A DNA stretch of 64,000 bases from Arenicellales bacterium (GTDB taxonomy: Bacteria > Pseudomonadota > Gammaproteobacteria > BMS3Bbin11). A model generated the notes under the pieces. The model saw only the letters and a program-made list of their open reading frames with translations, ran no database searches and was not told where the DNA came from. Position 1 is the stretch's first letter. Each line of letters opens with the position of its first letter. The stretch is taken from NCBI GenBank assembly GCA_029287915.1, contig JARFQE010000023.1, forward strand, positions 16,537 to 80,536. The letters run 5' to 3'. Below are positions 1-64,000 of this stretch, in pieces. The position numbers and the translations under genes are program-made.

Positions 1-217
1 CATTTTGGTTGATATCGAGATCCTGTGCACCGAGGGAGATATCATCACGACCATTCAATGCATCAGCTGCACGAGGAATCAGAATATAGGGGGGACAGAT
101 GAGGACTTCCGCATTGGTCACCTCGGCGCGACCATCAGTAATTCCCTTAACCAGGCTAATAGTGCTCTCCGTATCACCATTCATCTTCCAGTTACCAGCA
201 ACCAGGGGACGACGCAT
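1..217 (-). CDS. tpiA: Triosephosphate isomerase, N-terminal part (runs off the window)
   Basis: Only the first 72 or so codons are inside the window; the gene continues past base 1. The reverse-strand translation begins MRRPLVAGNWKMNGDTES, and GNWKMNG is the conserved N-terminal substrate-phosphate loop of triosephosphate isomerase (Asn and Lys catalytic pair). It interconverts dihydroxyacetone phosphate and glyceraldehyde 3-phosphate in glycolysis and gluconeogenesis in the cytoplasm. The ATG is preceded by TAAGGAG at good spacing. It lies downstream of glmM on the same strand, an order common in gammaproteobacteria, where secG usually follows. The plus-strand ORF 5..253 is a shadow of this gene. 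Confidence 0.93.
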   Translation of the reverse strand, partial: MRRPLVAGNWKMNGDTESTISLVKGITDGRAEVTNAEVLICPPYILIPRAADALNGRDDISLGAQDLDINQN

Positions 218-302
218 TTAAAACTCCTTAATGTAATATTTACCAAAACATAATGGGGGCGCAATGGTACTCGTGAAGCAGTTGAAAAGCAATGTAAATT
301 AG

Positions 303-1646
303 CTATTTCGAGGCTGCAGCATCCCGCACAATTTCTGCAAGTGACTCACACTGGCTTTTCACCTGGGCTGCATCAACACCTTCTATCATTACCCTGATCA
401 GCGGTTCTGTCCCCGACGGACGCAACACGACGCGTCCGCGGTCACCCAGATCGCTTTCAACCGCGGCAACTGCATCCTCAATCATTGCGTTATCTGATAA
501 ATCGAACCCACGTGCGATCTCGACATTGATCATCATCTGAGGACAGGTTTCCATCTCAGCAGCAAGTTCAGCCAGCGGCTTGCCACTATCGTGCATAACT
601 TGAAGCACTTCCAGTGCTGCAACAATGCCATCCCCGGTGGTCGATTTGTCGAGGCAGATGATGTGGCCCGAGGATTCTCCACCAAGTTGCCAGTTATTTT
701 CCTTCATCATTTCCAGTACAAATCGGTCACCCACTGCAGAACGCTTGAAATCTATCTTGTTGGCACGCAGTGCCTGTTCCATGCCAAGGTTACTCATCAC
801 AGTGCCGACCACCCCACCCATCAACTCACCTCGCCGGGCCCTTGCCAGCGCCATGATAAGAATCAGCTTGTCACCGTTTACAATCTCACCTTTATGATCA
901 ACCATAATCAGGCGATCGCCATCGCCATCCAGTGCTATGCCAAGATCTGCACCTTGCTGCAATACTTCAGACTGCAATGCAGCGGTATCTGTAGCGCCAA
1001 ATCCATCATTGATATTAAATCCATCAGGCTCGTCGCCGATCACGTGCAACCTTGCCCCAAGCTCAGACAGCACGCTAGGTGCTGTTTGATAACTCGCTCC
1101 ATTGGCACAATCAAGGACAATACTCAATCCATCAAGAGTGACATGGTTTGCAATAGTCGCCTTACAATATTCTATATAACGCCCAGCAGCATCAGGATAA
1201 CGTGTAGCCTTGCCAAGGTCGCGTGAATCAACCGTCCTGACTGGCTGTTCCATCATTTCCTCGATTGCCTTTTCCGTCTCATCGGGCAACTTCTCGCCAG
1301 CAGGTGAAAAGAACTTAATACCGTTATCATAGTATGGATTATGCGAGGCACTAATGACCACACCGGCCTGAGCTCGCGCTGTTCTGGTAAGGTAGGCAAT
1401 CCCGGGCGTCGGCATTGGTCCTAACAGGCTGACGTTGATGCCTGCAGAGATAAGTCCGGCTTCCATAGCCGACTCAAGTAGGTATCCGGATACACGTGTA
1501 TCCTTACCAATGATTATCTTTCCTCGACTCTCACTATTGTGACCAAGCACATTACCGAGAGCCCATCCGAGCTTCATTACAGTTGATGGTGTAATCGGCT
1601 CTTCACCCATTCGACCGCGTATTCCATCTGTACCAAAAAATTTCAT
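303..1646 (-). CDS. glmM: Phosphoglucosamine mutase
   Basis: Converts glucosamine-6-phosphate to glucosamine-1-phosphate, the step that feeds UDP-GlcNAc for peptidoglycan and LPS. The 447-residue product has the family length. It begins MKFFGTDGIRG and carries the phosphoserine loop ISASHNPYYDNG with the catalytic Ser at about residue 101, the metal loop DGDGDR, the sugar loop GGESSGH and the C-terminal phosphate-binding RPSGTEPLIRVM. The start overlaps the folP stop by 4 bases, so the two are translationally coupled. The order ftsH-folP-glmM is the standard gammaproteobacterial one. Cytoplasmic. Confidence 0.98.
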   Translation of the reverse strand: MKFFGTDGIRGRMGEEPITPSTVMKLGWALGNVLGHNSESRGKIIIGKDTRVSGYLLESAMEAGLISAGINVSLLGPMPTPGIAYLTRTARAQAGVVISASHNPYYDNGIKFFSPAGEKLPDETEKAIEEMMEQPVRTVDSRDLGKATRYPDAAGRYIEYCKATIANHVTLDGLSIVLDCANGASYQTAPSVLSELGARLHVIGDEPDGFNINDGFGATDTAALQSEVLQQGADLGIALDGDGDRLIMVDHKGEIVNGDKLILIMALARARRGELMGGVVGTVMSNLGMEQALRANKIDFKRSAVGDRFVLEMMKENNWQLGGESSGHIICLDKSTTGDGIVAALEVLQVMHDSGKPLAELAAEMETCPQMMINVEIARGFDLSDNAMIEDAVAAVESDLGDRGRVVLRPSGTEPLIRVMIEGVDAAQVKSQCESLAEIVRDAAASK

Positions 1647-2497
1647 TGACTCTGTATTCCCCCTTTTTTCTCTGTTAAAACAGCTTCCAGCATACGAATC
1701 GCTTGACTGGTTTCTTTAACATCATGCACCCGGACAATATTGGCACCATTCATCACTGCTAACAAGGCCAGTGCAATGCTCGCACAGGTCCTTTCATCTA
1801 CAGCCAGACCCAGTGTCTGCCCTATTACACTTTTGCGAGAAAGCCCGACTAGAATGGGTAAATCATGTTTCCTGATCCTCTCCAGTTCATTCAGAAGTGC
1901 GAAATTCTGCTGCTGGGTTTTACCAAAACCAAAACCAGGGTCGATTATCAGCCTGCTGATGTCTATTCCGGCCTGCGCGCAGGCATCGATACGCTTTGAC
2001 AGAAAACCCCTGACATCAGCAACAACATCATCATATACAGGATTATGCTGCATTGATTTCGGCTGCCCCTGCATATGCATGAGGCAAATGGGGACAGACG
2101 TTTTTGCCGCTACCTGCAGTGCACCTTTGTCAGTTAGCGCCCGTACGTCATTGATCATGCCAGCTCCTGCACAGATAGCTGCCTCCATCACTTTAGCTTT
2201 AGATGTGTCAATCGAGATCATCACATCAAAACGATCAGAGACGGCCTTTATAACAGGTATTACCCGTTGCATTTCTTCGTCTGCTGAAACAGCAGAGGCA
2301 CCGGGTCGTGTTGATTCACCACCAATATCGATGATATCGGCACCTTCAGCGATCATCCTCGCAGCATGATCAATAGACTGGTTGACAGAAAAAAAAAGAC
2401 CCCCGTCCGAAAAGGAATCAGGGGTCACATTAAGAATGCCCATGATAGCTGCTCGACCCGTCTGCACGAGTGCTGAGCCATCTGACTTTCGTATCAT
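1643..2497 (-). CDS. folP: Dihydropteroate synthase
   Basis: Condenses para-aminobenzoate with hydroxymethyl-dihydropterin pyrophosphate in folate synthesis and is the target of sulfonamides. The 284-residue protein has the two diagnostic motifs: GILNVTPDSFSDGG near residue 20 and GGESTRPGA near residue 60. Later signatures IIDPGFGFGKT and VGLSRKS line the pterin pocket. It sits between ftsH (8 bases upstream) and glmM (4-base overlap) and is surely co-transcribed with them. Nothing unusual is seen. Confidence 0.98.
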   Translation of the reverse strand: MIRKSDGSALVQTGRAAIMGILNVTPDSFSDGGLFFSVNQSIDHAARMIAEGADIIDIGGESTRPGASAVSADEEMQRVIPVIKAVSDRFDVMISIDTSKAKVMEAAICAGAGMINDVRALTDKGALQVAAKTSVPICLMHMQGQPKSMQHNPVYDDVVADVRGFLSKRIDACAQAGIDISRLIIDPGFGFGKTQQQNFALLNELERIRKHDLPILVGLSRKSVIGQTLGLAVDERTCASIALALLAVMNGANIVRVHDVKETSQAIRMLEAVLTEKKGGIQSQ

Positions 2498-2505
2498 GTT
2501 ATATC

Positions 2506-4416
2506 TTAGTGCTCGCCAGCAGGTTCATCCATTTTTGCTTCGGGGCCCTTTTTATCACTCTTATCACTGGGTGAATCGTTACCGGTAACATTCTTACCGG
2601 AATAGTCGCTAGGTGGCTTCGGTTCTTTACCATCCATTATGTCATTTATCTGATCTGAATCAATGGTTTCCCATTCAAGCAATGCCTTCGCCATGATATC
2701 CATCTTGTCCTTATTTTCCTCAATAATCTGTCGAGCCCGGGCATATTGTTCATCAATAATTCGGCGAATCTCCTTATCCACTAGTTCAGCTGTGGAATTG
2801 CTGAGGTTTTTATGTGTCGTCACATCTCTGCCAAGAAAGACCTCACTTTCATTTTCACCATAAACACGTGTCCCCATCAGATCACTCATGCCCCAGCGCA
2901 CGACCATATTCCTTGCCAGTTCCGTAGCACGCTCAAAATCATTTGATGCTCCGGTTGTCATCTGGTTCATGAAGAGCTCTTCGCCGATGCGCCCTCCCAT
3001 TAGCACGGCAATAGTAGACAGCAAATAGCTACGCGTGTGGCTGTAACGATCTTCTACCGGTAGCTGCATGGTCACACCGAGAGCCCTGCCTCGAGGAATG
3101 ATAGTTACCTTGTGGACTGGATCAGTTCCGGGCAGAACTTTGGCCACAATTGCATGACCAGCTTCATGGTAGGCGGTATTACGCCTTTCTTCTTCCGGCA
3201 TAATAATAGATCGTCGCTCGACACCCATTATAATCTTGTCTTTAGCCAGCTCGAACTGCTCCATATTTACCGTACGCATGTTCGCCCTGGCAGCAAACAG
3301 GGCAGCCTCATTGATCAGATTGGCCAAATCAGCACCGGAAAAGCCCGGTGTACCACGTGCAATAATGCTGGCATCTACATCATCAGCTACCGGCACCTTG
3401 CGCATGTGAACTTTAAGTATCTGTTCTCTACCGCGAATGTCAGGCAGCGGGACAAAAACCTGGCGATCAAAACGACCGGGCCTAAGTAGTGCCGGATCAA
3501 GCACGTCTGGGCGGTTAGTTGCGGCTATAACAATAACGCCTTCATTTCCTTCAAAACCGTCCATTTCTACCAGTAGCTGGTTCAACGTCTGTTCGCGTTC
3601 ATCATGTCCGCCACCAAGCCCGGCTCCACGATGGCGTCCAACAGCATCTATTTCATCAATAAATATAATGCATGGAGCATGTTTCTTGGCCTGATCGAAC
3701 ATGTCACGTACACGTGAGGCACCGACACCAACAAACATTTCGACAAAATCAGAACCTGAAATGGTAAAGAAGGGAACCTTAGCCTCACCTGCTATTGCTC
3801 TTGCCAACAGGGTTTTACCTGTGCCGGGAGACCCTGTCATCAATACTCCGCGTGGTATTTTGCCACCCAGTTTCTGAAAACGTGACGGGTCGCGCAGGAA
3901 TTCGACAAGTTCTGCTACCTCTTCCTTTGCTTCTTCAACGCCTGCGACATCTTCGAAGGTTACCTTGTTCTTGTCTTCTGTAAGCATACGAGCCTTGCTT
4001 TTGCCAAAGCTCATGGCACCCCGTCCACCACCGCCCTGCATCTGTCGCATGAAGAATATCCATACACCTATCAGCAGTAAGAGTGGGAACCAGCTGATAA
4101 ATATACTCATCAGCAAGGAAGGTTGTTCGGGTTCTTTCGCATCAACGACTACACCGTTTTTGAGCAGATCATTGATCAAATCCGGATCATCCGGGGCATA
4201 GGTTGTGATGGTTGAACCATCCTGACGCGTCGCTGTGATATTGCGGCCGGCGATAACTACTTTACTAACCTGGCCCTGTTTCACATCTGTCAGAAATGAC
4301 GAATATTCAAGCTTCGTAGAGCTACCAAGCTGACGTGGCGCAAAGTTATTAAATATGGTCATTAATACAACAGCAATGACCAGCCACATAACAAGATTTT
4401 TAGAGATATTATTCAA
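2506..4416 (-). CDS. ftsH: Inner-membrane ATP-dependent zinc metalloprotease FtsH
   Basis: Membrane-anchored AAA+ protease that degrades misfolded membrane proteins and short-lived regulators such as LpxC and the heat-shock sigma factor. The 636-residue product has an N-terminal membrane segment ([12 protein letters not shown]), a periplasmic loop, a second segment ([19 protein letters not shown], about 105-125), then an AAA module. This holds Walker A GSPGTGKT (Ser replacing the usual second Pro), Walker [10 protein letters not shown], and an arginine-finger region with RPGRFDRQV. The zinc protease site HEAGHA is near residue 417. The C-terminal tail is charged and rich in Lys, Asp and Pro. 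It follows rlmE on the same strand and precedes folP. Confidence 0.98.
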
Positions 4417-4530
4417 ACTACTGCCTCAATATTAAAAATTGTGCTACCAGTTTATTTTGCCCTGCTGCGTACTGGGTTTCAATAACAAAACACCTACAAA
4501 CTACAGGTAACTCATGACATAGGCGGTTTA

Positions 4531-5160
4531 TTAAACCTTGAAACCTCTTGCAAGAAGGTAGACTTCAGCACTGCGGGAGCGCGATGCCCCGGGCTTTCTT
4601 ACTGCGACAGAACGGAACTGTGTTAATAATTCCTGTCGCAACTGATCAAACCCGCTGCCTTGAAAAACTTTCATCAATAATACACCGTCTTCTGCCAGTA
4701 CCGTACGACTCCAGTCTAGTACAATTTCGGCGAGACCAATTGATCTGGCTTGATCTACCGAATCTATACCACTTATATTGGGGGCCATATCAGATAAAAC
4801 AAGATCAACGCTTTTATTGTCAAATAATTCATTGATTCGGTCTCGAATTACCGCATCAGTAAAATCACCCTGAATTATTTCCACTCCATCTATCGCATCA
4901 ATGGGAAGCAGGTCTACAGCGACCAGACGGGATTTTTTACCAAGTCGCGTGCGCGCATACTGACACCAGCCCCCCGGGGCTGCACCAAGGTCGACGACAT
5001 TCAAACCGGGCCGTAGCAGTTTATCCTTTTTATCGATCTGTTCCAGCTTGTAAGCAGACCTTGCGCGATAACCTGCCTTTTTCGCCTTCTTGACATAACT
5101 GTCGTTCAAATGCTCATTCATCCAGTTACGGCCAAAACGATGTTTTTTGTTTTTTCTCAT
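4531..5160 (-). CDS. rlmE: 23S rRNA 2'-O-methyltransferase (U2552)
   Basis: SAM-dependent methyltransferase that modifies U2552 in the A-loop of 23S rRNA late in 50S assembly. From the start MRKNKKHRFGRNWMNEHL the protein is 209 residues, the same as the E. coli enzyme. The ORF track extends it nine codons upstream, but those residues do not belong to the family and the internal ATG has AGGGGCC in front. Visible motifs are VVDLGAAPGGWCQ (SAM motif I), DLVLSDMAPN with the catalytic Asp, and MKVFQGSGFD with the catalytic Lys. It diverges from yhbY and is followed by ftsH, as in E. coli. Confidence 0.96.
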   Translation of the reverse strand: MRKNKKHRFGRNWMNEHLNDSYVKKAKKAGYRARSAYKLEQIDKKDKLLRPGLNVVDLGAAPGGWCQYARTRLGKKSRLVAVDLLPIDAIDGVEIIQGDFTDAVIRDRINELFDNKSVDLVLSDMAPNISGIDSVDQARSIGLAEIVLDWSRTVLAEDGVLLMKVFQGSGFDQLRQELLTQFRSVAVRKPGASRSRSAEVYLLARGFKV

Positions 5161-5271
5161 TTTCAGGCCCCTGTTATCAAAGCACAATAATATTCATCAC
5201 TGATGAGAAAATATGTGCTATTCATTGTACAATCCCTGGCTACGATTCTGGCTATAACATATGGAGTTTAA

Positions 5272-5565
5272 ATGTCTCTGAGCCGCAAACAAACTACATA
5301 TTTGCGTAGCCTTGCGCATCCATTATCTGCGATAGTCACCATTGGCGGATCCGGCCTCACCGAGGCAGTATTGGCCGAACTGGAATCAACGCTTGATCAT
5401 CATGAATTGTTGAAAATCAGAATTTCATCTGACAACAGGGACTTGCGCAATAAGCTAGCTCAGGATATCTGCTCGGCAACAAATGCAGAAGCAGTTCAAC
5501 AGATTGGAAAGGTACTAATTATCTTTCGGCCGAGTGATAAGCAAAAAATCAAGCTTCCTACCTGA
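5272..5565 (+). CDS. yhbY: YhbY family ribosome-assembly RNA-binding protein (CRM domain)
   Basis: A 97-residue single CRS1-YhbY (CRM) domain protein that associates with pre-50S particles and helps ribosome assembly. The conserved features are the N-terminal LSRKQTTYLRSLAH, the central TIGGSGLTEAVLAELE, where the GxxG-type loop contacts RNA, and the HELLKIRI strand. It is divergent from rlmE, exactly as in E. coli, and convergent with the DUF4149 gene. The intergenic gap to rlmE (111 bases) must hold both promoters. Confidence 0.95.
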   Translation: MSLSRKQTTYLRSLAHPLSAIVTIGGSGLTEAVLAELESTLDHHELLKIRISSDNRDLRNKLAQDICSATNAEAVQQIGKVLIIFRPSDKQKIKLPT

Positions 5566-5580
5566 TAATCAGCCTTTTAG

Positions 5581-5610
5581 ATACTCATAGATACTCATAG
5601 ATACTCATAG
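5581..5610. repeat. Three perfect tandem copies of a 10-bp unit
   Basis: ATACTCATAG is repeated three times without change, followed by a degenerate ATCCTCAG that runs into the stop codon of the DUF4149 gene. It fills the short convergent gap after yhbY. No long hairpin forms, so it is not an obvious terminator. Most likely a slippage-type microsatellite. Confidence 0.9.
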
Positions 5611-5614
5611 ATCC

Positions 5615-6112
5615 TCAGCAAACCTCTTCAGGCTGGCGAATGACCAGTAATAAGCCGAGTAAACTGACCAGCAGATAAAGACCACTGGCAATTCCATGTA
5701 GCAATGCGAATCTGCTATGTAATTCTGTGCCTTCTCGTAAAGCACTCCCTGCCATTTCTCTTAAAGCAGCTATTTCGGGTGTCAGAAAAAATAGATTAAT
5801 TGAAATAAAAACTGTTATTAATAAAAGTACGGCATATCGCCATTTTGCCTGATCAATAAAAAAATAAGTGACCGCGAGTAGCAGCGCGAATATCAGCCCT
5901 AGCCAGCTCAAAAAGATAAATAGCTGTCCTGCCACGTTACCTGCCATTTGATGACTCGGCAGCTGCTGAAACAGTACCGGTACTACAATATAGCCAACAG
6001 TCCAGAGCCCACCAATCCAGAATGTCAGAATAATACGTTGGAGATTGACCAGTACGCGGAAAATGCGTTTACCGCTGAATCTGGAATCATCCACTTCAGA
6101 TGTATTTGACAC
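5615..6112 (-). CDS. DUF4149 family integral membrane protein
   Basis: A 165-residue protein with four predicted membrane segments: roughly 25-45 ([20 protein letters not shown]), 60-85, 90-110 and 135-160. The first segment with its VPVLFQQL motif resembles the DUF4149/TMEM205-like family. Function is unknown. It starts inside the end of greA (17-base overlap), so it is translationally coupled to greA. The same pairing occurs in other gammaproteobacteria. No catalytic residues are evident. Confidence 0.85.
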
Positions 6113-6572
6113 TCAGAATCTCATACGTCGTTACTCCAGCAGGAGTTTGCACATCGACTTCATCGCCCTCTTCCTTGCCAATTAATGCACGTGCGATAGG
6201 AGAACTTACAGATATTCTTGATTTCTCAATATCCGACTCAAGATCACCAACAATCTGATAGGTGACTTCTTCTTCAGTTGAGATATTTAATAATTCTACA
6301 GTGGCGCCGAAAACAATGCGTCCTCCTGTATCGAGACTGGTGGGGTCGATAATCTGTGCCTGGCCCAGAGCGCTATCGAGTTCCTTGATGCGGCCTTCTA
6401 TAAAGCCCTGTTCTTCTCTAGCTGCATGATACTCGGCATTTTCAGACAGGTCACCATGTGCACGTGCCTCAGCAATAGCATCAATTATCCGTGGGCGATC
6501 AACTTTTTTCAGTCGCTTTAGCTCTTCACGTAAACGCTCGGCCCCCTGGCTGGTCAATGGCATACTGATCAT
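6096..6572 (-). CDS. greA: Transcription elongation factor GreA
   Basis: Binds the RNA polymerase secondary channel and stimulates cleavage of backtracked transcripts. The 158-residue protein has the N-terminal coiled-coil hairpin with the tip [22 protein letters not shown], whose acidic residues reach the active site. The C-terminal FKBP-like domain contains [16 protein letters not shown]. The chosen ATG gives [14 protein letters not shown], which matches family length; the Met at residue 4 is a possible alternative. It follows carB on the same strand, as in many gammaproteobacteria. Confidence 0.97.
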
Positions 6573-6619
6573 TTCTCATTCCTTCATTACTGCAATTCAA
6601 ACGTTAGCATACATAAAAG

Positions 6620-9600
6620 CTATTTCAGTGTCTTGTGCAAGTCCTGTAGCTTATAGACGGTAATATCATTACTGGCACGATGCGCCTCGACTGCCGCTTT
6701 GGCGGCAGCAAGCGTTGTGAAGTTAGTTACCTTGTGAAGCAATGCCTCACGGCGAATTGTATACGAGTCTTTCAGGCTTCGCTTACCTTCAGTGGTATTG
6801 ATAACTATGTCTATTTCATCATTTTTAATCATATCAACAATATGTGGTCGACCTTCAAGAACCTTATTGACCTGCCTAACTTTGACGCCTGCTGCTTCGA
6901 TGACTCTTGCAGTGCCACGAGTTGCCAGTATGTCAAAACCATGTCCCGCCAGGTAACGAGCGACTTCTACAACCCTTGCCTGATCCACGTCACGCACGCT
7001 GATAAAGGCCTTGCCATAATCAGGTATATCAGCACCTGCCGCTTTTTGTGCCTTATCGAAGGCCTCGCCAAATGATTTTCCTACACCCATGACTTCTCCG
7101 GTAGATTTCATCTCTGGACCCAAAACGGGATCGACACCCGGGAATTTGATAAAGGGGAAAACAGCCTCTTTAACTGAATAGTATTGCGGAATTATTTCAC
7201 CAGTAATACCCTGATCAGCCAGGCTGATGCCTGTCATACAGCGAGCACCAATTTTAGCCAGAGGGCGCGACGTCGCTTTTGACACAAAAGGAACTGTGCG
7301 TGAGGCACGAGGATTGACCTCAAGCAGATAAATATCATCACCTTTGACTGCAAACTGGATATTCATCAGCCCACGAACACCAACAGCCAGCGCAAGGCTG
7401 GTAGCCTGCTCACGTAAGCGCTGGATAATACTCTCTGGCAAACTAAATGGAGGTAATGAACAGGAGGAATCACCGGAATGCACACCGGCCTCTTCAATGT
7501 GCTCCATGATCCCGCCGATAACAACATCTTTGCCATCACAGACTGCATCGAGATCAACTTCTATAGCATCATTTAGAAAGCGATCCAGCAGCACAGGAGA
7601 ATCATTTGAAACCTCTATAGCTACCGACATATAGTTATCCAGATCCTCTATATTATGCACAATCTCCATTGCCCTGCCGCCAAGCACATAAGACGGTCTT
7701 ACTACCAGAGGAAAGCCAATCTCATCTGCACCGACCAGGGCCTCCTCGCGGCTGCGCGCGGTGCGGTTGGGTGGTTGCAATAAGCCAAGATCTTCAACCA
7801 GCTTTTGAAAGCGCTCTCGATCTTCTGCCAGGTCAATAGAATCTGGAGAGGTGCCAATGATTTTAGCCCCGGCAGCTTCAAGATCTTCGGCCAGCTTCAG
7901 AGGAGTCTGTCCACCATATTGCACAATTACGCCAGTTGGGTTTTCGATATGGATTATTTCCAGCACATCTTCCAGCGTCAGTGGCTCGAAATATAAACGG
8001 TCTGAGGTATCAAAATCTGTTGATACCGTCTCAGGATTACAGTTCACCATAATGGTCTGATAACCATCATCTCGGCAAACCTGTGCTGCATGAACACAAC
8101 AGTAATCGAACTCTATGCCCTGACCGATGCGGTTGGGGCCGCCACCAAGTACCATAATTTTGCTGCAACTGTCAGGATTTGATTCACATTCTTCTTCGTA
8201 GGTTGAATACAGGTACGCCGTTGCACTTGCAAATTCAGCGGCACAGGTATCAACGCGCTTATACACTGGACGGATATTAAAAGAATGACGCAGTGCACGA
8301 AATTCATGCTCACTAATGCCCAGTAGCCTTGCCAAACGTAAATCAGAAAACCCTTTGCGTTTCCATGTTCGTACCTGGTCTGCTTGCAGTTTTTGCTTAT
8401 CAAGCCCACGTATCTGCTGTTCTATCAGAATCAACTGTTCGATCTGGTGCAGAAACCATATGTCTATGCGGGTGAGCTCATGTATTTCATCCAGTGACAT
8501 GCCAGCACGTATTGCTTCGGCCAGATACCAGATACGGTAACTGCCCGGGACACGCAATTCCTTATACAGTGTTGCTTTTAGTTCATCAGGTTCTGTTTCT
8601 GTACAAATTTCATCAAAGCCATCGGTACCAATCTCAAGACCCCGTAGCGCCTTCTGCAATGATTCCTGGAATGTTCTCCCGATCGCCATCACTTCACCTA
8701 CAGATTTCATCTGCGTCGTCAGGGTACTATTTGCTGCCGGGAATTTCTCAAAATCAAAGCGCGGGAATTTGGTCACCACATAGTCGATACTGGGCTCGAA
8801 TGAGGCTGGCATGGCTCCACCGGTGATCTCGTTCTGCAATTCGTCAAGGGTATAGCCAACGGCAAGTTTGGCTGCAACTTTTGCAATTGGGAATCCGGTA
8901 GCTTTCGATGCAAGTGCAGATGAGCGAGAAACGCGTGGATTCATTTCAATGACGATCATGCGTCCATTATCGGGATTAATCGCATACTGTACATTTGACC
9001 CACCGGTATCGACACCAATCTCACGCAACACCGCAATACTGGCATCGCGCATCAGTTGATATTCTTTATCTGTCAATGTTTGCGCAGGCGCAATGGTAAT
9101 GGAATCACCGGTGTGCACGCCCATCGGATCAAAATTTTCAATGGAACAGACAATAATGACGTTGTCCGCGCGATCGCGCACCACCTCCATTTCGAATTCT
9201 TTCCAGCCCAGTATGGACTCCTCAATCAACAGCTCACTGGTAGGTGATGCTTCAAAACCGCGGTCACAAAGATCATAATATTCTTCGCGGTTATAGGCAA
9301 TTCCACCACCGGTCCCGCCCATGGTAAACGATGGACGAATGATGGCAGGAAATCCAACCATGGCCATGATCTGCTCAGCCTCTTCCATATTGTGGACGAT
9401 AGCTCCACGGGCTGTCTCAAGGCCGATAGCCTCCATGGCTTGACGAAAAAGTTCACGATCCTCAGCTTTGTCTATAGCTTCACGTGATGCACCAATCATC
9501 GCGACACCATAGCGATCGAGCACCCCCTGACTGACCAGATCAAGAGCACAGTTCAGTGCAGTCTGACCACCCATAGTCGGCAACAGGGCATCGGGTCTCT

Positions 9601-9841
9601 CGATCTCGATTATTTTTGCAACAGACTCCCACATAATGGGTTCGATGTAGGTCGAATCGGCCATGTCCGGATCAGTCATGATAGTTGCAGGATTCGAGTT
9701 AACGAGAATGACTCGATAACCCTCTTCTTTTAGAGCCTTGCAGGCCTGTGCACCGGAATAATCAAACTCGCAGGCCTGTCCAATGATAATCGGGCCAGCG
9801 CCAATGATCAGGACACTTTTTATATCATCACGGCGTGGCAT
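6620..9841 (-). CDS. carB: Carbamoyl-phosphate synthase large subunit
   Basis: The 1073-residue synthetase subunit makes carbamoyl phosphate from bicarbonate, ammonia (from CarA) and two ATP, for arginine and pyrimidines. Two homologous ATP-grasp halves are visible, opening with [21 protein letters not shown] at the N terminus and [18 protein letters not shown] near residue 560. The first half has [10 protein letters not shown] and [18 protein letters not shown]; the second has [13 protein letters not shown] and [17 protein letters not shown]. The C-terminal MGS-like domain, ending near [10 protein letters not shown], is the allosteric region for UMP and ornithine. It is 4 bases downstream of carA. 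Confidence 0.99.
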
Positions 9842-9845
9842 AGTA

Positions 9846-10991
9846 TTATGCTTTTGCCTCGCTTGTTTTACTTTGATTCATGTTGTTGATGAAGCGATCA
9901 AACAATGGGCTGACATCGTGCGGGCCAGGGCTGCCTTCCGGGTGACCCTGGAAAGAAAAAGCGGGATGATCTACGCGTTCAATTCCCTGAATAGTATGAT
10001 CAAACAATGAGCGGTGAGTGACTTTAAGACACTCTGGCAAATTTTCTTCAGCGACAGCAAAGCCATGATTCTGGCTGGTAATCATTACACGTCTGCTGTC
10101 AAGGTCCTGAACAGGATGATTACCGCCATGGTGTCCAAATTTCATTTTTTCAGTCTGCGCACCAGAAGCAAGGGCTAGCAGCTGGTGACCCAGACAGATT
10201 CCAAAGACGGGAATATCTGTAGCGACAATTTGTTCAATCGCGGTGACGGCATAGTCACAGGGCTCAGGATCCCCCGGGCCATTAGACAGGAACACACCAT
10301 CGGGTTTCATTGCCAGCACATCGCTGGCTGCTGTGGTTGCTGGCACTACGGTGACATTGCAGCCGCGATCTGTAAGCATGCGGAGAATGTTACGCTTCAC
10401 ACCAAAGTCATACGCAACCACACGATACTTCTCTCCAGCACCGGCCCGGTAACCTGATTCCAGTTCCCAACCACCTTGATTCCATGCGATAAGCGCTTCT
10501 GTAGTTACCTCGCGCGCAAGGTCCATTCCGCTCAAGCCTGGAAACTCTTTAGCCATACTGACAGCTTTATCAACATCAAGGTTTTCACCCGCAGCAACAC
10601 ATCCAGCCTGTGCACCATTTTCACGCAGTAATCGCGTCAGACGACGAGTATCAATCTCGGCAATGGCAACTAGTTGATGATCTTGAAGAAAAGATTGCAG
10701 TGATTTTTCTGCACGCCAGCTTCTGTGGACATCAGGCAGATCACGAATAATCAGACCAGCTGCATGTACATGGTCAGATTCAAAATCTTCGTTATTTGTG
10801 CCGGTATTGCCTATATGCGGATACGTCAGTGTCACCAGTTGGCGACAGTAGGAAGGGTCAGTTAGAATTTCCTGATAGCCCGTCATTGAAGTATTGAATA
10901 CAACCTCACCTGTAGAATAACCCTTGACGCCCACGGCGCTTCCATGGAACAGGCTACCATCTTCCAGGGCCAGGACTGCAGGGACAGACAA
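9846..10991 (-). CDS. carA: Carbamoyl-phosphate synthase small (glutaminase) subunit
   Basis: Hydrolyses glutamine and channels ammonia to CarB. The 381-residue protein has the N-terminal CPSase domain ([33 protein letters not shown]) and a C-terminal class I amidotransferase domain. That domain has the nucleophile elbow [13 protein letters not shown] (Cys near residue 270) and the partner His and Glu in the [11 protein letters not shown] region. Start ATG at 10991. The leader contains a terminator-like hairpin, annotated separately. dapB, which often precedes carA in gammaproteobacteria, is located elsewhere in this window. Confidence 0.99.
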
Positions 10992-11015
10992 GGTTTTTCT
11001 CCGTTCATTACGTAG

Positions 11016-11046
11016 AAAAACGGGAGTTGCGATTCGCTTCTCCCGT
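11016..11046 (-). terminator. Terminator-like hairpin in the carAB leader (possible attenuator)
   Basis: On the minus strand ACGGGAG pairs perfectly with CTCCCGT (7 bp). The intervening AAGCGAATCGCAA can form an inner GCG/CGC stem. The 3' arm runs straight into TTTTTC. It lies 25-55 bases upstream of the carA start and downstream of the candidate carA promoter, so readthrough is needed for expression. No leader peptide was found. Confidence 0.7.
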
Positions 11047-11074
11047 TAATCAACAGATGTTTGTTACTGTGCAG

Positions 11075-11104
11075 ATTCTAGTCGATTAGTCACTACAAAA
11101 TCAA
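11075..11104 (-). promoter_or_regulatory. Candidate sigma-70 promoter of carAB
   Basis: On the minus strand there is TTGATT, an 18-bp spacer and TAGAAT. Initiation would fall near 11068, about 20 bases before the leader hairpin and about 77 bases before the carA ATG. Assigned by eye from consensus only. Confidence 0.5.
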
Positions 11105-11203
11105 TCGAGCTTTAATCTATTTTCATAGCACTTATCCTGTTTTGCTGTTGTCTCGCATTTTAAGATAAAGTATTGAACAAGCATTATTCAGATACAGGGG
11201 AGT

Positions 11204-11590
11204 ATGACAAACCCGATGAAACTTCATCAACAATTGACGCCGAATATGAACACTATTCGAGCATTTGAACCCGGCAGGATTCGGATTAATAACGAGGAGT
11301 ACTACAACAGCCTGATCGTGACTGCCGAAAAGGTTGAAAAAAACTGGCAGATAAAACACCCAGAACAAATAACCGAGAACCACATAGCTGAATTTTTAAA
11401 ATACAAACCGGAGATAATTTTAATTGGCACTGGGCACCGGCACCATTTTCTAGACCCTGTGATCAGTCTTGCAGCCAATCAGCATGGCCTCGGTATAGAG
11501 ATTATGACAACAGAAGCCGCCTGTCACACTTATAACATTCTGCTGGGAGAGGACCGTGCAGTGCTCGCAGCATTGATTATTGAAAATTAG
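11204..11590 (+). CDS. Mth938-like (DUF498/NDUFAF3-type) domain protein
   Basis: A 128-residue protein of the Mth938 fold, related to the mitochondrial complex I assembly factor NDUFAF3. The family core is visible: IRAFEPGRIRINNEEYYNSL, then the motif PEIILIGTGHRHHFLDP, then GIEIMTTEAACHTYNILLGEDR. The molecular role in bacteria is unknown. It diverges from carA and converges with rpoS. The first ATG is only two bases from a GGGGAG, so the ATG at 11216 is an alternative start. Confidence 0.88.
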   Translation: MTNPMKLHQQLTPNMNTIRAFEPGRIRINNEEYYNSLIVTAEKVEKNWQIKHPEQITENHIAEFLKYKPEIILIGTGHRHHFLDPVISLAANQHGLGIEIMTTEAACHTYNILLGEDRAVLAALIIEN

Positions 11591-11670
11591 ATCGGAGCTT
11601 AAACCTGCAGAATATTATCTGCACTAAAACAACTTGATCTAGTAACCCAGTGGAATTTTAATACCTGGTA

Positions 11671-12579
11671 CTAAAGAAGCGTATCCATAGAGTAGCCTTC
11701 CATTTCCAGCGACTTACGTAATTTTTTCAATGCCTCAACCTGAATCTGCCTGACTCGTTCACGTGTAACACCGACTTCCTCACCGACCTGTTCGAGTGTC
11801 GCAACATCATATCCACGAAGACCAAAACGGCGTAGTATTACCTCTCGTTGTTTATCAGGCAGTCCGTCCAGCCAGTTATCCAGATGCTTTTTAACCTGAT
11901 CACTCTGCAACATGGAAGACGGGTCATAAGATGAATCATCAGGAATTGCATCAAGTAGCGTCCTATCACCTTCGCCTTCCACCGGAGTGTCAAAGGAGGT
12001 AATACGCTCCTGCTTATCGAGCATTTTTTTAACGTCACTAACAGGCACATCAAGAAACTCTGCAATTTCATTGGCATTAGGTTCATGGCTAAGTGACTGT
12101 GTCAGTTGTTTGGCTGCTCTCAGGTACACATTAATTTCTTTTAACACGTGTACCGGTAGACGTATCGTCCTGGTCTGGTTCATCAGGGCACGCTCAATCG
12201 TTTGCCTGATCCACCATGTAGCATAAGTAGAAAAGCGAAAACCCCTTTCCGGGTCAAATTTCTCGACTGCCCGAATCAACCCGAGGTTTCCTTCATTGAT
12301 AAGATCCAGCAGCGGAAGACCACGGTTAATGTAGCGACGAGAAATTTTCACCACCAGGCGAAGATTGCTTTCGATCATTCGATTGCGTGCAGCCACATCA
12401 CCTTTTTTGCTCAGACGCCCATAGTGGACTTCTTCTTCAGCAGTAAGAAGCTCAGAAAAGCCAATTTCGCGCAGGTATAAGTGTGTTGCATCGACATCAG
12501 GCGAGCCAGTAAGCCCTGTTTTCGAGGGCGCAGGAGCAGCCTTCTTGTCTAATTTATCCATGCTTTCTGCTTGTTTCAT
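11671..12579 (-). CDS. rpoS: RNA polymerase sigma factor RpoS (sigma-38)
   Basis: Stationary-phase and general stress sigma factor. At 302 residues it is somewhat shorter than the 330-residue E. coli protein, mainly at the N terminus. Visible are region 1.2 ([11 protein letters not shown]), region 2 ([30 protein letters not shown] and the -10 element helix [18 protein letters not shown]), region 3 ([10 protein letters not shown]) and region 4 ([35 protein letters not shown]). It is last in surE-pcm-yqaA-nlpD-rpoS. In relatives a promoter inside nlpD drives much of its transcription; that site was not resolved here. Confidence 0.98.
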
Positions 12580-12636
12580 ATCACATCACTATCGAATAGC
12601 AATTTTCACAGCTATTTTCATGTATCACTACCCAGA

Positions 12637-13410
12637 TCACAGGTAATTAGCGGGATTGACAGGTTTGCCATTCTTTCTGATTTCAAAATGCAGTGTGGCG
12701 CTGCCTTTTCCGCTAATTCCCATCCTCCCAATTTTTTTTCCTGCTTTGATATTCTGTCCTTCTACAACAAGAATACTATCATTATGTGCATAAGCACTAA
12801 GATAAGTTTTATTATGTTTTATGATGATAAGCTTTCCATACCCTCTAAGTCCACTACCAGCATAAACTACCTGGCCATCAGCTGACGCATAAACAGCATC
12901 TCCATACCTGCCCGAAATGTCGATGCCATCCCTGCCTGCTGCTGGGTGGAAGCGGGATACAACCTTACGACTGACTGTTGGCCAGCCCCAGCGTTTAACC
13001 TTGCCCTGCGGTGCCTTACTTTTATAACTCTTGGGTTTGGCTGATTTGTTAACTTTCTGTTTTGTAGAATATGCTGCTTGAGGAGGAGAAGTTCCACTTT
13101 TCTTCGTCGTTTTCTGCGATGGTGGATACATACGCAATCGCTGGCCCGGATGAATCACATATGGCGAGCTGATCCCATTCCACCAGGCTACTTTGCGAAA
13201 ATCCTGCTTTATTGCCCAGGCTATGCTGTACAGAGTATCACCACGCTTAACGGTGTAAACGGTACCATAATTGGCATTTGGCAAGCTTCTGTTGCTGGAA
13301 GAATAATCGTATTTTTTTTGCCTGCTACTGGAGTTGCACGCCGCAACAGACAACAGTAGTAGCGCTAACAGGATAACGCTGAAGAGCTTGGTGATTCTGT
13401 GATGGAACAT
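12637..13410 (-). CDS. nlpD: NlpD-type LysM/LytM lipoprotein
   Basis: Outer-membrane lipoprotein that activates the amidase AmiC at the septum. The 257-residue product has a lipoprotein signal (LLALLLLSVAAC, with lipobox Cys near residue 25). A LysM domain follows at about 50-95 (YTVKRGDTLYSIAWAIK, YVIHPGQRLRMYPP), then a Lys/Ser-rich linker and a LytM/M23 domain from about 145 to the end. The metal-binding residues are degenerate as in E. coli NlpD (GIDISGRYG without the first His), so it is an activator, not a hydrolase. The stop overlaps the yqaA start region by one base at 13410. Confidence 0.96.
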   Translation of the reverse strand: MFHHRITKLFSVILLALLLLSVAACNSSSRQKKYDYSSSNRSLPNANYGTVYTVKRGDTLYSIAWAIKQDFRKVAWWNGISSPYVIHPGQRLRMYPPSQKTTKKSGTSPPQAAYSTKQKVNKSAKPKSYKSKAPQGKVKRWGWPTVSRKVVSRFHPAAGRDGIDISGRYGDAVYASADGQVVYAGSGLRGYGKLIIIKHNKTYLSAYAHNDSILVVEGQNIKAGKKIGRMGISGKGSATLHFEIRKNGKPVNPANYL

Positions 13411-13997
13411 TAATTTATAAATTGGTAGATAGTGATCGCCAATACGATAATTACCACAGTAGCCCAGCCTATTTGCTCGACACGCTTTTCAAGCACAGCA
13501 TCTATCTTCTCCCCGCCAGCATAAAGAAGACCGGCAACAAGGAAAAAACGGGCTCCACGTGCCACCAGGGAAGTCAAAATAAACGGCAACAGGGGCATTC
13601 CAGCGACACCAGCCGTAATAGTGAAAATCTTGTAGGGAATAGGTGAAAAACCAGCTATGAAAATTATCCAGATTCCGTATTTATTGAAGAGTTGCTGCAC
13701 ATAGATGAACTTTTCCTGAAAATGATAAAATTCAATAATCGGCTGCGCGACCTGATCAAACAAAAACAGGCCTATATAGTAACCAAAAACAGCACCTGCT
13801 ACAGAAGTCAGTGTAGCCAGTGAGGCATACCACCATGCTTTCTCGCGCTGCGCAAGAACCATAGGCGCAAGCAGCACATCGACTGGCACCGGAAAAAATG
13901 AAGATTCGGCAAAACTTGTTGCAGACAGGTAATAGCTGGCATGGCGATGTTTGGCCCAACTGATTACACGCTTGTAGATACTTCCAAAAATAGCCAT
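13410..13997 (-). CDS. YqaA-like DedA/SNARE-associated family membrane protein
   Basis: A 195-residue inner-membrane protein of the VTT/DedA superfamily. It shows ESSFFPVPVDVLLAPMVLAQREKAWWYASLATLTSVAGA, the family's proline-containing re-entrant region, and later PIPYKIFTITAGVAGMPLLPFI. Four to five hydrophobic segments are present. Family members are linked to lipid flipping and membrane homeostasis, but the substrate here is unknown. It lies between pcm (1-base junction) and nlpD, as in several other gammaproteobacteria. Confidence 0.88.
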   Translation of the reverse strand: MAIFGSIYKRVISWAKHRHASYYLSATSFAESSFFPVPVDVLLAPMVLAQREKAWWYASLATLTSVAGAVFGYYIGLFLFDQVAQPIIEFYHFQEKFIYVQQLFNKYGIWIIFIAGFSPIPYKIFTITAGVAGMPLLPFILTSLVARGARFFLVAGLLYAGGEKIDAVLEKRVEQIGWATVVIIVLAITIYQFIN

Positions 13998-14659
13998 CAG
14001 TTTTTCCCGATCAGTGGAACAAAACGAACTGATTCGATGCTGGTTTCTGTAAACCCATTACTGGTTCGTTCAATCAAATACAGCTCCTGCGCATTTTCCT
14101 TACCACTAGGAATAAGCATTCGACCTCCCGGTGCGAGCTGTGCATAGAGTTCTTCAGGAATAGTTTGCGGTGCCGCAGTGACTAGTATGCCATCGAAGGG
14201 TCCCGCATCAGGCCAGCCATAAGTACTTCCCTTCGCAAGTTTGTGGTAGATATTACGCAGTCTGAGCCTGTAATGTAAACGTTTGGCCTGTTTCAGCAAT
14301 GGCTCTATCCGCTCTACACTGTAAACAGAGCCGACAAGTTTGGACAGTACCGTTGTCTGGTAACCTGAACCGGTGCCAATTTCCAGCACTTTCGCCGGTT
14401 TTCTGTCATTCAGCATTATCTGTGTCATCAAAGCAACAATATAGGGCTGGGATATTGTCTGTCCATAACCGATTGGCAAAGAACTATTATCATAGGCATG
14501 GGAGGCTATTCCTTCATCAACAAACAAATGCCGAGGTGTATCCATCATCGCTGACAATACTTTTTCATCACTAATGCCCATATCACGCAGGCTATTTATC
14601 AAACGCATACGAGTGCGTAATGATGTCATACCTATACCATCTAGATTCATTGCCTGCAC
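13997..14659 (-). CDS. pcm: Protein-L-isoaspartate O-methyltransferase
   Basis: Repairs isoaspartyl damage in ageing proteins using SAM. The 220-residue protein has the family core DNSSLPIGYGQTISQPYIVALMT, the SAM motif VLEIGTGSGYQT, SVERIEPL and the post-motif FDGILVTAAPQTIPEELYAQLAPGG. It ends FVPLIGKN. It is directly behind surE (1-base spacing) and ahead of the DedA-type gene, in the classical stress cluster ending with rpoS. Confidence 0.97.
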   Translation of the reverse strand: MQAMNLDGIGMTSLRTRMRLINSLRDMGISDEKVLSAMMDTPRHLFVDEGIASHAYDNSSLPIGYGQTISQPYIVALMTQIMLNDRKPAKVLEIGTGSGYQTTVLSKLVGSVYSVERIEPLLKQAKRLHYRLRLRNIYHKLAKGSTYGWPDAGPFDGILVTAAPQTIPEELYAQLAPGGRMLIPSGKENAQELYLIERTSNGFTETSIESVRFVPLIGKN

Positions 14660-15418
14660 TTACACTACGGATTGAGTCTCTTCAAGCCACTGAGCAACCG
14701 TTTCAATTGCCCTGTAGCGTGTCAGATCAATCTCCAATGGCGAGATAGAAACAAAGTTGTTCCTGATTGCATGAAAATCAGTTCCAGGTCCGGCATCCTG
14801 TTCCTGTCCTGCGGGGCCAACCCAGAATATTTCCTGACCATGGGGCGATAGTTGCCTTATTACTGCTTCTGATTTATGCCTCTTGCCAAGGCGAGTTGCC
14901 TGGATTCCCTGAATACTGTCGTAGGGTATATCCGGCACATTGATATTCAGGATGGTATCTGCTGGTAATGTTTGCTCTTCAATTCGGCCGAGCAAGTCAA
15001 CCACCACCTGAGCTGCCGTCTCATAAAACTGAGGTTCATGGCTGGCCATTGAAATTGCCATTGCCGGCAGGCCAAGAAATCGTCCCTCCGTTGCTGCAGC
15101 AACCGTTCCAGAATAGATCACGTCATCACCAAGATTAGCACCATTATTGATACCGGCAATGACCATATCCGGCTCCTTTTCCATCAGGCCTGTAATCGCA
15201 AGATGGACACAATCTGTGGGAGTACCATCCACATAATGAAAACCATCGGCTGATTTCCGAACGCTGAGTGGACGTTGTAAAGTCAGCGAATTGCTTGCTC
15301 CACTATGGTCCCTGTCTGGTGCAACAACTGTAATCTCCTGAGACCCGTGCAGAGCCTCATGGAGGGCCCTTAGTCCCGGTGCAAGGTAGCCGTCATCGTT
15401 GCTTAGTAGTATTCTCAC
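14660..15418 (-). CDS. surE: 5'/3'-nucleotidase SurE
   Basis: Metal-dependent nucleoside monophosphate phosphatase with stationary-phase survival function. The 252-residue protein opens with [16 protein letters not shown], where the adjacent Asp pair binds the metal. It continues with [24 protein letters not shown] and [25 protein letters not shown], all SurE signatures. It is the first gene of the surE-pcm-yqaA-nlpD-rpoS run. truD, which precedes surE in E. coli, is about 35 kb away in this window. Confidence 0.97.
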
Positions 15419-15610
15419 ACTGTATTGTAATAATTGTATAGTTATATCTGCTGAAATAAACGAGCTTCAAAATGGTCAAAATTTGATCGCGCGCAGTATG
15501 CCATGTCAAGATACTGATGGCCACAAAACAATATTGGAAACAGCGTTACCTGGTTTAAATATTGGACACCTGAGATAGCTTTAATCTCAAACAGCTGAAA
15601 GAATAGAGTA

Positions 15611-16114
15611 ATGTCAGAATTAACACATTTTAACCAGAACGGTAATGCACACATGGTTGATGTCGGTGGCAAGGCCGTGACACACCGTTTAGCTATTGCA
15701 GAAGGTATCATCTCGATGCAGGCCAGCACGCTGTCACTGATTCAGCAGGGCGGCCATAAAAAAGGTGATGTGCTGGGTATTGCCCGAACTGCTGGCATCA
15801 TGGCCAGTAAGCATACCGCCGATCTGATCCCCCTGTGCCACCCATTACCACTGACGCATGTTGAAGTTAACTTTGATATAGATGCTGATGCCTGTTGTAT
15901 ACGTTGTCAGGCTAAAACCGAGACTCATGGCCAGACAGGAGTAGAAATGGAAGCACTTACCGCGGTGCAAGTCGCTTTATTAACAATTTACGATATGTGT
16001 AAAGCAGTTGACCGTGGCATGCTGATGACTAACATTGGCCTGCTGCACAAGAGCGGTGGCAAGTCGGGTAGCTGGAGTAAAGCTGGCTCCAGCGATGCTG
16101 GTGAGGAACTTTAA
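15611..16114 (+). CDS. moaC: Cyclic pyranopterin monophosphate synthase (MoaC)
   Basis: Second step of molybdenum cofactor synthesis. The 167-residue protein has [41 protein letters not shown] with the catalytic His and Cys-His elements, and [28 protein letters not shown] with the catalytic Lys/Asp pair. It stands alone on the plus strand, divergent from surE and upstream of the DAHP synthase gene. A short inverted repeat (TGAGAT/ATCTCA, 15571-15589) precedes the start. No Moco riboswitch was recognised. Confidence 0.97.
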
Positions 16115-16206
16115 ACTTGAAAATATTTGTTCCACTATATCCCCTACCGTTTCATTCCTATTCCAAGTAGAATGCGGTGCCCATTTTAAGCATTTTGGCA
16201 AACTTC

Positions 16207-17268
16207 ATGACATCATCCTATTCAACACAAGATCTCAGAATTAAGGAAATCAAAAACGTTGTTCTGCCGACTGAGTTGCATACTGAATTTCCTGCCACTG
16301 AAAAATCACAAAAGCTAACCAGTGAAACACGACTGGCTATTCACAAAATACTGCACGGTGAGGATGATCGTCTTATTGTCATCGTCGGCCCCTGCTCTAT
16401 TCATGATCCAGAGGCTGCCATAGACTATGCCCACAGGTTAAAAGAGATCAGCGATCGCTTGAGTGATCAATTACTGATCATAATGCGTGTCTATTTCGAA
16501 AAGCCGCGCACCACGGTTGGATGGAAAGGCTTAATCAATGATCCTATGCTTGATGGTAGCTTCCATATCAATCAAGGCCTCAGGCTGGCACGAAAACTAC
16601 TGCTTGACCTGACCAATATGGGTATCCCGACAGCAACCGAATTCCTCGACCTTGTTACGCCACAGTATGTCGCTGATTTAATCAGCTGGGGTGCCATTGG
16701 TGCACGAACAACCGAAAGCCAGGTTCATCGTGAACTGGCTTCGGGCCTGTCCTGTCCTGTCGGCTTCAAAAACAGTACCGACGGTACACTGAAAAATGCC
16801 ATGGATGCGATACGCGCCTCATCCTTACCTCATCACTTCCTGTCAATGACCATGGATGGAAAATCCGCTATTTTTTCTACTAGCGGAAATGATGATGGAC
16901 ATATCATTTTACGAGGTGGAACCGTACCCAATTATGATCGTAAGAACGTTCTGCTGGCAGAAGAAAAACTGGAAAAATATGGATTGACACCTAATGTGAT
17001 GATCGACTGTTCACATGCCAATAGTATGAAACAGCCTGAAAAACAGATAGATGTTGCAGCGGATATTGCCGCCCAGATTTCTGCTGGGGATGATCACATC
17101 ATCGGTGTAATGATTGAGAGCCATATTAACGCTGGACGTCAGGATATAGTGCCAGGAAAAGAATTAAAATATGGTGTCAGTATCACCGATGCGTGTATTG
17201 GCTGGGATGATACCGTCAATATGCTGGAGTCACTGGCGCAAGCTGTAACAACCCGCAGAAATAAATAA
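16207..17268 (+). CDS. 3-deoxy-7-phosphoheptulonate synthase, class I (AroG/F/H type)
   Basis: Condenses phosphoenolpyruvate and erythrose-4-phosphate, the entry step of aromatic amino-acid synthesis. The start at 16207 gives MTSSYSTQDLRIKEIKNV, which lines up with E. coli AroG; the track's upstream GTG adds ten unrelated residues. Core motifs are VGPCSIHDPEAA, MRVYFEKPRTTVGWKGLINDP, GAIGARTTESQVHRELASGLS (phosphate and metal region), HIILRGG and DCSHANS. Which amino acid feeds back on it cannot be told by eye, so no isozyme letter is given. It ends in a strong terminator. Confidence 0.95.
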   Translation: MTSSYSTQDLRIKEIKNVVLPTELHTEFPATEKSQKLTSETRLAIHKILHGEDDRLIVIVGPCSIHDPEAAIDYAHRLKEISDRLSDQLLIIMRVYFEKPRTTVGWKGLINDPMLDGSFHINQGLRLARKLLLDLTNMGIPTATEFLDLVTPQYVADLISWGAIGARTTESQVHRELASGLSCPVGFKNSTDGTLKNAMDAIRASSLPHHFLSMTMDGKSAIFSTSGNDDGHIILRGGTVPNYDRKNVLLAEEKLEKYGLTPNVMIDCSHANSMKQPEKQIDVAADIAAQISAGDDHIIGVMIESHINAGRQDIVPGKELKYGVSITDACIGWDDTVNMLESLAQAVTTRRNK

Positions 17269-17298
17269 ACCAGATTTTATCACCAACAATCTGGTTTT
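17267..17298. terminator. Bidirectional intrinsic terminator after the DAHP synthase gene
   Basis: AAACCAGATT and AATCTGGTTT form a perfect 10-bp stem with an 11-base loop, followed by a T on the plus strand and TTAT-type tract on the minus side. It separates the plus-strand gene from the minus-strand tRNA-Pro and can stop both transcripts. Confidence 0.8.
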
Positions 17299-17318
17299 AA
17301 TTGCAATAGATTTAAAAA

Positions 17319-17395
<77 letters not shown>

Positions 17396-17544
17396 ATTTA
17401 TTGATTTTCAGGCTAGACTATTTATCGAAGGGTTATCGAATCGATAAACAGTAAAAGATATACGATTTTACAGAGAGACAAAATAGTACTTCCATCGATG
17501 AAGTTTTACTAATTTTATACCTTTTAATTACTACTACTTAGCTA

Positions 17545-17925
17545 TCAATCTCTGAGCATTACGGTCAATTCTTCCAGCTCATTAATTAGGCCACCGATAA
17601 ATTCTTTTGAAACCTTGGGCTTAGCAACTTTTTCCACCGCTGCTTCTGAGATATCTTCATCCGATTCAAGCTTGTGACGGGCTCCGCTAATGGTAAAGCC
17701 TTCCAGATAGAGCAGTGAGCGAATAGTTCGAATCAGTTCAACTTCATGTCTCTGATAATAACGTCTATTACCGCGTCTTTTTACCGGATTGAGTTGTGAA
17801 AACTCCTGTTCCCAGTACCTCAGAACATGCGGTTTGACCTGGCATAGCTCACTAACTTCGCCAATAGTGAAATAACGTTTGGCGGGAATTGCAGGTAATA
17901 CAGAGTTGTCAGCTGGATCGAGCAT
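17545..17925 (-). CDS. MerR-family transcriptional regulator next to ihfA
   Basis: A 126-residue protein with an N-terminal MerR winged helix (about 18-85): YFTIGEVSELCQVKPHVLRYWEQEF, then RRGNRRYYQRHEVELIRTIRSLLY. A short C-terminal helix (FIGGLINELEELTVMLRD) probably forms the dimer coiled coil. No conserved metal-binding cysteines follow, so it is not a metal sensor of the classic type. The ligand is unknown. It is 9 bases after ihfA and in many gammaproteobacteria occupies this same place before tRNA-Pro. Confidence 0.9.
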   Translation of the reverse strand: MLDPADNSVLPAIPAKRYFTIGEVSELCQVKPHVLRYWEQEFSQLNPVKRRGNRRYYQRHEVELIRTIRSLLYLEGFTISGARHKLESDEDISEAAVEKVAKPKVSKEFIGGLINELEELTVMLRD

Positions 17926-17934
17926 AATCCTCTA

Positions 17935-18252
17935 TTAATCTTCCTGTTGTTCGTTTTGTAGGCTGGCCGTATACTGCGCAACCCGTTCTTTTAGTTTCAG
18001 GCTAGGTCTAAAGGTTACCACGCGACGAGCTGAAATGGGAATTTCTTCTCCAGTTTTTGGATTTCTTCCTGGTCTGGGTGTTTTCTGGCGCAGGTCGAAA
18101 TTTCCAAAACCAGACAATTTGACTGATTCCCCTGATTCCAGAGATTGTCGCATCTTCTCAAAGAATAATTCTACGAATTCCTTAGACTCGCGCTTGTTGA
18201 GTCCTAGTTCTTCATATAGCCGGTCTGCAAGATCTGCTTTGGTTAATGTCAT
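17935..18252 (-). CDS. ihfA: Integration host factor subunit alpha
   Basis: DNA-bending histone-like protein, partner of IhfB, that shapes promoters (notably sigma-54 promoters) and replication and recombination sites. The 105-residue protein has [47 protein letters not shown] (the DNA-contacting beta arm with its intercalating Pro) and [14 protein letters not shown]. It follows pheT, as in E. coli. Confidence 0.97.
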
Positions 18253-18274
18253 TCTTATTCCTATTATCTAAGCT

Positions 18275-20653
18275 TTATCTAAGCTGTGCGTCTAGATCAA
18301 CCTGAACCCCTCGAATTACATTTTGCATCAGGTTTTCTGTTTCGCTATCCCTAAGAGTGCGTGAAGAATGCTGTAAGGTCAAGGTAAAAGCGAGACTTTT
18401 TTTACCAAAATCAATATGTTTGCCCTGATATTGATCAAACAACTCCAACTTCACCAGAAGGTTGCCAGCATGTGATTTTATCGACCTGATCACCTCAGAT
18501 GCGGGTATTTTCGATGCAATTACCAGCGCGATATCGCGTTGTACCGAAGGGAATCGGGAAAAATCATCATACGCAGGTATCTGCGATTGCATCAGGTTAT
18601 CAATCCTTATTTCAAATAAATAAACTGCCTGTTCAAGACTTAGGCTGGCTTCAATTGCAGGATGCAGGCGGCCCATTAAACCAATTTGTTCGTTGTTGTC
18701 TACAACAATTGCAGACTGCCCTGGATGCAACACCGGGTGTTCAAATGATTTAAACGAAAAAGCTTTTTTTCTGCCTGTCAGTGAAATTAATGCCTCAACA
18801 TCACCTTTAACATCAAAAAAATCAACTTCCCTCTGCTCATTGGCCCAGCTTCTGTTTTCCGCATTACCGGTGAGGAGACCAGAAATGTATCGATGCTGAA
18901 GCAGGTTTTTCCTCTTTTGGACGAATGCCCTTCCCGTTTCAAAAAGCTTCAGGTCTCTAATCTGACGATTAAAGTTATACTGCATTGTTTTGATTAAACC
19001 TGGCCATAAACTGGCGCGCATCACTGACATATCAGAGGCAATCGGGTTTTCCAGTTCTACTGGACTGGAATCAGGTGAGAATAAATCGTGCATCGCTCGA
19101 TCAATGAAGCTATACGTAATAACCTCCTGATAATTACGATCCGTCATTGTCGCCTGCAGGCGACGCAATGGCAGTGTTTTTTCATCGCCAGCACCGGGCT
19201 GTAGACGAGCTAGAGGAGCACACTCAGGTATTTTTTCATAACCGGTAACACGCGCTACTTCCTCAATCAGGTCTGCCTCAATGCTGATATCGAAACGATA
19301 GCTTGGCGCAGTCACCCTGATGGTGTCTGAATTACCTTTTACCTGCATCGCCAGACGGCGCAGACTTGAGATCATTTGTCGGTTAGTGATGCTCGTACCC
19401 AGTAAACTATTAAGTCGTGTTCTTCTTAAAATAATTGGTTCCTTACGTGGCATTTTCGCCTTGACGGTCTCCTCGATGACCGGTCCACACTGGCCGCCTG
19501 TAATCTCTGTTAGTAGCAGAGATGCACGCTCAAGTGCTTCTCGCTGTAACTCAAAATCTACACCTCTCTCAAAACGATGAGAGGAATCAGAATGAATACC
19601 TCGATCACGTGATGTGACGGCTATAATTTCTGGTGTAAAAAAGGCACTTTCGAGGAAAATATCCCTTGTTTGATCAGAAACGGCTGAACCTGCGCCACCC
19701 ATAATCCCGGCCAGTGCCAAAGGGCCATTCTTGTCAGCAATCAGCAAATCGTTGATTTCAGGTTTGACTGTCGATCCGTCCAGCAACTCAATTTTTTCAT
19801 TACCATTGGCATAACGTACTTCAATATAGGAGTCCAGACAGTCCAGATCAAAGGCATGCATGGGCTGTCCCAGCTCTATCATGACGTAATTGGTTACATC
19901 TACACAGGCGCCAAGACTGCGAATACCAGCACGGCGCAGGCGCTCTTTCATCCACAGAGGTGTTTCTGCACTCAGGTCTATGCCACGGATAACACGTCCC
20001 ACATAGTGAGGACAGCCATCGCTGGCAGTGAGTTTTACAGTTATCCGGTCATGCTGCAGCACTTCCATCTCTACGCCTTTAACTGGTTTTTTCAATCGAC
20101 TACCAGTCAGAGCAGCAACTTCTCGGGCAACACCCCGCATACTTAAACAATCACCACGATTCGGTGTTAATTCAAGATCAATAATATTGTCACCCAGTTG
20201 AAGAACTGTGCTGGCCAGTGCCCCAGGATGGGACTTGTCTGGCAGTTCAATAATTCCGCGTGAAGACTCTTCCAGACCCAGTTCCGAGGCTGAACACAGC
20301 ATGCCGAAGGATGTAACGCCACGTACAGCGGCTTTCCTGATCTTCATACCGGAAGGCAGCTTCGCACCGATTAGTGCAGTAATGGTATACATACCCTGGC
20401 GTGCATTAGCTGCCCCACAAACGATAGTCAGATTTCTAGCGCGACCAACATCGACCTTGCACACTCTCAGTCGGTCAGCATCAGGGTGAGCAGAAATTTC
20501 TGTTATTTTTCCCACCACCAGCCTATCTGGCAATTCACCGGCTACATCGATGCTACCAACCTCCAGACCAGCCATTGTCAACCTGTCAGCAAGCTCTTCG
20601 GTAGTCAATTTTGGCGAGATCCATTCGCGTAACCAGATTTCACTGACCAGCAT
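18275..20653 (-). CDS. pheT: Phenylalanyl-tRNA synthetase beta subunit
   Basis: The 792-residue beta chain of the alpha2beta2 enzyme. The N-terminal EMAP/tRNA-binding domain (ITEISAHPDADRLRVCKVDVG) is followed by B1-B5 editing and structural domains (NRGDCLSMRGVAREVAALTG, HPGALAS) and the C-terminal ferredoxin-fold anticodon-binding domain (FSRFPSVQRDIALVI). It lies 49 bases after pheS and 23 bases before ihfA. Length is typical for gammaproteobacteria. Confidence 0.98.
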   Translation of the reverse strand: MLVSEIWLREWISPKLTTEELADRLTMAGLEVGSIDVAGELPDRLVVGKITEISAHPDADRLRVCKVDVGRARNLTIVCGAANARQGMYTITALIGAKLPSGMKIRKAAVRGVTSFGMLCSASELGLEESSRGIIELPDKSHPGALASTVLQLGDNIIDLELTPNRGDCLSMRGVAREVAALTGSRLKKPVKGVEMEVLQHDRITVKLTASDGCPHYVGRVIRGIDLSAETPLWMKERLRRAGIRSLGACVDVTNYVMIELGQPMHAFDLDCLDSYIEVRYANGNEKIELLDGSTVKPEINDLLIADKNGPLALAGIMGGAGSAVSDQTRDIFLESAFFTPEIIAVTSRDRGIHSDSSHRFERGVDFELQREALERASLLLTEITGGQCGPVIEETVKAKMPRKEPIILRRTRLNSLLGTSITNRQMISSLRRLAMQVKGNSDTIRVTAPSYRFDISIEADLIEEVARVTGYEKIPECAPLARLQPGAGDEKTLPLRRLQATMTDRNYQEVITYSFIDRAMHDLFSPDSSPVELENPIASDMSVMRASLWPGLIKTMQYNFNRQIRDLKLFETGRAFVQKRKNLLQHRYISGLLTGNAENRSWANEQREVDFFDVKGDVEALISLTGRKKAFSFKSFEHPVLHPGQSAIVVDNNEQIGLMGRLHPAIEASLSLEQAVYLFEIRIDNLMQSQIPAYDDFSRFPSVQRDIALVIASKIPASEVIRSIKSHAGNLLVKLELFDQYQGKHIDFGKKSLAFTLTLQHSSRTLRDSETENLMQNVIRGVQVDLDAQLR

Positions 20654-20701
20654 AATTGGACCGCCACTTAATAATCATTATTGTTAGCATAATTTCGTTC
20701 A

Positions 20702-21754
<1,053 letters not shown>

Positions 21755-21763
21755 TTACACAGC

Positions 21764-21791
21764 CATGATCTATAAAACATGATCTATAAAA
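21764..21791. repeat. Perfect tandem duplication of a 14-bp unit in the pheS leader
   Basis: CATGATCTATAAAA occurs twice head to tail between the rplT terminator and the pheS start. On the transcribed strand it reads TTTTATAGATCATG twice, so the first copy begins inside the terminator's T tract. Confidence 0.9.
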
Positions 21792-21816
21792 AAAGGGAAA
21801 GGCGACAACCTTTCCC
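21788..21816 (-). terminator. Intrinsic terminator between rplT and pheS (possible pheST attenuator)
   Basis: Minus-strand GGGAAAGG and CCTTTCCC form an 8-bp stem around TTGTCG, followed by seven T. It is preceded by a second perfect hairpin, CGAATTTAG-CGTTT-CTAAATTCG (21831-21853). In E. coli pheST is controlled by attenuation at this location, but no Phe-rich leader ORF is visible here. Confidence 0.85.
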
Positions 21817-21865
21817 TCCGGATTTCGATACGAATTTAGAAACGCTAAATTCGCAGACAATACAA

Positions 21866-22225
21866 TCAGGAAGCGAGAGCTGCTCTGGCCTTTTCTGCGA
21901 GTGCGCTAAAGCCGTCACTATCATGCACAGCGATATCAGCCAACACCTTGCGATCCAGATCAATTTCAGCGCGCGACAACCCATTCATGAAGCGGCTGTA
22001 GCTTAAACCATTCAGGCGTGCAGCAGCATTGATTCGTGCAATCCATAATGCGCGGAATTGGCGCTTCTTCTGCCGCCGATCTCGATAGGCATATTGTCCA
22101 GCTTTGGCAACAGCCTGATTAGCAACACGAAAGACATTTTTTCTCGCGCCGCGGTAACCCTTGGCACGGTTGATTACTTTTTTGTGACGAGCATGTGCGG
22201 TAACACCGCGTTTTACGCGTGGCAT
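21866..22225 (-). CDS. rplT: 50S ribosomal protein L20
   Basis: A 119-residue basic protein that nucleates early 50S assembly on 23S rRNA. It begins [18 protein letters not shown] and shows [19 protein letters not shown] and [15 protein letters not shown], all characteristic. It follows rpmI by 16 bases. In E. coli L20 represses its own operon by binding the rpmI leader; that structure was not identified by eye here. Confidence 0.98.
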
Positions 22226-22241
22226 ATTACTATCCCCCCGG

Positions 22242-22439
22242 TTAACTGAATGGCAACATCTGTTTAACAGATGCTACATCGGCCTTGTTGATAGTCGCTG
22301 CTGCACGCAGATGACGCTTGCGCTTGGTCGACTTCTTGGTAAGGATATGACGGCGATGGCCCTGTGAGCGCTTAAACCCGCCACTCGCTGTCTTTTTGAA
22401 ACGCTTTGCAGCGCCTCGGTTGGTCTTCATTTTAGGCAT
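22242..22439 (-). CDS. rpmI: 50S ribosomal protein L35
   Basis: A 65-residue basic ribosomal protein. The start used is the ATG giving [17 protein letters not shown], which has CCGGAGCAAGAA in front of it. The track's longer version adds ten non-family residues. It also shows [20 protein letters not shown]. It lies between infC and rplT as expected. Confidence 0.97.
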
Positions 22440-22522
22440 TTCTTGCTCCGGTTTTTTATCTAAGTACATATAAAGTACGTTTAACTACATTAATACCCGT
22501 TTACCGTGAACCGTCGACGGCT

Positions 22523-23044
22523 TTACTGGGTTTTCTTAGGCGCCATAACCATTACCATCTGGCGCCCTTCCATTTTTGGATACTGCTCCACTACTGCCAG
22601 TTCTGAAAGGTCTGCCTCAGCACGTTTGAGTAATTCCATACCCAGATGCTGATGCGCCATTTCTCTACCTCGAAAACGCATCGTCAATTTAACCTTGTCG
22701 CCATTTTCAAGGAATTTGATTAGTTTGCCGAGCTTGATGTTATAGTCGCCTACATCAGTGCCTGGACGAAACTTAATCTCTTTAACAGTAATTACTTTCT
22801 GTTTCTTCTTGGCTGCATGCTTGCGTTTGCTATCCTGATACTTGAACTTCCCGTAGTCCATCAATCGACAGACAGGAGGATCTGCATTTGGGGATATTTC
22901 GACCAGATCCAGACCGGCATCAATTGCCATGTTCAACGCTTCATCTGTAGCTACCAGACCTATCTGACCTCCGTCTTCACCGACCAGCCGCACTTTGGGC
23001 ACCCGAATTTGTGAATTCAAACGATACTGCTTTTCTCCAGCGAT
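22523..23044 (-). CDS. infC: Translation initiation factor IF-3 with a probable ATC start codon
   Basis: IF-3 prevents premature 50S joining and discriminates against non-canonical start codons. The ORF track begins at a TTG (23020), but in-frame upstream lies ATC at 23044-23042 with GGAGG nine bases before it, giving [20 protein letters not shown] and 173 residues. The extension restores the normal N-terminal approach to the N domain. The core shows [43 protein letters not shown] and [14 protein letters not shown]. coli infC uses AUU for autoregulation, so a rare start is expected. The Shine-Dalgarno lies inside the last codons of thrS. Confidence 0.93.
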
Positions 23045-23048
23045 TGCT

Positions 23049-24980
23049 TTAACCCTCCGAAACAGATTGACTTTTAGCGGAAACCTCGTTGTTCATCAGA
23101 ACGGCAAATTCCTCTACCGTCATAGAACCCAGGTCTTCGCCCTTTTGTGTACGCACAGAAACAGCACTGCCCTGCACCTCGCGGTTTCCCACCACGAGAA
23201 TGTAAGGAATGCGCTGAATCGTGTGCTCGCGGATTTTAAAGCCGATCTTCTCATTTCTCAAGTCTGATTCGACTCTGAAACCCTGTTTTTTCAAGGTTTT
23301 TTCAACTTCATTAACAAATTCGGCCTGCTCGTCGGTAATATTCATTACCACAGCCTGAACCGGCGCTAACCATAATGGTAGCAAACCCGCCGACTCTTCG
23401 ATCAGAATACCAATAAAACGTTCCAGAGATCCAAGAATCGCCCGGTGCAGCATGACAGGTACTTGTTTTACCCCATCATGGTCTATATAACTGGCATCGA
23501 GCCTGCCAGGCATGGAGAAGTCGACCTGTATCGTGCCGCACTGCCAGACACGGCCAATACTGTCTTTCAGTGAAAATTCGATTTTCGGACCATAGAATGC
23601 TCCTTCCCCGGGCTGCAGCTCCCAGGCCAGACCTTTGGTATCAAGTGCCTGCTGCAGTGCAGCTTCGGCACGATCCCAGTCCTCATCCTTACCAACACGT
23701 TTCTCAGGCCTGGTTGACAGCTTGATCATGATGTCTTCGAAACCAAAGTCTCGATATACTTCAAATAACAGGTCAATGAAATCAGAAACTTCATCCTGTA
23801 CCTGCCCTTCGGCACAGAAAATATGCGCATCATCCTGAACAAAGTTGCGCAGCCGCATTATGCCATGCAAGGTGCCAGAAGGCTCATTGCGGTGACATGA
23901 GCCAAACTCTGCAAGCCTCAGCGGTAGATCACGATAACTCTTCAGACCCTGGTTGAATATCTGTATATGTGCAGGACAGTTCATCGGCTTTATCGCGTAA
24001 TCACGATTTTCTGATGATGTGGTGAACATATCATCGTGGAATTTATCCCAATGTCCTGATTTCTCCCACAGTGAACGGTCGATTATTTGCGGGGTATGAA
24101 CTTCCTGGTAATCATTGTCGCGTAATTTACTGCGGATATAATTTTCTACAGCCTGATAAATGCGCCAGCCCTTATCATGCCAGTACACCATGCCAGGCGC
24201 CTGCTCCTGCAGGTGGAACAGGTCCATCTGTTTAGCCAGCTTTCGATGGTCACGTTTTTCCGCTTCTTCAAGCCTGTGTAAATAGGCATTCAGTTCTTTC
24301 TTGTCTGTCCAGGCCGTACCATAGATACGCTGCAGCATCTCATTTTTGGAGTCGCCACGCCAGTAGGCACCAGCAAGCTTCATCAATTTAAAAGCCTTGC
24401 CCAGCTTGCCTGTGCTTGGGAGATGTGGCCCACGACAGACGTCGAACCAGCTGCCCTGACGGTAGATTGAAACCTCTTCTCCTTCAGGTATGATGTCATT
24501 AATAATCTCTACTTTGTAATCTTCTCCCATCTCGGCAAACAGCTTTATCGCCTCTTCTCTGCCCATCACTTCACGCTGGATTTTCAGATCTCGCTTAACA
24601 ATTTCATGCATTTTCTGCTCAATCTTTTTCAGGTCAGCTGGGGTAAAGGCCTCATCACGGGCAAAATCATAGTAGAAACCATCTTCAATGGCTGGCCCGA
24701 TGGTCACCTGAGTGCCGGGAAATAATTCCTGAACTGCCTGAGCCATGACGTGGGCAGCATCATGCCGGAATAACTCCAGTGCATCCGCATCACGAGACGT
24801 TACAATTGCCAGTGAAGCATCATTCTCTATGACAAAACTTGCATCCACCAGCTCACCATCAACGCGGCCAGCCAGGGTTGCTTTAGCAAGCCCAGGGCCA
24901 ATATCTTCAGCTACCTGTAAAACAGATACAGGAGATTCAAAGGATCGACTCGATCCATCTGGAAGGGTAATAACAGGCAT
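23049..24980 (-). CDS. thrS: Threonyl-tRNA synthetase
   Basis: The 643-residue class II synthetase has an N-terminal TGS domain ([15 protein letters not shown]), a second editing domain with the [19 protein letters not shown] motif, and a catalytic core. The core has motif 2 ([31 protein letters not shown]), a zinc-ligand Cys in MNCPAHI, and motif 3 [19 protein letters not shown]. The C-terminal anticodon-binding domain ends the protein. The tRNA-Val gene lies upstream. An autoregulatory operator as in E. coli may exist in the 80-base leader but was not resolved. Confidence 0.98.
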
Positions 24981-25061
24981 GTATGTAACCTCGTCTCAGT
25001 GGCGACCCTTACCAGAGGCCGCGTGAAAGGGATGAACTCCCAGAATTGCAATAAAGAAAAA

Positions 25062-25136
25062 TGGTAGGCGCGAGTGGGATCGAACCACCGACCACTACCA
25101 TGTCAAGGTAGTGCTCTACCACTGAGCTACACGCCT
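25062..25136 (-). tRNA. tRNA-Val, anticodon GAC
   Basis: The minus-strand cloverleaf has acceptor AGGCGTG/CGCGCCT, D-arm GCTCAGTGGTAGAGC, anticodon stem CTACC/GGTAG with loop TTGACAT (anticodon GAC), T-arm GGTGGTTCGATCCCACT, and an encoded CCA. It lies upstream of thrS on the same strand, a common arrangement. Confidence 0.97.
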
Positions 25137-25553
25137 ATAAGATAGAATATTATGTTACAAATAACAACGACTTGCAAGACCTGAGAGCGTTGGGAAAGCT
25201 ATATTTCAGATGATTGTGAAATTTTTCCTGTTGCTTGCTATAACAGAGCAAAATCTACTTGAAACATGCATAAAAAAGTCCCGGCTATGGCTGGTCTGAT
25301 GGCAAATTTTTAGTTCTCAACAATAAATTCTTGATTCGAACAAGGAGCACTAGTTCATGTTAATCAGGTCAGTAAAACGAGATATATGCCGAGGAATTCA
25401 TTAGTAGTCGTTAACTACATCATGTAAACCTCTATGATTCGTAATGATTAATGAATATGCCTCATATACCAGTGTATAGATGTATGGTTTTGTAATTTGC
25501 CTGCTATACTTTTATAGACTTAAATCGGCTTATTTATCCCCAGCAGACAATAT
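25137..25553. other. Non-coding stretch between tRNA-Val and the HD-GYP gene
   Basis: About 417 bases, AT-rich, without a credible ORF on either strand. It must hold the tRNA-Val/thrS promoter on the minus strand. At its right end is a candidate plus-strand promoter for the HD-GYP gene. No RNA gene or repeat was recognised. Confidence 0.6.
25493..25518 (+). promoter_or_regulatory. Candidate promoter of the HD-GYP gene
   Basis: There is an extended -10 (TGCTATACT, 25502-25510) and, overlapping it, an alternative pair of TTGTAA and TATAGA with a spacer of about 17 bp. Either would start transcription 30-45 bases before the ATG at 25554. Read by eye from consensus. Confidence 0.4.
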
Positions 25554-26678
25554 ATGCAATATAAAGATGTACTTGAGCCACTAAATAGTGAGACGGGTAT
25601 CAGGGAAAAACTGGTTCATTGCCATAAGGTCGTCCAGCAGCACTGCCCTGATATCGCAAGAATTGCTGTCACAATATATGATCCAGCGACAGCTATTCTG
25701 AAAACCTATATTCACAGTAGTGGTGAAGATGATCCACTGTCAAATTACCAGTCATCTATAGATGACGCACCTTCTCTCAAAGCAATCCTGGAGCAAGGTG
25801 AACCAAGGGTCATCAACAACATGCTTACCTTTGAGAATCTTGAGCATGAACATACAAAACGCATTGGAAGACAGGGTTATGCGGCAAGTTACACCCTGCC
25901 AATGTTTTATAATGGAAACTTTTTTGGCTTTATTTTTTATAACTCTTACAAAACAGATATCTTCTCTGAAAAAGTTCGCAATGAGCTGGATGTGTTTGCT
26001 CATCTCATATCACTGATGGTCATTGACGAACTCACCGCCCTGCGCTCGATGACTGCAGCGCTAAGTACAGCAACACATATCACCCATCAACGTGATGCAG
26101 AAACCGGCTCTCACCTGGATCGTATGTCACGATACTCGCAGCTCATTGCCCGTAAACTTGCCAGCAAATACAAGTTGAGTGATGAATACGTAGAACATAT
26201 ATTCATGTTCGCACCGCTGCATGATATCGGCAAGGTGGCAATACCCGATCGCATTCTATTGAAGCCCGGCCCGCTTAACGAAGAAGAACGAAAAATAATG
26301 AACACTCATGCTGAGAAGGGACTGGAAATCATCGATCATATGATTGCCCACTTTAATCTCTCCTCAATTAAACATCTCGATATCCTGCGAAATATCGCAC
26401 GCTATCATCATGAAGCGATTAATGGAGAAGGTTATCCAGCACAGCTCAAGGCTGACAAGATCCCTCTTGAAGCCAGAATTGTAGCTACAGCCGACGTATA
26501 TGATGCGCTGACCAGTAACCGCCCCTATAAAAAAGCATGGGATATCGACAAGGCCTTTAATAAATTAAATGAACTCTCCGGCAAACTACTGGATGCTGAT
26601 TGCGTAAAGGTCATGATTGATCAACGAGTTGAAGTGGAAAAAATCATGCAGCAGTTTGCTGAAAATCTCAACGGCTAG
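25554..26678 (+). CDS. GAF/HD-GYP domain cyclic-di-GMP phosphodiesterase
   Basis: A 374-residue cytoplasmic protein. Residues 1-160 form a GAF-like sensor domain (IAVTIYDPATAILKTYIHS, ASYTLPMFYNGNFFGFIF). Residues about 170-345 form an HD-GYP domain. The metal-binding HD pair is in PLHDIGKVAIPD (about 223-224) and the diagnostic HHEAINGEGYP is at about 285-295, so the enzyme looks catalytically complete and should hydrolyse c-di-GMP. The GAF ligand is unknown. It stands alone and converges with the OmpA-like gene across a shared terminator. Confidence 0.93.
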   Translation: MQYKDVLEPLNSETGIREKLVHCHKVVQQHCPDIARIAVTIYDPATAILKTYIHSSGEDDPLSNYQSSIDDAPSLKAILEQGEPRVINNMLTFENLEHEHTKRIGRQGYAASYTLPMFYNGNFFGFIFYNSYKTDIFSEKVRNELDVFAHLISLMVIDELTALRSMTAALSTATHITHQRDAETGSHLDRMSRYSQLIARKLASKYKLSDEYVEHIFMFAPLHDIGKVAIPDRILLKPGPLNEEERKIMNTHAEKGLEIIDHMIAHFNLSSIKHLDILRNIARYHHEAINGEGYPAQLKADKIPLEARIVATADVYDALTSNRPYKKAWDIDKAFNKLNELSGKLLDADCVKVMIDQRVEVEKIMQQFAENLNG

Positions 26679-26737
26679 CATACTGCAGAAAGATGTCGGC
26701 CGAATTCACGCCTGAAGCACGTGAATTTCAGGCAAAA

Positions 26738-26769
26738 AAAAACGGCCCGCAGAAACACGAGCCGTTTTA
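26738..26769. terminator. Bidirectional terminator between the HD-GYP and OmpA-like genes
   Basis: AAAACGGC and GCCGTTTT flank a 14-base loop. The minus strand ends in nine T, so it terminates the OmpA-like gene strongly; the plus strand ends in TTTTAT. A second inverted repeat, GCCTGAA/TTCAGGC, sits just left (26710-26732). Confidence 0.85.
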
Positions 26770-26789
26770 TCAGAACTTGAAAGTATTTC

Positions 26790-27419
26790 TTACTTCTGAA
26801 TTACATCAATTTCTGTGCGACGGTTTTTCGCACGACCTTCACGTGTAGCATTATCAGCGACTGGGCTTGATTCACCCATACCACTGACTTTCATACGCAT
26901 ACGGTCTACGCCAAGAGAGTTGGCCATGTAGTCGGCAACTGCATTTGCGCGTCGTTCAGACAACTTCTGGTTGTAGGCTTCGGGACCTGTAGAGTCTGTG
27001 TGACCAGTTACTGTAATATGAGTCGTTTCATTCCTGATCAGTTCTTTGTATGGTGCCAGTCTGGTAACGGCATCATCAAGTATTGCTTTCGATTGTGCAT
27101 TGAGTTCAGCACTATCGAAGGCGAACTGAATGTTTTCGACAACAACATTCTCCAGAACTGTACCTTTTTCAACTACCGTAACTTCAACCATTTCTGGTGT
27201 TTTCTCTACAATTACTTCCATGCCTTCGTAGCCGCATTCTTCCAGACGTTCTTCTGTCATGTCGTAGCTGCGAACACAATCCTTGTTGCTGTCTCTTACT
27301 ACTGTTCCTTCACTATCTCTGACATAGTTGTGTACTTTTTCTTCGTCAGCTTGTGCAGGCATCGCACTGGCTACCAGAAGACCTAGAGCTGCTGCTATTA
27401 GTGTTTTTGAATGTTTCAT
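26790..27419 (-). CDS. OmpA-family periplasmic/outer-membrane protein
   Basis: A 209-residue exported protein. The signal peptide is MKHSKTLIAAALGLLVASAMPAQA. Next is a short Cys-containing region (NKDCVRSYDMTEERLEECGY, a possible disulfide). A C-terminal OmpA domain (about 95-205) binds peptidoglycan, with VVENIQFAFDSAELNAQSK, TVTGHTDSTGPEAYNQKLSERRA and the closing AKNRRTEIDV. No beta-barrel is present, so it probably tethers the envelope to peptidoglycan. Its own sigma-70 promoter and terminator make it monocistronic. AAGGGAAG precedes the ATG. Confidence 0.93.
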   Translation of the reverse strand: MKHSKTLIAAALGLLVASAMPAQADEEKVHNYVRDSEGTVVRDSNKDCVRSYDMTEERLEECGYEGMEVIVEKTPEMVEVTVVEKGTVLENVVVENIQFAFDSAELNAQSKAILDDAVTRLAPYKELIRNETTHITVTGHTDSTGPEAYNQKLSERRANAVADYMANSLGVDRMRMKVSGMGESSPVADNATREGRAKNRRTEIDVIQK

Positions 27420-27462
27420 CTGCTTCCCTTGATAATTAATAATGAACGATTAAGGTTTCTTA

Positions 27463-27491
27463 GTATTATGGTACGTATTTCCATAAATCAA
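27463..27491 (-). promoter_or_regulatory. Candidate sigma-70 promoter of the OmpA-like gene
   Basis: Minus-strand TTGATT, exactly 17 bp, then TAATAC. It is placed about 45 bases before the start codon, with an AAGGGA ribosome-binding site between. Confidence 0.6.
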
Positions 27492-27838
27492 GAAATAACC
27501 AGCTTATAAACTAGCACCATATAGTACTAGTAAAAAGACTCAGAGACCATGAACATTTACTTTTTTCATCTTCTTAAGAGTCATTCAGGTAAACCAAACC
27601 AACCTGTACACGTCTTAATATTGTATTATGAGCGCATAACTGTTGCAATTCTATCATGAAAATAATTGTCATAAAACCACAATTATTAGCATTAGATAGA
27701 TACTCGAACATTCTGATTTATATAAAGATATAAATAAATTGATATCTGGTGATGTGTGGGGAAATAACAGTTTGTGGCGATTTAGTGAATTTTTTTATAT
27801 AGCCAGCACAGACAAGTCTGTCCATCATAGCGAAAAAA
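27492..27838. other. AT-rich non-coding stretch
   Basis: About 350 bases between the OmpA-like gene's promoter and the rhodanese terminator. Stop codons are frequent in all frames and no ORF, tRNA or long repeat is seen. A small RNA cannot be excluded. Confidence 0.5.
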
Positions 27839-27862
27839 CAAAAAAAACCGCCCGGGTGGGCG
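27839..27862 (-). terminator. Terminator of the rhodanese gene
   Basis: Minus-strand CCGCCC-ACCC-GGGCGG followed by eight T. It lies 28 bases after the rhodanese stop codon. Confidence 0.9.
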
Positions 27863-27890
27863 GTAATTTATACAACTGCATGGAGGATAT

Positions 27891-28580
27891 CTATTTCATA
27901 TTATTTTTCATGTAGCTTTCTTTGGTGTTGCTGCCTTCAACAGTATTGAAACCAAGACTGGTCCAGGCCTGCATACCACCCCGGTACCAGAGCATCTTTT
28001 CACCGGGGTAACCCATGCCGAGCAGAGTTTTTATGTTTGCAGGAGACTGGCCACACCAGTATCCATTACAGAAGAAAATTACAAGATGCGCATCGCTGAA
28101 GTCCCAGCTATCATCATTTTTCTGCTTAGCGCCAAGAAACTCCAGGTGTTCACCTTGTGTAATTTCATCAGCACCACCCTTGCTGATACTAACTTCTTTC
28201 CACGGAATGTTGATAGCACCAGGAATAGTGCCACTCTTACCATTAATCCAGTCCGGGGTACGTGAGTCAATCAGCACAGCATCGCGAGCTTTTACATGTT
28301 GCAACAGTTCAATTTCACCAATCGTTTTCACACTTGGATCCAGTGAAATAGGCAGTACACAGAATGGGGGGCAAGGACGTGAAGTCTTTTCGAAATACTT
28401 ACTAATTTTTGCTGAATTGTCCTGATTACGTTGGATTTTTAGTGTTTTACCTAAATGGTTAGTCTCAACAAACATCATATCCTTGGTGATGCCAACGGGT
28501 TTTCCCGCCATTGCTGCGCTAGATGCAAGCAGGGCAAAAGCCATAACACTAGCTGTCAAATTCTGTTTTAAATTCATCAT
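27891..28580 (-). CDS. Exported rhodanese-like domain protein
   Basis: A periplasmic sulfurtransferase-type protein. The ORF track starts 22 codons too early; the ATG-ATG pair at 28580/28577 follows GGAGGGGAA and opens a clean signal peptide (MNLKQNLTASVMAFALLASSAAMA). The mature part has a Cys pair CPPFC, then a rhodanese fold (KARDAVLIDSRTPDWINGKSGTIPGAINIPW) and the putative active-site loop FFCNGYWCGQSPANIK, ending MLWYRGGMQAWTSLG. The active loop holds two Cys (CNGYWC), unlike the simple CxxGxR of cytosolic rhodaneses. Substrate is unknown. It is downstream of a small secreted protein and a sigma-54 promoter. Confidence 0.9.
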   Translation of the reverse strand: MMNLKQNLTASVMAFALLASSAAMAGKPVGITKDMMFVETNHLGKTLKIQRNQDNSAKISKYFEKTSRPCPPFCVLPISLDPSVKTIGEIELLQHVKARDAVLIDSRTPDWINGKSGTIPGAINIPWKEVSISKGGADEITQGEHLEFLGAKQKNDDSWDFSDAHLVIFFCNGYWCGQSPANIKTLLGMGYPGEKMLWYRGGMQAWTSLGFNTVEGSNTKESYMKNNMK

Positions 28581-28636
28581 TTCCCCTCCGGGAGTTAGTT
28601 TGGTGTTTAAGTAGTAAAAAACTTCATCGATAAAAA

Positions 28637-28831
28637 TTAGTCGCAATCTGGCTCTTCTTCTTCAGCCTTCTTATCCTTCTTGTCACCTGAGCTTTGTTTG
28701 GTCTTACTGCTTTTAGATCCTGCATCATCAGCAGTTGAGGCTGTTTCTTTTGATTTATCGGGATCGTCGGCAAAAACAATCGGGCTACCTAGCAGTGTTA
28801 CTAATGCAAATAGTGTTACTAATAGTTTCAT
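28637..28831 (-). CDS. Small secreted highly charged protein
   Basis: A 64-residue protein from the ATG at 28831 (GGAG six bases upstream; the track's TTG start is less likely). It has a signal peptide MKLLVTLFALVTLLGSPIVFA followed by a low-complexity tail rich in Lys, Asp, Ser and Glu that ends EEEEPDCD. The single terminal Cys is notable. No family is recognised. It is 56 bases upstream of the rhodanese on the same strand, shares the sigma-54 promoter, and may work with it in the periplasm. Confidence 0.7.
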   Translation of the reverse strand: MKLLVTLFALVTLLGSPIVFADDPDKSKETASTADDAGSKSSKTKQSSGDKKDKKAEEEEPDCD

Positions 28832-28933
28832 TTCCATCTCCAATTTAGTGTTTGTCTGCAGCCAGATCGTTATTCTTGCCCCATTAACACGGACGTGCTG
28901 GGTACACTGGTGACTTAGTCTTAAATATTTAAA

Positions 28934-28949
28934 GCAGAATGTGTGCCAA
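28934..28949 (-). promoter_or_regulatory. Sigma-54 (-24/-12) promoter for the small protein and rhodanese
   Basis: The minus strand reads TTGGCACACATTCTGCTTT. The GG and GC dinucleotides are separated by exactly 10 bases, as in the consensus TGGCAC-N5-TTGC. It lies about 100 bases before the ATG of the small secreted protein and is oriented toward it. Confidence 0.75.
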
Positions 28950-29058
28950 TTATTAGTGTATGTATTAAAAAAACTCTTGAAAGACCATATAGCAGAGACT
29001 TCACGCTGCTATTAGAATTTTTTTTTACTCAGGAAGAATAAAAAAACTATGCCAAACA

Positions 29059-29104
29059 TGACAAAATCCTGACATGCTATGTCATACTATATGCCATGAT
29101 GTCA
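29059..29104. promoter_or_regulatory. Cluster of TGACA half-sites with a central palindrome (candidate activator site)
   Basis: TGACAT-GCT-ATGTCA (29070-29084) is a perfect palindrome. A further TGACA lies at 29059 and an inverted TGTCA at 29100. The cluster is about 110-170 bases upstream of the -24/-12 promoter, the usual place for sigma-54 activator sites, and lies between it and the divergent PAS/sigma-54 activator gene. Confidence 0.6.
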
Positions 29105-29198
29105 GAGAATCTGACCCGTTGCCGGTCTCATCAGAACAGATCTCTTTTTTGTAAGACACAGCGTAATAATTAAATTAAGTTGGCATTAGCATTAATTA

Positions 29199-29248
29199 GG
29201 ACGAACTCCCAGGAACGTCCACAAAGGTGGAGACCCGTTTAAACGGGT
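29199..29248 (+). promoter_or_regulatory. Structured 5' leader of the PAS/sigma-54 activator gene
   Basis: Three stems can form: GGACG/CGTCC (29199-29220), TCCAC-AAAG-GTGGA (29218-29231), which shares bases with the first, and ACCCGTTTAAACGGGT (29233-29248), a perfect 16-bp palindrome just before the start codon. The first two are mutually exclusive. It matches no riboswitch class recognised here. Confidence 0.45.
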
Positions 29249-29252
29249 GATA

Positions 29253-30623
29253 ATGTTTATGAATAAAAAAAATTTCGAGGCGCCACATTGCAAGGATATT
29301 ATTGACCTTATTCCTGAGCCATTCGTGGTCATTAATAAAGAATATCAAATTGTAGCTGCTAACAAGCAGTATCGTAATAAATATCAGCATGACAATTTGG
29401 AAATTGTTGGTGATACCTGTTATCACATCTCACACCACTCCGATGTGCCTTGCCATGAAAATGGAGAGCACTGCCCATTAAAGAGTGTTTTTGATACCGG
29501 ACGACCGACAGAAGTCATCCATGTCCACTATAAAAAAGACGGCGAAAAAGAACGCGTTCAATTACGCGCACAACCGATACTTGATGAAAAAGGGAATGTG
29601 AAATACATGGCAGAATCAATGATCTGTCTGGATGACTTCGAACCAGCTGAACATGCATTAATTGGCCGTTCGAGTGCCATGATACGATTAACAAGCCTGC
29701 TGCAGAGAGTGGCTCCAACACGCTCAACCGTTCTTTTGACAGGGGAAAGCGGTGTTGGAAAAGAGAAGGTTTCTGGATATTTGCATCATTTTTCAAATTG
29801 TCATAAGGGGCCTTTTGTCGTTGTTGATTGTTCAACACTTGGTGAGCAACTCATTGAGAGTGAATTATTCGGGCATGAAAAAGGGGCATTTACCGGTGCT
29901 ACGGAGAAAAAGACAGGGCTGATTGAATCTGCCAATACGGGGACCTTGTTCATTGATGAAATATCGGAACTACCACTGCCACTACAGACTAAGCTGCTGC
30001 GCTTTCTTGAAACGGGTACATACAGAACAGTAGGCGGCACCAAATATCGCCAGGTCGATGTACGTGTCATTGCTGCTACCAATAGAAATTTGCGCCAGAT
30101 GGTGGAACAAAACAAGTTCAGAAATGACCTCTACTTCCGCTTGACAGCCTTCCCTGTCGAAATCCCCCCACTGCGGGAACGCCAAGATGATCTGCCGGCA
30201 CTTGCAGAGCACTTCCTGTCGACTATTGAAGGTGGTACAGCGCATGTGCCCTTATCCGAAGAAGTAATAGAAGAGCTGTTCAAATATGATTACCCCGGCA
30301 ATGTACGCGAATTACGCAATATTATGGAAAGAGCCTGCATCCTGGCCAGTCTTGACAAAATGACACCGGAACATCTTGTTTTTGAACAGTTCACCTATAT
30401 CAATTCAAACTCAGAAGTCGTCAATTCAGCAGAGAAAGAAGCAGGGCTAGAATTGAATGACCATCAGTTCCTCAACAGGAGTCAGGGCAGACACCCAAAA
30501 GATAGCATCCTGAATGCACTCCGGCTATGCAACGGCAATCGTTCAAGAGCCGCTCAAATGCTGGGTGTCAGCGAAAGAACCATCTATCGCTATGTAAAAA
30601 AAATGCGCGAAGAAAAACAGTAG
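29253..30623 (+). CDS. PAS-domain sigma-54-dependent transcriptional activator
   Basis: A roughly 456-residue bacterial enhancer-binding protein. An N-terminal PAS domain (about 10-125) contains a Cys/His-rich segment, CYHISHHSDVPCHENGEHCP, which might bind a metal or redox cofactor. The AAA+ domain (about 135-370) has Walker A GESGVGKE, the sigma-54-contacting GAFTGA loop (GHEKGAFTGATEK), Walker B GTLFIDEI and the arginine finger FRNDLYFRL. A Fis-type helix-turn-helix closes it (GNRSRAAQMLGVSERTIYRYV). Having PAS rather than a receiver domain, it senses its signal directly. The divergent rhodanese operon with a -24/-12 promoter is the obvious target. ATG 29259 is an alternative start. Confidence 0.93.
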   Translation: MFMNKKNFEAPHCKDIIDLIPEPFVVINKEYQIVAANKQYRNKYQHDNLEIVGDTCYHISHHSDVPCHENGEHCPLKSVFDTGRPTEVIHVHYKKDGEKERVQLRAQPILDEKGNVKYMAESMICLDDFEPAEHALIGRSSAMIRLTSLLQRVAPTRSTVLLTGESGVGKEKVSGYLHHFSNCHKGPFVVVDCSTLGEQLIESELFGHEKGAFTGATEKKTGLIESANTGTLFIDEISELPLPLQTKLLRFLETGTYRTVGGTKYRQVDVRVIAATNRNLRQMVEQNKFRNDLYFRLTAFPVEIPPLRERQDDLPALAEHFLSTIEGGTAHVPLSEEVIEELFKYDYPGNVRELRNIMERACILASLDKMTPEHLVFEQFTYINSNSEVVNSAEKEAGLELNDHQFLNRSQGRHPKDSILNALRLCNGNRSRAAQMLGVSERTIYRYVKKMREEKQ

Positions 30624-30693
30624 GCCATGAATCCAGGTTTGCTCGGTGGGAGCTAATGCTGGATTCATATCTACTGGTAATTCCATCATAAAG

Positions 30694-31293
30694 TCAGATA
30701 AATAAACTTACATCAGCCCTATGCGCAATAGGGAGAAAACTGGCGGCGCCGATCCAGTCCTGAATTTCCGGAATAAACTCTTTCTGTTCCATGCTGAAAA
30801 GATCCACTGTCATCTGACAGGCAACCAGCTTTACATCAGCCTCAAGACAGATTGAGCGTAATTCTTCGATAGTCGCCACACCCTTGTCGCACATGGTCTT
30901 TTTCATCATGCTACTTGCCATTTTTTCAAAACCAGGCAAATTTGCCATGACGATATTGGGGATGTTCATGTTCATATCACGAAGCCAGTCAGGACCGATC
31001 GGCAATTTCATTGGCATTGCTGGATTGCCAAGCGGACTGATCTCAAGATCCAGATCTTTTTTCAGCAGATTGAGTCCATAAAAAGTAAAGAACACTGAAA
31101 CGTCCCATCCAAGTGCTGCGGCTGTCGAGGCCAGAATAAATGGTGGGTATGCCATGTCCAGTGTTCCCTTCGTCGCAATAATAGTCATCGACGGCACATG
31201 ATCAGCCTCACGCTGCGCCATCCGTTCATCAAACCATTTATTAAATAGATTCCTGTCCATTACAGGGTCTACTTGTGTTGCTGCGTTTCCCAT
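30694..31293 (-). CDS. DsrE/DsrF/DrsH-like (DsrE2-type) sulfur carrier protein
   Basis: A 199-residue protein of the DsrE2 group, which relays persulfide sulfur in the cytoplasm. It shows MTIIATKGTLDMAYPPFILASTAA, FFTFYGLNLL, and conserved cysteines in KKTMCDKGV and KLVACQMTVDLFSM, the second being the usual sulfur-binding Cys. It lies 13 bases after tusA. The tusA-dsrE2 pair occurs with rhodanese in sulfur oxidisers, but here the rhodanese is a separate, exported protein. Regulation by the neighbouring TetR is likely. Confidence 0.9.
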   Translation of the reverse strand: MGNAATQVDPVMDRNLFNKWFDERMAQREADHVPSMTIIATKGTLDMAYPPFILASTAAALGWDVSVFFTFYGLNLLKKDLDLEISPLGNPAMPMKLPIGPDWLRDMNMNIPNIVMANLPGFEKMASSMMKKTMCDKGVATIEELRSICLEADVKLVACQMTVDLFSMEQKEFIPEIQDWIGAASFLPIAHRADVSLFI

Positions 31294-31306
31294 AATATCT
31301 CTCCTG

Positions 31307-31540
31307 TCAACTCTTACGGATTATGAAAGTAAATTCACCACTTTCAGCACTGTTTTGTAGGAGCTCGTTGCCGGTCTGCTTGCAGAAAGCATCAATATCC
31401 TTGACTGAACCAGGATCTGATGAAATCAATTGCAAGGTATCGCCTGATTCTAGGCTGTTAAGCGCCTTCTTTGTTTTGAGTATTGGCAAAGGACAATTCA
31501 GTCCACGTGCATCAAGTATTGTTGTTGTTTCAATATTCAT
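31307..31540 (-). CDS. tusA: TusA-family sulfurtransferase
   Basis: A 77-residue sulfur carrier from ATG 31540 (GAGGT seven bases upstream; the track's extra 12 codons lie over the operator and are not family sequence). It carries the sulfur-binding motif LDARGLNCPLPILKTKKAL, with the active Cys, and SSDPGSVKDIDAFC. In E. coli TusA relays sulfur for tRNA thiolation; in thiotrophs it works with DsrE2 in sulfane-sulfur oxidation. The pairing here favours the second role, by inference. A palindromic operator precedes the start by about 20 bases. Confidence 0.93.
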   Translation of the reverse strand: MNIETTTILDARGLNCPLPILKTKKALNSLESGDTLQLISSDPGSVKDIDAFCKQTGNELLQNSAESGEFTFIIRKS

Positions 31541-31561
31541 AGCTTTTACCTCATTATTAGA

Positions 31562-31575
31562 TGACCGGTCGGTCA
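31562..31575. promoter_or_regulatory. TetR-type operator upstream of tusA
   Basis: TGACCG-GT-CGGTCA, an inverted repeat of 6-bp half-sites with a 2-bp centre. The same half-site recurs in the tetR promoter, so the neighbouring TetR very likely represses tusA-dsrE2. Confidence 0.8.
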
Positions 31576-31657
31576 ATTTTTAATATAAATAAATGAGCTT
31601 AAACGTTCTCCAGCTCTGATTACCATAATCTTGCCACGACACCCGGTTGAAGAATAA

Positions 31658-31668
31658 TTGACCGGTCA
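31658..31668. promoter_or_regulatory. Partial TetR-type operator between tetR and tusA
   Basis: TTGACCGGTCA shares the TTGACCG half-site of the two full operators, but its second half is degenerate. It lies in the promoter region of tusA, about 90 bases from the first site. Confidence 0.5.
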
Positions 31669-31713
31669 GTTTATATAGTAGACAAGATTTTTACCAAGTA
31701 ATTCATTCCTGTT

Positions 31714-32319
31714 TCAATGCTTATTGAGTTCAATACGGATTTTTTTTAGTGCCGAACCAAGACGGTATATGACTTCGGGGTCATTTTCTGCTTTTGCCAG
31801 CAGAATCAGTCCTTCAAGATAAGCAAGCATTGCCGCAGCTGTGGCATCACTGTCAAGTGGATCGATTATGCCCTGCTCAACCGCCTCATCCAGGGTATCT
31901 CTGAAACGATCCTTCGCTGACGTAAAGACAGCATTGAGCTTGGCGCGAAGAACATCATCCTGGGTACTGATCTCGAGAGCAAGGTTACCAAAAAGACAAC
32001 CTGGAATATGACCATTCAGGTCTTTATTAGATTTTTGCCAATAATATGCAGCATCAATCACATAATCTATTCTGTCCATTGGAGGCAATGCAGGATCAAA
32101 AGCCTCGGCGACAAACCCATTAGCCCAGTCAATGGCAAATTCATCTATGACGGCCACAACGAGATCTCTCTTGGAGGGGAAGAAATGATAAAAACTTCCC
32201 TTCTGGATTGATGCCATATCACAGATTTCCTTGATCCCCACGTCAGCATAACTACGGTTGTGGAAGCGGGTTTTCGCGACCTCTATTATTCGTTGACGGG
32301 TATCTTTGATATTGTTCAT
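31714..32319 (-). CDS. TetR-family repressor (NemR-like)
   Basis: A 201-residue regulator. The N-terminal TetR helix-turn-helix is clear (RQRIIEVAKTRFHNRSYADVGIKEICDMASIQKGSFYHFFPSKRDL, split across about residues 8-53). The ligand domain contains PGCLFGNLALEIS, typical of the NemR subgroup, where a Cys near this position responds to electrophiles. It lies upstream of tusA-dsrE2 on the same strand. A perfect operator (TTGACCGGCCGGTCAA) sits directly before its own start, indicating autorepression. A sulfur or electrophile inducer is plausible but inferred. Confidence 0.9.
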   Translation of the reverse strand: MNNIKDTRQRIIEVAKTRFHNRSYADVGIKEICDMASIQKGSFYHFFPSKRDLVVAVIDEFAIDWANGFVAEAFDPALPPMDRIDYVIDAAYYWQKSNKDLNGHIPGCLFGNLALEISTQDDVLRAKLNAVFTSAKDRFRDTLDEAVEQGIIDPLDSDATAAAMLAYLEGLILLAKAENDPEVIYRLGSALKKIRIELNKH

Positions 32320-32332
32320 ATATTAATGATAA

Positions 32333-32348
32333 TTGACCGGCCGGTCAA
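32333..32348. promoter_or_regulatory. Perfect 16-bp operator before tetR
   Basis: TTGACCGGCCGGTCAA is fully self-complementary and lies 14 bases upstream of the tetR ATG. It repeats the TGACCG half-sites and 2-bp centre of the operator before tusA. Confidence 0.85.
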
Positions 32349-32440
32349 ATGCAAGTTTAGTTTATATATGTCTGTACCAGAGGCTGCAGTAAAGGATAAT
32401 TTGCTGCAACTAGCAGTGCGGAAACAAATTCTTTAATTGA

Positions 32441-33265
<825 letters not shown>

Positions 33266-33350
33266 TCAAGCAGCCTGACAAATTGTGTTTTGACCTTTTC
33301 AAGTGTTGGTTGGCAGCCTGTCCAATTATTAGCACAGCACAAAATAAAGC

Positions 33351-35354
33351 TCAATCATCTTTATGGTCGTGCTTATTTTCTTCAGCAAACTGCTGTAATG
33401 ACTGCTGCACCAGAGCATTGAAACTGCCTGCCGGGAATTCATGCCGGTCATCTTCCTGACCAGCTTTCATACCTGTATATAGCTCGATGACGTCATCCAG
33501 TGTGGTTACCGCATGGATGGAAAAGAGACCATCATTAACCGCATTGATAACATCATCATCCAGCATCAAATCTCTCAGATTTGTTTTTGGAATGACAACA
33601 CCGGCATCTACTACCCTGCCATGCAATTGACAAAGATGGTAGAAACCTTCAATTTTTTTATTGATGTCACCGACACAAAGGATCTGTCCACGCTGATCTA
33701 TTGATCCAGTTAGTGCAAGATTCTGTGCCAGTGGTATTTCAGCAACCGCGGACAATATAGCCATTATTTCAGCTGCTGAGGCACTGTCACCATCCACATA
33801 TGCATATGATTGTTCAAATACCAGTGAAGCGATCAGTGACAATGGAGTATGGCGGCTATAGCGGGAAGCCAGCAGACTGGTAAGAATCAACACGCCCTTG
33901 CTATGAATTGAACCGCCAAGATTCACCTCGCGTTCAATATCAACAACAGCGCCATCACCTGGTCGAACTGCTGCGGTAATCCGTGCAGGCTCAAGATATG
34001 ACTGTAAACCTGAGCCAACCATGGTGAGGCCATTGATCTGTCCAATAACCTTTCCCGACAGTTCAACTTGTGTTTCACCGTTTAATATTGCCTGCATGGC
34101 CTCGTGCCGGTCTGCCATAACCCGTTGCCTGCTCTGCTGAATAACTGCTTTAATGTGTTTATCGGTTACAATTTCCTTTGCAGCCGAATTGGCCAGTAAA
34201 CTGGCTTCCCGCAGCATTCTCGAAATCATTGATCGAGAAAGCGTCAGACGATGCTGCGTACCAGTGAATTTAGCCGCCACATCGATCATCGCAGCCATTG
34301 CCTGCTTGTTTAATGGCAGACAGTGGTATTGCCTGACCAGGTCCGAAATAATTCCTGCCACAGCATTAGTGTTCTCATCATTTCTCTCGATGTCAGATTC
34401 AAATTCAGCAATGACAGGAAACAGCTGATCGAGATCTGATTCAAGGGCCTGCAGCTGGTCGAAGGTATCGGGGTCACAAAGCAGCACCACCCGGCAAAGT
34501 AGCCGGATATTTCCATTTAGTGGTTGTCCGCCACAGGCCTGCGATGATGGTGTAGATGGAATCGCATGGAGTGGAATCAGTCCGCTTTTCAGAATGTCAC
34601 GAAAAAGATTCCAATGAAGCGGATCCTCTATCAATCGCCGACCCTCAACAATCAGAAAACCATTACTGGCCTGAATCAGCGTCCCTGCATTTATTACGCT
34701 ACGACCAGTGTCTGGTTCCACACTCTGTACCCCGAGCAAGGAAGGGGCATCGGTAAATGGCTCCCATAGAATCGGCATACCTTGCTGAGAACCCGCGTGC
34801 AGAAATAACGGAATCATCCGCTGTAATTCCCGGTATTCAAACTCGGTGTTTTCACCTGCCATTAACAAGAGACTAAAATTATCCAGCCAATTTATATACT
34901 CTGTTAACAGTGTTATATCTGAAAAACCATCGGTCAGTTCCTGTAGCATCTGTGTGTGCTGTTCTGGATCATGATTAATTGTCGCCATTACCACTTGTTG
35001 ACAGACATTAATCAGGGACCTTGCATGACCGGGCTGGAGTTGTATCTCCTCGTATAGACCTGGCCTGTTGCGCACAGGAAGCAGGACACGATCCTGATCC
35101 ATCGTTGTGGCTGAGGAAGATGCCACACTGTTTAGAACTGAATCGAGACAAGCCTGTCGATTTGTCCCTTCCCTGCCAACTACAATAACATGGTAACCAG
35201 AACCTGGCATGGCTAGCGCTGTACGCAATGCTGCAACAGCACGTTTCTGGCCAGTACAGGGTTTGGCCGGTGCAAACTGATCACTGCTGTTGAAACCGAA
35301 TAAACTGTCATCGGTTGTCAGACGAAGCTGGCTTTGTGTAAGTGTTTCAATCAT
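33351..35354 (-). CDS. Lon-like (S16) ATP-binding protease
   Basis: A 667-residue protein of the LonB/YcbZ-like group. The C-terminal S16 protease domain has the Ser nucleophile in YAYVDGDSASAAEIMAIL and the Lys partner in GQILCVGDINKKIEGF. A central region (LIQASNGFLIVEGRRLIEDPLHWN) corresponds to the degenerate AAA part. The expected P-loop, GREGTNRQACL near residue 60, lacks the canonical GK[S/T], so ATP hydrolysis is doubtful. It is shorter than many relatives, which in my recollection run to nearly 800 residues. It is 10 bases downstream of the YoaA-type helicase gene. Confidence 0.85.
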   Translation of the reverse strand: MIETLTQSQLRLTTDDSLFGFNSSDQFAPAKPCTGQKRAVAALRTALAMPGSGYHVIVVGREGTNRQACLDSVLNSVASSSATTMDQDRVLLPVRNRPGLYEEIQLQPGHARSLINVCQQVVMATINHDPEQHTQMLQELTDGFSDITLLTEYINWLDNFSLLLMAGENTEFEYRELQRMIPLFLHAGSQQGMPILWEPFTDAPSLLGVQSVEPDTGRSVINAGTLIQASNGFLIVEGRRLIEDPLHWNLFRDILKSGLIPLHAIPSTPSSQACGGQPLNGNIRLLCRVVLLCDPDTFDQLQALESDLDQLFPVIAEFESDIERNDENTNAVAGIISDLVRQYHCLPLNKQAMAAMIDVAAKFTGTQHRLTLSRSMISRMLREASLLANSAAKEIVTDKHIKAVIQQSRQRVMADRHEAMQAILNGETQVELSGKVIGQINGLTMVGSGLQSYLEPARITAAVRPGDGAVVDIEREVNLGGSIHSKGVLILTSLLASRYSRHTPLSLIASLVFEQSYAYVDGDSASAAEIMAILSAVAEIPLAQNLALTGSIDQRGQILCVGDINKKIEGFYHLCQLHGRVVDAGVVIPKTNLRDLMLDDDVINAVNDGLFSIHAVTTLDDVIELYTGMKAGQEDDRHEFPAGSFNALVQQSLQQFAEENKHDHKDD

Positions 35355-35364
35355 TATAACTATC

Positions 35365-37284
35365 TCAATTCATTTCCAGGAACGTAGAAACCTCATTAAA
35401 ATCTCGGGTACGCTTCATTGGAGGAAGGCTCCTGGTAAAGATTTTGCCATAGGATTTGCTTACCAGTCGGACATCGCAAAGGACAAAAACCCCTCGATCA
35501 TCAACAGACCGAATCAGTCGACCAGCACCCTGTCGTAATGCAACAACTGCCTGTGGTAACTGCAGAGTCATAAACGGATTAAGCCCGGCACCTCGCACTG
35601 CTCGGCTACGGGCCTGCAGCACCGGGTCATCCGGTGCAGCGAATGGTAATTTATCAATAATCACTAGAGACAGGGCATCACCTTTAACATCAACTCCCTC
35701 CCAGAAACTACCTGTGCCAAGCAAGACAGCATCGCCAGTACTTCGAAAAAGCTGTAGCAGCTCATGACGGGGTGCTTCACCCTGTACCAGTAGAGGGTAA
35801 TCCAGCCTGTCCTTAAGCAGGCTTGCAGCTTCATTCAGGGCCCGAAAACTGGTGAATAGCAGAAAAGCTCTGCCACGGGAGATCTTAATGAGCTCTTCTG
35901 CCAGTTCAACAATTTTTGTGGTATGAGACTGATCATTGGGTTCGGGTAAATCCTGTGGCAGATAAAATAACGCCTGTTCTGCATAATTGAACGGACCAGC
36001 CCAGACATCAGTACTCGCATTTTCAAGCCCGAGTTGCTGCTGATAGTGGGCAAAACTTCCTGAAACTGCCAGTGTGGCAGAGGTAAAAATAATCGACCGA
36101 TCCTGCTCGCAGACCAGTTCTCTGAATTTGTCAGCAATATTCAATGGCGTGTTATGAAAACGAAAGCCCGTCTTGCTAGTTTCATACCAGAGGATAAACT
36201 CCTCGTTGTTATGACGCTCCATTGAAGCCAGCCTGTCGACTATCACCTGAGTGCGTTGATAACAGTTTTCCAGTAGATCACCCTTTGCTGCAGCGAGCTC
36301 CAGTATTTCAAGAGTCTGCAGCAAGCCCTGCTTTAAGGCCTGCAGTGCATTATTGAAACCGGGTCTTTCTTCGAGTTGCGACCAGCTGCCTTTACTGACA
36401 GATGTGCCCATTGCAAGTCGGCATTCTTTTGCCAGTTTTTCCAGCTCATCGATACGATTCTCTATGCCGCTAACACCACTCTTTTCCGCTATATCTGCCA
36501 GTCTTGTATCGCGACACAGATCCAGCATCTGCCGAAGACTGACACCAGTACTGAAATACATACTGGCGGTATCCGGAATCTGGTGTGCTTCATCAAAAAT
36601 CACCACATCTACATTAGGTAGCAACTGTCCAAAGCCTCCTTCTTTCAGTGCCAGATCAGCAAGAAATAGATGATGATTAACGACCAGGATATCTGCATCC
36701 ATAGCATCCTTCCGAGCACTATTGACAAAACAATCATCATAATGCTCGCATTTGCTACCAATGCAGTTATCGACGGTAGAAGTCACATCAGACCAGACCC
36801 GGGAGTTTTCCGGAACGCCGCTAACTTCAGCGATATCACCATGTAGTGTCGTCAATGACCATTTACTGATAACAGCCAGATCTACCAAAGGAAAGGATCG
36901 ATAGCCGGACTGGTCATTTTCCGCCTGTTCAAGGCGCTGTCGGCATAGATAATTTGAACGACCTTTTAACAGAGCCATCGTGGCAGGAATTTCCAGCGCA
37001 CGCCTGACCAGTGGCAGGTCGTGTTTATAAAGCTGGTCCTGTAGATGACGGGTACCTGTAGAAACCAGCACTTTTTTCCCTGATAACATCGCCGGTATAA
37101 GATAGGCCAGGGTTTTACCGGTACCTGTACCTGATTCAGCAATTAGAATTTCTTTATCTGATATCGCCTGTTCGATACGTGCTGCCATTTGCAGCTGCGA
37201 TTCGCGCACGCGATAGTTATCCAGCAGACTGGCGAAGGGACCGTCTTCTCCAAGCAAAGAGGTTGCGTCTGTAAGAATGGTCAA
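35365..37284 (-). CDS. yoaA: YoaA/DinG-type ATP-dependent DNA helicase with Fe-S domain
   Basis: A 639-residue XPD-like superfamily 2 helicase, about the size of E. coli YoaA. It has the Q-like VRESQLQMA, Walker A ESGTGTGKT (about 50-58), DEAH box VVIFDEAHQ, and helicase motifs VIIDKLPFAAPDDP and QGAGRLIRS near the C terminus. Four cysteines at about 114, 174, 179 and 185 fit the 4Fe-4S cluster of the family. YoaA helps repair of stalled replication forks with the HolC subunit in E. coli. It follows rfbD by 10 bases. Confidence 0.94.
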   Translation of the reverse strand: MTILTDATSLLGEDGPFASLLDNYRVRESQLQMAARIEQAISDKEILIAESGTGTGKTLAYLIPAMLSGKKVLVSTGTRHLQDQLYKHDLPLVRRALEIPATMALLKGRSNYLCRQRLEQAENDQSGYRSFPLVDLAVISKWSLTTLHGDIAEVSGVPENSRVWSDVTSTVDNCIGSKCEHYDDCFVNSARKDAMDADILVVNHHLFLADLALKEGGFGQLLPNVDVVIFDEAHQIPDTASMYFSTGVSLRQMLDLCRDTRLADIAEKSGVSGIENRIDELEKLAKECRLAMGTSVSKGSWSQLEERPGFNNALQALKQGLLQTLEILELAAAKGDLLENCYQRTQVIVDRLASMERHNNEEFILWYETSKTGFRFHNTPLNIADKFRELVCEQDRSIIFTSATLAVSGSFAHYQQQLGLENASTDVWAGPFNYAEQALFYLPQDLPEPNDQSHTTKIVELAEELIKISRGRAFLLFTSFRALNEAASLLKDRLDYPLLVQGEAPRHELLQLFRSTGDAVLLGTGSFWEGVDVKGDALSLVIIDKLPFAAPDDPVLQARSRAVRGAGLNPFMTLQLPQAVVALRQGAGRLIRSVDDRGVFVLCDVRLVSKSYGKIFTRSLPPMKRTRDFNEVSTFLEMN

Positions 37285-37294
37285 GTGTTGTGGT

Positions 37295-38179
37295 CTACTT
37301 ATTCTCCTGCATACACTGGGCTAGTGCATTTTCCCAGGCAGGAAGACGTATACCAAAAGTGTTGAACAACTTGTTATTTGATAGCACTGAATAGGCCGGT
37401 CGTTTAGCAGCAGTAGGATATTCCGCAGTCGTGATTGGAACCACCCTGGTGTCAGAAAATTCAGAAGCAGCAATTATGGCTTTGGCAAAGTCGTACCAGC
37501 TGGCCTCGCCCGCACAGGTCATATGATAGACACCACGGACCGCCGCTGAAAACTCACCGTTTAGCATGAAGTATTGCACCAGCTTCAATGTGGCATCAGA
37601 CAAGGCCGTTGTACTTGTTGGTGCGCCGACCTGATCATCAACTATCGTTAATTCATCTCGCTCTGCAGCGAGTCGCAGCATTGTGCTCAGAAAATTTTGT
37701 CCATGCATGGAGTAAACCCAGCTGGTACGAAGAATCAGTGAGTTTTCACAATGATCCAGTACAACCTTTTCACCATTGAGTTTTGTCAGCCCATAAACCG
37801 ATTCAGGGCTGGTGAGACTCTCTTCGGTGTATGGATGCCTGGCCGTCCCATTAAAGACATAATCTGTAGAATAATGAATCATTCCAGCATTTATTTCTGT
37901 TGCTGCTTTTGCCATCACTTCAGGAGCCGCGCTATTCACCATCGCTGCCAGCTCAGCATCAGACTCTGCCTTGTCAACTGCAGTATAGGCCGCCGCATTG
38001 ATAATCAGATCAGGCCTCTCATGTTTTATAACATCATGCAGACGATCAAAATGGGTCAGGTCCAGGTCCTTGATACCATATGCAGATAGTTCAACATTAT
38101 CAGACAGATTTTCACTTACCAGCGTTTTAGTTAAATCAGTCCCTAACTGACCATCACGCCCAAACAGCAGAATTTTCAT
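37295..38179 (-). CDS. rfbD: dTDP-4-dehydrorhamnose reductase
   Basis: Last step of dTDP-L-rhamnose synthesis for surface polysaccharide. The 294-residue SDR protein begins MKILLFGRDGQLGTDL (nucleotide fold) and has NAAAYTAVDKAESD, STDYVFNGTA and the catalytic YxxxK as VYGLTKLNGE, followed by LRTSWVYS. It is 32 bases downstream of rfbC. The rfbA and rfbB genes are not in the window, so the pathway must be completed elsewhere. Confidence 0.96.
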   Translation of the reverse strand: MKILLFGRDGQLGTDLTKTLVSENLSDNVELSAYGIKDLDLTHFDRLHDVIKHERPDLIINAAAYTAVDKAESDAELAAMVNSAAPEVMAKAATEINAGMIHYSTDYVFNGTARHPYTEESLTSPESVYGLTKLNGEKVVLDHCENSLILRTSWVYSMHGQNFLSTMLRLAAERDELTIVDDQVGAPTSTTALSDATLKLVQYFMLNGEFSAAVRGVYHMTCAGEASWYDFAKAIIAASEFSDTRVVPITTAEYPTAAKRPAYSVLSNNKLFNTFGIRLPAWENALAQCMQENK

Positions 38180-38211
38180 TTTGTTATATTCTTCATTTTA
38201 TGAGGCTTTGA

Positions 38212-38754
38212 TTAGCTACTTGTTAGGACAACATTTTTCAACAGCGGGGCGTTTCGGTCTTTTTCCGAAACCAATGGATCACTAATAGGCCAGTCAATAC
38301 CGATATCCGGGTCATCCCAACGAATACCACTATCTTCCGCAGGAATGTACAGTGCAGTGCATTTATAGGTCACATCAACAGTATCACTCAGCACACAAAA
38401 ACCATGTGCATATCCTGGCGGTATGTAGAGCTGATGCTTATTGTCTTCATTTAGTATCACACCATACCATTGCCCAAAGGTAGGTGATTCAGGCCGAATA
38501 TCCACCGCCACATCAAATATCTCGCCCGTCACCACACGCACCAGTTTACCCTGCCAGGTCGGGAACTGATAATGCAAACCACGAAGTACACCAGCCGTTG
38601 AACGAGAATGGTTATCCTGAACAAAATTTACCGGCAGACCATTTTGTTCAAAAACATCCGCATTAAAAGTCTCGAGAAAAAAGCCCCTGTCATCTTCAAA
38701 AATGCGTGGGACAATCAACCTAACACCCTTCAGGTGAGTATCATGAACTTCCAA
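38212..38754 (-). CDS. rfbC: dTDP-4-dehydrorhamnose 3,5-epimerase
   Basis: A 180-residue cupin epimerase. The family signatures are LIVPRIFEDDRGFFLETFN, FVQDNHSRSTAGVLRGLHYQ (catalytic His), VDIRPESPTFGQW, and YIPPGYAHGFCVLSD. It precedes rfbD on the same strand. The two genes with yoaA and the Lon-like gene form a tightly packed run of four. Confidence 0.97.
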   Translation of the reverse strand: MEVHDTHLKGVRLIVPRIFEDDRGFFLETFNADVFEQNGLPVNFVQDNHSRSTAGVLRGLHYQFPTWQGKLVRVVTGEIFDVAVDIRPESPTFGQWYGVILNEDNKHQLYIPPGYAHGFCVLSDTVDVTYKCTALYIPAEDSGIRWDDPDIGIDWPISDPLVSEKDRNAPLLKNVVLTSS

Positions 38755-38878
38755 TGAATTCTCCTCGAATTATTCCAGAAAGTAATCACGAACCGATTCG
38801 AAATCAGCTATCTTTCTTAATCAATGAAGTATACCAGCTGCAACGAAGGAGTCTCTAGCTTTGAATTGCTGTTGCCTG

Positions 38879-39670
38879 TCAATCGATCAAGCCGGTTTCT
38901 GGTGAGGAAGCAGATGCATAGGCCTTTTTGGGCATCCGCCCGGCAAGCCAGGCTTCCCGGCCGGCTCGGACCGCCTTATTCATTGCCGCTGCCATCAACA
39001 CAGGTTTGCCAGCTGCAGCAATCGCGGTATTCATCAGTACACCATCGACACCTAGCTCCATTGCTACAGCCGCATCGCTGGCAGTGCCTACTCCTGCATC
39101 GACCAGAATGGGAACTGTCGCTTCCTCGACTATAAAGCGGATATTATGTGGATTGCGAACGCCCAGACCAGAACCAATAGGAGCAGCCAGAGGCATAACA
39201 GCGACACATCCCATTTCAGCCAGTCGTTTGGCCAGGATTGGATCATCATTCATATAGACCATGACCTTAAAACCATCTTTGATCAGAGTCTCTGCAGCTT
39301 CCATTGTTGCCGGCATATCTGGGTAGAGTGTTTTCTCGTCACCCAGCACTTCCAGCTTACACAGTTGATGGCCATCCAGTAGCTCGCGGGCAAGCATACA
39401 CGTTCTGACGGCATCTTTTGCGGTATAACAGCCTGCTGTATTGGGCAGGATAGTATATTTATCGGGAGGTAATACATCGAGAATATTTGGCTCACCCGGA
39501 TTCTGACCAATATTGGTACGGCGTATGGCAATAGTGATAATCTCTGCACCACTGGCCTGTATCGCAGCGCGAGTCTCATCCATATCTTTATATTTGCCGG
39601 TCCCAACCAGAAGCCGGGATCCATATTCAATTCCTGCGATAATCAGCGGATCATTACTGCTTTCTGTCAC
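38879..39670 (-). CDS. thiG: Thiazole synthase
   Basis: Forms the thiazole phosphate ring of thiamine from deoxyxylulose phosphate, dehydroglycine and ThiS thiocarboxylate. The 263-residue TIM barrel has [35 protein letters not shown], the Schiff-base Lys in [11 protein letters not shown], and [21 protein letters not shown]. The first codon is GTG with AAGGTG five bases before it. It follows thiS by 55 bases. thiF and thiH are not seen in this window. Confidence 0.97.
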
Positions 39671-39725
39671 TTATTCACCTTAATATTAATATTAGTTTTG
39701 TAAAATCTTAGCAATCTACGCATCA

Positions 39726-39929
39726 TCAGCCACCTCCGATGGCTCCGACGATTTCTATGTGGTCGCCGTCAGATATTTGCACCCTGGAATGCTGACTTGC
39801 CGGTACAATTTCCCCATTGATTTCGATTGCTATTCGTTTGCCCTGTAAATCCATATCCTGAATTAGCTCTTTGACCGTTACAGATCCGGCTAGAATTCTT
39901 GATTCACCATTAACTATAACGTCTAACAC
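39726..39929 (-). CDS. thiS: Sulfur carrier protein ThiS
   Basis: A 67-residue ubiquitin-like carrier that donates sulfur to ThiG. It ends in the essential Gly-Gly (IVGAIGGG). The start used is GTG at 39929, preceded by AGAGGAAACAAA, giving MLDVIVNGESRIL. The track's extra twelve residues (MSYNNYYSRGNK) are not conserved and lie before the ribosome-binding site. Confidence 0.95.
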   Translation of the reverse strand: MLDVIVNGESRILAGSVTVKELIQDMDLQGKRIAIEINGEIVPASQHSRVQISDGDHIEIVGAIGGG

Positions 39930-40097
39930 TTTGTTTCCTCTTGAATAATAATTGTTATAAGACAAAAATGGTACGCTGCCGTCAAATTAGTAGCAGCCAT
40001 ATTTTTTGATTGGGCATGGTAACATCAGAAGCTTCTCCAAAGCACCAAGAATGCAATTTTCATGTCATTTTGTTCAAAATATCAACGCCTGATTAAT

Positions 40098-40745
40098 TCA
40101 AAGCTTTTGTAGAAAGTCGTCGCAGACAGATCGCAATTCAATCAACTTACCATGGAAAAAATGACTGCATCCGTTAATGATTTCCAGCTGAGGTGGTTTC
40201 TTTAAAGTACGCACCCAGTTGACAACCGAGTTTATATCTACGACTTCATCTTCATCACCCTGAATCAATAACCAGGGGCAATCAATTGATTGCAGACTGG
40301 CAAAATCAAACATTCTTACCGGTGGCGCAATTGTGATCAATGCGGCGGGTTGAAACTTTGCTGCCGCTCGAAGGGCAACGTAAGAGCCAAATGAAAATCC
40401 AGCCAGCACTACTGGTAAATCCGCTTGCTGCTCGCATAACCAGTCGACAACAGCCAATGTATCATCGACCTCACCAATTCCTTCGTCATAGTTGCCATCA
40501 CTAACGCCAACACCTCTAAAGTTAAAACGAACAGCTGTCTGATCATTCGCTGCAAGTGATTTAGCCAGAGTATGAACCACCTTATTCTGCATGGTTCCGC
40601 CATACAGCGGATGAGGATGGCAGATAACTGCATTGCCCCGTGGTTCACCGGATGCGGCACAATCAACCTTTCCTTCAAGCATGCCGGACGGCCCGGGTAT
40701 GCTGACCGGGAATGAAGAAAGTCCTTCAAGGCAGCGATGAAACAT
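40098..40745 (-). CDS. Alpha/beta hydrolase (COG2945-type)
   Basis: A 215-residue predicted hydrolase. It has the family opening VICHPHPLYGGTMQNKVV, the oxyanion region FNFRGVGVSDG, the nucleophile elbow VLAGFSFGSYVAL (Ser), the acid in IQGDEDEVVD, and the His in GCSHFFHGKL. The triad is complete. Substrate is unknown. No signal peptide. It sits between thiS and fumC without evident functional link. Confidence 0.88.
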   Translation of the reverse strand: MFHRCLEGLSSFPVSIPGPSGMLEGKVDCAASGEPRGNAVICHPHPLYGGTMQNKVVHTLAKSLAANDQTAVRFNFRGVGVSDGNYDEGIGEVDDTLAVVDWLCEQQADLPVVLAGFSFGSYVALRAAAKFQPAALITIAPPVRMFDFASLQSIDCPWLLIQGDEDEVVDINSVVNWVRTLKKPPQLEIINGCSHFFHGKLIELRSVCDDFLQKL

Positions 40746-40782
40746 TTGTGCTAGGTATTAGCTAAATGGTAAAAATAAAGGA

Positions 40783-42168
40783 TTATTTCAATCCACCCAA
40801 TGTGAGATTGTAGGGATCAAGAAGACGATCAATCTCTGCTTCTTCCAGATCCGTCATTTCCAGTGCAACCTCTTTAACTGCACGATTCTCCGCATAGGCC
40901 CGTTTGGCAATTTTGGCACCAAGTTCATAACCAATAACAGGATTCAGGGCCGTTACTAATATTGGATTTCGCTGTAATGACTGACTAAGAACCGATTCAT
41001 TGACGATGAAACCATCTATTGCCTTTTTCGCCAGCACATCACAGGCATTTGATAATAAGTTAATACTTGATATCAGGTTGTAGGCCAGTACCGGCAGCAT
41101 TACATTGAGCTGGAAATTTCCTGATTGACCAGCGACCGTGATTGCTGTGTCATTACCCATTACCTGGACACAAACCATTGCTATCGCCTCCGGGATAACT
41201 GGATTTATCTTACCAGGCATAATGCTGCTACCCGGCTGCAATGCTGGCAGGCTAATCTCAGCCAGTCCTGCCAGCGGACCGGAGTTCATCCATCGCAAAT
41301 CATTGGCAATCTTCATCAGGGCAACAGCAAGCGTCTTTAATTGACCACTGAGGGCAACTGCATCGTCCTGGCAGGACAGACCCGAGAAGAAATTGTCGCG
41401 CGCTTTAAAAGCAAGACCGGTCGATGACTGCAAAGCTTTGGCACATTGTTCGCCAAAACCCTGCGGTGTATTTATGCCGGTCCCTACAGCAGTTCCACCC
41501 AATGGCAGATCCAGAAGTGCACCGGCTGCATGCAATATCTGACATTTTGCTCGATGAATCTGATCATGCCAGCCACTAATCTCCTGCCCCATTGTGACAG
41601 GCATGGCATCCATGAGATGTGTACGGCCTGTTTTTACCATATGGTCGAGTTCATTTATCCTGCCTTGCAAACTTGCTTCCAGTGTATCGATAGCAGGCAA
41701 CAGAGTGTCATGCACGAGTAACGAAGCAGCAACATGGATTGCAGCCGGAAAGACATCATTTGAACTCTGACCCATATTGACATGATCATTGGGATGAACC
41801 TGCATTCCTGATACATGTGTTGCCAGTGTTGCAATCACTTCGTTGGCATTCATATTTGTACTGGTACCCGATCCGGTCTGGAAAATATCGATCGGGAACT
41901 GCTTATCATGTTTACCGGACGCAACCTCCGCTGAAGCCAGAGTAATCGCACGTGAGCGGGCTTCATTGAGCAGGCCAAGGTGATGATTACTGACTGCGCA
42001 GGCCTCCTTGATGAGCCCCAGCGCACGGATAATTGCACGCGGCTGAGTAATCCCACTTATTGGAAAATTATCCACAGCACGCTGAGTCTGCGCACCATAG
42101 AGTGCATCTTCCGGTACCTCTACCATACCCATCGAATCTTGCTCGACACGGAATTTGTTATTTGCCAT
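40783..42168 (-). CDS. fumC: Class II fumarate hydratase
   Basis: Iron-independent fumarase of the TCA cycle. The 461-residue protein starts at MANNKFRVEQDSMG (42168), which matches the family; the track's 48 additional residues run into the purU promoter gap and are unrelated. It carries GSGTSTNMNANEVI, HVNMGQSSNDVFP, and the superfamily signature GSSIMPGKINPVIPE. It diverges from purU, leaving a 79-base shared control region. Heat- and oxygen-stable fumarases like this are useful under iron limitation or oxidative stress. Confidence 0.97.
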   Translation of the reverse strand: MANNKFRVEQDSMGMVEVPEDALYGAQTQRAVDNFPISGITQPRAIIRALGLIKEACAVSNHHLGLLNEARSRAITLASAEVASGKHDKQFPIDIFQTGSGTSTNMNANEVIATLATHVSGMQVHPNDHVNMGQSSNDVFPAAIHVAASLLVHDTLLPAIDTLEASLQGRINELDHMVKTGRTHLMDAMPVTMGQEISGWHDQIHRAKCQILHAAGALLDLPLGGTAVGTGINTPQGFGEQCAKALQSSTGLAFKARDNFFSGLSCQDDAVALSGQLKTLAVALMKIANDLRWMNSGPLAGLAEISLPALQPGSSIMPGKINPVIPEAIAMVCVQVMGNDTAITVAGQSGNFQLNVMLPVLAYNLISSINLLSNACDVLAKKAIDGFIVNESVLSQSLQRNPILVTALNPVIGYELGAKIAKRAYAENRAVKEVALEMTDLEEAEIDRLLDPYNLTLGGLK

Positions 42169-42247
42169 GAAGACCTGCCTGTGAAGTCGTAGCTGTAGCT
42201 GATATGATTCGCAGCTATTATATAGTACCGCACAGCTTCTGTAGACG

Positions 42248-43117
42248 ATGAATCCTGAAACCACAGCAAGATTGCTGATCAGTTGCGATGACAAGCCCGG
42301 CATTGTTGCCACTGTGTCGAACTTTCTCTATCACCATGGCGCCAACATTACGGCTCTTGATCAGCATTCCACAGACCCTGAAAATGGAATATTTCAGATG
42401 CGCCTGGAATTCCAGACTCCGCATCTAAACACTAGCCAGGCTATACTTGAACAATCGTTCGCTGAGAACGTAGCCAGTCCCTATAATATGGACTGGCGAA
42501 TTAGCTATGCAGCACACCGCAAACGTACTGCCATACTGGTATCAAAACAGGACCATGCCTTGCTTGAACTTCTGTGGCGATGGTCACGTGGCCAACTCCC
42601 GATTGATGTCACCCGAGTAATCAGCAATCATCCGGATACCGAAGCTGCGGTAAACTCATTTGGTGTAAGCTTTCACTATGTTCCGGTAACTGCCGAGAAT
42701 AAAGCTTCAGCAGAACAGCAAATACTCGATTTACTGTCGGATGGCACAGATCTGGTTGTACTCGCTCGCTACATGCAAATCCTGTCAGCTGATTTTGTCA
42801 GCCATTTTCCACAGCAAATCATCAATATCCATCACTCCTTTCTGCCTGCCTTCATCGGTGCAGACCCCTACCGACGTGCTGCCGAACGTGGGGTAAAATT
42901 AATCGGAGCCACTGCACATTATGTAACAGAAGACCTCGACGAAGGCCCAATCATCGAACAGGATGTCAAACGCGTATCACACCGTCATGAAGTTGAGGAA
43001 CTGAAAGAATTCGGCCGCGACATCGAACGCAATGTACTGGCACGTGCTGTGCGTTGGCATGCAGAAGACAGAATCCTGCTGCACCAGAATCGTACCGTAG
43101 TGTTTGCGGAATGGTAA
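42248..43117 (+). CDS. purU: Formyltetrahydrofolate deformylase
   Basis: Hydrolyses 10-formyl-THF to formate and THF, balancing one-carbon pools. The 289-residue protein has an N-terminal ACT domain (LLISCDDKPGIVATVSNFLYHHGANI) and a C-terminal formyltransferase fold with KRTAILVSKQDHALLELLW. The catalytic IINIHHSFLPAFIGADPYRRAAERGVKLIGATAHYV holds the Asn-His-Asp set, with Asp in LDEGPIIEQD. Divergent from fumC. No Shine-Dalgarno stands out. Confidence 0.96.
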   Translation: MNPETTARLLISCDDKPGIVATVSNFLYHHGANITALDQHSTDPENGIFQMRLEFQTPHLNTSQAILEQSFAENVASPYNMDWRISYAAHRKRTAILVSKQDHALLELLWRWSRGQLPIDVTRVISNHPDTEAAVNSFGVSFHYVPVTAENKASAEQQILDLLSDGTDLVVLARYMQILSADFVSHFPQQIINIHHSFLPAFIGADPYRRAAERGVKLIGATAHYVTEDLDEGPIIEQDVKRVSHRHEVEELKEFGRDIERNVLARAVRWHAEDRILLHQNRTVVFAEW

Positions 43118-43310
43118 TTAAATGAGAGCAGGATAAGAACATGTTTTCCTGATAGTTCGACGCGCTGTTCAATTCGTATATCTCATTTTACAAAACAAAA
43201 ATGATCACATAAGTTGCTGGCTGGATTTCAACCGACACTTCAACGACCGGTTGAGCCCACTTTATGAACAGAGCCACCTTGAATCATGTTAACTACTATG
43301 TTTTTAATGA

Positions 43311-45047
43311 TCAATGTGTGTCTAAATTGAATATCTGGACTGCATCTTCTTCATTAGCCAGCAGCGATCGCTCCTGCTGGCGCTGCATCCAGTCCTGTAT
43401 CTTAGTCTCATCAATGGATTTAAAACGTAGCACTTCTGCTGCGAGATCTAATCCTCGAGGCACGCTGCGGTTGATGACAGGCCGAATCGCCGTACCATCG
43501 AACCGCGCCTTATCCTTATCCGTGTCCACAGCGGTAAAAAGCGGAAGATCAGGATAGCGATCTTGCATGACCTGAATCAGTGCATCCGCCGGTTCGTCGC
43601 CGTACATAGTAATTACAATGGCTTCTCGCTGTGCGTACTCGAGTGTTTCCATGAGGCGGACATCGCCCGGGTTACCGAGCGCCACGGGGTAACCGTCTGC
43701 GCCCGCGGCGAGAAAGCGGTCATAGTCCCCTTCGATCACATCGTAGGGGATATTATGTGCCTCAAGAGCATCCGCGACCGTGCGGCCTATATCATCCATG
43801 CCGCAGACAACTATGGGAGCTATGGTGGAACCTGGCTGTATTTCACCGCTCGGTACCGGGCTTGTTGTCCCATGTTTGATCTTACGAGCCAGATTGTTTC
43901 CGAAAGTCACAAGCATGGGGGTAAGAACGAGGCTGGCCGCGATAGCTGTGATGATAATGCCAACGATTTCTTCTCCGAGTTCCGTGCGAACCATCGGCAT
44001 AGCAACAATAACAAAAACGAACTCACTGCCCTGTGCTAGCAAAAAGCCGAGCTGCACAGAGCCGGGGGTCGACCAGCCGAATGCACGGGCCGCAGCAGCG
44101 ATAAAGACTGTTTTAATCACGATGAGTGCGACCAGAAAGACGAGGATCTCTATCCAGTGTGCTACCAGAATACTCCAGTCAAGCGACATGCCCACTGTGA
44201 TAAAGAAGAAGCCGAGTAGCAGGTTGCGAAAAGGCTTTGCTTCAGTCTGAATCACATGCCGGTAGGGCGATTCGGAGATCATCATGCCGCCCAGGAAAGC
44301 ACCAAGCGTGAGGGAAAGTCCAGCAACTCCAGTGGCGGTTGCTGTTGCAAGAACCACCAGTAGTGCCATTGCAGTGAAGACCTCTTCATTTCTTGTCAGT
44401 GACAGCAACCGAAACAGTGGCTTGATCGCGTAACGTCCGATAAGCACTGCCGCAAGGAACGCAACGGTGGCCTTAACCAGCGCCAATGAGATCGTGGCAG
44501 CAAGGCCGGATTCAGCAGCCGACGAGCCGCCGCTCTCGAGCGAGGCCGCAAGAATCAGCAGGAATATGGCACACACATCCTGGAAAATCAGTACTGCGAC
44601 GCCTGTCAGTCCGACCGGGCAGTTTTGTTGTCCTCGCTCCACCAGGGTATGGAAGACGACTGCCGTTGAAGATAGCGCAAGTGCACCTCCAAGAATCACT
44701 GCGTATTCTGGGCCAAGGCCAAAGACAAATAAAATACCCCCAAATGCTAGCCCGCAAAGGACAATCTGAAGGGGCCCCAGCCCGAAAATGTCACGACGTG
44801 CTTCCCAGATGCTTGAAAGTGTAAAGTGCAGCCCGATGTCGAACAGAAGGAAGACCACACCAAGTTCCGCAAGCAGGTGCGTGACTTCGTTCTCCTCAAT
44901 CACCCCAAAAGCATGAGGCCCGATAAGAATTCCTGCACATAGATACCCAACGATCGGGCTTAGACCTATCCTGCGCATAATCGTGATGGCCAGGATACCG
45001 ACAAGCAGCAAAGTAATGGCCGGCGTGAGGGCGTGAATATCGCTCAT
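43311..45047 (-). CDS. CPA2-family (KefB-like) cation:proton antiporter with RCK/TrkA-N domain
   Basis: A 578-residue membrane transporter. About 12 hydrophobic segments occupy residues 1-385, with GLSPIVGYLCAGILIGP and the conserved VLIFQDVCAIFLL (the Gln-Asp of CPA2 carriers). A cytoplasmic nucleotide-binding domain follows (VVCGMDDIGRTVADALEAHNI, about 410-530). KefB/KefC act on K+/H+ and are gated by glutathione adducts in E. coli, but the ion here is unproven. AGGGAAG precedes the ATG. Base composition in this gene is GC-richer than the flanks. It diverges from the kinase gene. Confidence 0.92.
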   Translation of the reverse strand: MSDIHALTPAITLLLVGILAITIMRRIGLSPIVGYLCAGILIGPHAFGVIEENEVTHLLAELGVVFLLFDIGLHFTLSSIWEARRDIFGLGPLQIVLCGLAFGGILFVFGLGPEYAVILGGALALSSTAVVFHTLVERGQQNCPVGLTGVAVLIFQDVCAIFLLILAASLESGGSSAAESGLAATISLALVKATVAFLAAVLIGRYAIKPLFRLLSLTRNEEVFTAMALLVVLATATATGVAGLSLTLGAFLGGMMISESPYRHVIQTEAKPFRNLLLGFFFITVGMSLDWSILVAHWIEILVFLVALIVIKTVFIAAAARAFGWSTPGSVQLGFLLAQGSEFVFVIVAMPMVRTELGEEIVGIIITAIAASLVLTPMLVTFGNNLARKIKHGTTSPVPSGEIQPGSTIAPIVVCGMDDIGRTVADALEAHNIPYDVIEGDYDRFLAAGADGYPVALGNPGDVRLMETLEYAQREAIVITMYGDEPADALIQVMQDRYPDLPLFTAVDTDKDKARFDGTAIRPVINRSVPRGLDLAAEVLRFKSIDETKIQDWMQRQQERSLLANEEDAVQIFNLDTH

Positions 45048-45459
45048 TGGCTTCCCTGTTGCGCATTTCTTTTAAATTCATGTATTGTATGCATATTCAT
45101 AATGACCTTTATTTACAGGGGAATAAAGATAGCTTTAAACATAGACAATAGCATTTAGTAAAAATATATCTTAAAAAGCGTATAGATCTGATGAATTCGG
45201 TTGCAATGAAAATCAGTTGGTCATTTATCCATTTCCATGCTCCATCACGATGCGTGCAAAAGAAATAGTAAGCAACAGTTGTAAAAAGAATATTTAGAAT
45301 ATTATAAGTATCGACTCTATACTGCTCTATATGGCGGACTGCGGGCATACAGTTGGAATATTAGAACACGTCTATACATCGACAAAACAACTGCTTGGCC
45401 CACATCTGATAGAACTATATAGTTGTGATAAGAACTGCGTCCATTAGCTATCTTAAACG
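45048..45459. other. Divergent control region between the antiporter and the kinase
   Basis: About 412 AT-rich bases without a convincing ORF. It contains a perfect 12-bp palindrome AACTATATAGTT (45413-45424) close to the kinase gene. Both promoters must lie here, but no clear -35/-10 pair was identified. Confidence 0.6.
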
Positions 45460-45516
45460 GTGGCTAAGCAAGAAGTTCGTCAGCGCTATTTTACAGCAAT
45501 GGCGAGGGAGGTTATT

Positions 45517-47742
45517 TTGAACGACCGAGGTGTTATCATTATCATTGATGATGATGTAAGCAGTGTCAACGTTCTACAAGAGCTCCTTATTAACGATGGA
45601 TACGATGTCGAGTGGAAAGCCAGCGGCATGCAGGCACTTGAGTTCATCGCGGTAAATGAACCTAATCTTGTAATGTTGAGTGACCACCTGTCGGATACAG
45701 ATCCGTTCAAACTTCTCGACAGATTAAAGGAAATCAAACAGGCGCGAGATATACCGGTGATCCTGATGGCCACTGGTGACGACGCCGAGACCCGGCTAAA
45801 AGTACTCCAGTCAGGCGATGACCTGATCGTCAAGCCGTTCGACACGCGCGAAGTCCTGGCAAGGATTGAGCGACAGGTCACCGTCTCTAAAGTGCGCATG
45901 GCCCTGCGTGAATCCGAGGCGAAGTTCAGGTCAGTTATGGAGTCGGCGATTGACGCCATCATCTCCAGCGATGCTGAGGGTAATATTCGTTCGTGGAACA
46001 GTGCGGCAATGGCGCTGTTTGGATTCACCGAGGCTGAGGTTATAGGACATCCTATTGATATGATCATTCCTGACCGCTACAAAGAAAGTCATCGGCAGGG
46101 AATAAAAAGGGTGAGTTCAGGAGGTCCCAGCCATGTTATCGGTAAGACTGCCGAGCTCGCCGCTATCCGCAAGGATGGATCAGAGTTTCCTGTCGAGCTG
46201 TCGCTTGCTACGTGGTTCCTCGATGACGAACGTTACTACACCGGCATCATCCGTGATATCAGCGAGAGAAAACAAGCCGAACAGAAGTTCAGGTCAGTCA
46301 CCGAATCCGCAATCGACGCGATCATCTCGGCTGACAACATAGGTAATATCATCAGCTGGAACAAGGCGGCTACACGCATCCTGGGCTATTCCGAAGAAGA
46401 GTCGGTTGGCCAGCGTCTTGAGATGATTATACCGGAGCGCTTTCACGAGGCACATCGCAATGGCATGGCAAGATTTACTGCCACAGGAGAAGGCCACGTC
46501 ATTGGTACCACAGTAGAACTGTTCGCACGCAAGAAAAACGGTGATGAGGTGCCTATAGAGCTCTCGCTGTCCACCTGGACAGTCCGTGATGAACGCTATT
46601 ACACCGGTATCATCCGTGACATCGGTGAACGCAAACGGGCAGAACAAGCCCTTATCCTGAGCGAGCAGACTCTACGTGACAGGACCGAGGAATTACAGAA
46701 GAAAAACAGGGTGCTGAAAAAAACATTAAAGCGGCTAAACGATATGCAAAACCAGTTAATCATCCAGGAAAAAATGGCCTCGTTGGGTAAGCTTAGTGCC
46801 GGCATGGCACATGAGTTGAATAATCCTGCAGCAGCTGCACAGCGTGGTGCTGCACAACTGCAGGCGACATTTGCTAAATGGCAAAGCATCCTGCTGAAAA
46901 TGGGACTTCTGAACCTTGACAAGACACGTGTCGCGAAGATGATAGAACTCGATAGTAAAATTAAGGAACGCGCGCGGAAGCCTGCAGAATTGAACGCCCT
47001 GATGCGCAGTGATCAGGAAGAAGCCATCGAGGAATGGCTGCAGGAGCGAGATATCGATACTGCAGGAGAACTGGCACCTGCGCTTGTCAACCTCGGATAT
47101 GATCAAATAGAGCTGGAGGAACTGACAAAGGTTTTCAATGCAGAGCAGTTTGCCATGGTTATTGAATGCTTGAGTTTCAAACATGAGATCTACAGTCTTG
47201 TGTCCGAAATCGGCCTTGGAACCAATCGTATCGTTGAAATAGTTAAAGCACTAAAAACCTATACCTACATGGACCAGGCGCCGGTTCAGTCAGTAGATGT
47301 ACGAAAAGAACTGGATAACACTTTGATCATTCTTCACAACAAACTGAAGAGAGGTGTCACTGTTGTCAGGGAATATGCCAGTGATCTGCCGGTCATTGAG
47401 GCGTACGCAAGCGAATTGAACCAGGTGTGGACAAATATCATCGACAACGCTATCGACGCCATGGATGGCGAGGGAAAACTGTTCGTCCGCGCACGCCGCG
47501 AGGATCCCTGGCTAGTCGTTGAAATCGAGGATGACGGCCCCGGTATCCCCGAGGAAATACAGTCACAGATATTCGATCCTTTCTTCACCACCAAAGGACC
47601 GGGCGAAGGCACAGGATTGGGTTTGAATATCAGCCGCAACCTGGTGGTGCAGAAACATGGAGGGCAGATTTCGGTTTCATCAAAACCGGGCAGTACCTGC
47701 TTCTCTGTTCGTCTTCCTTTGGAGTTCAGTCCAGCTGAATGA
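45517..47742 (+). CDS. Soluble PAS histidine kinase with a degenerate receiver domain
   Basis: No membrane segment, so cytoplasmic. Order: receiver-like domain (about 1-125), two tandem near-identical PAS domains with PAC tails (both RYYTGIIRDI.ERK), a coiled coil, an H-box GKLSAGMAHELNNPAAAA, a helical insert (AELNALMRSDQEEAIEEWLQ), then the HATPase with NIIDNAIDAM, DDGPGIP, FDPFFTTK and GTGLGLNIS. The receiver has Ser where the phosphoacceptor Asp belongs (LVMLSDHLSD) and Ala at the conserved Thr, though the Lys is kept, so it is probably a pseudo-receiver. Start chosen at TTG 45517 because GGAGG precedes it; ATG 45499 and GTG 45460 are alternatives without ribosome-binding sites. Likely partner: the downstream fusion, 25 bases away. 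Confidence 0.9.
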   Translation: MNDRGVIIIIDDDVSSVNVLQELLINDGYDVEWKASGMQALEFIAVNEPNLVMLSDHLSDTDPFKLLDRLKEIKQARDIPVILMATGDDAETRLKVLQSGDDLIVKPFDTREVLARIERQVTVSKVRMALRESEAKFRSVMESAIDAIISSDAEGNIRSWNSAAMALFGFTEAEVIGHPIDMIIPDRYKESHRQGIKRVSSGGPSHVIGKTAELAAIRKDGSEFPVELSLATWFLDDERYYTGIIRDISERKQAEQKFRSVTESAIDAIISADNIGNIISWNKAATRILGYSEEESVGQRLEMIIPERFHEAHRNGMARFTATGEGHVIGTTVELFARKKNGDEVPIELSLSTWTVRDERYYTGIIRDIGERKRAEQALILSEQTLRDRTEELQKKNRVLKKTLKRLNDMQNQLIIQEKMASLGKLSAGMAHELNNPAAAAQRGAAQLQATFAKWQSILLKMGLLNLDKTRVAKMIELDSKIKERARKPAELNALMRSDQEEAIEEWLQERDIDTAGELAPALVNLGYDQIELEELTKVFNAEQFAMVIECLSFKHEIYSLVSEIGLGTNRIVEIVKALKTYTYMDQAPVQSVDVRKELDNTLIILHNKLKRGVTVVREYASDLPVIEAYASELNQVWTNIIDNAIDAMDGEGKLFVRARREDPWLVVEIEDDGPGIPEEIQSQIFDPFFTTKGPGEGTGLGLNISRNLVVQKHGGQISVSSKPGSTCFSVRLPLEFSPAE

Positions 47743-47767
47743 TCTCTAACTTGCAGGGTATGAAATT

Positions 47768-49429
47768 ATGAGCAAACCTATCATTATGACAATCGACGAT
47801 GAGCCGCATGTGCTAAACGCAATTGCACGAGATTTGAAGGCACATTACCAGAAGGATTATCGAATCGTAAAGGCAAGCTCGGGCGTCGAGGCACTAGAGG
47901 CGGTACAGGAGTTCAAGCGACGGAATGTACCGGTAGCACTGTTGCTGGCGGACCAACGCATGCCTTCCATGAGTGGAACTGAGTTTCTGGAAGAAGCCCT
48001 CAAACTGTATCCGGAAGCTAAAAGAGCACTGCTCACGGCCTATGCCGATACCGCTGCTGCCATTGCCAGCATCAACGACATCGGTCTTGATTACTACCTC
48101 ATGAAACCGTGGGATCCCCCGGAGGAAAACCTCTATCCCGTGCTGGATGACCTGCTCAGTGACTGGCTGGCTAGTGTACCAGTACCCTACGATGGTATCC
48201 GGGTAGCCGGCACCCTGTGGTCGGCAAATTCACACAACGTCAAGGATTTTCTCGCCCGCAGTCAGATACCCTATCAATGGCTCGATATTGAACGAGATTC
48301 AGAAGCGAGAACGATGGTGGAGACTGCCTCCAAAGAACGACCGCAGTTGCCGATGCTATTCTTCCCCGATGGCAGCACGCTGGTAGATCCCGATCTACGC
48401 ACGCTTGCAGACAAGGTCGGTATGTCTACGCTGGCCAAGCAGCCTTATTACGATTTGATTATTGTTGGCGCCGGCCCAACGGGTTTGGCAGGTGCCGTTT
48501 ACGGCGCTTCCGAGGGACTGAAGACCATCGTGATAGAGAAAGGCGCTGCCGGTGGGCAGGCGGGTACCAGTGCACGGATTGAGAATTATCTCGGTTTCCC
48601 GCAGGGTGTAAGTGGTGCAGATTTGACGCGACGAGCGACAACGCAGGCACAACGCCTGGGAGCTGAAATCCTGACCGCCCAGGAAGTCACCAATGTAGAG
48701 GTCGAAGGCCCATACCGTGTTGTGACGCTGGATGATGGTGGTAAGTTGAGCTGCAAGGCGCTTATGATTGCAACCGGTGTCAGGGTTCGCGAGCTCAATG
48801 TGCCTGGTATTGAATCCTTGATCGGTGCCTCGGTGTACTATGGTGCGGCCACCTCAGAAGCAATAAACTACAAAGATGGCAAGGTGTTCGTGATTGGTAG
48901 CGGTAACTCAGCCGGACAGGGTGCGATGTTCCTGTCACGCTTTGCAAGCGAGGTCACCATAATGGTCAGAGGGGACTCGTTGCAAAAAAATATGTCACAA
49001 TACCTGATCGACCAGATAGATGGTGCGGAAAACATCTCAGTGATGATGAATAGCCAGGTGGCATCAATGGAAGGCTCCGACCATCTCGAGACCATCACGA
49101 TAAAGAACAACAAAAGCGGTGATGCCGAGACGGTGATGGCCGATGCTGTATTTATTTTTATTGGTGCTGTTCCACATACTGATTTCGTAAAGGATGTCGT
49201 CCAACTCGACAAGTCGGGATTTATCCTCACCGGACAGGACCTGATACATGAGGGGCGCCGGCCGAAGAACTGGAATCAAAAGCGTGACCCATTCCTGCTG
49301 GAGACCAGCGTGCCGGGAATCTTTGCAGCCGGCGACGTGCGACACGGAGTGGTCAGGCGGGTGGCATCAGCTGTGGGCCAGGGCTCTATCGCGATCAGCA
49401 TGGTGCACAAATATCTCGAGACTGTATGA
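47768..49429 (+). CDS. Response regulator / glutaredoxin-like / thioredoxin-reductase-like fusion
   Basis: A 553-residue three-part protein. Residues 1-125 are a complete receiver (DDE near 10-12, phosphoacceptor Asp62 in LLLADQRMP, Thr90, Lys113 in LMKPWD). Residues 145-225 look like a glutaredoxin fold (GTLWSANSHNVKDFL, cis-Pro in QLPMLFFPDG), but the CxxC position reads SANS. Residues 229-553 are a thioredoxin-reductase-type flavoprotein with FAD motif DLIIVGAGPTGLAGA, NADPH motif VFVIGSGNSAGQGA and ATG/GD motifs, but YYGAATSEA replaces the redox CxxC. The only Cys is Cys329. So it binds FAD and probably NAD(P)H but cannot do disulfide exchange in the usual way. The upstream kinase is the likely phosphodonor. 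Confidence 0.93.
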   Translation: MSKPIIMTIDDEPHVLNAIARDLKAHYQKDYRIVKASSGVEALEAVQEFKRRNVPVALLLADQRMPSMSGTEFLEEALKLYPEAKRALLTAYADTAAAIASINDIGLDYYLMKPWDPPEENLYPVLDDLLSDWLASVPVPYDGIRVAGTLWSANSHNVKDFLARSQIPYQWLDIERDSEARTMVETASKERPQLPMLFFPDGSTLVDPDLRTLADKVGMSTLAKQPYYDLIIVGAGPTGLAGAVYGASEGLKTIVIEKGAAGGQAGTSARIENYLGFPQGVSGADLTRRATTQAQRLGAEILTAQEVTNVEVEGPYRVVTLDDGGKLSCKALMIATGVRVRELNVPGIESLIGASVYYGAATSEAINYKDGKVFVIGSGNSAGQGAMFLSRFASEVTIMVRGDSLQKNMSQYLIDQIDGAENISVMMNSQVASMEGSDHLETITIKNNKSGDAETVMADAVFIFIGAVPHTDFVKDVVQLDKSGFILTGQDLIHEGRRPKNWNQKRDPFLLETSVPGIFAAGDVRHGVVRRVASAVGQGSIAISMVHKYLETV

Positions 49430-49625
49430 AATAACGTCGCGTTAAAGTACCTCCCTGTTCTGATATGCCACTGCAACGGGTCCAGTCTGCGTAAGAGATC
49501 CTCACAACAGACTGGTCTGTAGTTGTTGTATCCAGTATTTGTAACTGCACCCTGTGTTCTCTAGACAGCTGTCAGATATTAGTCAAAGGAGAGGAAATTC
49601 TATTAATTTAAGTGCAGATTTTTAC

Positions 49626-50705
49626 TTATGGATCATCCTGTTTAAGGTTGTCCTGTTGTCTCGCTGTCGGCTCACAGAACTGACCCAGTTCTCTCAACAC
49701 AGCCGTCGCATAACTGCCTGGTGGTAGAGAGAACCTGAGCTGCAACTGATCTCGCTCAAACCATTCCCAGGATAAATCTGCCACCGATACTCGCATGGCA
49801 CGACGTGCCATTTTCATCCGTGCTTTTTCCAGCCCTTCTTTCCAGTCATCCCAATCACTGAGAGCAGCGCTCTCTATTTCTGCTGCGTTAGCAGTGACCA
49901 TGGCATCTCCCCTGCCCCAAAGTGGTGCAGTAGGGCTGATATCAAATGTCTTCACTCGGTTTATTATCTCATCATCAATGACTTCGGCACTGAAGCAGGA
50001 TCGTGAGCCACTTAGCATCATACTGTCGCCAACTATGGCCCTGTTCCAGTTTTGTCTTCGAATTCTCTCTGCAAGGACTAAATTAAAGAGCCACGAGCGT
50101 GCCGCCGAGAAATAGATGTTTCTGCTAAAACGGTCATTGACTCGCTTACCCATTAATAACATCTGATTTGCATTAAACAGATTATTGGCATTGTGGCCAA
50201 ATCGTTGTGCGGTGAAATAATTTGGTGCTCCCTTTGCCTTTATCAGCAGCAATCTTTGCTCTGTGCTATCTCTATTGCCAGTAAATCTACGAATCCGTAA
50301 ACAAAAATTATTACGACTAAGCGCTCCTCGCTTGAGCTTCCTCTGATGCCTGTTTATCGAAAGGAACTCGAGAGATGGATCAGCCAGTTGCTGCCAGTCG
50401 GGATCCTTTTTAGCTGGCAGATGAACGCTGAAAAACTGCGTCGTAACGGCATTCTTGTCTTTCAGACCCGCATAACTGACTGATTTTCTGGCTATCTCAG
50501 CGTGACATGCAAGAAGGCGTGCAATATCCTCCGTGTTTCTTCCCTTTTTTCTAATCTGCAGGAATACATGCTCACCTTCCCCTGTGGGTGAGAAACCCAA
50601 CTGTTCATCGACAATAAAATCTTCCGCTATGGTTCGTATGTCGCCGCTTATGGCTAAAACAGGATAGGCGTGAGGCAAATCATCGAGTTGATAAGTATGA
50701 TTCAT
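49626..50705 (-). CDS. truD: tRNA pseudouridine(13) synthase
   Basis: Makes pseudouridine 13 in tRNA-Glu. From ATG 50705 (MNHTYQLDDLPHAYP) the protein is 359 residues; the track adds nine. It has the conserved ISGDIRTIAEDFIVDEQLGF, the catalytic Asp in YAGLKDKNAVTTQFFSV, and PNYFTAQRFGHNANN. In E. coli it lies with surE and ispF; here it lies after the iscU terminator. The C terminus ends in a short basic/acidic tail. The TRUD insertion domain is present by length. Confidence 0.96.
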   Translation of the reverse strand: MNHTYQLDDLPHAYPVLAISGDIRTIAEDFIVDEQLGFSPTGEGEHVFLQIRKKGRNTEDIARLLACHAEIARKSVSYAGLKDKNAVTTQFFSVHLPAKKDPDWQQLADPSLEFLSINRHQRKLKRGALSRNNFCLRIRRFTGNRDSTEQRLLLIKAKGAPNYFTAQRFGHNANNLFNANQMLLMGKRVNDRFSRNIYFSAARSWLFNLVLAERIRRQNWNRAIVGDSMMLSGSRSCFSAEVIDDEIINRVKTFDISPTAPLWGRGDAMVTANAAEIESAALSDWDDWKEGLEKARMKMARRAMRVSVADLSWEWFERDQLQLRFSLPPGSYATAVLRELGQFCEPTARQQDNLKQDDP

Positions 50706-50730
50706 ATGATGTTGCAGGATATTCAGGCAC

Positions 50731-50758
50731 AAAAAAGCCGCTGTATGCTTACAGCGGC
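50731..50758 (-). terminator. Intrinsic terminator after iscU
   Basis: Minus-strand GCCGCTGTA-AGCA-TACAGCGGC, a perfect 9-bp stem with a 4-base loop, followed by six T. It ends the iscR-iscU transcript 26 bases after the iscU stop and just before truD. Confidence 0.93.
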
Positions 50759-50783
50759 CAGATTTGTTACAGGTTTCAGATAA

Positions 50784-51182
50784 TCAGGCAGCTTCGTTAT
50801 TTTTAGAAGACTTATCCTTCAAATCTGCAATAGCGGCCGTAATTGCATCTTCTGCCAGCACTGAGCAATGGATTTTAACCGGAGGTAGTGCCAGTTCTTC
50901 AGCAATGGCAGTATTCTTGATCTGACTCGCTTCATCGAGGGTCTTACCTTTCATCCATTCTGTAACCAATGAGCTTGATGCAATGGCTGAGCCGCATCCA
51001 TAGGTCTTGAATTTGGCGTCTTCAATGACACCATTATCATCAACCTGTATCTGCAGACGCATGACATCACCACAGGCAGGAGCACCAACCATTCCAGTAC
51101 CTACGTTTGGAGCGTCCTTATCAAGCGTTCCCACATTTCTCGGGTGCTCATAATGTTCCAGAACTTTTTCACTGTAGGCCAT
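50784..51182 (-). CDS. iscU: Iron-sulfur cluster scaffold protein IscU
   Basis: Scaffold on which Fe-S clusters are built. The 132-residue protein has the three ligand cysteines in APACGDV, YGCGSAIASSS and IHCSVLAEDA, the conserved Asp (CGD) and the HscA-recognition loop LPPVKIHCS (the LPPVK motif). It is 78 bases downstream of iscR. iscS, which normally lies between iscR and iscU, is absent, and a terminator follows, so no iscA, hscBA or fdx follows either. Confidence 0.97.
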   Translation of the reverse strand: MAYSEKVLEHYEHPRNVGTLDKDAPNVGTGMVGAPACGDVMRLQIQVDDNGVIEDAKFKTYGCGSAIASSSLVTEWMKGKTLDEASQIKNTAIAEELALPPVKIHCSVLAEDAITAAIADLKDKSSKNNEAA

Positions 51183-51260
51183 AATTCTCTCCGTTTTCTC
51201 TATTATACATACAATCGTTTATAAGATTTTGCTTATTATAACAAGAAATATAAATATTTC

Positions 51261-51749
51261 TCAGCTCGCTTCTCTTAAATCAGCATAATCACCCGGAATT
51301 CCGGAATGCCACAAACGCGCTGGCACGTCGCTGATAGAATCACCATCATGCGCCCGCTCGATGCATTCCTTGAGTGTTATGTTATTCAGAAACTGATAGA
51401 TGCTGCGACTCAGAGAACTCCACATAATCTGACTCAGATAGCGAACATTATCTCCATAATATGGGATCACAGTTTCACGCATCGTATAAGTGCGATCATC
51501 TACTGAAGTAACGATATCAGCCATAGAGATTTTCTCAGCAGGTTTCGCCAGTCGGTAACCACCGCCCGGCCCGCGTACTCCTTCAATGAGGTCACTTTCT
51601 CTTAAATTTGCGAACAACTGCTCCACATAAGATACAGAAATATCCTGGTCTGAAGCGATTTGAGCCGCCGTCATTGCTCGCCCTTTACCATGAATGGCAA
51701 GGAACATCATACCTGAAATTGCAATCTGACCTTTCGATGATAATCTCAT
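51261..51749 (-). CDS. IscR-like Rrf2 regulator lacking all Fe-S ligands
   Basis: A 162-residue Rrf2 protein from ATG 51749 (AGGAG six bases upstream). The winged helix resembles IscR (ISVSYVEQLFANLR, GVRGPGGGYRLAKP), including Glu43, which governs DNA specificity. The end FLNNITLKECIE also matches. In the cluster-binding loop the four ligands of E. coli IscR (Cys92, Cys98, Cys104, His107) align without gaps to Glu92, Tyr98, Tyr104 and Gln107, so it cannot bind the 2Fe-2S cluster in the known way. It may be a permanently apo form or sense something else. It directly precedes iscU and has a matching operator over its own promoter. The symbol is left blank because the sensing function differs. 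Confidence 0.9.
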   Translation of the reverse strand: MRLSSKGQIAISGMMFLAIHGKGRAMTAAQIASDQDISVSYVEQLFANLRESDLIEGVRGPGGGYRLAKPAEKISMADIVTSVDDRTYTMRETVIPYYGDNVRYLSQIMWSSLSRSIYQFLNNITLKECIERAHDGDSISDVPARLWHSGIPGDYADLREAS

Positions 51750-51778
51750 TTTAATCTCCTGAATGCCCACATGGGCCT

Positions 51779-51803
51779 ATTCCTGACTATTTCGGTAGGT
51801 TAT
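51779..51803. promoter_or_regulatory. IscR type-1-like operator
   Basis: A 25-bp site beginning ATTCCTGACTATTT and ending GGTAGGTTAT. It agrees with the published E. coli IscR type 1 consensus (as I recall it) at about 21 of 25 positions. It covers the expected transcription start and the -10 edge of the iscR promoter, a repressing position. Confidence 0.65.
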
Positions 51804-51830
51804 TTTATTAGATCCTGCTATTGCTGTCAA
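51802..51830 (-). promoter_or_regulatory. Sigma-70 promoter of iscR-iscU
   Basis: Minus-strand TTGACA, exactly 17 bp, then TAAAAT. This is near-consensus. The start would be near 51795, giving a leader of about 45 bases. The -10 overlaps the operator. Confidence 0.8.
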
Positions 51831-52042
51831 TTAGACCTTATATGTACGGTATTCATTTGACACCGAAAATCTGTCAAATGGAGGAGATATTGCTTAATTA
51901 TTCATGTGAAACCTGCAGGTAAGTTCAAGGCGAATGTTGAGATTGCACAAGATTGATGATACTGACAATTCGCTGAGGACTAGTGAATAACCCTACGAGA
52001 TCTAGCTTGAAAAAATAACAAACTGACTATAGTTTCTGCATC

Positions 52043-52939
52043 TTAATCTATTGTCTGCTTCATATCCCATCGCTTCAATGCTTTATTAATTTCATCAATC
52101 AGTAACACCGGCTGATCCAGCATAATGTGATGAAATGCTCCAGTAATTTCCACCACCTTGGAAGCGTTGCTGATCTCTGATTGCATTTTATCGGCCGTCT
52201 CTTTATCAAGTATCTTGCTGAATTGGCCACGAATTATTAGCGTCGGGGAAGTGATCTCCCTTAACTTGTCATAGACAGAAGAAGCCTGTAAGTCACGAAA
52301 TGCACTCGGGTCGTATTTCCATGTCCACCCTTCATTACACTGTCTTATTGATTGAGCAGCAATGTAGTCCAGTAGTATTGCATTCTTGCATGGTTGTGGA
52401 GGAATAAGTCGAAAACTGATCTGTGCCTGTTGACGACTTTCATAGATCCTTTTCCTGCCCAACAGGCCATGATTTTTTCGCCCTTTGCCGGCATTGCTGT
52501 TATAGGGCCGAACAGCTGAATCGATAACAATCAAGCCAGGCAGCTTGTTAAGCATTACTGCTGCTGCCCTGAGTGCTATCAGTCCACCCATGCTATGGCC
52601 AATTATGACAGGTATACTTTGAAAACAGGAACGATCGCTAGCCAGCGCCATTACCTCCTCACACCATAGGTCTGGCGTATAGATTGACCTCCTTTCACTA
52701 TCGCCATGCCCACTCAGGTCAACAGCAATACAATGATAATCTGGAAGAAAGAACGGGGCTATAAATCGCCACCAGCTGGCATGCGCAGCGCCGCCATGAA
52801 TAAATAACAGGCCGGGTTTGTCTCGATCACCCCACTCAAGGATATTCAACACTACGCCCGCAAGCTCGACTCGCCTTTGTTTTGCCGGCTTCAGAAGTCC
52901 CTTTTCAAGCAACTCTGTAATAAATAGTGTCGTCTTCAT
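52043..52939 (-). CDS. Alpha/beta hydrolase
   Basis: A 298-residue predicted hydrolase. It has the oxyanion motif LLFIHGGAAHASWW, the nucleophile elbow VIIGHSMGGLIAL (Ser) and a C-terminal His in ITGAFHHIMLD. The acid residue is likely the Asp after FSKILD in LIIRGQFSKILDKE. The lid region is unremarkable. No signal peptide. Substrate unknown. It stands alone, divergent from the ABC-2 pair across about 98 bases. Confidence 0.87.
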   Translation of the reverse strand: MKTTLFITELLEKGLLKPAKQRRVELAGVVLNILEWGDRDKPGLLFIHGGAAHASWWRFIAPFFLPDYHCIAVDLSGHGDSERRSIYTPDLWCEEVMALASDRSCFQSIPVIIGHSMGGLIALRAAAVMLNKLPGLIVIDSAVRPYNSNAGKGRKNHGLLGRKRIYESRQQAQISFRLIPPQPCKNAILLDYIAAQSIRQCNEGWTWKYDPSAFRDLQASSVYDKLREITSPTLIIRGQFSKILDKETADKMQSEISNASKVVEITGAFHHIMLDQPVLLIDEINKALKRWDMKQTID

Positions 52940-53037
52940 TTCTATTCATATTTTTATAGCGTAAAACGAGCACGTGAGTGAAGCGTTCAATAGGCTATAA
53001 TGGCCACTAATAGTTTTGACATGAAAGCGGATAATAA

Positions 53038-53898
53038 ATGAATTGCTTGATCACTGCTAAGGGCTTGACGAAAAACTATGGCCGTTTTCGCGCCGTAGAT
53101 CATGTTAATTTTCAAATTGCTCCGGGACGTGTCGTCGGTCTTGTCGGACCCAATGGTGCAGGGAAATCAACGACATTAAAGGCAATATTGGGGCTGATCA
53201 AATACCGCGGTGAACTTGAGGTTTTTGGACGTAATCCACGCATTGATCGCGCCGAGATCATGCATGATATGAGCTATATTTCTGATGTCGCTTCATTACC
53301 TGAGTGGATTCGTGTCGATCAGCTGCTTGAGTTGATGGAATCAACTCACCCCTCATATGATTTAAGTAAATCACTGAACTTCCTGGCCCGCACAGAAATC
53401 AGAAAATCTCAACGAGTAAAACAACTATCTAAAGGCATGAAAACACAATTGCATCTAGCCATTGTTATGGGTATCAATGCCCGCATGCTTGTACTTGATG
53501 AACCTACATTAGGGCTGGACATAATTTATCGCACCGAGTTTTATGACCAGTTAATGAATGAATACTTTGACCATCAACGTTCCATTCTCATCACTACACA
53601 CCAGATTGAAGAGATTGAACATATCCTCACGGATATAATGATAATCGACAAAGGGAAGATTGTAATCAACATGCCGATTGATGATATCGGAATTCACTTC
53701 ACTCAGTTAAAGACCGCGAAAGAATCCGCCGAACAGGCAAGAAAATTAAACCCGGTGTTTGAAAAGGACCTGCTGGATCAAGCAGTGATGATCTTTGAGG
53801 ATATTGATGTAGAGCGCCTGAAAGAATTTGGTGAGGTCTCTACTCCACATCTTGCCGAACTGTTTGTCGCTGCCATTAAGGGCACCCACCATGGCTAG
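53038..53898 (+). CDS. ABC-2 type exporter, ATP-binding protein
   Basis: A 286-residue ATPase of the YtrB/BcrA-like group. Walker A is GPNGAGKSTT (about 38-47), signature VKQLSKGMKTQLHLA, Walker B MLVLDEPTLGLD, followed by the H-loop LITTHQIEE. Its stop overlaps the permease start by 8 bases, so they are coupled. Such systems export lipids, peptides or antimicrobials; the substrate cannot be told here. Confidence 0.92.
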   Translation: MNCLITAKGLTKNYGRFRAVDHVNFQIAPGRVVGLVGPNGAGKSTTLKAILGLIKYRGELEVFGRNPRIDRAEIMHDMSYISDVASLPEWIRVDQLLELMESTHPSYDLSKSLNFLARTEIRKSQRVKQLSKGMKTQLHLAIVMGINARMLVLDEPTLGLDIIYRTEFYDQLMNEYFDHQRSILITTHQIEEIEHILTDIMIIDKGKIVINMPIDDIGIHFTQLKTAKESAEQARKLNPVFEKDLLDQAVMIFEDIDVERLKEFGEVSTPHLAELFVAAIKGTHHG

Positions 53899-54862
53899 CT
53901 TTATCACATTATTGCGTCGTGAATTGTGGGAACATACAAGCCTAAGAGCCATTCCAGTTACACTACTTGTGTTTGTCCTGTTATCCAACCTGGCTTTTAT
54001 TTTTGTTGTTGGTTCTTCTGCAAATGTTATTACAATCAGCACAGGCGATGATGCAATGTCACTAAACAACTATATTGAGTATTTTGCGCAACTTGATGCA
54101 GACAAACAGTCAGTTATCGTTAATGGTACGATGATAACTACCGGAATGATCATCAAATCAATTTTGTTAATTGTGATGTTTTTCTATCTACTTGACAGCC
54201 TGTATGGAGAGAGGAAAGACCGTACTATTCTGTTCTGGAAATCTCTTCCAGTGTCAAATAAACAGACCGTGCTTTCCAAACTCACCATAGCCGTATTCAT
54301 TATTCCTGTTATTATTTTTATCACCACTGGACTGGCTAACCTGATCACGCTGTCATTGCAAAGTTATACCTTTTTGCACAATCAATATTCTGCAGATTTG
54401 CTCTGGCAACAAACCGATATAATAGGAACGACGATGTTTTCTATTTTCCTGCTGATCCAGCAGACCATCTGGTATTTCCCTGTCATGGGCTGGTTGCTCT
54501 TCTGCTCAGCCTGGTGCCGAAAGCCTCCTATCATAGTTGCTGTACTAATACCCGCCATGCTTGTTTTTATTGATAGCAGTTTTGCGCTCGGTACCGGCAT
54601 CTCAGAAGTCTTACTTGAGCGCCTTCCACTGGGAATAATGTCCATGCAGCTCGGAAGCGAGAGCAGCATGATGAGCTACCCCTACAATATGAGCGGACAA
54701 CAGCTGCCTGGTTTCAATATGGTAGCAGGAATCAGCCTGCCGTCTATAGATGACATCCTCAGATTCCTTGGAAATATCAAGGTCTGGATGGGCATCGTTA
54801 TTGGTATCTTCTTTACCGGCATGGCTATTTCACTACGCCGCTGGCGTGATGACAGTTTATGA
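53891..54862 (+). CDS. ABC-2 type exporter, permease protein
   Basis: A 323-residue membrane protein from ATG 53891 (MASFITLLRRELWEHTS); the track's earlier start lies inside the ATPase gene. About six membrane segments: 21-45, 105-125, 155-180, 210-240, 245-265 and 295-315. A large extracytoplasmic loop lies between the first two. Partner of the overlapping ATPase. It converges with the dipeptide importer operon 20 bases away. Confidence 0.88.
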   Translation: MASFITLLRRELWEHTSLRAIPVTLLVFVLLSNLAFIFVVGSSANVITISTGDDAMSLNNYIEYFAQLDADKQSVIVNGTMITTGMIIKSILLIVMFFYLLDSLYGERKDRTILFWKSLPVSNKQTVLSKLTIAVFIIPVIIFITTGLANLITLSLQSYTFLHNQYSADLLWQQTDIIGTTMFSIFLLIQQTIWYFPVMGWLLFCSAWCRKPPIIVAVLIPAMLVFIDSSFALGTGISEVLLERLPLGIMSMQLGSESSMMSYPYNMSGQQLPGFNMVAGISLPSIDDILRFLGNIKVWMGIVIGIFFTGMAISLRRWRDDSL

Positions 54863-54881
54863 TACAAACTAAATATTTTTC

Positions 54882-55823
54882 CTATCCTGCTTTAAAACAA
54901 GCCACCAAGCGGTTATCTAAATTGATCATTGGTGGAACAGATTCAACACAACGGCTATCAGCTAGCGGACACTTATTCCAGTAAACACAAGATGAAGCTG
55001 ACGTAATAACATCACCTGCAGTTGATAGATCTCCATTAATCAGTGCTCTAGTATTACCTGCAACAGGGACACTCCTTAGCAGTTTCTGCGTATATGGGTG
55101 GGCCGGAGTTTCAAGCACCTGCTTGACGGAACCGGTTTCCATTACTCTACCTGCATAGAGTACCATCACTCTGTCAGCAATGACGTTGACTACACTAATA
55201 TCATGCGTGATAAAGAACCATGACGTGCCAAGTTCATCTCTTAGATCCATCATCAGATTAAGGATTTGAGCCTGCACAGAAACATCCAGTGCAGAAACCG
55301 CTTCGTCTGCCACTATGACCCGTGGCTGCAAAACCAATGCCCTGGATATGGCCACACGCTGGCGCTGGCCTCCTGAAAACATATGCGGGTAAAGCTGGGA
55401 CTGATCCCTGTCTAAACCAACCTGTTCAAGGGTCTGATAAATAATATCATCCCTTTCTGATCTGGACAGGTTCTTATAATTTATCAGAGGTTCCTCCAGC
55501 AACTGATAAACTCGTTTGCGCGGGTTTAAAGAAGCAATTGGATTCTGAAAAATCATTCTTATGCGCTGGTGCAAATCGGAGCAAGATGCGTATGGTATTC
55601 CTTCAAGAAACATCTCACCACTATCCGGTTGTTCAAGCATAACGACCTGCCTGGCCAGGGTTGACTTACCTGAACCTGACTCACCGACAACAGCGAGAAT
55701 TTGGCCTGATCCCAGTTTAAAACTGATATCATGGAGGACGCTCGTAACTGCAGTACCCAATAGCCCGGACTTTATCTGATATGCCTTCGATATACTTCTG
55801 GCTTCAAGCAGTTCCGACATCAA
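54882..55823 (-). CDS. Dipeptide/oligopeptide ABC importer ATP-binding protein (DppF/OppF type)
   Basis: A 313-residue ATPase. Walker A is GESGSGKSTLARQ, the Q-loop region is IRMIFQNPIASLNPRKRV, the signature is FSGGQRQRVAIARA-like (SGGQRQRVAISRAL), Walker B IVADEAVSALDVS. The C-terminal oligopeptide-specific tail has a Cys-containing motif (CVYWNKCPLADSRC) typical of OppD/OppF. It is last of the five-gene operon and overlaps the DppD-type gene by 4 bases. Confidence 0.93.
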   Translation of the reverse strand: MMSELLEARSISKAYQIKSGLLGTAVTSVLHDISFKLGSGQILAVVGESGSGKSTLARQVVMLEQPDSGEMFLEGIPYASCSDLHQRIRMIFQNPIASLNPRKRVYQLLEEPLINYKNLSRSERDDIIYQTLEQVGLDRDQSQLYPHMFSGGQRQRVAISRALVLQPRVIVADEAVSALDVSVQAQILNLMMDLRDELGTSWFFITHDISVVNVIADRVMVLYAGRVMETGSVKQVLETPAHPYTQKLLRSVPVAGNTRALINGDLSTAGDVITSASSCVYWNKCPLADSRCVESVPPMINLDNRLVACFKAG

Positions 55824-56854
55824 ACGGGCCTGTCATTAGAAGTTGACAAAGCTTTCAACGGTCTGAAACAACGCACGGCACGAGAATTAGAATCAGGCTC
55901 GCCAAGCAGATCCGGGGTGCTCTGCCTGCAATCATTTTTGGCATAGTTGCAACGAGAATAAAAACGGCATCCCGACATGCTTTCTACTGTTCCCGGTGGA
56001 GACCCTTTAATGCTGCTTAAGCGTTTATTGGTGTTTGAGTGATACGCCGGTAAGCTCTTCAGCAAGGCCTCCGTATAGGGGTGCCGGGGACACTGAAACA
56101 GATCGTCAACACTGCAGCGTTCTACCACTTGTCCGGCATACATAACAACAACGTTATGAGCAATACTAGATACTACTGATAGATCATGCGTAACAAATAT
56201 CATCCCCATATTATTTTTCTGTTGCAGCCGATGCAGTAAATTAAGTATCTGAGCCTGTACTGTCACGTCGAGAGCAGTTGTTGGTTCATCTGCTATCAAT
56301 AAAGAAGGATTGCACGAAATTGCCATGGCAATCATGACGCGCTGATTCATACCACCCGATAATTGATGCGGCCATGACTGCAAACATTTTTCTGGATCGG
56401 TAATACCTACCTCCCTGATGAGTTCCAGTGCGCGGCTGTAACGCTGTGCGCGAGTCATTTTTCCATGACATTTGAGCGCTTCTGAAATCTGTTGAGCTAT
56501 TGTAAAAGATGGATTCAGGCTGACCGTCGGTTCCTGAAAAATCATTGATATATCCTTGCCCAGATATCTTCGTCGTTGACGTGAGCTCAATGCAAGTAAA
56601 TCCACCCCATTCAGCTTAACCTTGCCTGAGCGCAAAACACCTGGTTTCCTGATCAATCCCATGATGGCCAGAGAAGTTGCACTTTTACCGGAACCCGATT
56701 CACCAACAATAGCTACTGTCTCGCCCGCATGTACATTCAGGTATACCGATTCAGCAGCAGAGTTATTCCTGCCATTTTGCTCGAAATCAACACTTAAATT
56801 CTCAACATTCAATAATGGAGTTCTATAATTATTGGCCGATAATTGAACACTCAT
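55820..56854 (-). CDS. Dipeptide/oligopeptide ABC importer ATP-binding protein (DppD/OppD type)
   Basis: A 344-residue ATPase with Walker A VGESGSGKSATSLAIMGL, Q-loop ISMIFQEPTVSLNP, signature LSGGMNQRVMIAMAI, Walker B LLIADEPTTALDVT and the C-terminal Cys cluster CRFYSRCNYAKNDC, a family-specific 4Fe-4S or metal site. It overlaps the permease gene upstream and the second ATPase downstream by 4 bases each. Confidence 0.93.
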   Translation of the reverse strand: MSVQLSANNYRTPLLNVENLSVDFEQNGRNNSAAESVYLNVHAGETVAIVGESGSGKSATSLAIMGLIRKPGVLRSGKVKLNGVDLLALSSRQRRRYLGKDISMIFQEPTVSLNPSFTIAQQISEALKCHGKMTRAQRYSRALELIREVGITDPEKCLQSWPHQLSGGMNQRVMIAMAISCNPSLLIADEPTTALDVTVQAQILNLLHRLQQKNNMGMIFVTHDLSVVSSIAHNVVVMYAGQVVERCSVDDLFQCPRHPYTEALLKSLPAYHSNTNKRLSSIKGSPPGTVESMSGCRFYSRCNYAKNDCRQSTPDLLGEPDSNSRAVRCFRPLKALSTSNDRPV

Positions 56855-57747
56855 GACTGATCTATCCTGGGGTCAAGAGCGTCTCGCAGACCATCGCCCA
56901 GTAAATTACTGGCAAGAACTGTGATAAGAATCGCCAAACCCGGCAAGGTCACAGTCCACGGAGCAGTCTCAATAAACTCACGCGAAGCGGATAACAATGC
57001 TCCCCATTCTGGTGTTGGTGGCTGCGCACCCAGACCAAGAAACCCGAGAGCGGCTATATCCAGGATGGCATTGGAAAAAGACAACGTGGACTGGACGATT
57101 AATGGCGCTGATATATTTGGCAGCAATACCCGAAAAAAAAGCAGCCACCCTTTACTACCATCCAGTTTTGAGGCCAACACATAATCTTTGCTCATTTCTG
57201 TTATCACTGCTGCACGGGTAATGCGTACAAAATGTGGCAGCAGTACAATACTTACCGCCAGCGCCGCATTAAATAGACTGGCACCGAGTATTGCAACAAT
57301 AACAATGGCAAAAAGAATGGCTGGAATAGCAAGCATGATATCCATCATGCGCAAAATAACCGCCTCTATCACTCCCCGCTTCATACCGGCAATAGCGCCT
57401 ACAGCGACACCGACCAAAAGAGACAGGCAAACAATTACAAAACCAAGAAATAATGAATAACGTGCACCATAGACCAGGCGCGAGAAAATGTCTCGACCAA
57501 GGTCATCGGTACCGAGAATAAAACCCGGCTTACTATCTTCATGCCAGAACGGCGGGGCAAGCAGGATATCTGTATATTGCTCATGCGGGTCATGAAAGAC
57601 TATCAATGGAGCAAATACAGCACCCGTGATTAGAATTATCAGCACTAGAAGACCTGCGACCGCGATATGATTCGTGCTTAATTTGTACCATGTGTCCTGC
57701 CAGGGAGTAATTCCTGGAACACCGGCAGAAGAAGTCATGTATTTCAT
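56851..57747 (-). CDS. Dipeptide/oligopeptide ABC importer permease (DppC/OppC type)
   Basis: A 298-residue inner-membrane permease. An N-terminal segment (IAVAGLLVLIILITGAVFAPLI) is followed by a periplasmic stretch with GTDDLGRDIFSRLVYGARYSLFLG and the core five segments. The EAA-like coupling region is DGSKGWLLFFRVLLPN. It has one-base contact with the DppB-type gene. Confidence 0.93.
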   Translation of the reverse strand: MKYMTSSAGVPGITPWQDTWYKLSTNHIAVAGLLVLIILITGAVFAPLIVFHDPHEQYTDILLAPPFWHEDSKPGFILGTDDLGRDIFSRLVYGARYSLFLGFVIVCLSLLVGVAVGAIAGMKRGVIEAVILRMMDIMLAIPAILFAIVIVAILGASLFNAALAVSIVLLPHFVRITRAAVITEMSKDYVLASKLDGSKGWLLFFRVLLPNISAPLIVQSTLSFSNAILDIAALGFLGLGAQPPTPEWGALLSASREFIETAPWTVTLPGLAILITVLASNLLGDGLRDALDPRIDQS

Positions 57748-58754
57748 TATTTCTGACGCAGAGCAGGATTAATCAGGACATAAAGCAGGTCGACCACCAT
57801 GTTGACCAGGATCACCAGACTGGCAATCAACAATACACCACCCTGAACAACTGGATAATCACGCCGGTAGACGGCTTCGAGTAACCATTTACCTATACCG
57901 GGCCAGGAGAAAATGGTTTCAGTTAGAATTGCGCCAGTCATCAGAATACTGGTCTGCAGCCCGATAACAGTAATCACAGGTATCAGTGCATTTCTCAAGG
58001 CATGTTTGAAGATCACGGAAAACTCCGACAAACCTTTTGCTCTGGCTGTGCGTATATAATCCTGTTTTAACACCTCCAGCATGGATGAGCGTGTCATCCG
58101 CATAATAACAGCTAGAGGTATGGTTGCGAGGACGATCGCGGGTAAGGTCAGGTGATGCAAAGCATCAATAAAGGCTTCCTTGTCATTGGCTAGCAAAGTA
58201 TCTATGAGCATGAACCCGGTAACGGACTCGATGTCATAAATGAAACTGAGCCGCCCCGCAACCGGCAGTATGCCCAGGTTAACTGAAAACAGTAATATTA
58301 GTAGTAGTGCCCACCAGAAAATAGGCATAGAGTAACCAACCAGGGAGATGGCTGTAATGCTGTGATCTATCAGGGTATTACGTTTAACAGCAGCCAGTAC
58401 TCCAGCAGGGATGGCAATCGCAATAGCCACTATCATGGCAATTAATGCAAGCTCAAGAGTAGCGGGAAACAGTTTTCCAAATTCATCCAGTACGGGTGTT
58501 TGTGTTACCACAGACAGGCCAAGGTCTCCATTCAGCACCTGCGATAGATAATCTGCGAACTGAATGAAAAGTGGTTGATCGAACCCGAACTGTTTCTGTA
58601 ATTCTGCATAACGCTCAGCAGAGACGCCATGCTCGCCAGCAATTAACAGTATCGGATCACCTGGAGCCAGGCGAATAAGAAAAAATGTCAGTGCAACAAT
58701 GCCAATAAAGGTCGGGATGACAAGGAGTATTCTACGTAGCAGGAGTTGTGGCAT
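57747..58754 (-). CDS. Dipeptide/oligopeptide ABC importer permease (DppB/OppB type)
   Basis: A 335-residue permease. The first segment is MPQLLLRRILLVIPTFIGIVALTFFLIRLAPGDP, and the family GDLGLSVVTQTPV and EAA region RTARAKGLSEFSVIFKHALRNALIPVI are visible. It follows the solute-binding protein by 16 bases. Confidence 0.94.
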   Translation of the reverse strand: MPQLLLRRILLVIPTFIGIVALTFFLIRLAPGDPILLIAGEHGVSAERYAELQKQFGFDQPLFIQFADYLSQVLNGDLGLSVVTQTPVLDEFGKLFPATLELALIAMIVAIAIAIPAGVLAAVKRNTLIDHSITAISLVGYSMPIFWWALLLILLFSVNLGILPVAGRLSFIYDIESVTGFMLIDTLLANDKEAFIDALHHLTLPAIVLATIPLAVIMRMTRSSMLEVLKQDYIRTARAKGLSEFSVIFKHALRNALIPVITVIGLQTSILMTGAILTETIFSWPGIGKWLLEAVYRRDYPVVQGGVLLIASLVILVNMVVDLLYVLINPALRQK

Positions 58755-58770
58755 ACCAGTCTGGGTGTTT

Positions 58771-60372
58771 TTACTTAAGGCTTACTCCGGAAAAATATAT
58801 CCCGCCAAATGGGTCAATTTTGAGCCCCTGTACATTCTTCAAATAAGGTTGGTAACGAACTGAATGAGCGATTGTCAACCATGGTGCATCCTGCTTGAAA
58901 ATGACTTCGGCAAGTCTATACAGTTTTTTTCTTTTTTGCTTATCCAGCTCAATGCGTGCCAGCGATATCAAATCATCAAATCGTTTATTACACCAGAAAG
59001 ATCGGTTGTTGCCAGTCTCTGATGCTGCACAGCTTAACAATGGGGTGAAGAAATTATCTGGATCACCATTGTCTCCAGTCCAGCCCAGCAGTATAGTTTG
59101 ATGTTCTCCCTGGCGGGATTTTTTTAGATATGTCCCCCATTCATAAGTGACGATATTGGCATTGACACCAATTTTCTTTAAGTCTTGCTGCATCAACTCG
59201 GCCATCTTTCTTGCATTCGGGTTATATGGCCGTTGTACAGGCATCGCCCAGATGTCTATTTCAAACCCTTCTGGGTATCCACCGTCAACCAGTAATTTTT
59301 TTGCATGATTGGGATTGTAATCATAATCATTATCTATTCCCTTCCATTCCCAGATAGTGGGAGGGATAAGCGATGATGCTTTTGTACCCGTACCCTGATA
59401 GATGACATCAAGAATAGCCTGGCGATTAATCGCATAGTTCATCGCCTGTCTGACACGCGCCTTGTCAAACGGTGGTTTGCGTACATTAAATGCCCAATAG
59501 GCAGTATTGAGACCTGGCTGCTCGTCCACTGTTATTGCAGGGTTTTTCTTCATCGATAATATGTCAGTCGGTAATGGATACGCCATTACCTGGCATTCAC
59601 CAGTCCGTAATCGCGCATAGCGGACGGATGGATCTACCGTGATGGCAAAAACTAGTTTATCCAGTTTTTCTTTACCTCTCCAGTAAGCCGGGTGTGCCTG
59701 GTAGCGGATAAATGCATCTTTTTCATATTTAACAAACATGAAAGGCCCAGTTCCGACAGGTTTTATATCGAGCATTTCAGGTGATCCTGCTTTCATCATT
59801 ACATCTGCATATTCCTTGGATAATATCGATGCAAAATCCATCGCCATATTAGAAAGGAAGGTACTGTCAGGGCGGTTGAGAATTATCTTTACCATATGCT
59901 CATCTAGCTTGATCACGTCCTTGATCAGATTGCTAAACCCCATATCGTTAAAATATTTATAGACACCACCAGAAACCTTATGCCATGGGTCAGATTTGTT
60001 GCGCTGACGATTTAGGCTAAACAACACATCATCGGCATTAAAATATCTACCCGGTGTGAAATATTCAGTATTGTGGAAGCTGACTTTCTGTCGCAAATGA
60101 AAGGTATATTCCAGACCATCTTTACTGATATCCCAACGAAGTGCCAGACCTGGCACAATCTCAGTTGTCCCGGGTTTGAACTCAACCAGTCTGTTATATA
60201 TCTGCCTTGATGAGGCATCAAAAGTCGTCCCGGAAGTGCTCAGCTGAGGATTAAAAGTCTCCGGACTACCTTCCGAACAATAGACCAGCGTACTGGCAGC
60301 AGCCATATGCATACTATTAGTAAGTATTAAGACCAGCAAAGCTGCTGCAATCGAATGTATTTTTAGACTCAT
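58771..60372 (-). CDS. Dipeptide-type periplasmic solute-binding protein
   Basis: A 533-residue SBP_bac_5 family protein, the DppA size. The signal peptide MSLKIHSIAAALLVLILTNSMHMAAA has an AAA-like cleavage site. Mature sequence opens STLVYCSEGSPETFNPQLS, with FHLRQKVSFHNTEYF, PVGTGPFMFVKYEKDAFIRY, AFNVRKPPFDKARVRQAMNYAINRQAI and YRLAEVIFKQDAPWLTIAHSVRYQPY, close to DppA. It delivers di- or short peptides to the two permeases and two ATPases downstream, with which it forms a complete operon. The specific ligand is inferred. Confidence 0.93.
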   Translation of the reverse strand: MSLKIHSIAAALLVLILTNSMHMAAASTLVYCSEGSPETFNPQLSTSGTTFDASSRQIYNRLVEFKPGTTEIVPGLALRWDISKDGLEYTFHLRQKVSFHNTEYFTPGRYFNADDVLFSLNRQRNKSDPWHKVSGGVYKYFNDMGFSNLIKDVIKLDEHMVKIILNRPDSTFLSNMAMDFASILSKEYADVMMKAGSPEMLDIKPVGTGPFMFVKYEKDAFIRYQAHPAYWRGKEKLDKLVFAITVDPSVRYARLRTGECQVMAYPLPTDILSMKKNPAITVDEQPGLNTAYWAFNVRKPPFDKARVRQAMNYAINRQAILDVIYQGTGTKASSLIPPTIWEWKGIDNDYDYNPNHAKKLLVDGGYPEGFEIDIWAMPVQRPYNPNARKMAELMQQDLKKIGVNANIVTYEWGTYLKKSRQGEHQTILLGWTGDNGDPDNFFTPLLSCAASETGNNRSFWCNKRFDDLISLARIELDKQKRKKLYRLAEVIFKQDAPWLTIAHSVRYQPYLKNVQGLKIDPFGGIYFSGVSLK

Positions 60373-60550
60373 ATTAATAAAGAATTCCGTGCCACTATTG
60401 TGTTGGAGTTTATGTCAGACTCAGGTGCATATACAGGGTCTTTTCGGCAGAAAATGAAGAATAATATTGTTGAACAATAAAAAGCCCAGTAAAATAATGG
60501 CTCAAAACTAACGGTTCGGGCATTCGGGCACACATATACAGACCCTGGCA

Positions 60551-60757
60551 ATGAAATTTCTTGAACTCTATAGCATCCCCGGTGAAGGGATAATTGCAGC
60601 ATTTGAAGAGCTTGGTGACACATTGCTATTCGACAAACAGGGTCTACAGTCACGCATCATTACCTTGAAGCACCAGGGCAGAGACAGTTCCGAAGAAGAA
60701 CTTGGCCTGTCACGAATGACATCCGTCAGCAAGCACCGACAGGAAAGCCTTTTTTAA
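60551..60757 (+). CDS. Short hypothetical ORF, uncertain
   Basis: A 68-codon plus-strand ORF ([22 protein letters not shown]...) in the gap between the dipeptide operon and queD, overlapping the queD stop by 4 bases. It has no clear Shine-Dalgarno and no recognised family. Its amino-acid composition is protein-like. It may be a real small protein or chance. Confidence 0.3.
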
Positions 60758-61122
60758 CTTTCTTCATCACTACCCCTGTAGATACAGCCGGCAGTACAGG
60801 TTTCCCTAACAATTATTGCAGATAATAGTGGAAGATCAGGTTTTAAGTGTTGCCAGATCCACTTCGCCAGGTTTTCACTGGTTGGATTTCCCAATCCCTC
60901 TACCTCATTTAAATATCGATGATCCAGCTGTTCATAAACTGGCCTAAATATGCGCTTGATATCGGCAAAATCCTGCACCCAGCCATACTCGTTGTCAACC
61001 TCTCCACTGACACGCAGTTCTACCTGGAATGAATGACCGTGGAGGCGTGAACATTTGTGTTCAGGCGGTAAATTTGTCAGCCTGTGGGCTGCTTCAATAC
61101 TAAATTTTTTATAAATTTCCAA
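60754..61122 (-). CDS. queD: 6-carboxytetrahydropterin synthase
   Basis: Second step of queuosine/7-deazaguanine synthesis. The 122-residue protein has the zinc-binding His set in FSIEAAHRL and [14 protein letters not shown], where the catalytic Cys precedes the His pair, and the family ending [18 protein letters not shown] with Glu-Thr pterin contacts. Length is standard. No other queuosine genes are adjacent. Confidence 0.96.
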
Positions 61123-61274
61123 AGTAACTCCAGAAAACCAATCGTTAATTCATTACGCATCAGTATATCATGCAGGACCTGTCTAGCTCTGTACATGTCA
61201 CACGGGTATGACACAATGCGACCTGGTAAAATTGAGTAGCCCAGCACACAAAATATCAGCAAACGAAACAGATT

Positions 61275-62318
61275 ATGAAGCTACCAGATATTTTTTCTTC
61301 ACCTGATTCACTACGCAGTTCATTTGAAAATGGCCTGGACCGCCAACTAAAAGAAGATTCACTAGGGACATTCATCCTGGTGCTGGCCAATTCTCTTTTT
61401 GACGAACAGATTTTTTTAAAGTTCTGGGATCGCCTGAAAGAAAATTTTAAACAAAAAAAACAGGCCTATGCCAATAATCTTAGAGCAGGGAAACAGCTGC
61501 ATGGTGCACCCGACGACATACAGGTATTTCAAAAACTTATCAGGATGGGGTTTGATAACCTCAGCACAACAGAATATCGACATACTGAAAACTGGGAACT
61601 ACAGTTTAATCAGCTGCGCTCACTACGACCACGAAGGATATCCAGTGCTACTATCTCTTCCCTGTCACAGGACTTTGAGGAAAGCGCATTCCATTTCAAC
61701 AAGCCGTTTCTGGACAAGGAAATTCTCTGGTCCGGTGTGATTGATGGTGTAGCGGTAAAATTGCTTTATAACAAATTTCCATTTGCTACGCTGCACGGCC
61801 TTCTTGTCCCTGAACCTGATCAAAAAATCCCACAAATACTTGGCGTTGACATGCACAGCTTCATTAGTGCACTCATCAAACAGCTGGGAAATAATATTCC
61901 TGGTATTGCCATTGCCTATAACGGCTATGGTGCAGGCGCATCAATCAATCATCTTCATTTCCAGACATTTACAGTTAATCAACCTTTACCTGTTCTGAAA
62001 CAACATTGGCAACATAACGGTGGAAGTAAAGCCTATCCCGTAACATGCAAAATTTTTGATGACAGTACTAATGCCTGGCATTATATAAATGAACTTCATC
62101 GCAGCAATATCACCTATAACCTGCTTTACCTGCCGGACAAGATTGTTTGCTTACCAAGGGCATTTCAGGGAAGTTATGAAATCCCGGACTGGACAGAAAA
62201 TTTTGCCTGGTATGAGCTCTGCGGTGGAATAATAACTTTTAACCAGAATGAGTTCCTGAAACTTGCAGATGAAAAAATAACAGGCGCCCTGTCAGCATTG
62301 CATTTACCCATAAACTGA
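61275..62318 (+). CDS. Putative HIT/GalT-superfamily nucleotidyltransferase, function unknown
   Basis: A 347-residue cytoplasmic protein with no close family recalled. Near residue 220 is GYGAGASINHLHFQTF, an H-x-H-x-Q motif like that of galactose-1-phosphate uridylyltransferases and Ap4A/GDP-hexose phosphorylases. Upstream FPFATLHGLLVPEP resembles the substrate strand of those enzymes, and NITYNLLYLPDKIVCLPR resembles the later Apa-type segment. A nucleoside-phosphate transfer activity is therefore likely, with a His nucleophile at the second motif His. The N-terminal third (1-115) is helical, charged and unassigned. Confidence 0.65.
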   Translation: MKLPDIFSSPDSLRSSFENGLDRQLKEDSLGTFILVLANSLFDEQIFLKFWDRLKENFKQKKQAYANNLRAGKQLHGAPDDIQVFQKLIRMGFDNLSTTEYRHTENWELQFNQLRSLRPRRISSATISSLSQDFEESAFHFNKPFLDKEILWSGVIDGVAVKLLYNKFPFATLHGLLVPEPDQKIPQILGVDMHSFISALIKQLGNNIPGIAIAYNGYGAGASINHLHFQTFTVNQPLPVLKQHWQHNGGSKAYPVTCKIFDDSTNAWHYINELHRSNITYNLLYLPDKIVCLPRAFQGSYEIPDWTENFAWYELCGGIITFNQNEFLKLADEKITGALSALHLPIN

Positions 62319-62419
62319 AATTATTCAGCCATTTACATTAAACAATAGATGACAGTGAATCAGCTTGATAGTATGATTCATTAACAACACTCATACCATT
62401 ATCCATGGAGGGATTAGGA

Positions 62420-62866
62420 ATGAGAATAATAACCCTGATCGTATTTCTACTTGCCTGCAAATACTGTTTTTCTGACACAATTCAGAAATGGACTGATGAA
62501 TCAGGACATGTGCATTACGGAGACAGGCCTCCCGCAGCAACACCACATAAAATTGAACGACTGGAAATCGAGAGCAATTTTGATCCTGTTGCCTATGAAC
62601 GTGCAATGAAAAGAAATTCAGAAATTGAAGCTGAAGTTATGCGGATAGAAAGGCGCGAAAAAGAACGGGCAAAGAGAGCTGAAAAGAGACTCGATGATTA
62701 CTTTCGCGATCTCGATAGAAAAAAAGAGATTATGGAACGTGCAAAGGAGAATAAGCGAAAACACCGCGAGTCTGAAAGAAATCGATCTTCCATCAAACTG
62801 AAACGCAGCCAACAATTAACGGAATCTAGCAAAACGAAAACGTCGTCATCTTTCAAAAAGAAATGA
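62420..62866 (+). CDS. DUF4124 domain exported protein with a charged coiled-coil tail
   Basis: A 148-residue protein from ATG 62420 (GGAGG eight bases upstream; the track starts five codons earlier). The signal peptide is MRIITLIVFLLACKYCFS. Residues 19-45 form the DUF4124 motif (IQKWTDESGHVHYGDRPP). Residues 60-148 are almost all charged (Glu, Lys, Arg), a probable long helix ending in a Ser/Lys-rich tail. Found in many gammaproteobacterial periplasmic proteins; function unknown. It converges with the next gene, 10 bases away. Confidence 0.85.
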   Translation: MRIITLIVFLLACKYCFSDTIQKWTDESGHVHYGDRPPAATPHKIERLEIESNFDPVAYERAMKRNSEIEAEVMRIERREKERAKRAEKRLDDYFRDLDRKKEIMERAKENKRKHRESERNRSSIKLKRSQQLTESSKTKTSSSFKKK

Positions 62867-62876
62867 TACCATTGAG

Positions 62877-63170
62877 TTAGCTGGACTTCTTTCTGCGCCG
62901 TTTGTTGTTTCTCAGATACCCAGTTCCACTTAATGCTCTCTTGCCGGCACGAGTCCTTCCGCTATTATCGTCAGAAGGCAGGGTATCCCCTTTGCCATTA
63001 CAGGTTTGGCAGACCTTTTTCTCATATACTGTTGTCGACGACTGATTGAACATTCTGTTCTCAACCAGGGTATATTTTCGACCTCTGCACACCTTACATA
63101 CGGCACTGTCTACAATATCTGGTGGTCGCTTACTGTTACGTCCATCTACTGGCCTTGAATATTTGCCCAT
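62877..63170 (-). CDS. Small DnaJ-type zinc-finger protein
   Basis: A 97-residue protein from ATG 63170 (GGAGA seven bases before; the track's extra 28 residues are unlikely). Two CxxC pairs, CKVCRGRK and CQTCNGKG, about 26 residues apart, resemble the CxxCxGxG zinc fingers of DnaJ, with only two instead of four repeats. The C terminus is strongly basic (RRRKKSS), suggesting nucleic-acid or ribosome contact. No J domain is present. Function unknown. Confidence 0.65.
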   Translation of the reverse strand: MGKYSRPVDGRNSKRPPDIVDSAVCKVCRGRKYTLVENRMFNQSSTTVYEKKVCQTCNGKGDTLPSDDNSGRTRAGKRALSGTGYLRNNKRRRKKSS

Positions 63171-63371
63171 TTCGCTGTCTCCAGAACTGTTGTGATTGTT
63201 TTTTCTGAAGACAAAATTATGTCTTAACAAAAGAAGCATTACTTGACAGGACACGCCATTATCTTGTCTTAAACAGTCTACATAATTACGTTACTGTTAG
63301 TGCAAGATAGATTAGTCGGTTCTGTCGGAACATGATCTAAATGTAGTTAAGCTTGTCAGGAAATAGATTGC

Positions 63372-63824
63372 TTACTGGAAGACATTTAAAATTACCAATT
63401 TCGCATACCCATATGCTTCTGCTTTTTCACTGGCTCTTGGCCCCGCAACATTCAATATGGAAATATTATTTTTATCAATAAATCGTTGTATTTTGACTGA
63501 TGCCTGTTCAACAGATAAGCTTTGGGCATCTATCAATAGATAAGGCCTGCTTTCCTTGATACAAAACTCCAGAGTAAGTTGAGTGCCACCAGCTGGATTG
63601 CCGAAAAAAATGATGACTGTTCCATCGACGTCTATTACATTTCTTTTTGTACGCTGCAGATAATCCGCCTTTGCTAGTTCCTTGAGCGGATATTTCTCAG
63701 CGATAGCTCCATCTTCGGCTAACCGCCCTTGTGGACACCATCCTCCTGCTTCGATCCCTAGTTCTAATGCAGCATCAAGAGCCGCCCGATCTACACCTGT
63801 TTGTCCTCCAGAAACGATCTTCAT
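63372..63824 (-). CDS. Putative molybdenum-carrier (SLOG-superfamily) protein
   Basis: A 150-residue protein. It opens MKIVSGGQTGVDRAALDAALELGIEAGGWCP, a pattern of the putative molybdenum cofactor carrier family with a Rossmann-like fold. TVIIFFGNPAGGTQLTLEFC and the closing LNVAGPRASEKAEAYGYAK match too. It may bind Moco or a nucleotide; direct evidence for this subgroup is limited. It has no functional neighbours here, although moaC occurs at 15.6 kb. Confidence 0.82.
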   Translation of the reverse strand: MKIVSGGQTGVDRAALDAALELGIEAGGWCPQGRLAEDGAIAEKYPLKELAKADYLQRTKRNVIDVDGTVIIFFGNPAGGTQLTLEFCIKESRPYLLIDAQSLSVEQASVKIQRFIDKNNISILNVAGPRASEKAEAYGYAKLVILNVFQ

Positions 63825-63954
63825 TTGTCTTTAACTACCCAGCAGCAGTATTAATATCTCAACGGCAACCAGCTACGCTGTAGACTTTCGATAACAACAG
63901 CGCACCTGCAGTTACTAATTTGCATTAACCCTCGCCCCAGTAGAAGCCTTTTCA

Positions 63955-64000
63955 ATGACACAACATACTAAAAAATGGACATACACGGTGCTTAATAAAC
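63955..64000 (+). CDS. Possible start of a gene running off the window
   Basis: An ATG at 63955 opens a frame without stop to the window end (MTQHTKKWTYTVLNK). No Shine-Dalgarno is clear. Too short to assign. Confidence 0.25.
   Translation, partial: MTQHTKKWTYTVLNK

Follow-up and report, generated by a model that had tools for sequence, protein, structure and literature searches.

In the textbook case, the scaffold protein IscU and the regulator IscR belong to a single operon with a single feedback loop. In E. coli, IscR (PDB 4hf0, 4hf1 and 4chu) heads iscSUA and carries the ligands Cys92, Cys98, Cys104 and His107. Its apo-form binds type-2 sites, where Glu43 contacts a CC pair, and as long as the protein has no cluster Glu43 keeps it off type-1 sites (TT in one arm; PMC5411485). 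Rrf2 proteins that lack cluster ligands are already known, and so is an IscR with one cysteine: in the Rhodobacteraceae (PDB 7zpn) the cysteine at position 142 lies in a Pro-Cys-Pro motif and was reported to hold the cluster, and the protein regulates the isc-suf operon (PMC4618611). CymR of Bacillus subtilis and Staphylococcus aureus, an Rrf2 repressor that makes no use of a Cys3His cluster, acts on cysteine metabolism in complex with CysK (PMC2869319). RisR of Myxococcus xanthus, which comes from a different Rrf2 lineage, regulates isc/suf; it still has a cluster and three cysteines but not Ser40, Glu43 and Gln44 (PMC9973013). Uncharacterised mycobacterial and cyanobacterial clusters of Rrf2 proteins without conserved Cys/His have aromatic residues at the ligand positions, and no link to iscU was stated for them (PMC9218516).

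We analysed a 64,000-nucleotide stretch of Arenicellales DNA (hereafter named the window) from a 2.78-Mb draft genome, in which a homologue of IscR (hereafter named IscR') is encoded directly ahead of iscU (Table 1). Its likeness to E. coli IscR covers the Rrf2 fold, the recognition helix, Glu43, the wing, the dimer helix and the link to isc; however, IscR' has none of the four ligands, heads iscU alone, behind a hybrid operator, rather than iscSUA, coexists with a canonical IscR in the same genome, and has CC instead of TT in the left arm of that operator. With the Rhodobacteraceae protein it shares the lack of a Cys3His set, the single cysteine and a presumptive role in regulating Fe–S genes, but IscR' is a paralogue beside a canonical IscR and its cysteine lies elsewhere. 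CymR is also a close match in fold, and IscR' likewise lacks the Cys3His site. Unlike RisR, IscR' retains Ser40, Glu43 and Gln44, and its Tyr98 and Tyr104 resemble the aromatic residues of the mycobacterial and cyanobacterial proteins.

Table 1. Features of the iscR'-iscU locus and nearby genes, with their positions in the window
Feature	Position	Strand	Basis
-35 hexamer TTGACA of iscR'-iscU	51825..51830	minus	conserved in genus
-10 hexamer TAAAAT, 17-bp spacer	51802..51807	minus	TANAAT in 7/7 species
Hybrid operator ATAACCTACCGAAATAGTCAGGAAT, 25-mer over -10/+1	51779..51803	minus	conserved, sequence-predicted
iscR', clusterless IscR/Rrf2 regulator, 162 residues	51261..51749	minus	profile search, alignment, purifying selection
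Recognition helix, residues 39-51, Ser40/Tyr41/Glu43/Gln44 kept	51597..51635	minus	invariant alignment columns; AlphaFold2 helix
Former cluster site, residues 85-110, Glu92/Tyr98/Tyr104/Gln107	51420..51497	minus	alignment, AlphaFold2 model
Codon of Cys129, sole cysteine of IscR'	51363..51365	minus	sequence comparison
Intergenic element TGTTATAATAAGCAAAATCTTATAAA, extended -10 plus imperfect inverted repeat	51218..51243	minus	conserved
iscU, sole IscU gene of the genome	50784..51182	minus	IscU equivalog-domain model; single genome match
Intrinsic terminator after iscU, closing the two-gene unit	50736..50759	minus	conserved in genus
Response-regulator domain fused to thioredoxin-reductase-like flavoprotein	47768-49429	plus	
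PAS histidine kinase	45460-47742	plus	

Profile searches placed IscR' within the Rrf2 superfamily but outside the IscR equivalog. It scored 103.4 bits with Pfam Rrf2 (PF02082; cut-off 30) and 100.9 bits with TIGR00738 (cut-off 73.3), whereas the scores with the IscR equivalogs TIGR02010 (115.4 bits; cut-off 207.55) and NF008110 (101.6 bits; cut-off 275) and with the CymR family profile (70.9 bits; cut-off 195) all fell short. The closest solved structures were those of E. coli IscR (E about 1e-24). Homology starts at ATG 51749, which is preceded by AGGAGATTAAA, and the stop is at 51261; the mechanical open reading frame begins at GTG 51770 and is seven residues longer. The alignment with E. 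coli IscR is gap-free as far as the cluster site extends, where it shows C92E, C98Y, C104Y and H107Q; this bears out the initial annotation, which had every ligand replaced. The DNA-contact residues Ser40, Tyr41, Glu43, Gln44 and Arg59 are kept, together with the wing RGPGGGY, which starts with Arg59 and comes after the recognition helix, so that the retention of this helix and of Glu43 was also correctly described. The ending FLNNITL, given as retained too, is present in the source species but not in its congeners, which have FLHNITL, FLHNISL, FLHSISL or FLHEISL. In an AlphaFold2 model the helix-turn-helix and the dimer helix were confident and the former cluster loop was ill-defined, with pLDDT values below 50 at residues 91-93 and a mean of 52 over the block 91-100. 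Apo-IscR and IscR–DNA structures were the best matches of the model (TMt 0.80-0.91), and CymR was also close. Judged from its sequence, IscR' is unable to bind a cluster in the established Cys3His manner, and the earlier expectation that it has lost the usual means of sensing cluster supply agrees with the absence of these ligands.

Six other species of the genus have orthologues of IscR' with 78-86% identity, in which the ligand replacements recur except that Tyr104 is Asn in one species. As the orthologues agree with the gap-free alignment, an alignment slip concealing the ligands was rejected. Pairwise dN/dS values among six species (0.06-0.17 for IscR' compared with 0.03-0.09 for canonical IscR) indicate that IscR' is under purifying selection, and the possibility of a pseudogene was rejected on the same values.

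The lone cysteine of IscR' is Cys129, not Cys130 as first numbered. It pairs with E. coli Leu129, far from every ligand position, and it sits in LKECIER within the helix of residues 126-135. It is kept in 10/10 members of the clade of the source genus and family f53, its nearest group; elsewhere the position is Leu, Phe, Val, Tyr, Ala or Ile, and never Cys in the other IscRs examined, and Cys129 is lacking in the clusterless members of families f73, f140, f115, f90 and f37. In the one-cysteine IscR of R. sphaeroides the 420-nm absorption depends on Cys142 alone (PMC4618611). IscR' likewise has one conserved cysteine, and it could in the same way still bind an Fe–S cluster via other residues and sense cluster supply. 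However, Cys129 occupies a normally hydrophobic position of a C-terminal helix and not a Pro-Cys-Pro motif as in Rhodobacter, the loop of the clusterless group varies in length without a shared replacement ligand or a conserved histidine nearby, and cysteine is absent from both the cluster region and the C-terminal part of most related clusterless proteins. Because there is no shared ligand set, we consider residual cluster binding unlikely.

The gene directly downstream of iscR' is iscU, as had been noted. Its product scored 222.9 bits with TIGR01999 (IscU; cut-off 192.4) and contains the motifs PACGD, YGCGSA and LPPVKIHC, with the scaffold cysteines and catalytic residues present. A genome-wide search gave this one IscU only, and the idea that another isc operon carries an iscU copy was thus rejected. 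The search for other IscR copies, which the initial annotation had recommended, detected one, a canonical IscR with all four Cys3His ligands, in an operon of the order cysE-iscR-iscS-iscA-hscB-hscA-fdx-iscX, that is, without iscU between iscS and iscA. This split arrangement was common to all seven species of the genus examined, including the near-complete genomes G001 and G003; G002 gave an additional weak IscU match (40% identical). SufB/D was not found in any of the seven genomes by a model that was positive in 14/14 control genomes, and SUF as a back-up system in the genus was rejected. Thus, in this genus, the gene of the sole detected scaffold shares a two-gene unit with that of a clusterless IscR. 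The terminator that closes this unit lies ahead of truD. Between the two genes, the element TGTTATAATAAGCAAAATCTTATAAA occurs once per genome in 6/6 species; it probably serves as a promoter for iscU inside the unit, or alternatively as a further regulatory site. In G007, which belongs to another genus of the same family and is 81% complete, neither IscR nor IscU was found, and this organism may use another Fe–S system or have the genes in missing contigs. On the other strand of the window, the histidine kinase gene lies upstream of that for the response-regulator/flavoprotein fusion.

The iscR'-iscU promoter, TTGACA-N17-TANAAT with the hybrid box, is kept in 7/7 species, and the box is nearly unique in each genome. 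It resembles the type-1 consensus at 19-22 of 25 positions, and of 300 dinucleotide shuffles made for each species 0-5 scored as high against this consensus (6/2100 over the seven species). Its right arm is type-1-like and its left arm type-2-like. The canonical isc promoters have a textbook type-1 IscR box (ATACTTGACTAAATTAGTCAGGTAT in G000), with exactly one occurrence per genome at three or fewer mismatches. Left-arm positions 5-6 are TT in every canonical box but CC in all seven iscR'-iscU boxes. From the consensus sequences, the published base numbers appear to correspond to these two positions, and the Glu43 rule (PMC5411485) would then predict a permanently clusterless Glu43 protein facing a CC arm. 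As the right arm is still type-1-like, canonical IscR may bind as well. Taken further, canonical holo-IscR might be the only user of the box, leaving IscR' as a competitor or near-idle passenger; the overall resemblance to type 1 would fit, as would the clear type-1 boxes that precede this pair in related lineages. Yet in all seven species the left arm has changed to CC where the canonical box still has TT, and the DNA-contact residues of IscR' are held by purifying selection, which makes exclusive use by the canonical protein improbable. The hybrid box is a feature of the Arenicellales genus: pairs of several other families carry type-1-like boxes (21-24 of 25), and there canonical IscR may still control the pair.

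The pairing was not confined to the genus. Gene neighbourhoods of about 120 different IscR homologues were read in two samples, of 276 and 370 gammaproteobacterial genomes, and a clusterless IscR stood directly before iscU in twelve further genomes from six other gammaproteobacterial families: f37 (G043), f53 (G060 and G270), f73 (G080, G193, G281 and G372), f90 (G097), f115 (G224) and f140 (G147, G244 and G342). The linked iscU was the only IscU at E <= 1e-30 in G060, G080, G097, G147, G193, G244 and G270; SUF is present besides in G060, G080 and G097, and no SUF was found in G244 and G147. In these last two (L116 and L118) the canonical IscR is beside cysE with no iscS behind it. The genes flanking the pair vary between families, and hence the pair itself is the conserved unit. 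Among the loci read, 19/40 clusterless copies were directly upstream of iscU compared with 2/77 copies with three cysteines, a count biased by the choice of part of the loci for similarity to iscU-linked members; 41 of the 77 precede iscS. Cys3His copies before iscU were seen in G230 and G223, and in G234 (L176:5465-6010) the IscR directly before iscU has only Cys92 and His107 left; these copies look like possible intermediates of ligand loss. Canonical iscR-iscS operons devoid of iscU (e.g. G021, G150, G172, G216 and G283) were rejected as split operons, as these genomes have no IscU at all at E <= 1e-30. A phylum-wide sample at E <= 1e-59 returned the source genome only, and so the iscU-linked type is uncommon. 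We found no description of a clusterless IscR–iscU pair or of a split iscU in the literature consulted, which was mostly outside subscription journals.

In both phylogenetic trees the clusterless copies were apart from the canonical IscR that their genomes also encode, and the proposal that IscR' is a recent duplicate of its genome's own IscR was rejected since the two lie far apart. With all columns, one branch (99/96) had every clusterless row except those of the Burkholderiales on the same side; when the loop columns were omitted this held for 30 of 35 (97/83), five further rows lying elsewhere, in an alignment that is short and whose clusterless rows are long-branched. One origin of the clusterless copies is likely from these sequences. 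IscR' thus belongs to an old clusterless paralogue group of many families, repeatedly paired with iscU. Clusterless paralogues without iscU were also seen, adjoining rhodanese and DUF1249 (L051 and L055) or DUF1249 (L053, L109, L110 and L112), and some genomes have three IscR paralogues (cysE-linked, DUF1249-linked and clusterless). In Burkholderiales of the Comamonadaceae (L036, L038 and L040), an independently derived clusterless IscR homologue is encoded upstream of cysK (in L036, IscR 5989-6528 and cysK 6987-7961, the latter a cysteine synthase A with 398 bits; cut-off 351), an arrangement that parallels CymR–CysK of the Firmicutes.

IscR' might, by analogy with CymR, sense through a partner or a thiol, with apo- or holo-IscU, or oxidation of Cys129, setting its DNA binding; the cell would then read the status of the scaffold through a regulator that itself binds no cluster. 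Besides the fold match with CymR and its complex with CysK, the recurrence of the pair amid otherwise different surroundings, the restriction of Cys129 to the source genus and f53, and the independent Burkholderiales case are consistent with such sensing. However, simple autoregulation would also yield the adjacency of iscR' and iscU, the proteins of five families without Cys129 rule out sensing by this residue as a general mechanism, and no pocket residues are conserved in the former cluster loop across the clusterless group in the alignment. We regard sensing of this kind, which would accord with the initial annotation's alternative of a response to another signal, as possible but doubtful.

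The best-supported reading, to which we give about an even chance, is that IscR' is a constitutive apo-IscR-like autorepressor that would fix iscU expression independently of cluster sensing, much as the initial annotation had suggested with a constitutive apo-type regulator. On this autorepressor reading IscR' would fold and dimerise like IscR, bind DNA via its conserved helix-turn-helix with Glu43 and, being clusterless, recognise a type-2-like half site. Requiring no ligand or signal, it would act mainly at its own promoter, where occupation of the hybrid box over -10/+1 should repress iscR'-iscU, and this negative feedback loop would fix the supply of the IscU scaffold. Canonical IscR, which senses clusters, would continue to govern the supply of IscS, IscA, HscBA and Fdx from the type-1 box of isc, and the conserved, probable internal promoter would allow some iscU expression outside the IscR' loop. 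The autorepressor reading draws on ligand loss with the DNA-contact residues kept, on purifying selection and the apo-IscR-like model, on a conserved, near-unique hybrid box whose CC arm fits the Glu43 rule (PMC5411485), and on the position of the sole iscU behind iscR', with none in the isc operon, no SufB/D found and recurrence in six families. Several points argue against it. A purely constitutive regulator needs no Cys129, yet this residue is kept in the source genus and f53; an apo-type Glu43 protein should bind the TT-arm type-1-like boxes of other families poorly, and canonical holo-IscR may be the main regulator of the pair there; and the internal promoter could bypass the operator. 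More speculatively, and in our view rather unlikely, the pair might form a recurrent two-gene module whose clusterless IscR senses, through Cys129 or by direct contact, what state IscU is in and sets iscU transcription; one sensor would then govern the supply of scaffold and another the remainder of the ISC machinery.

In a genus with no detected SUF, the sole scaffold gene has thus been removed from isc and given a regulator that should be unable to sense clusters in the classical way. The recurrence of this pairing in six other families suggests that the arrangement is useful, and it raises the questions of what role an IscR has once its cluster is gone and for what reason the amount of scaffold would be set separately from that of the desulfurase and the chaperones. 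It is also a warning that IscR homologues beside isc genes should not all be annotated as cluster sensors.
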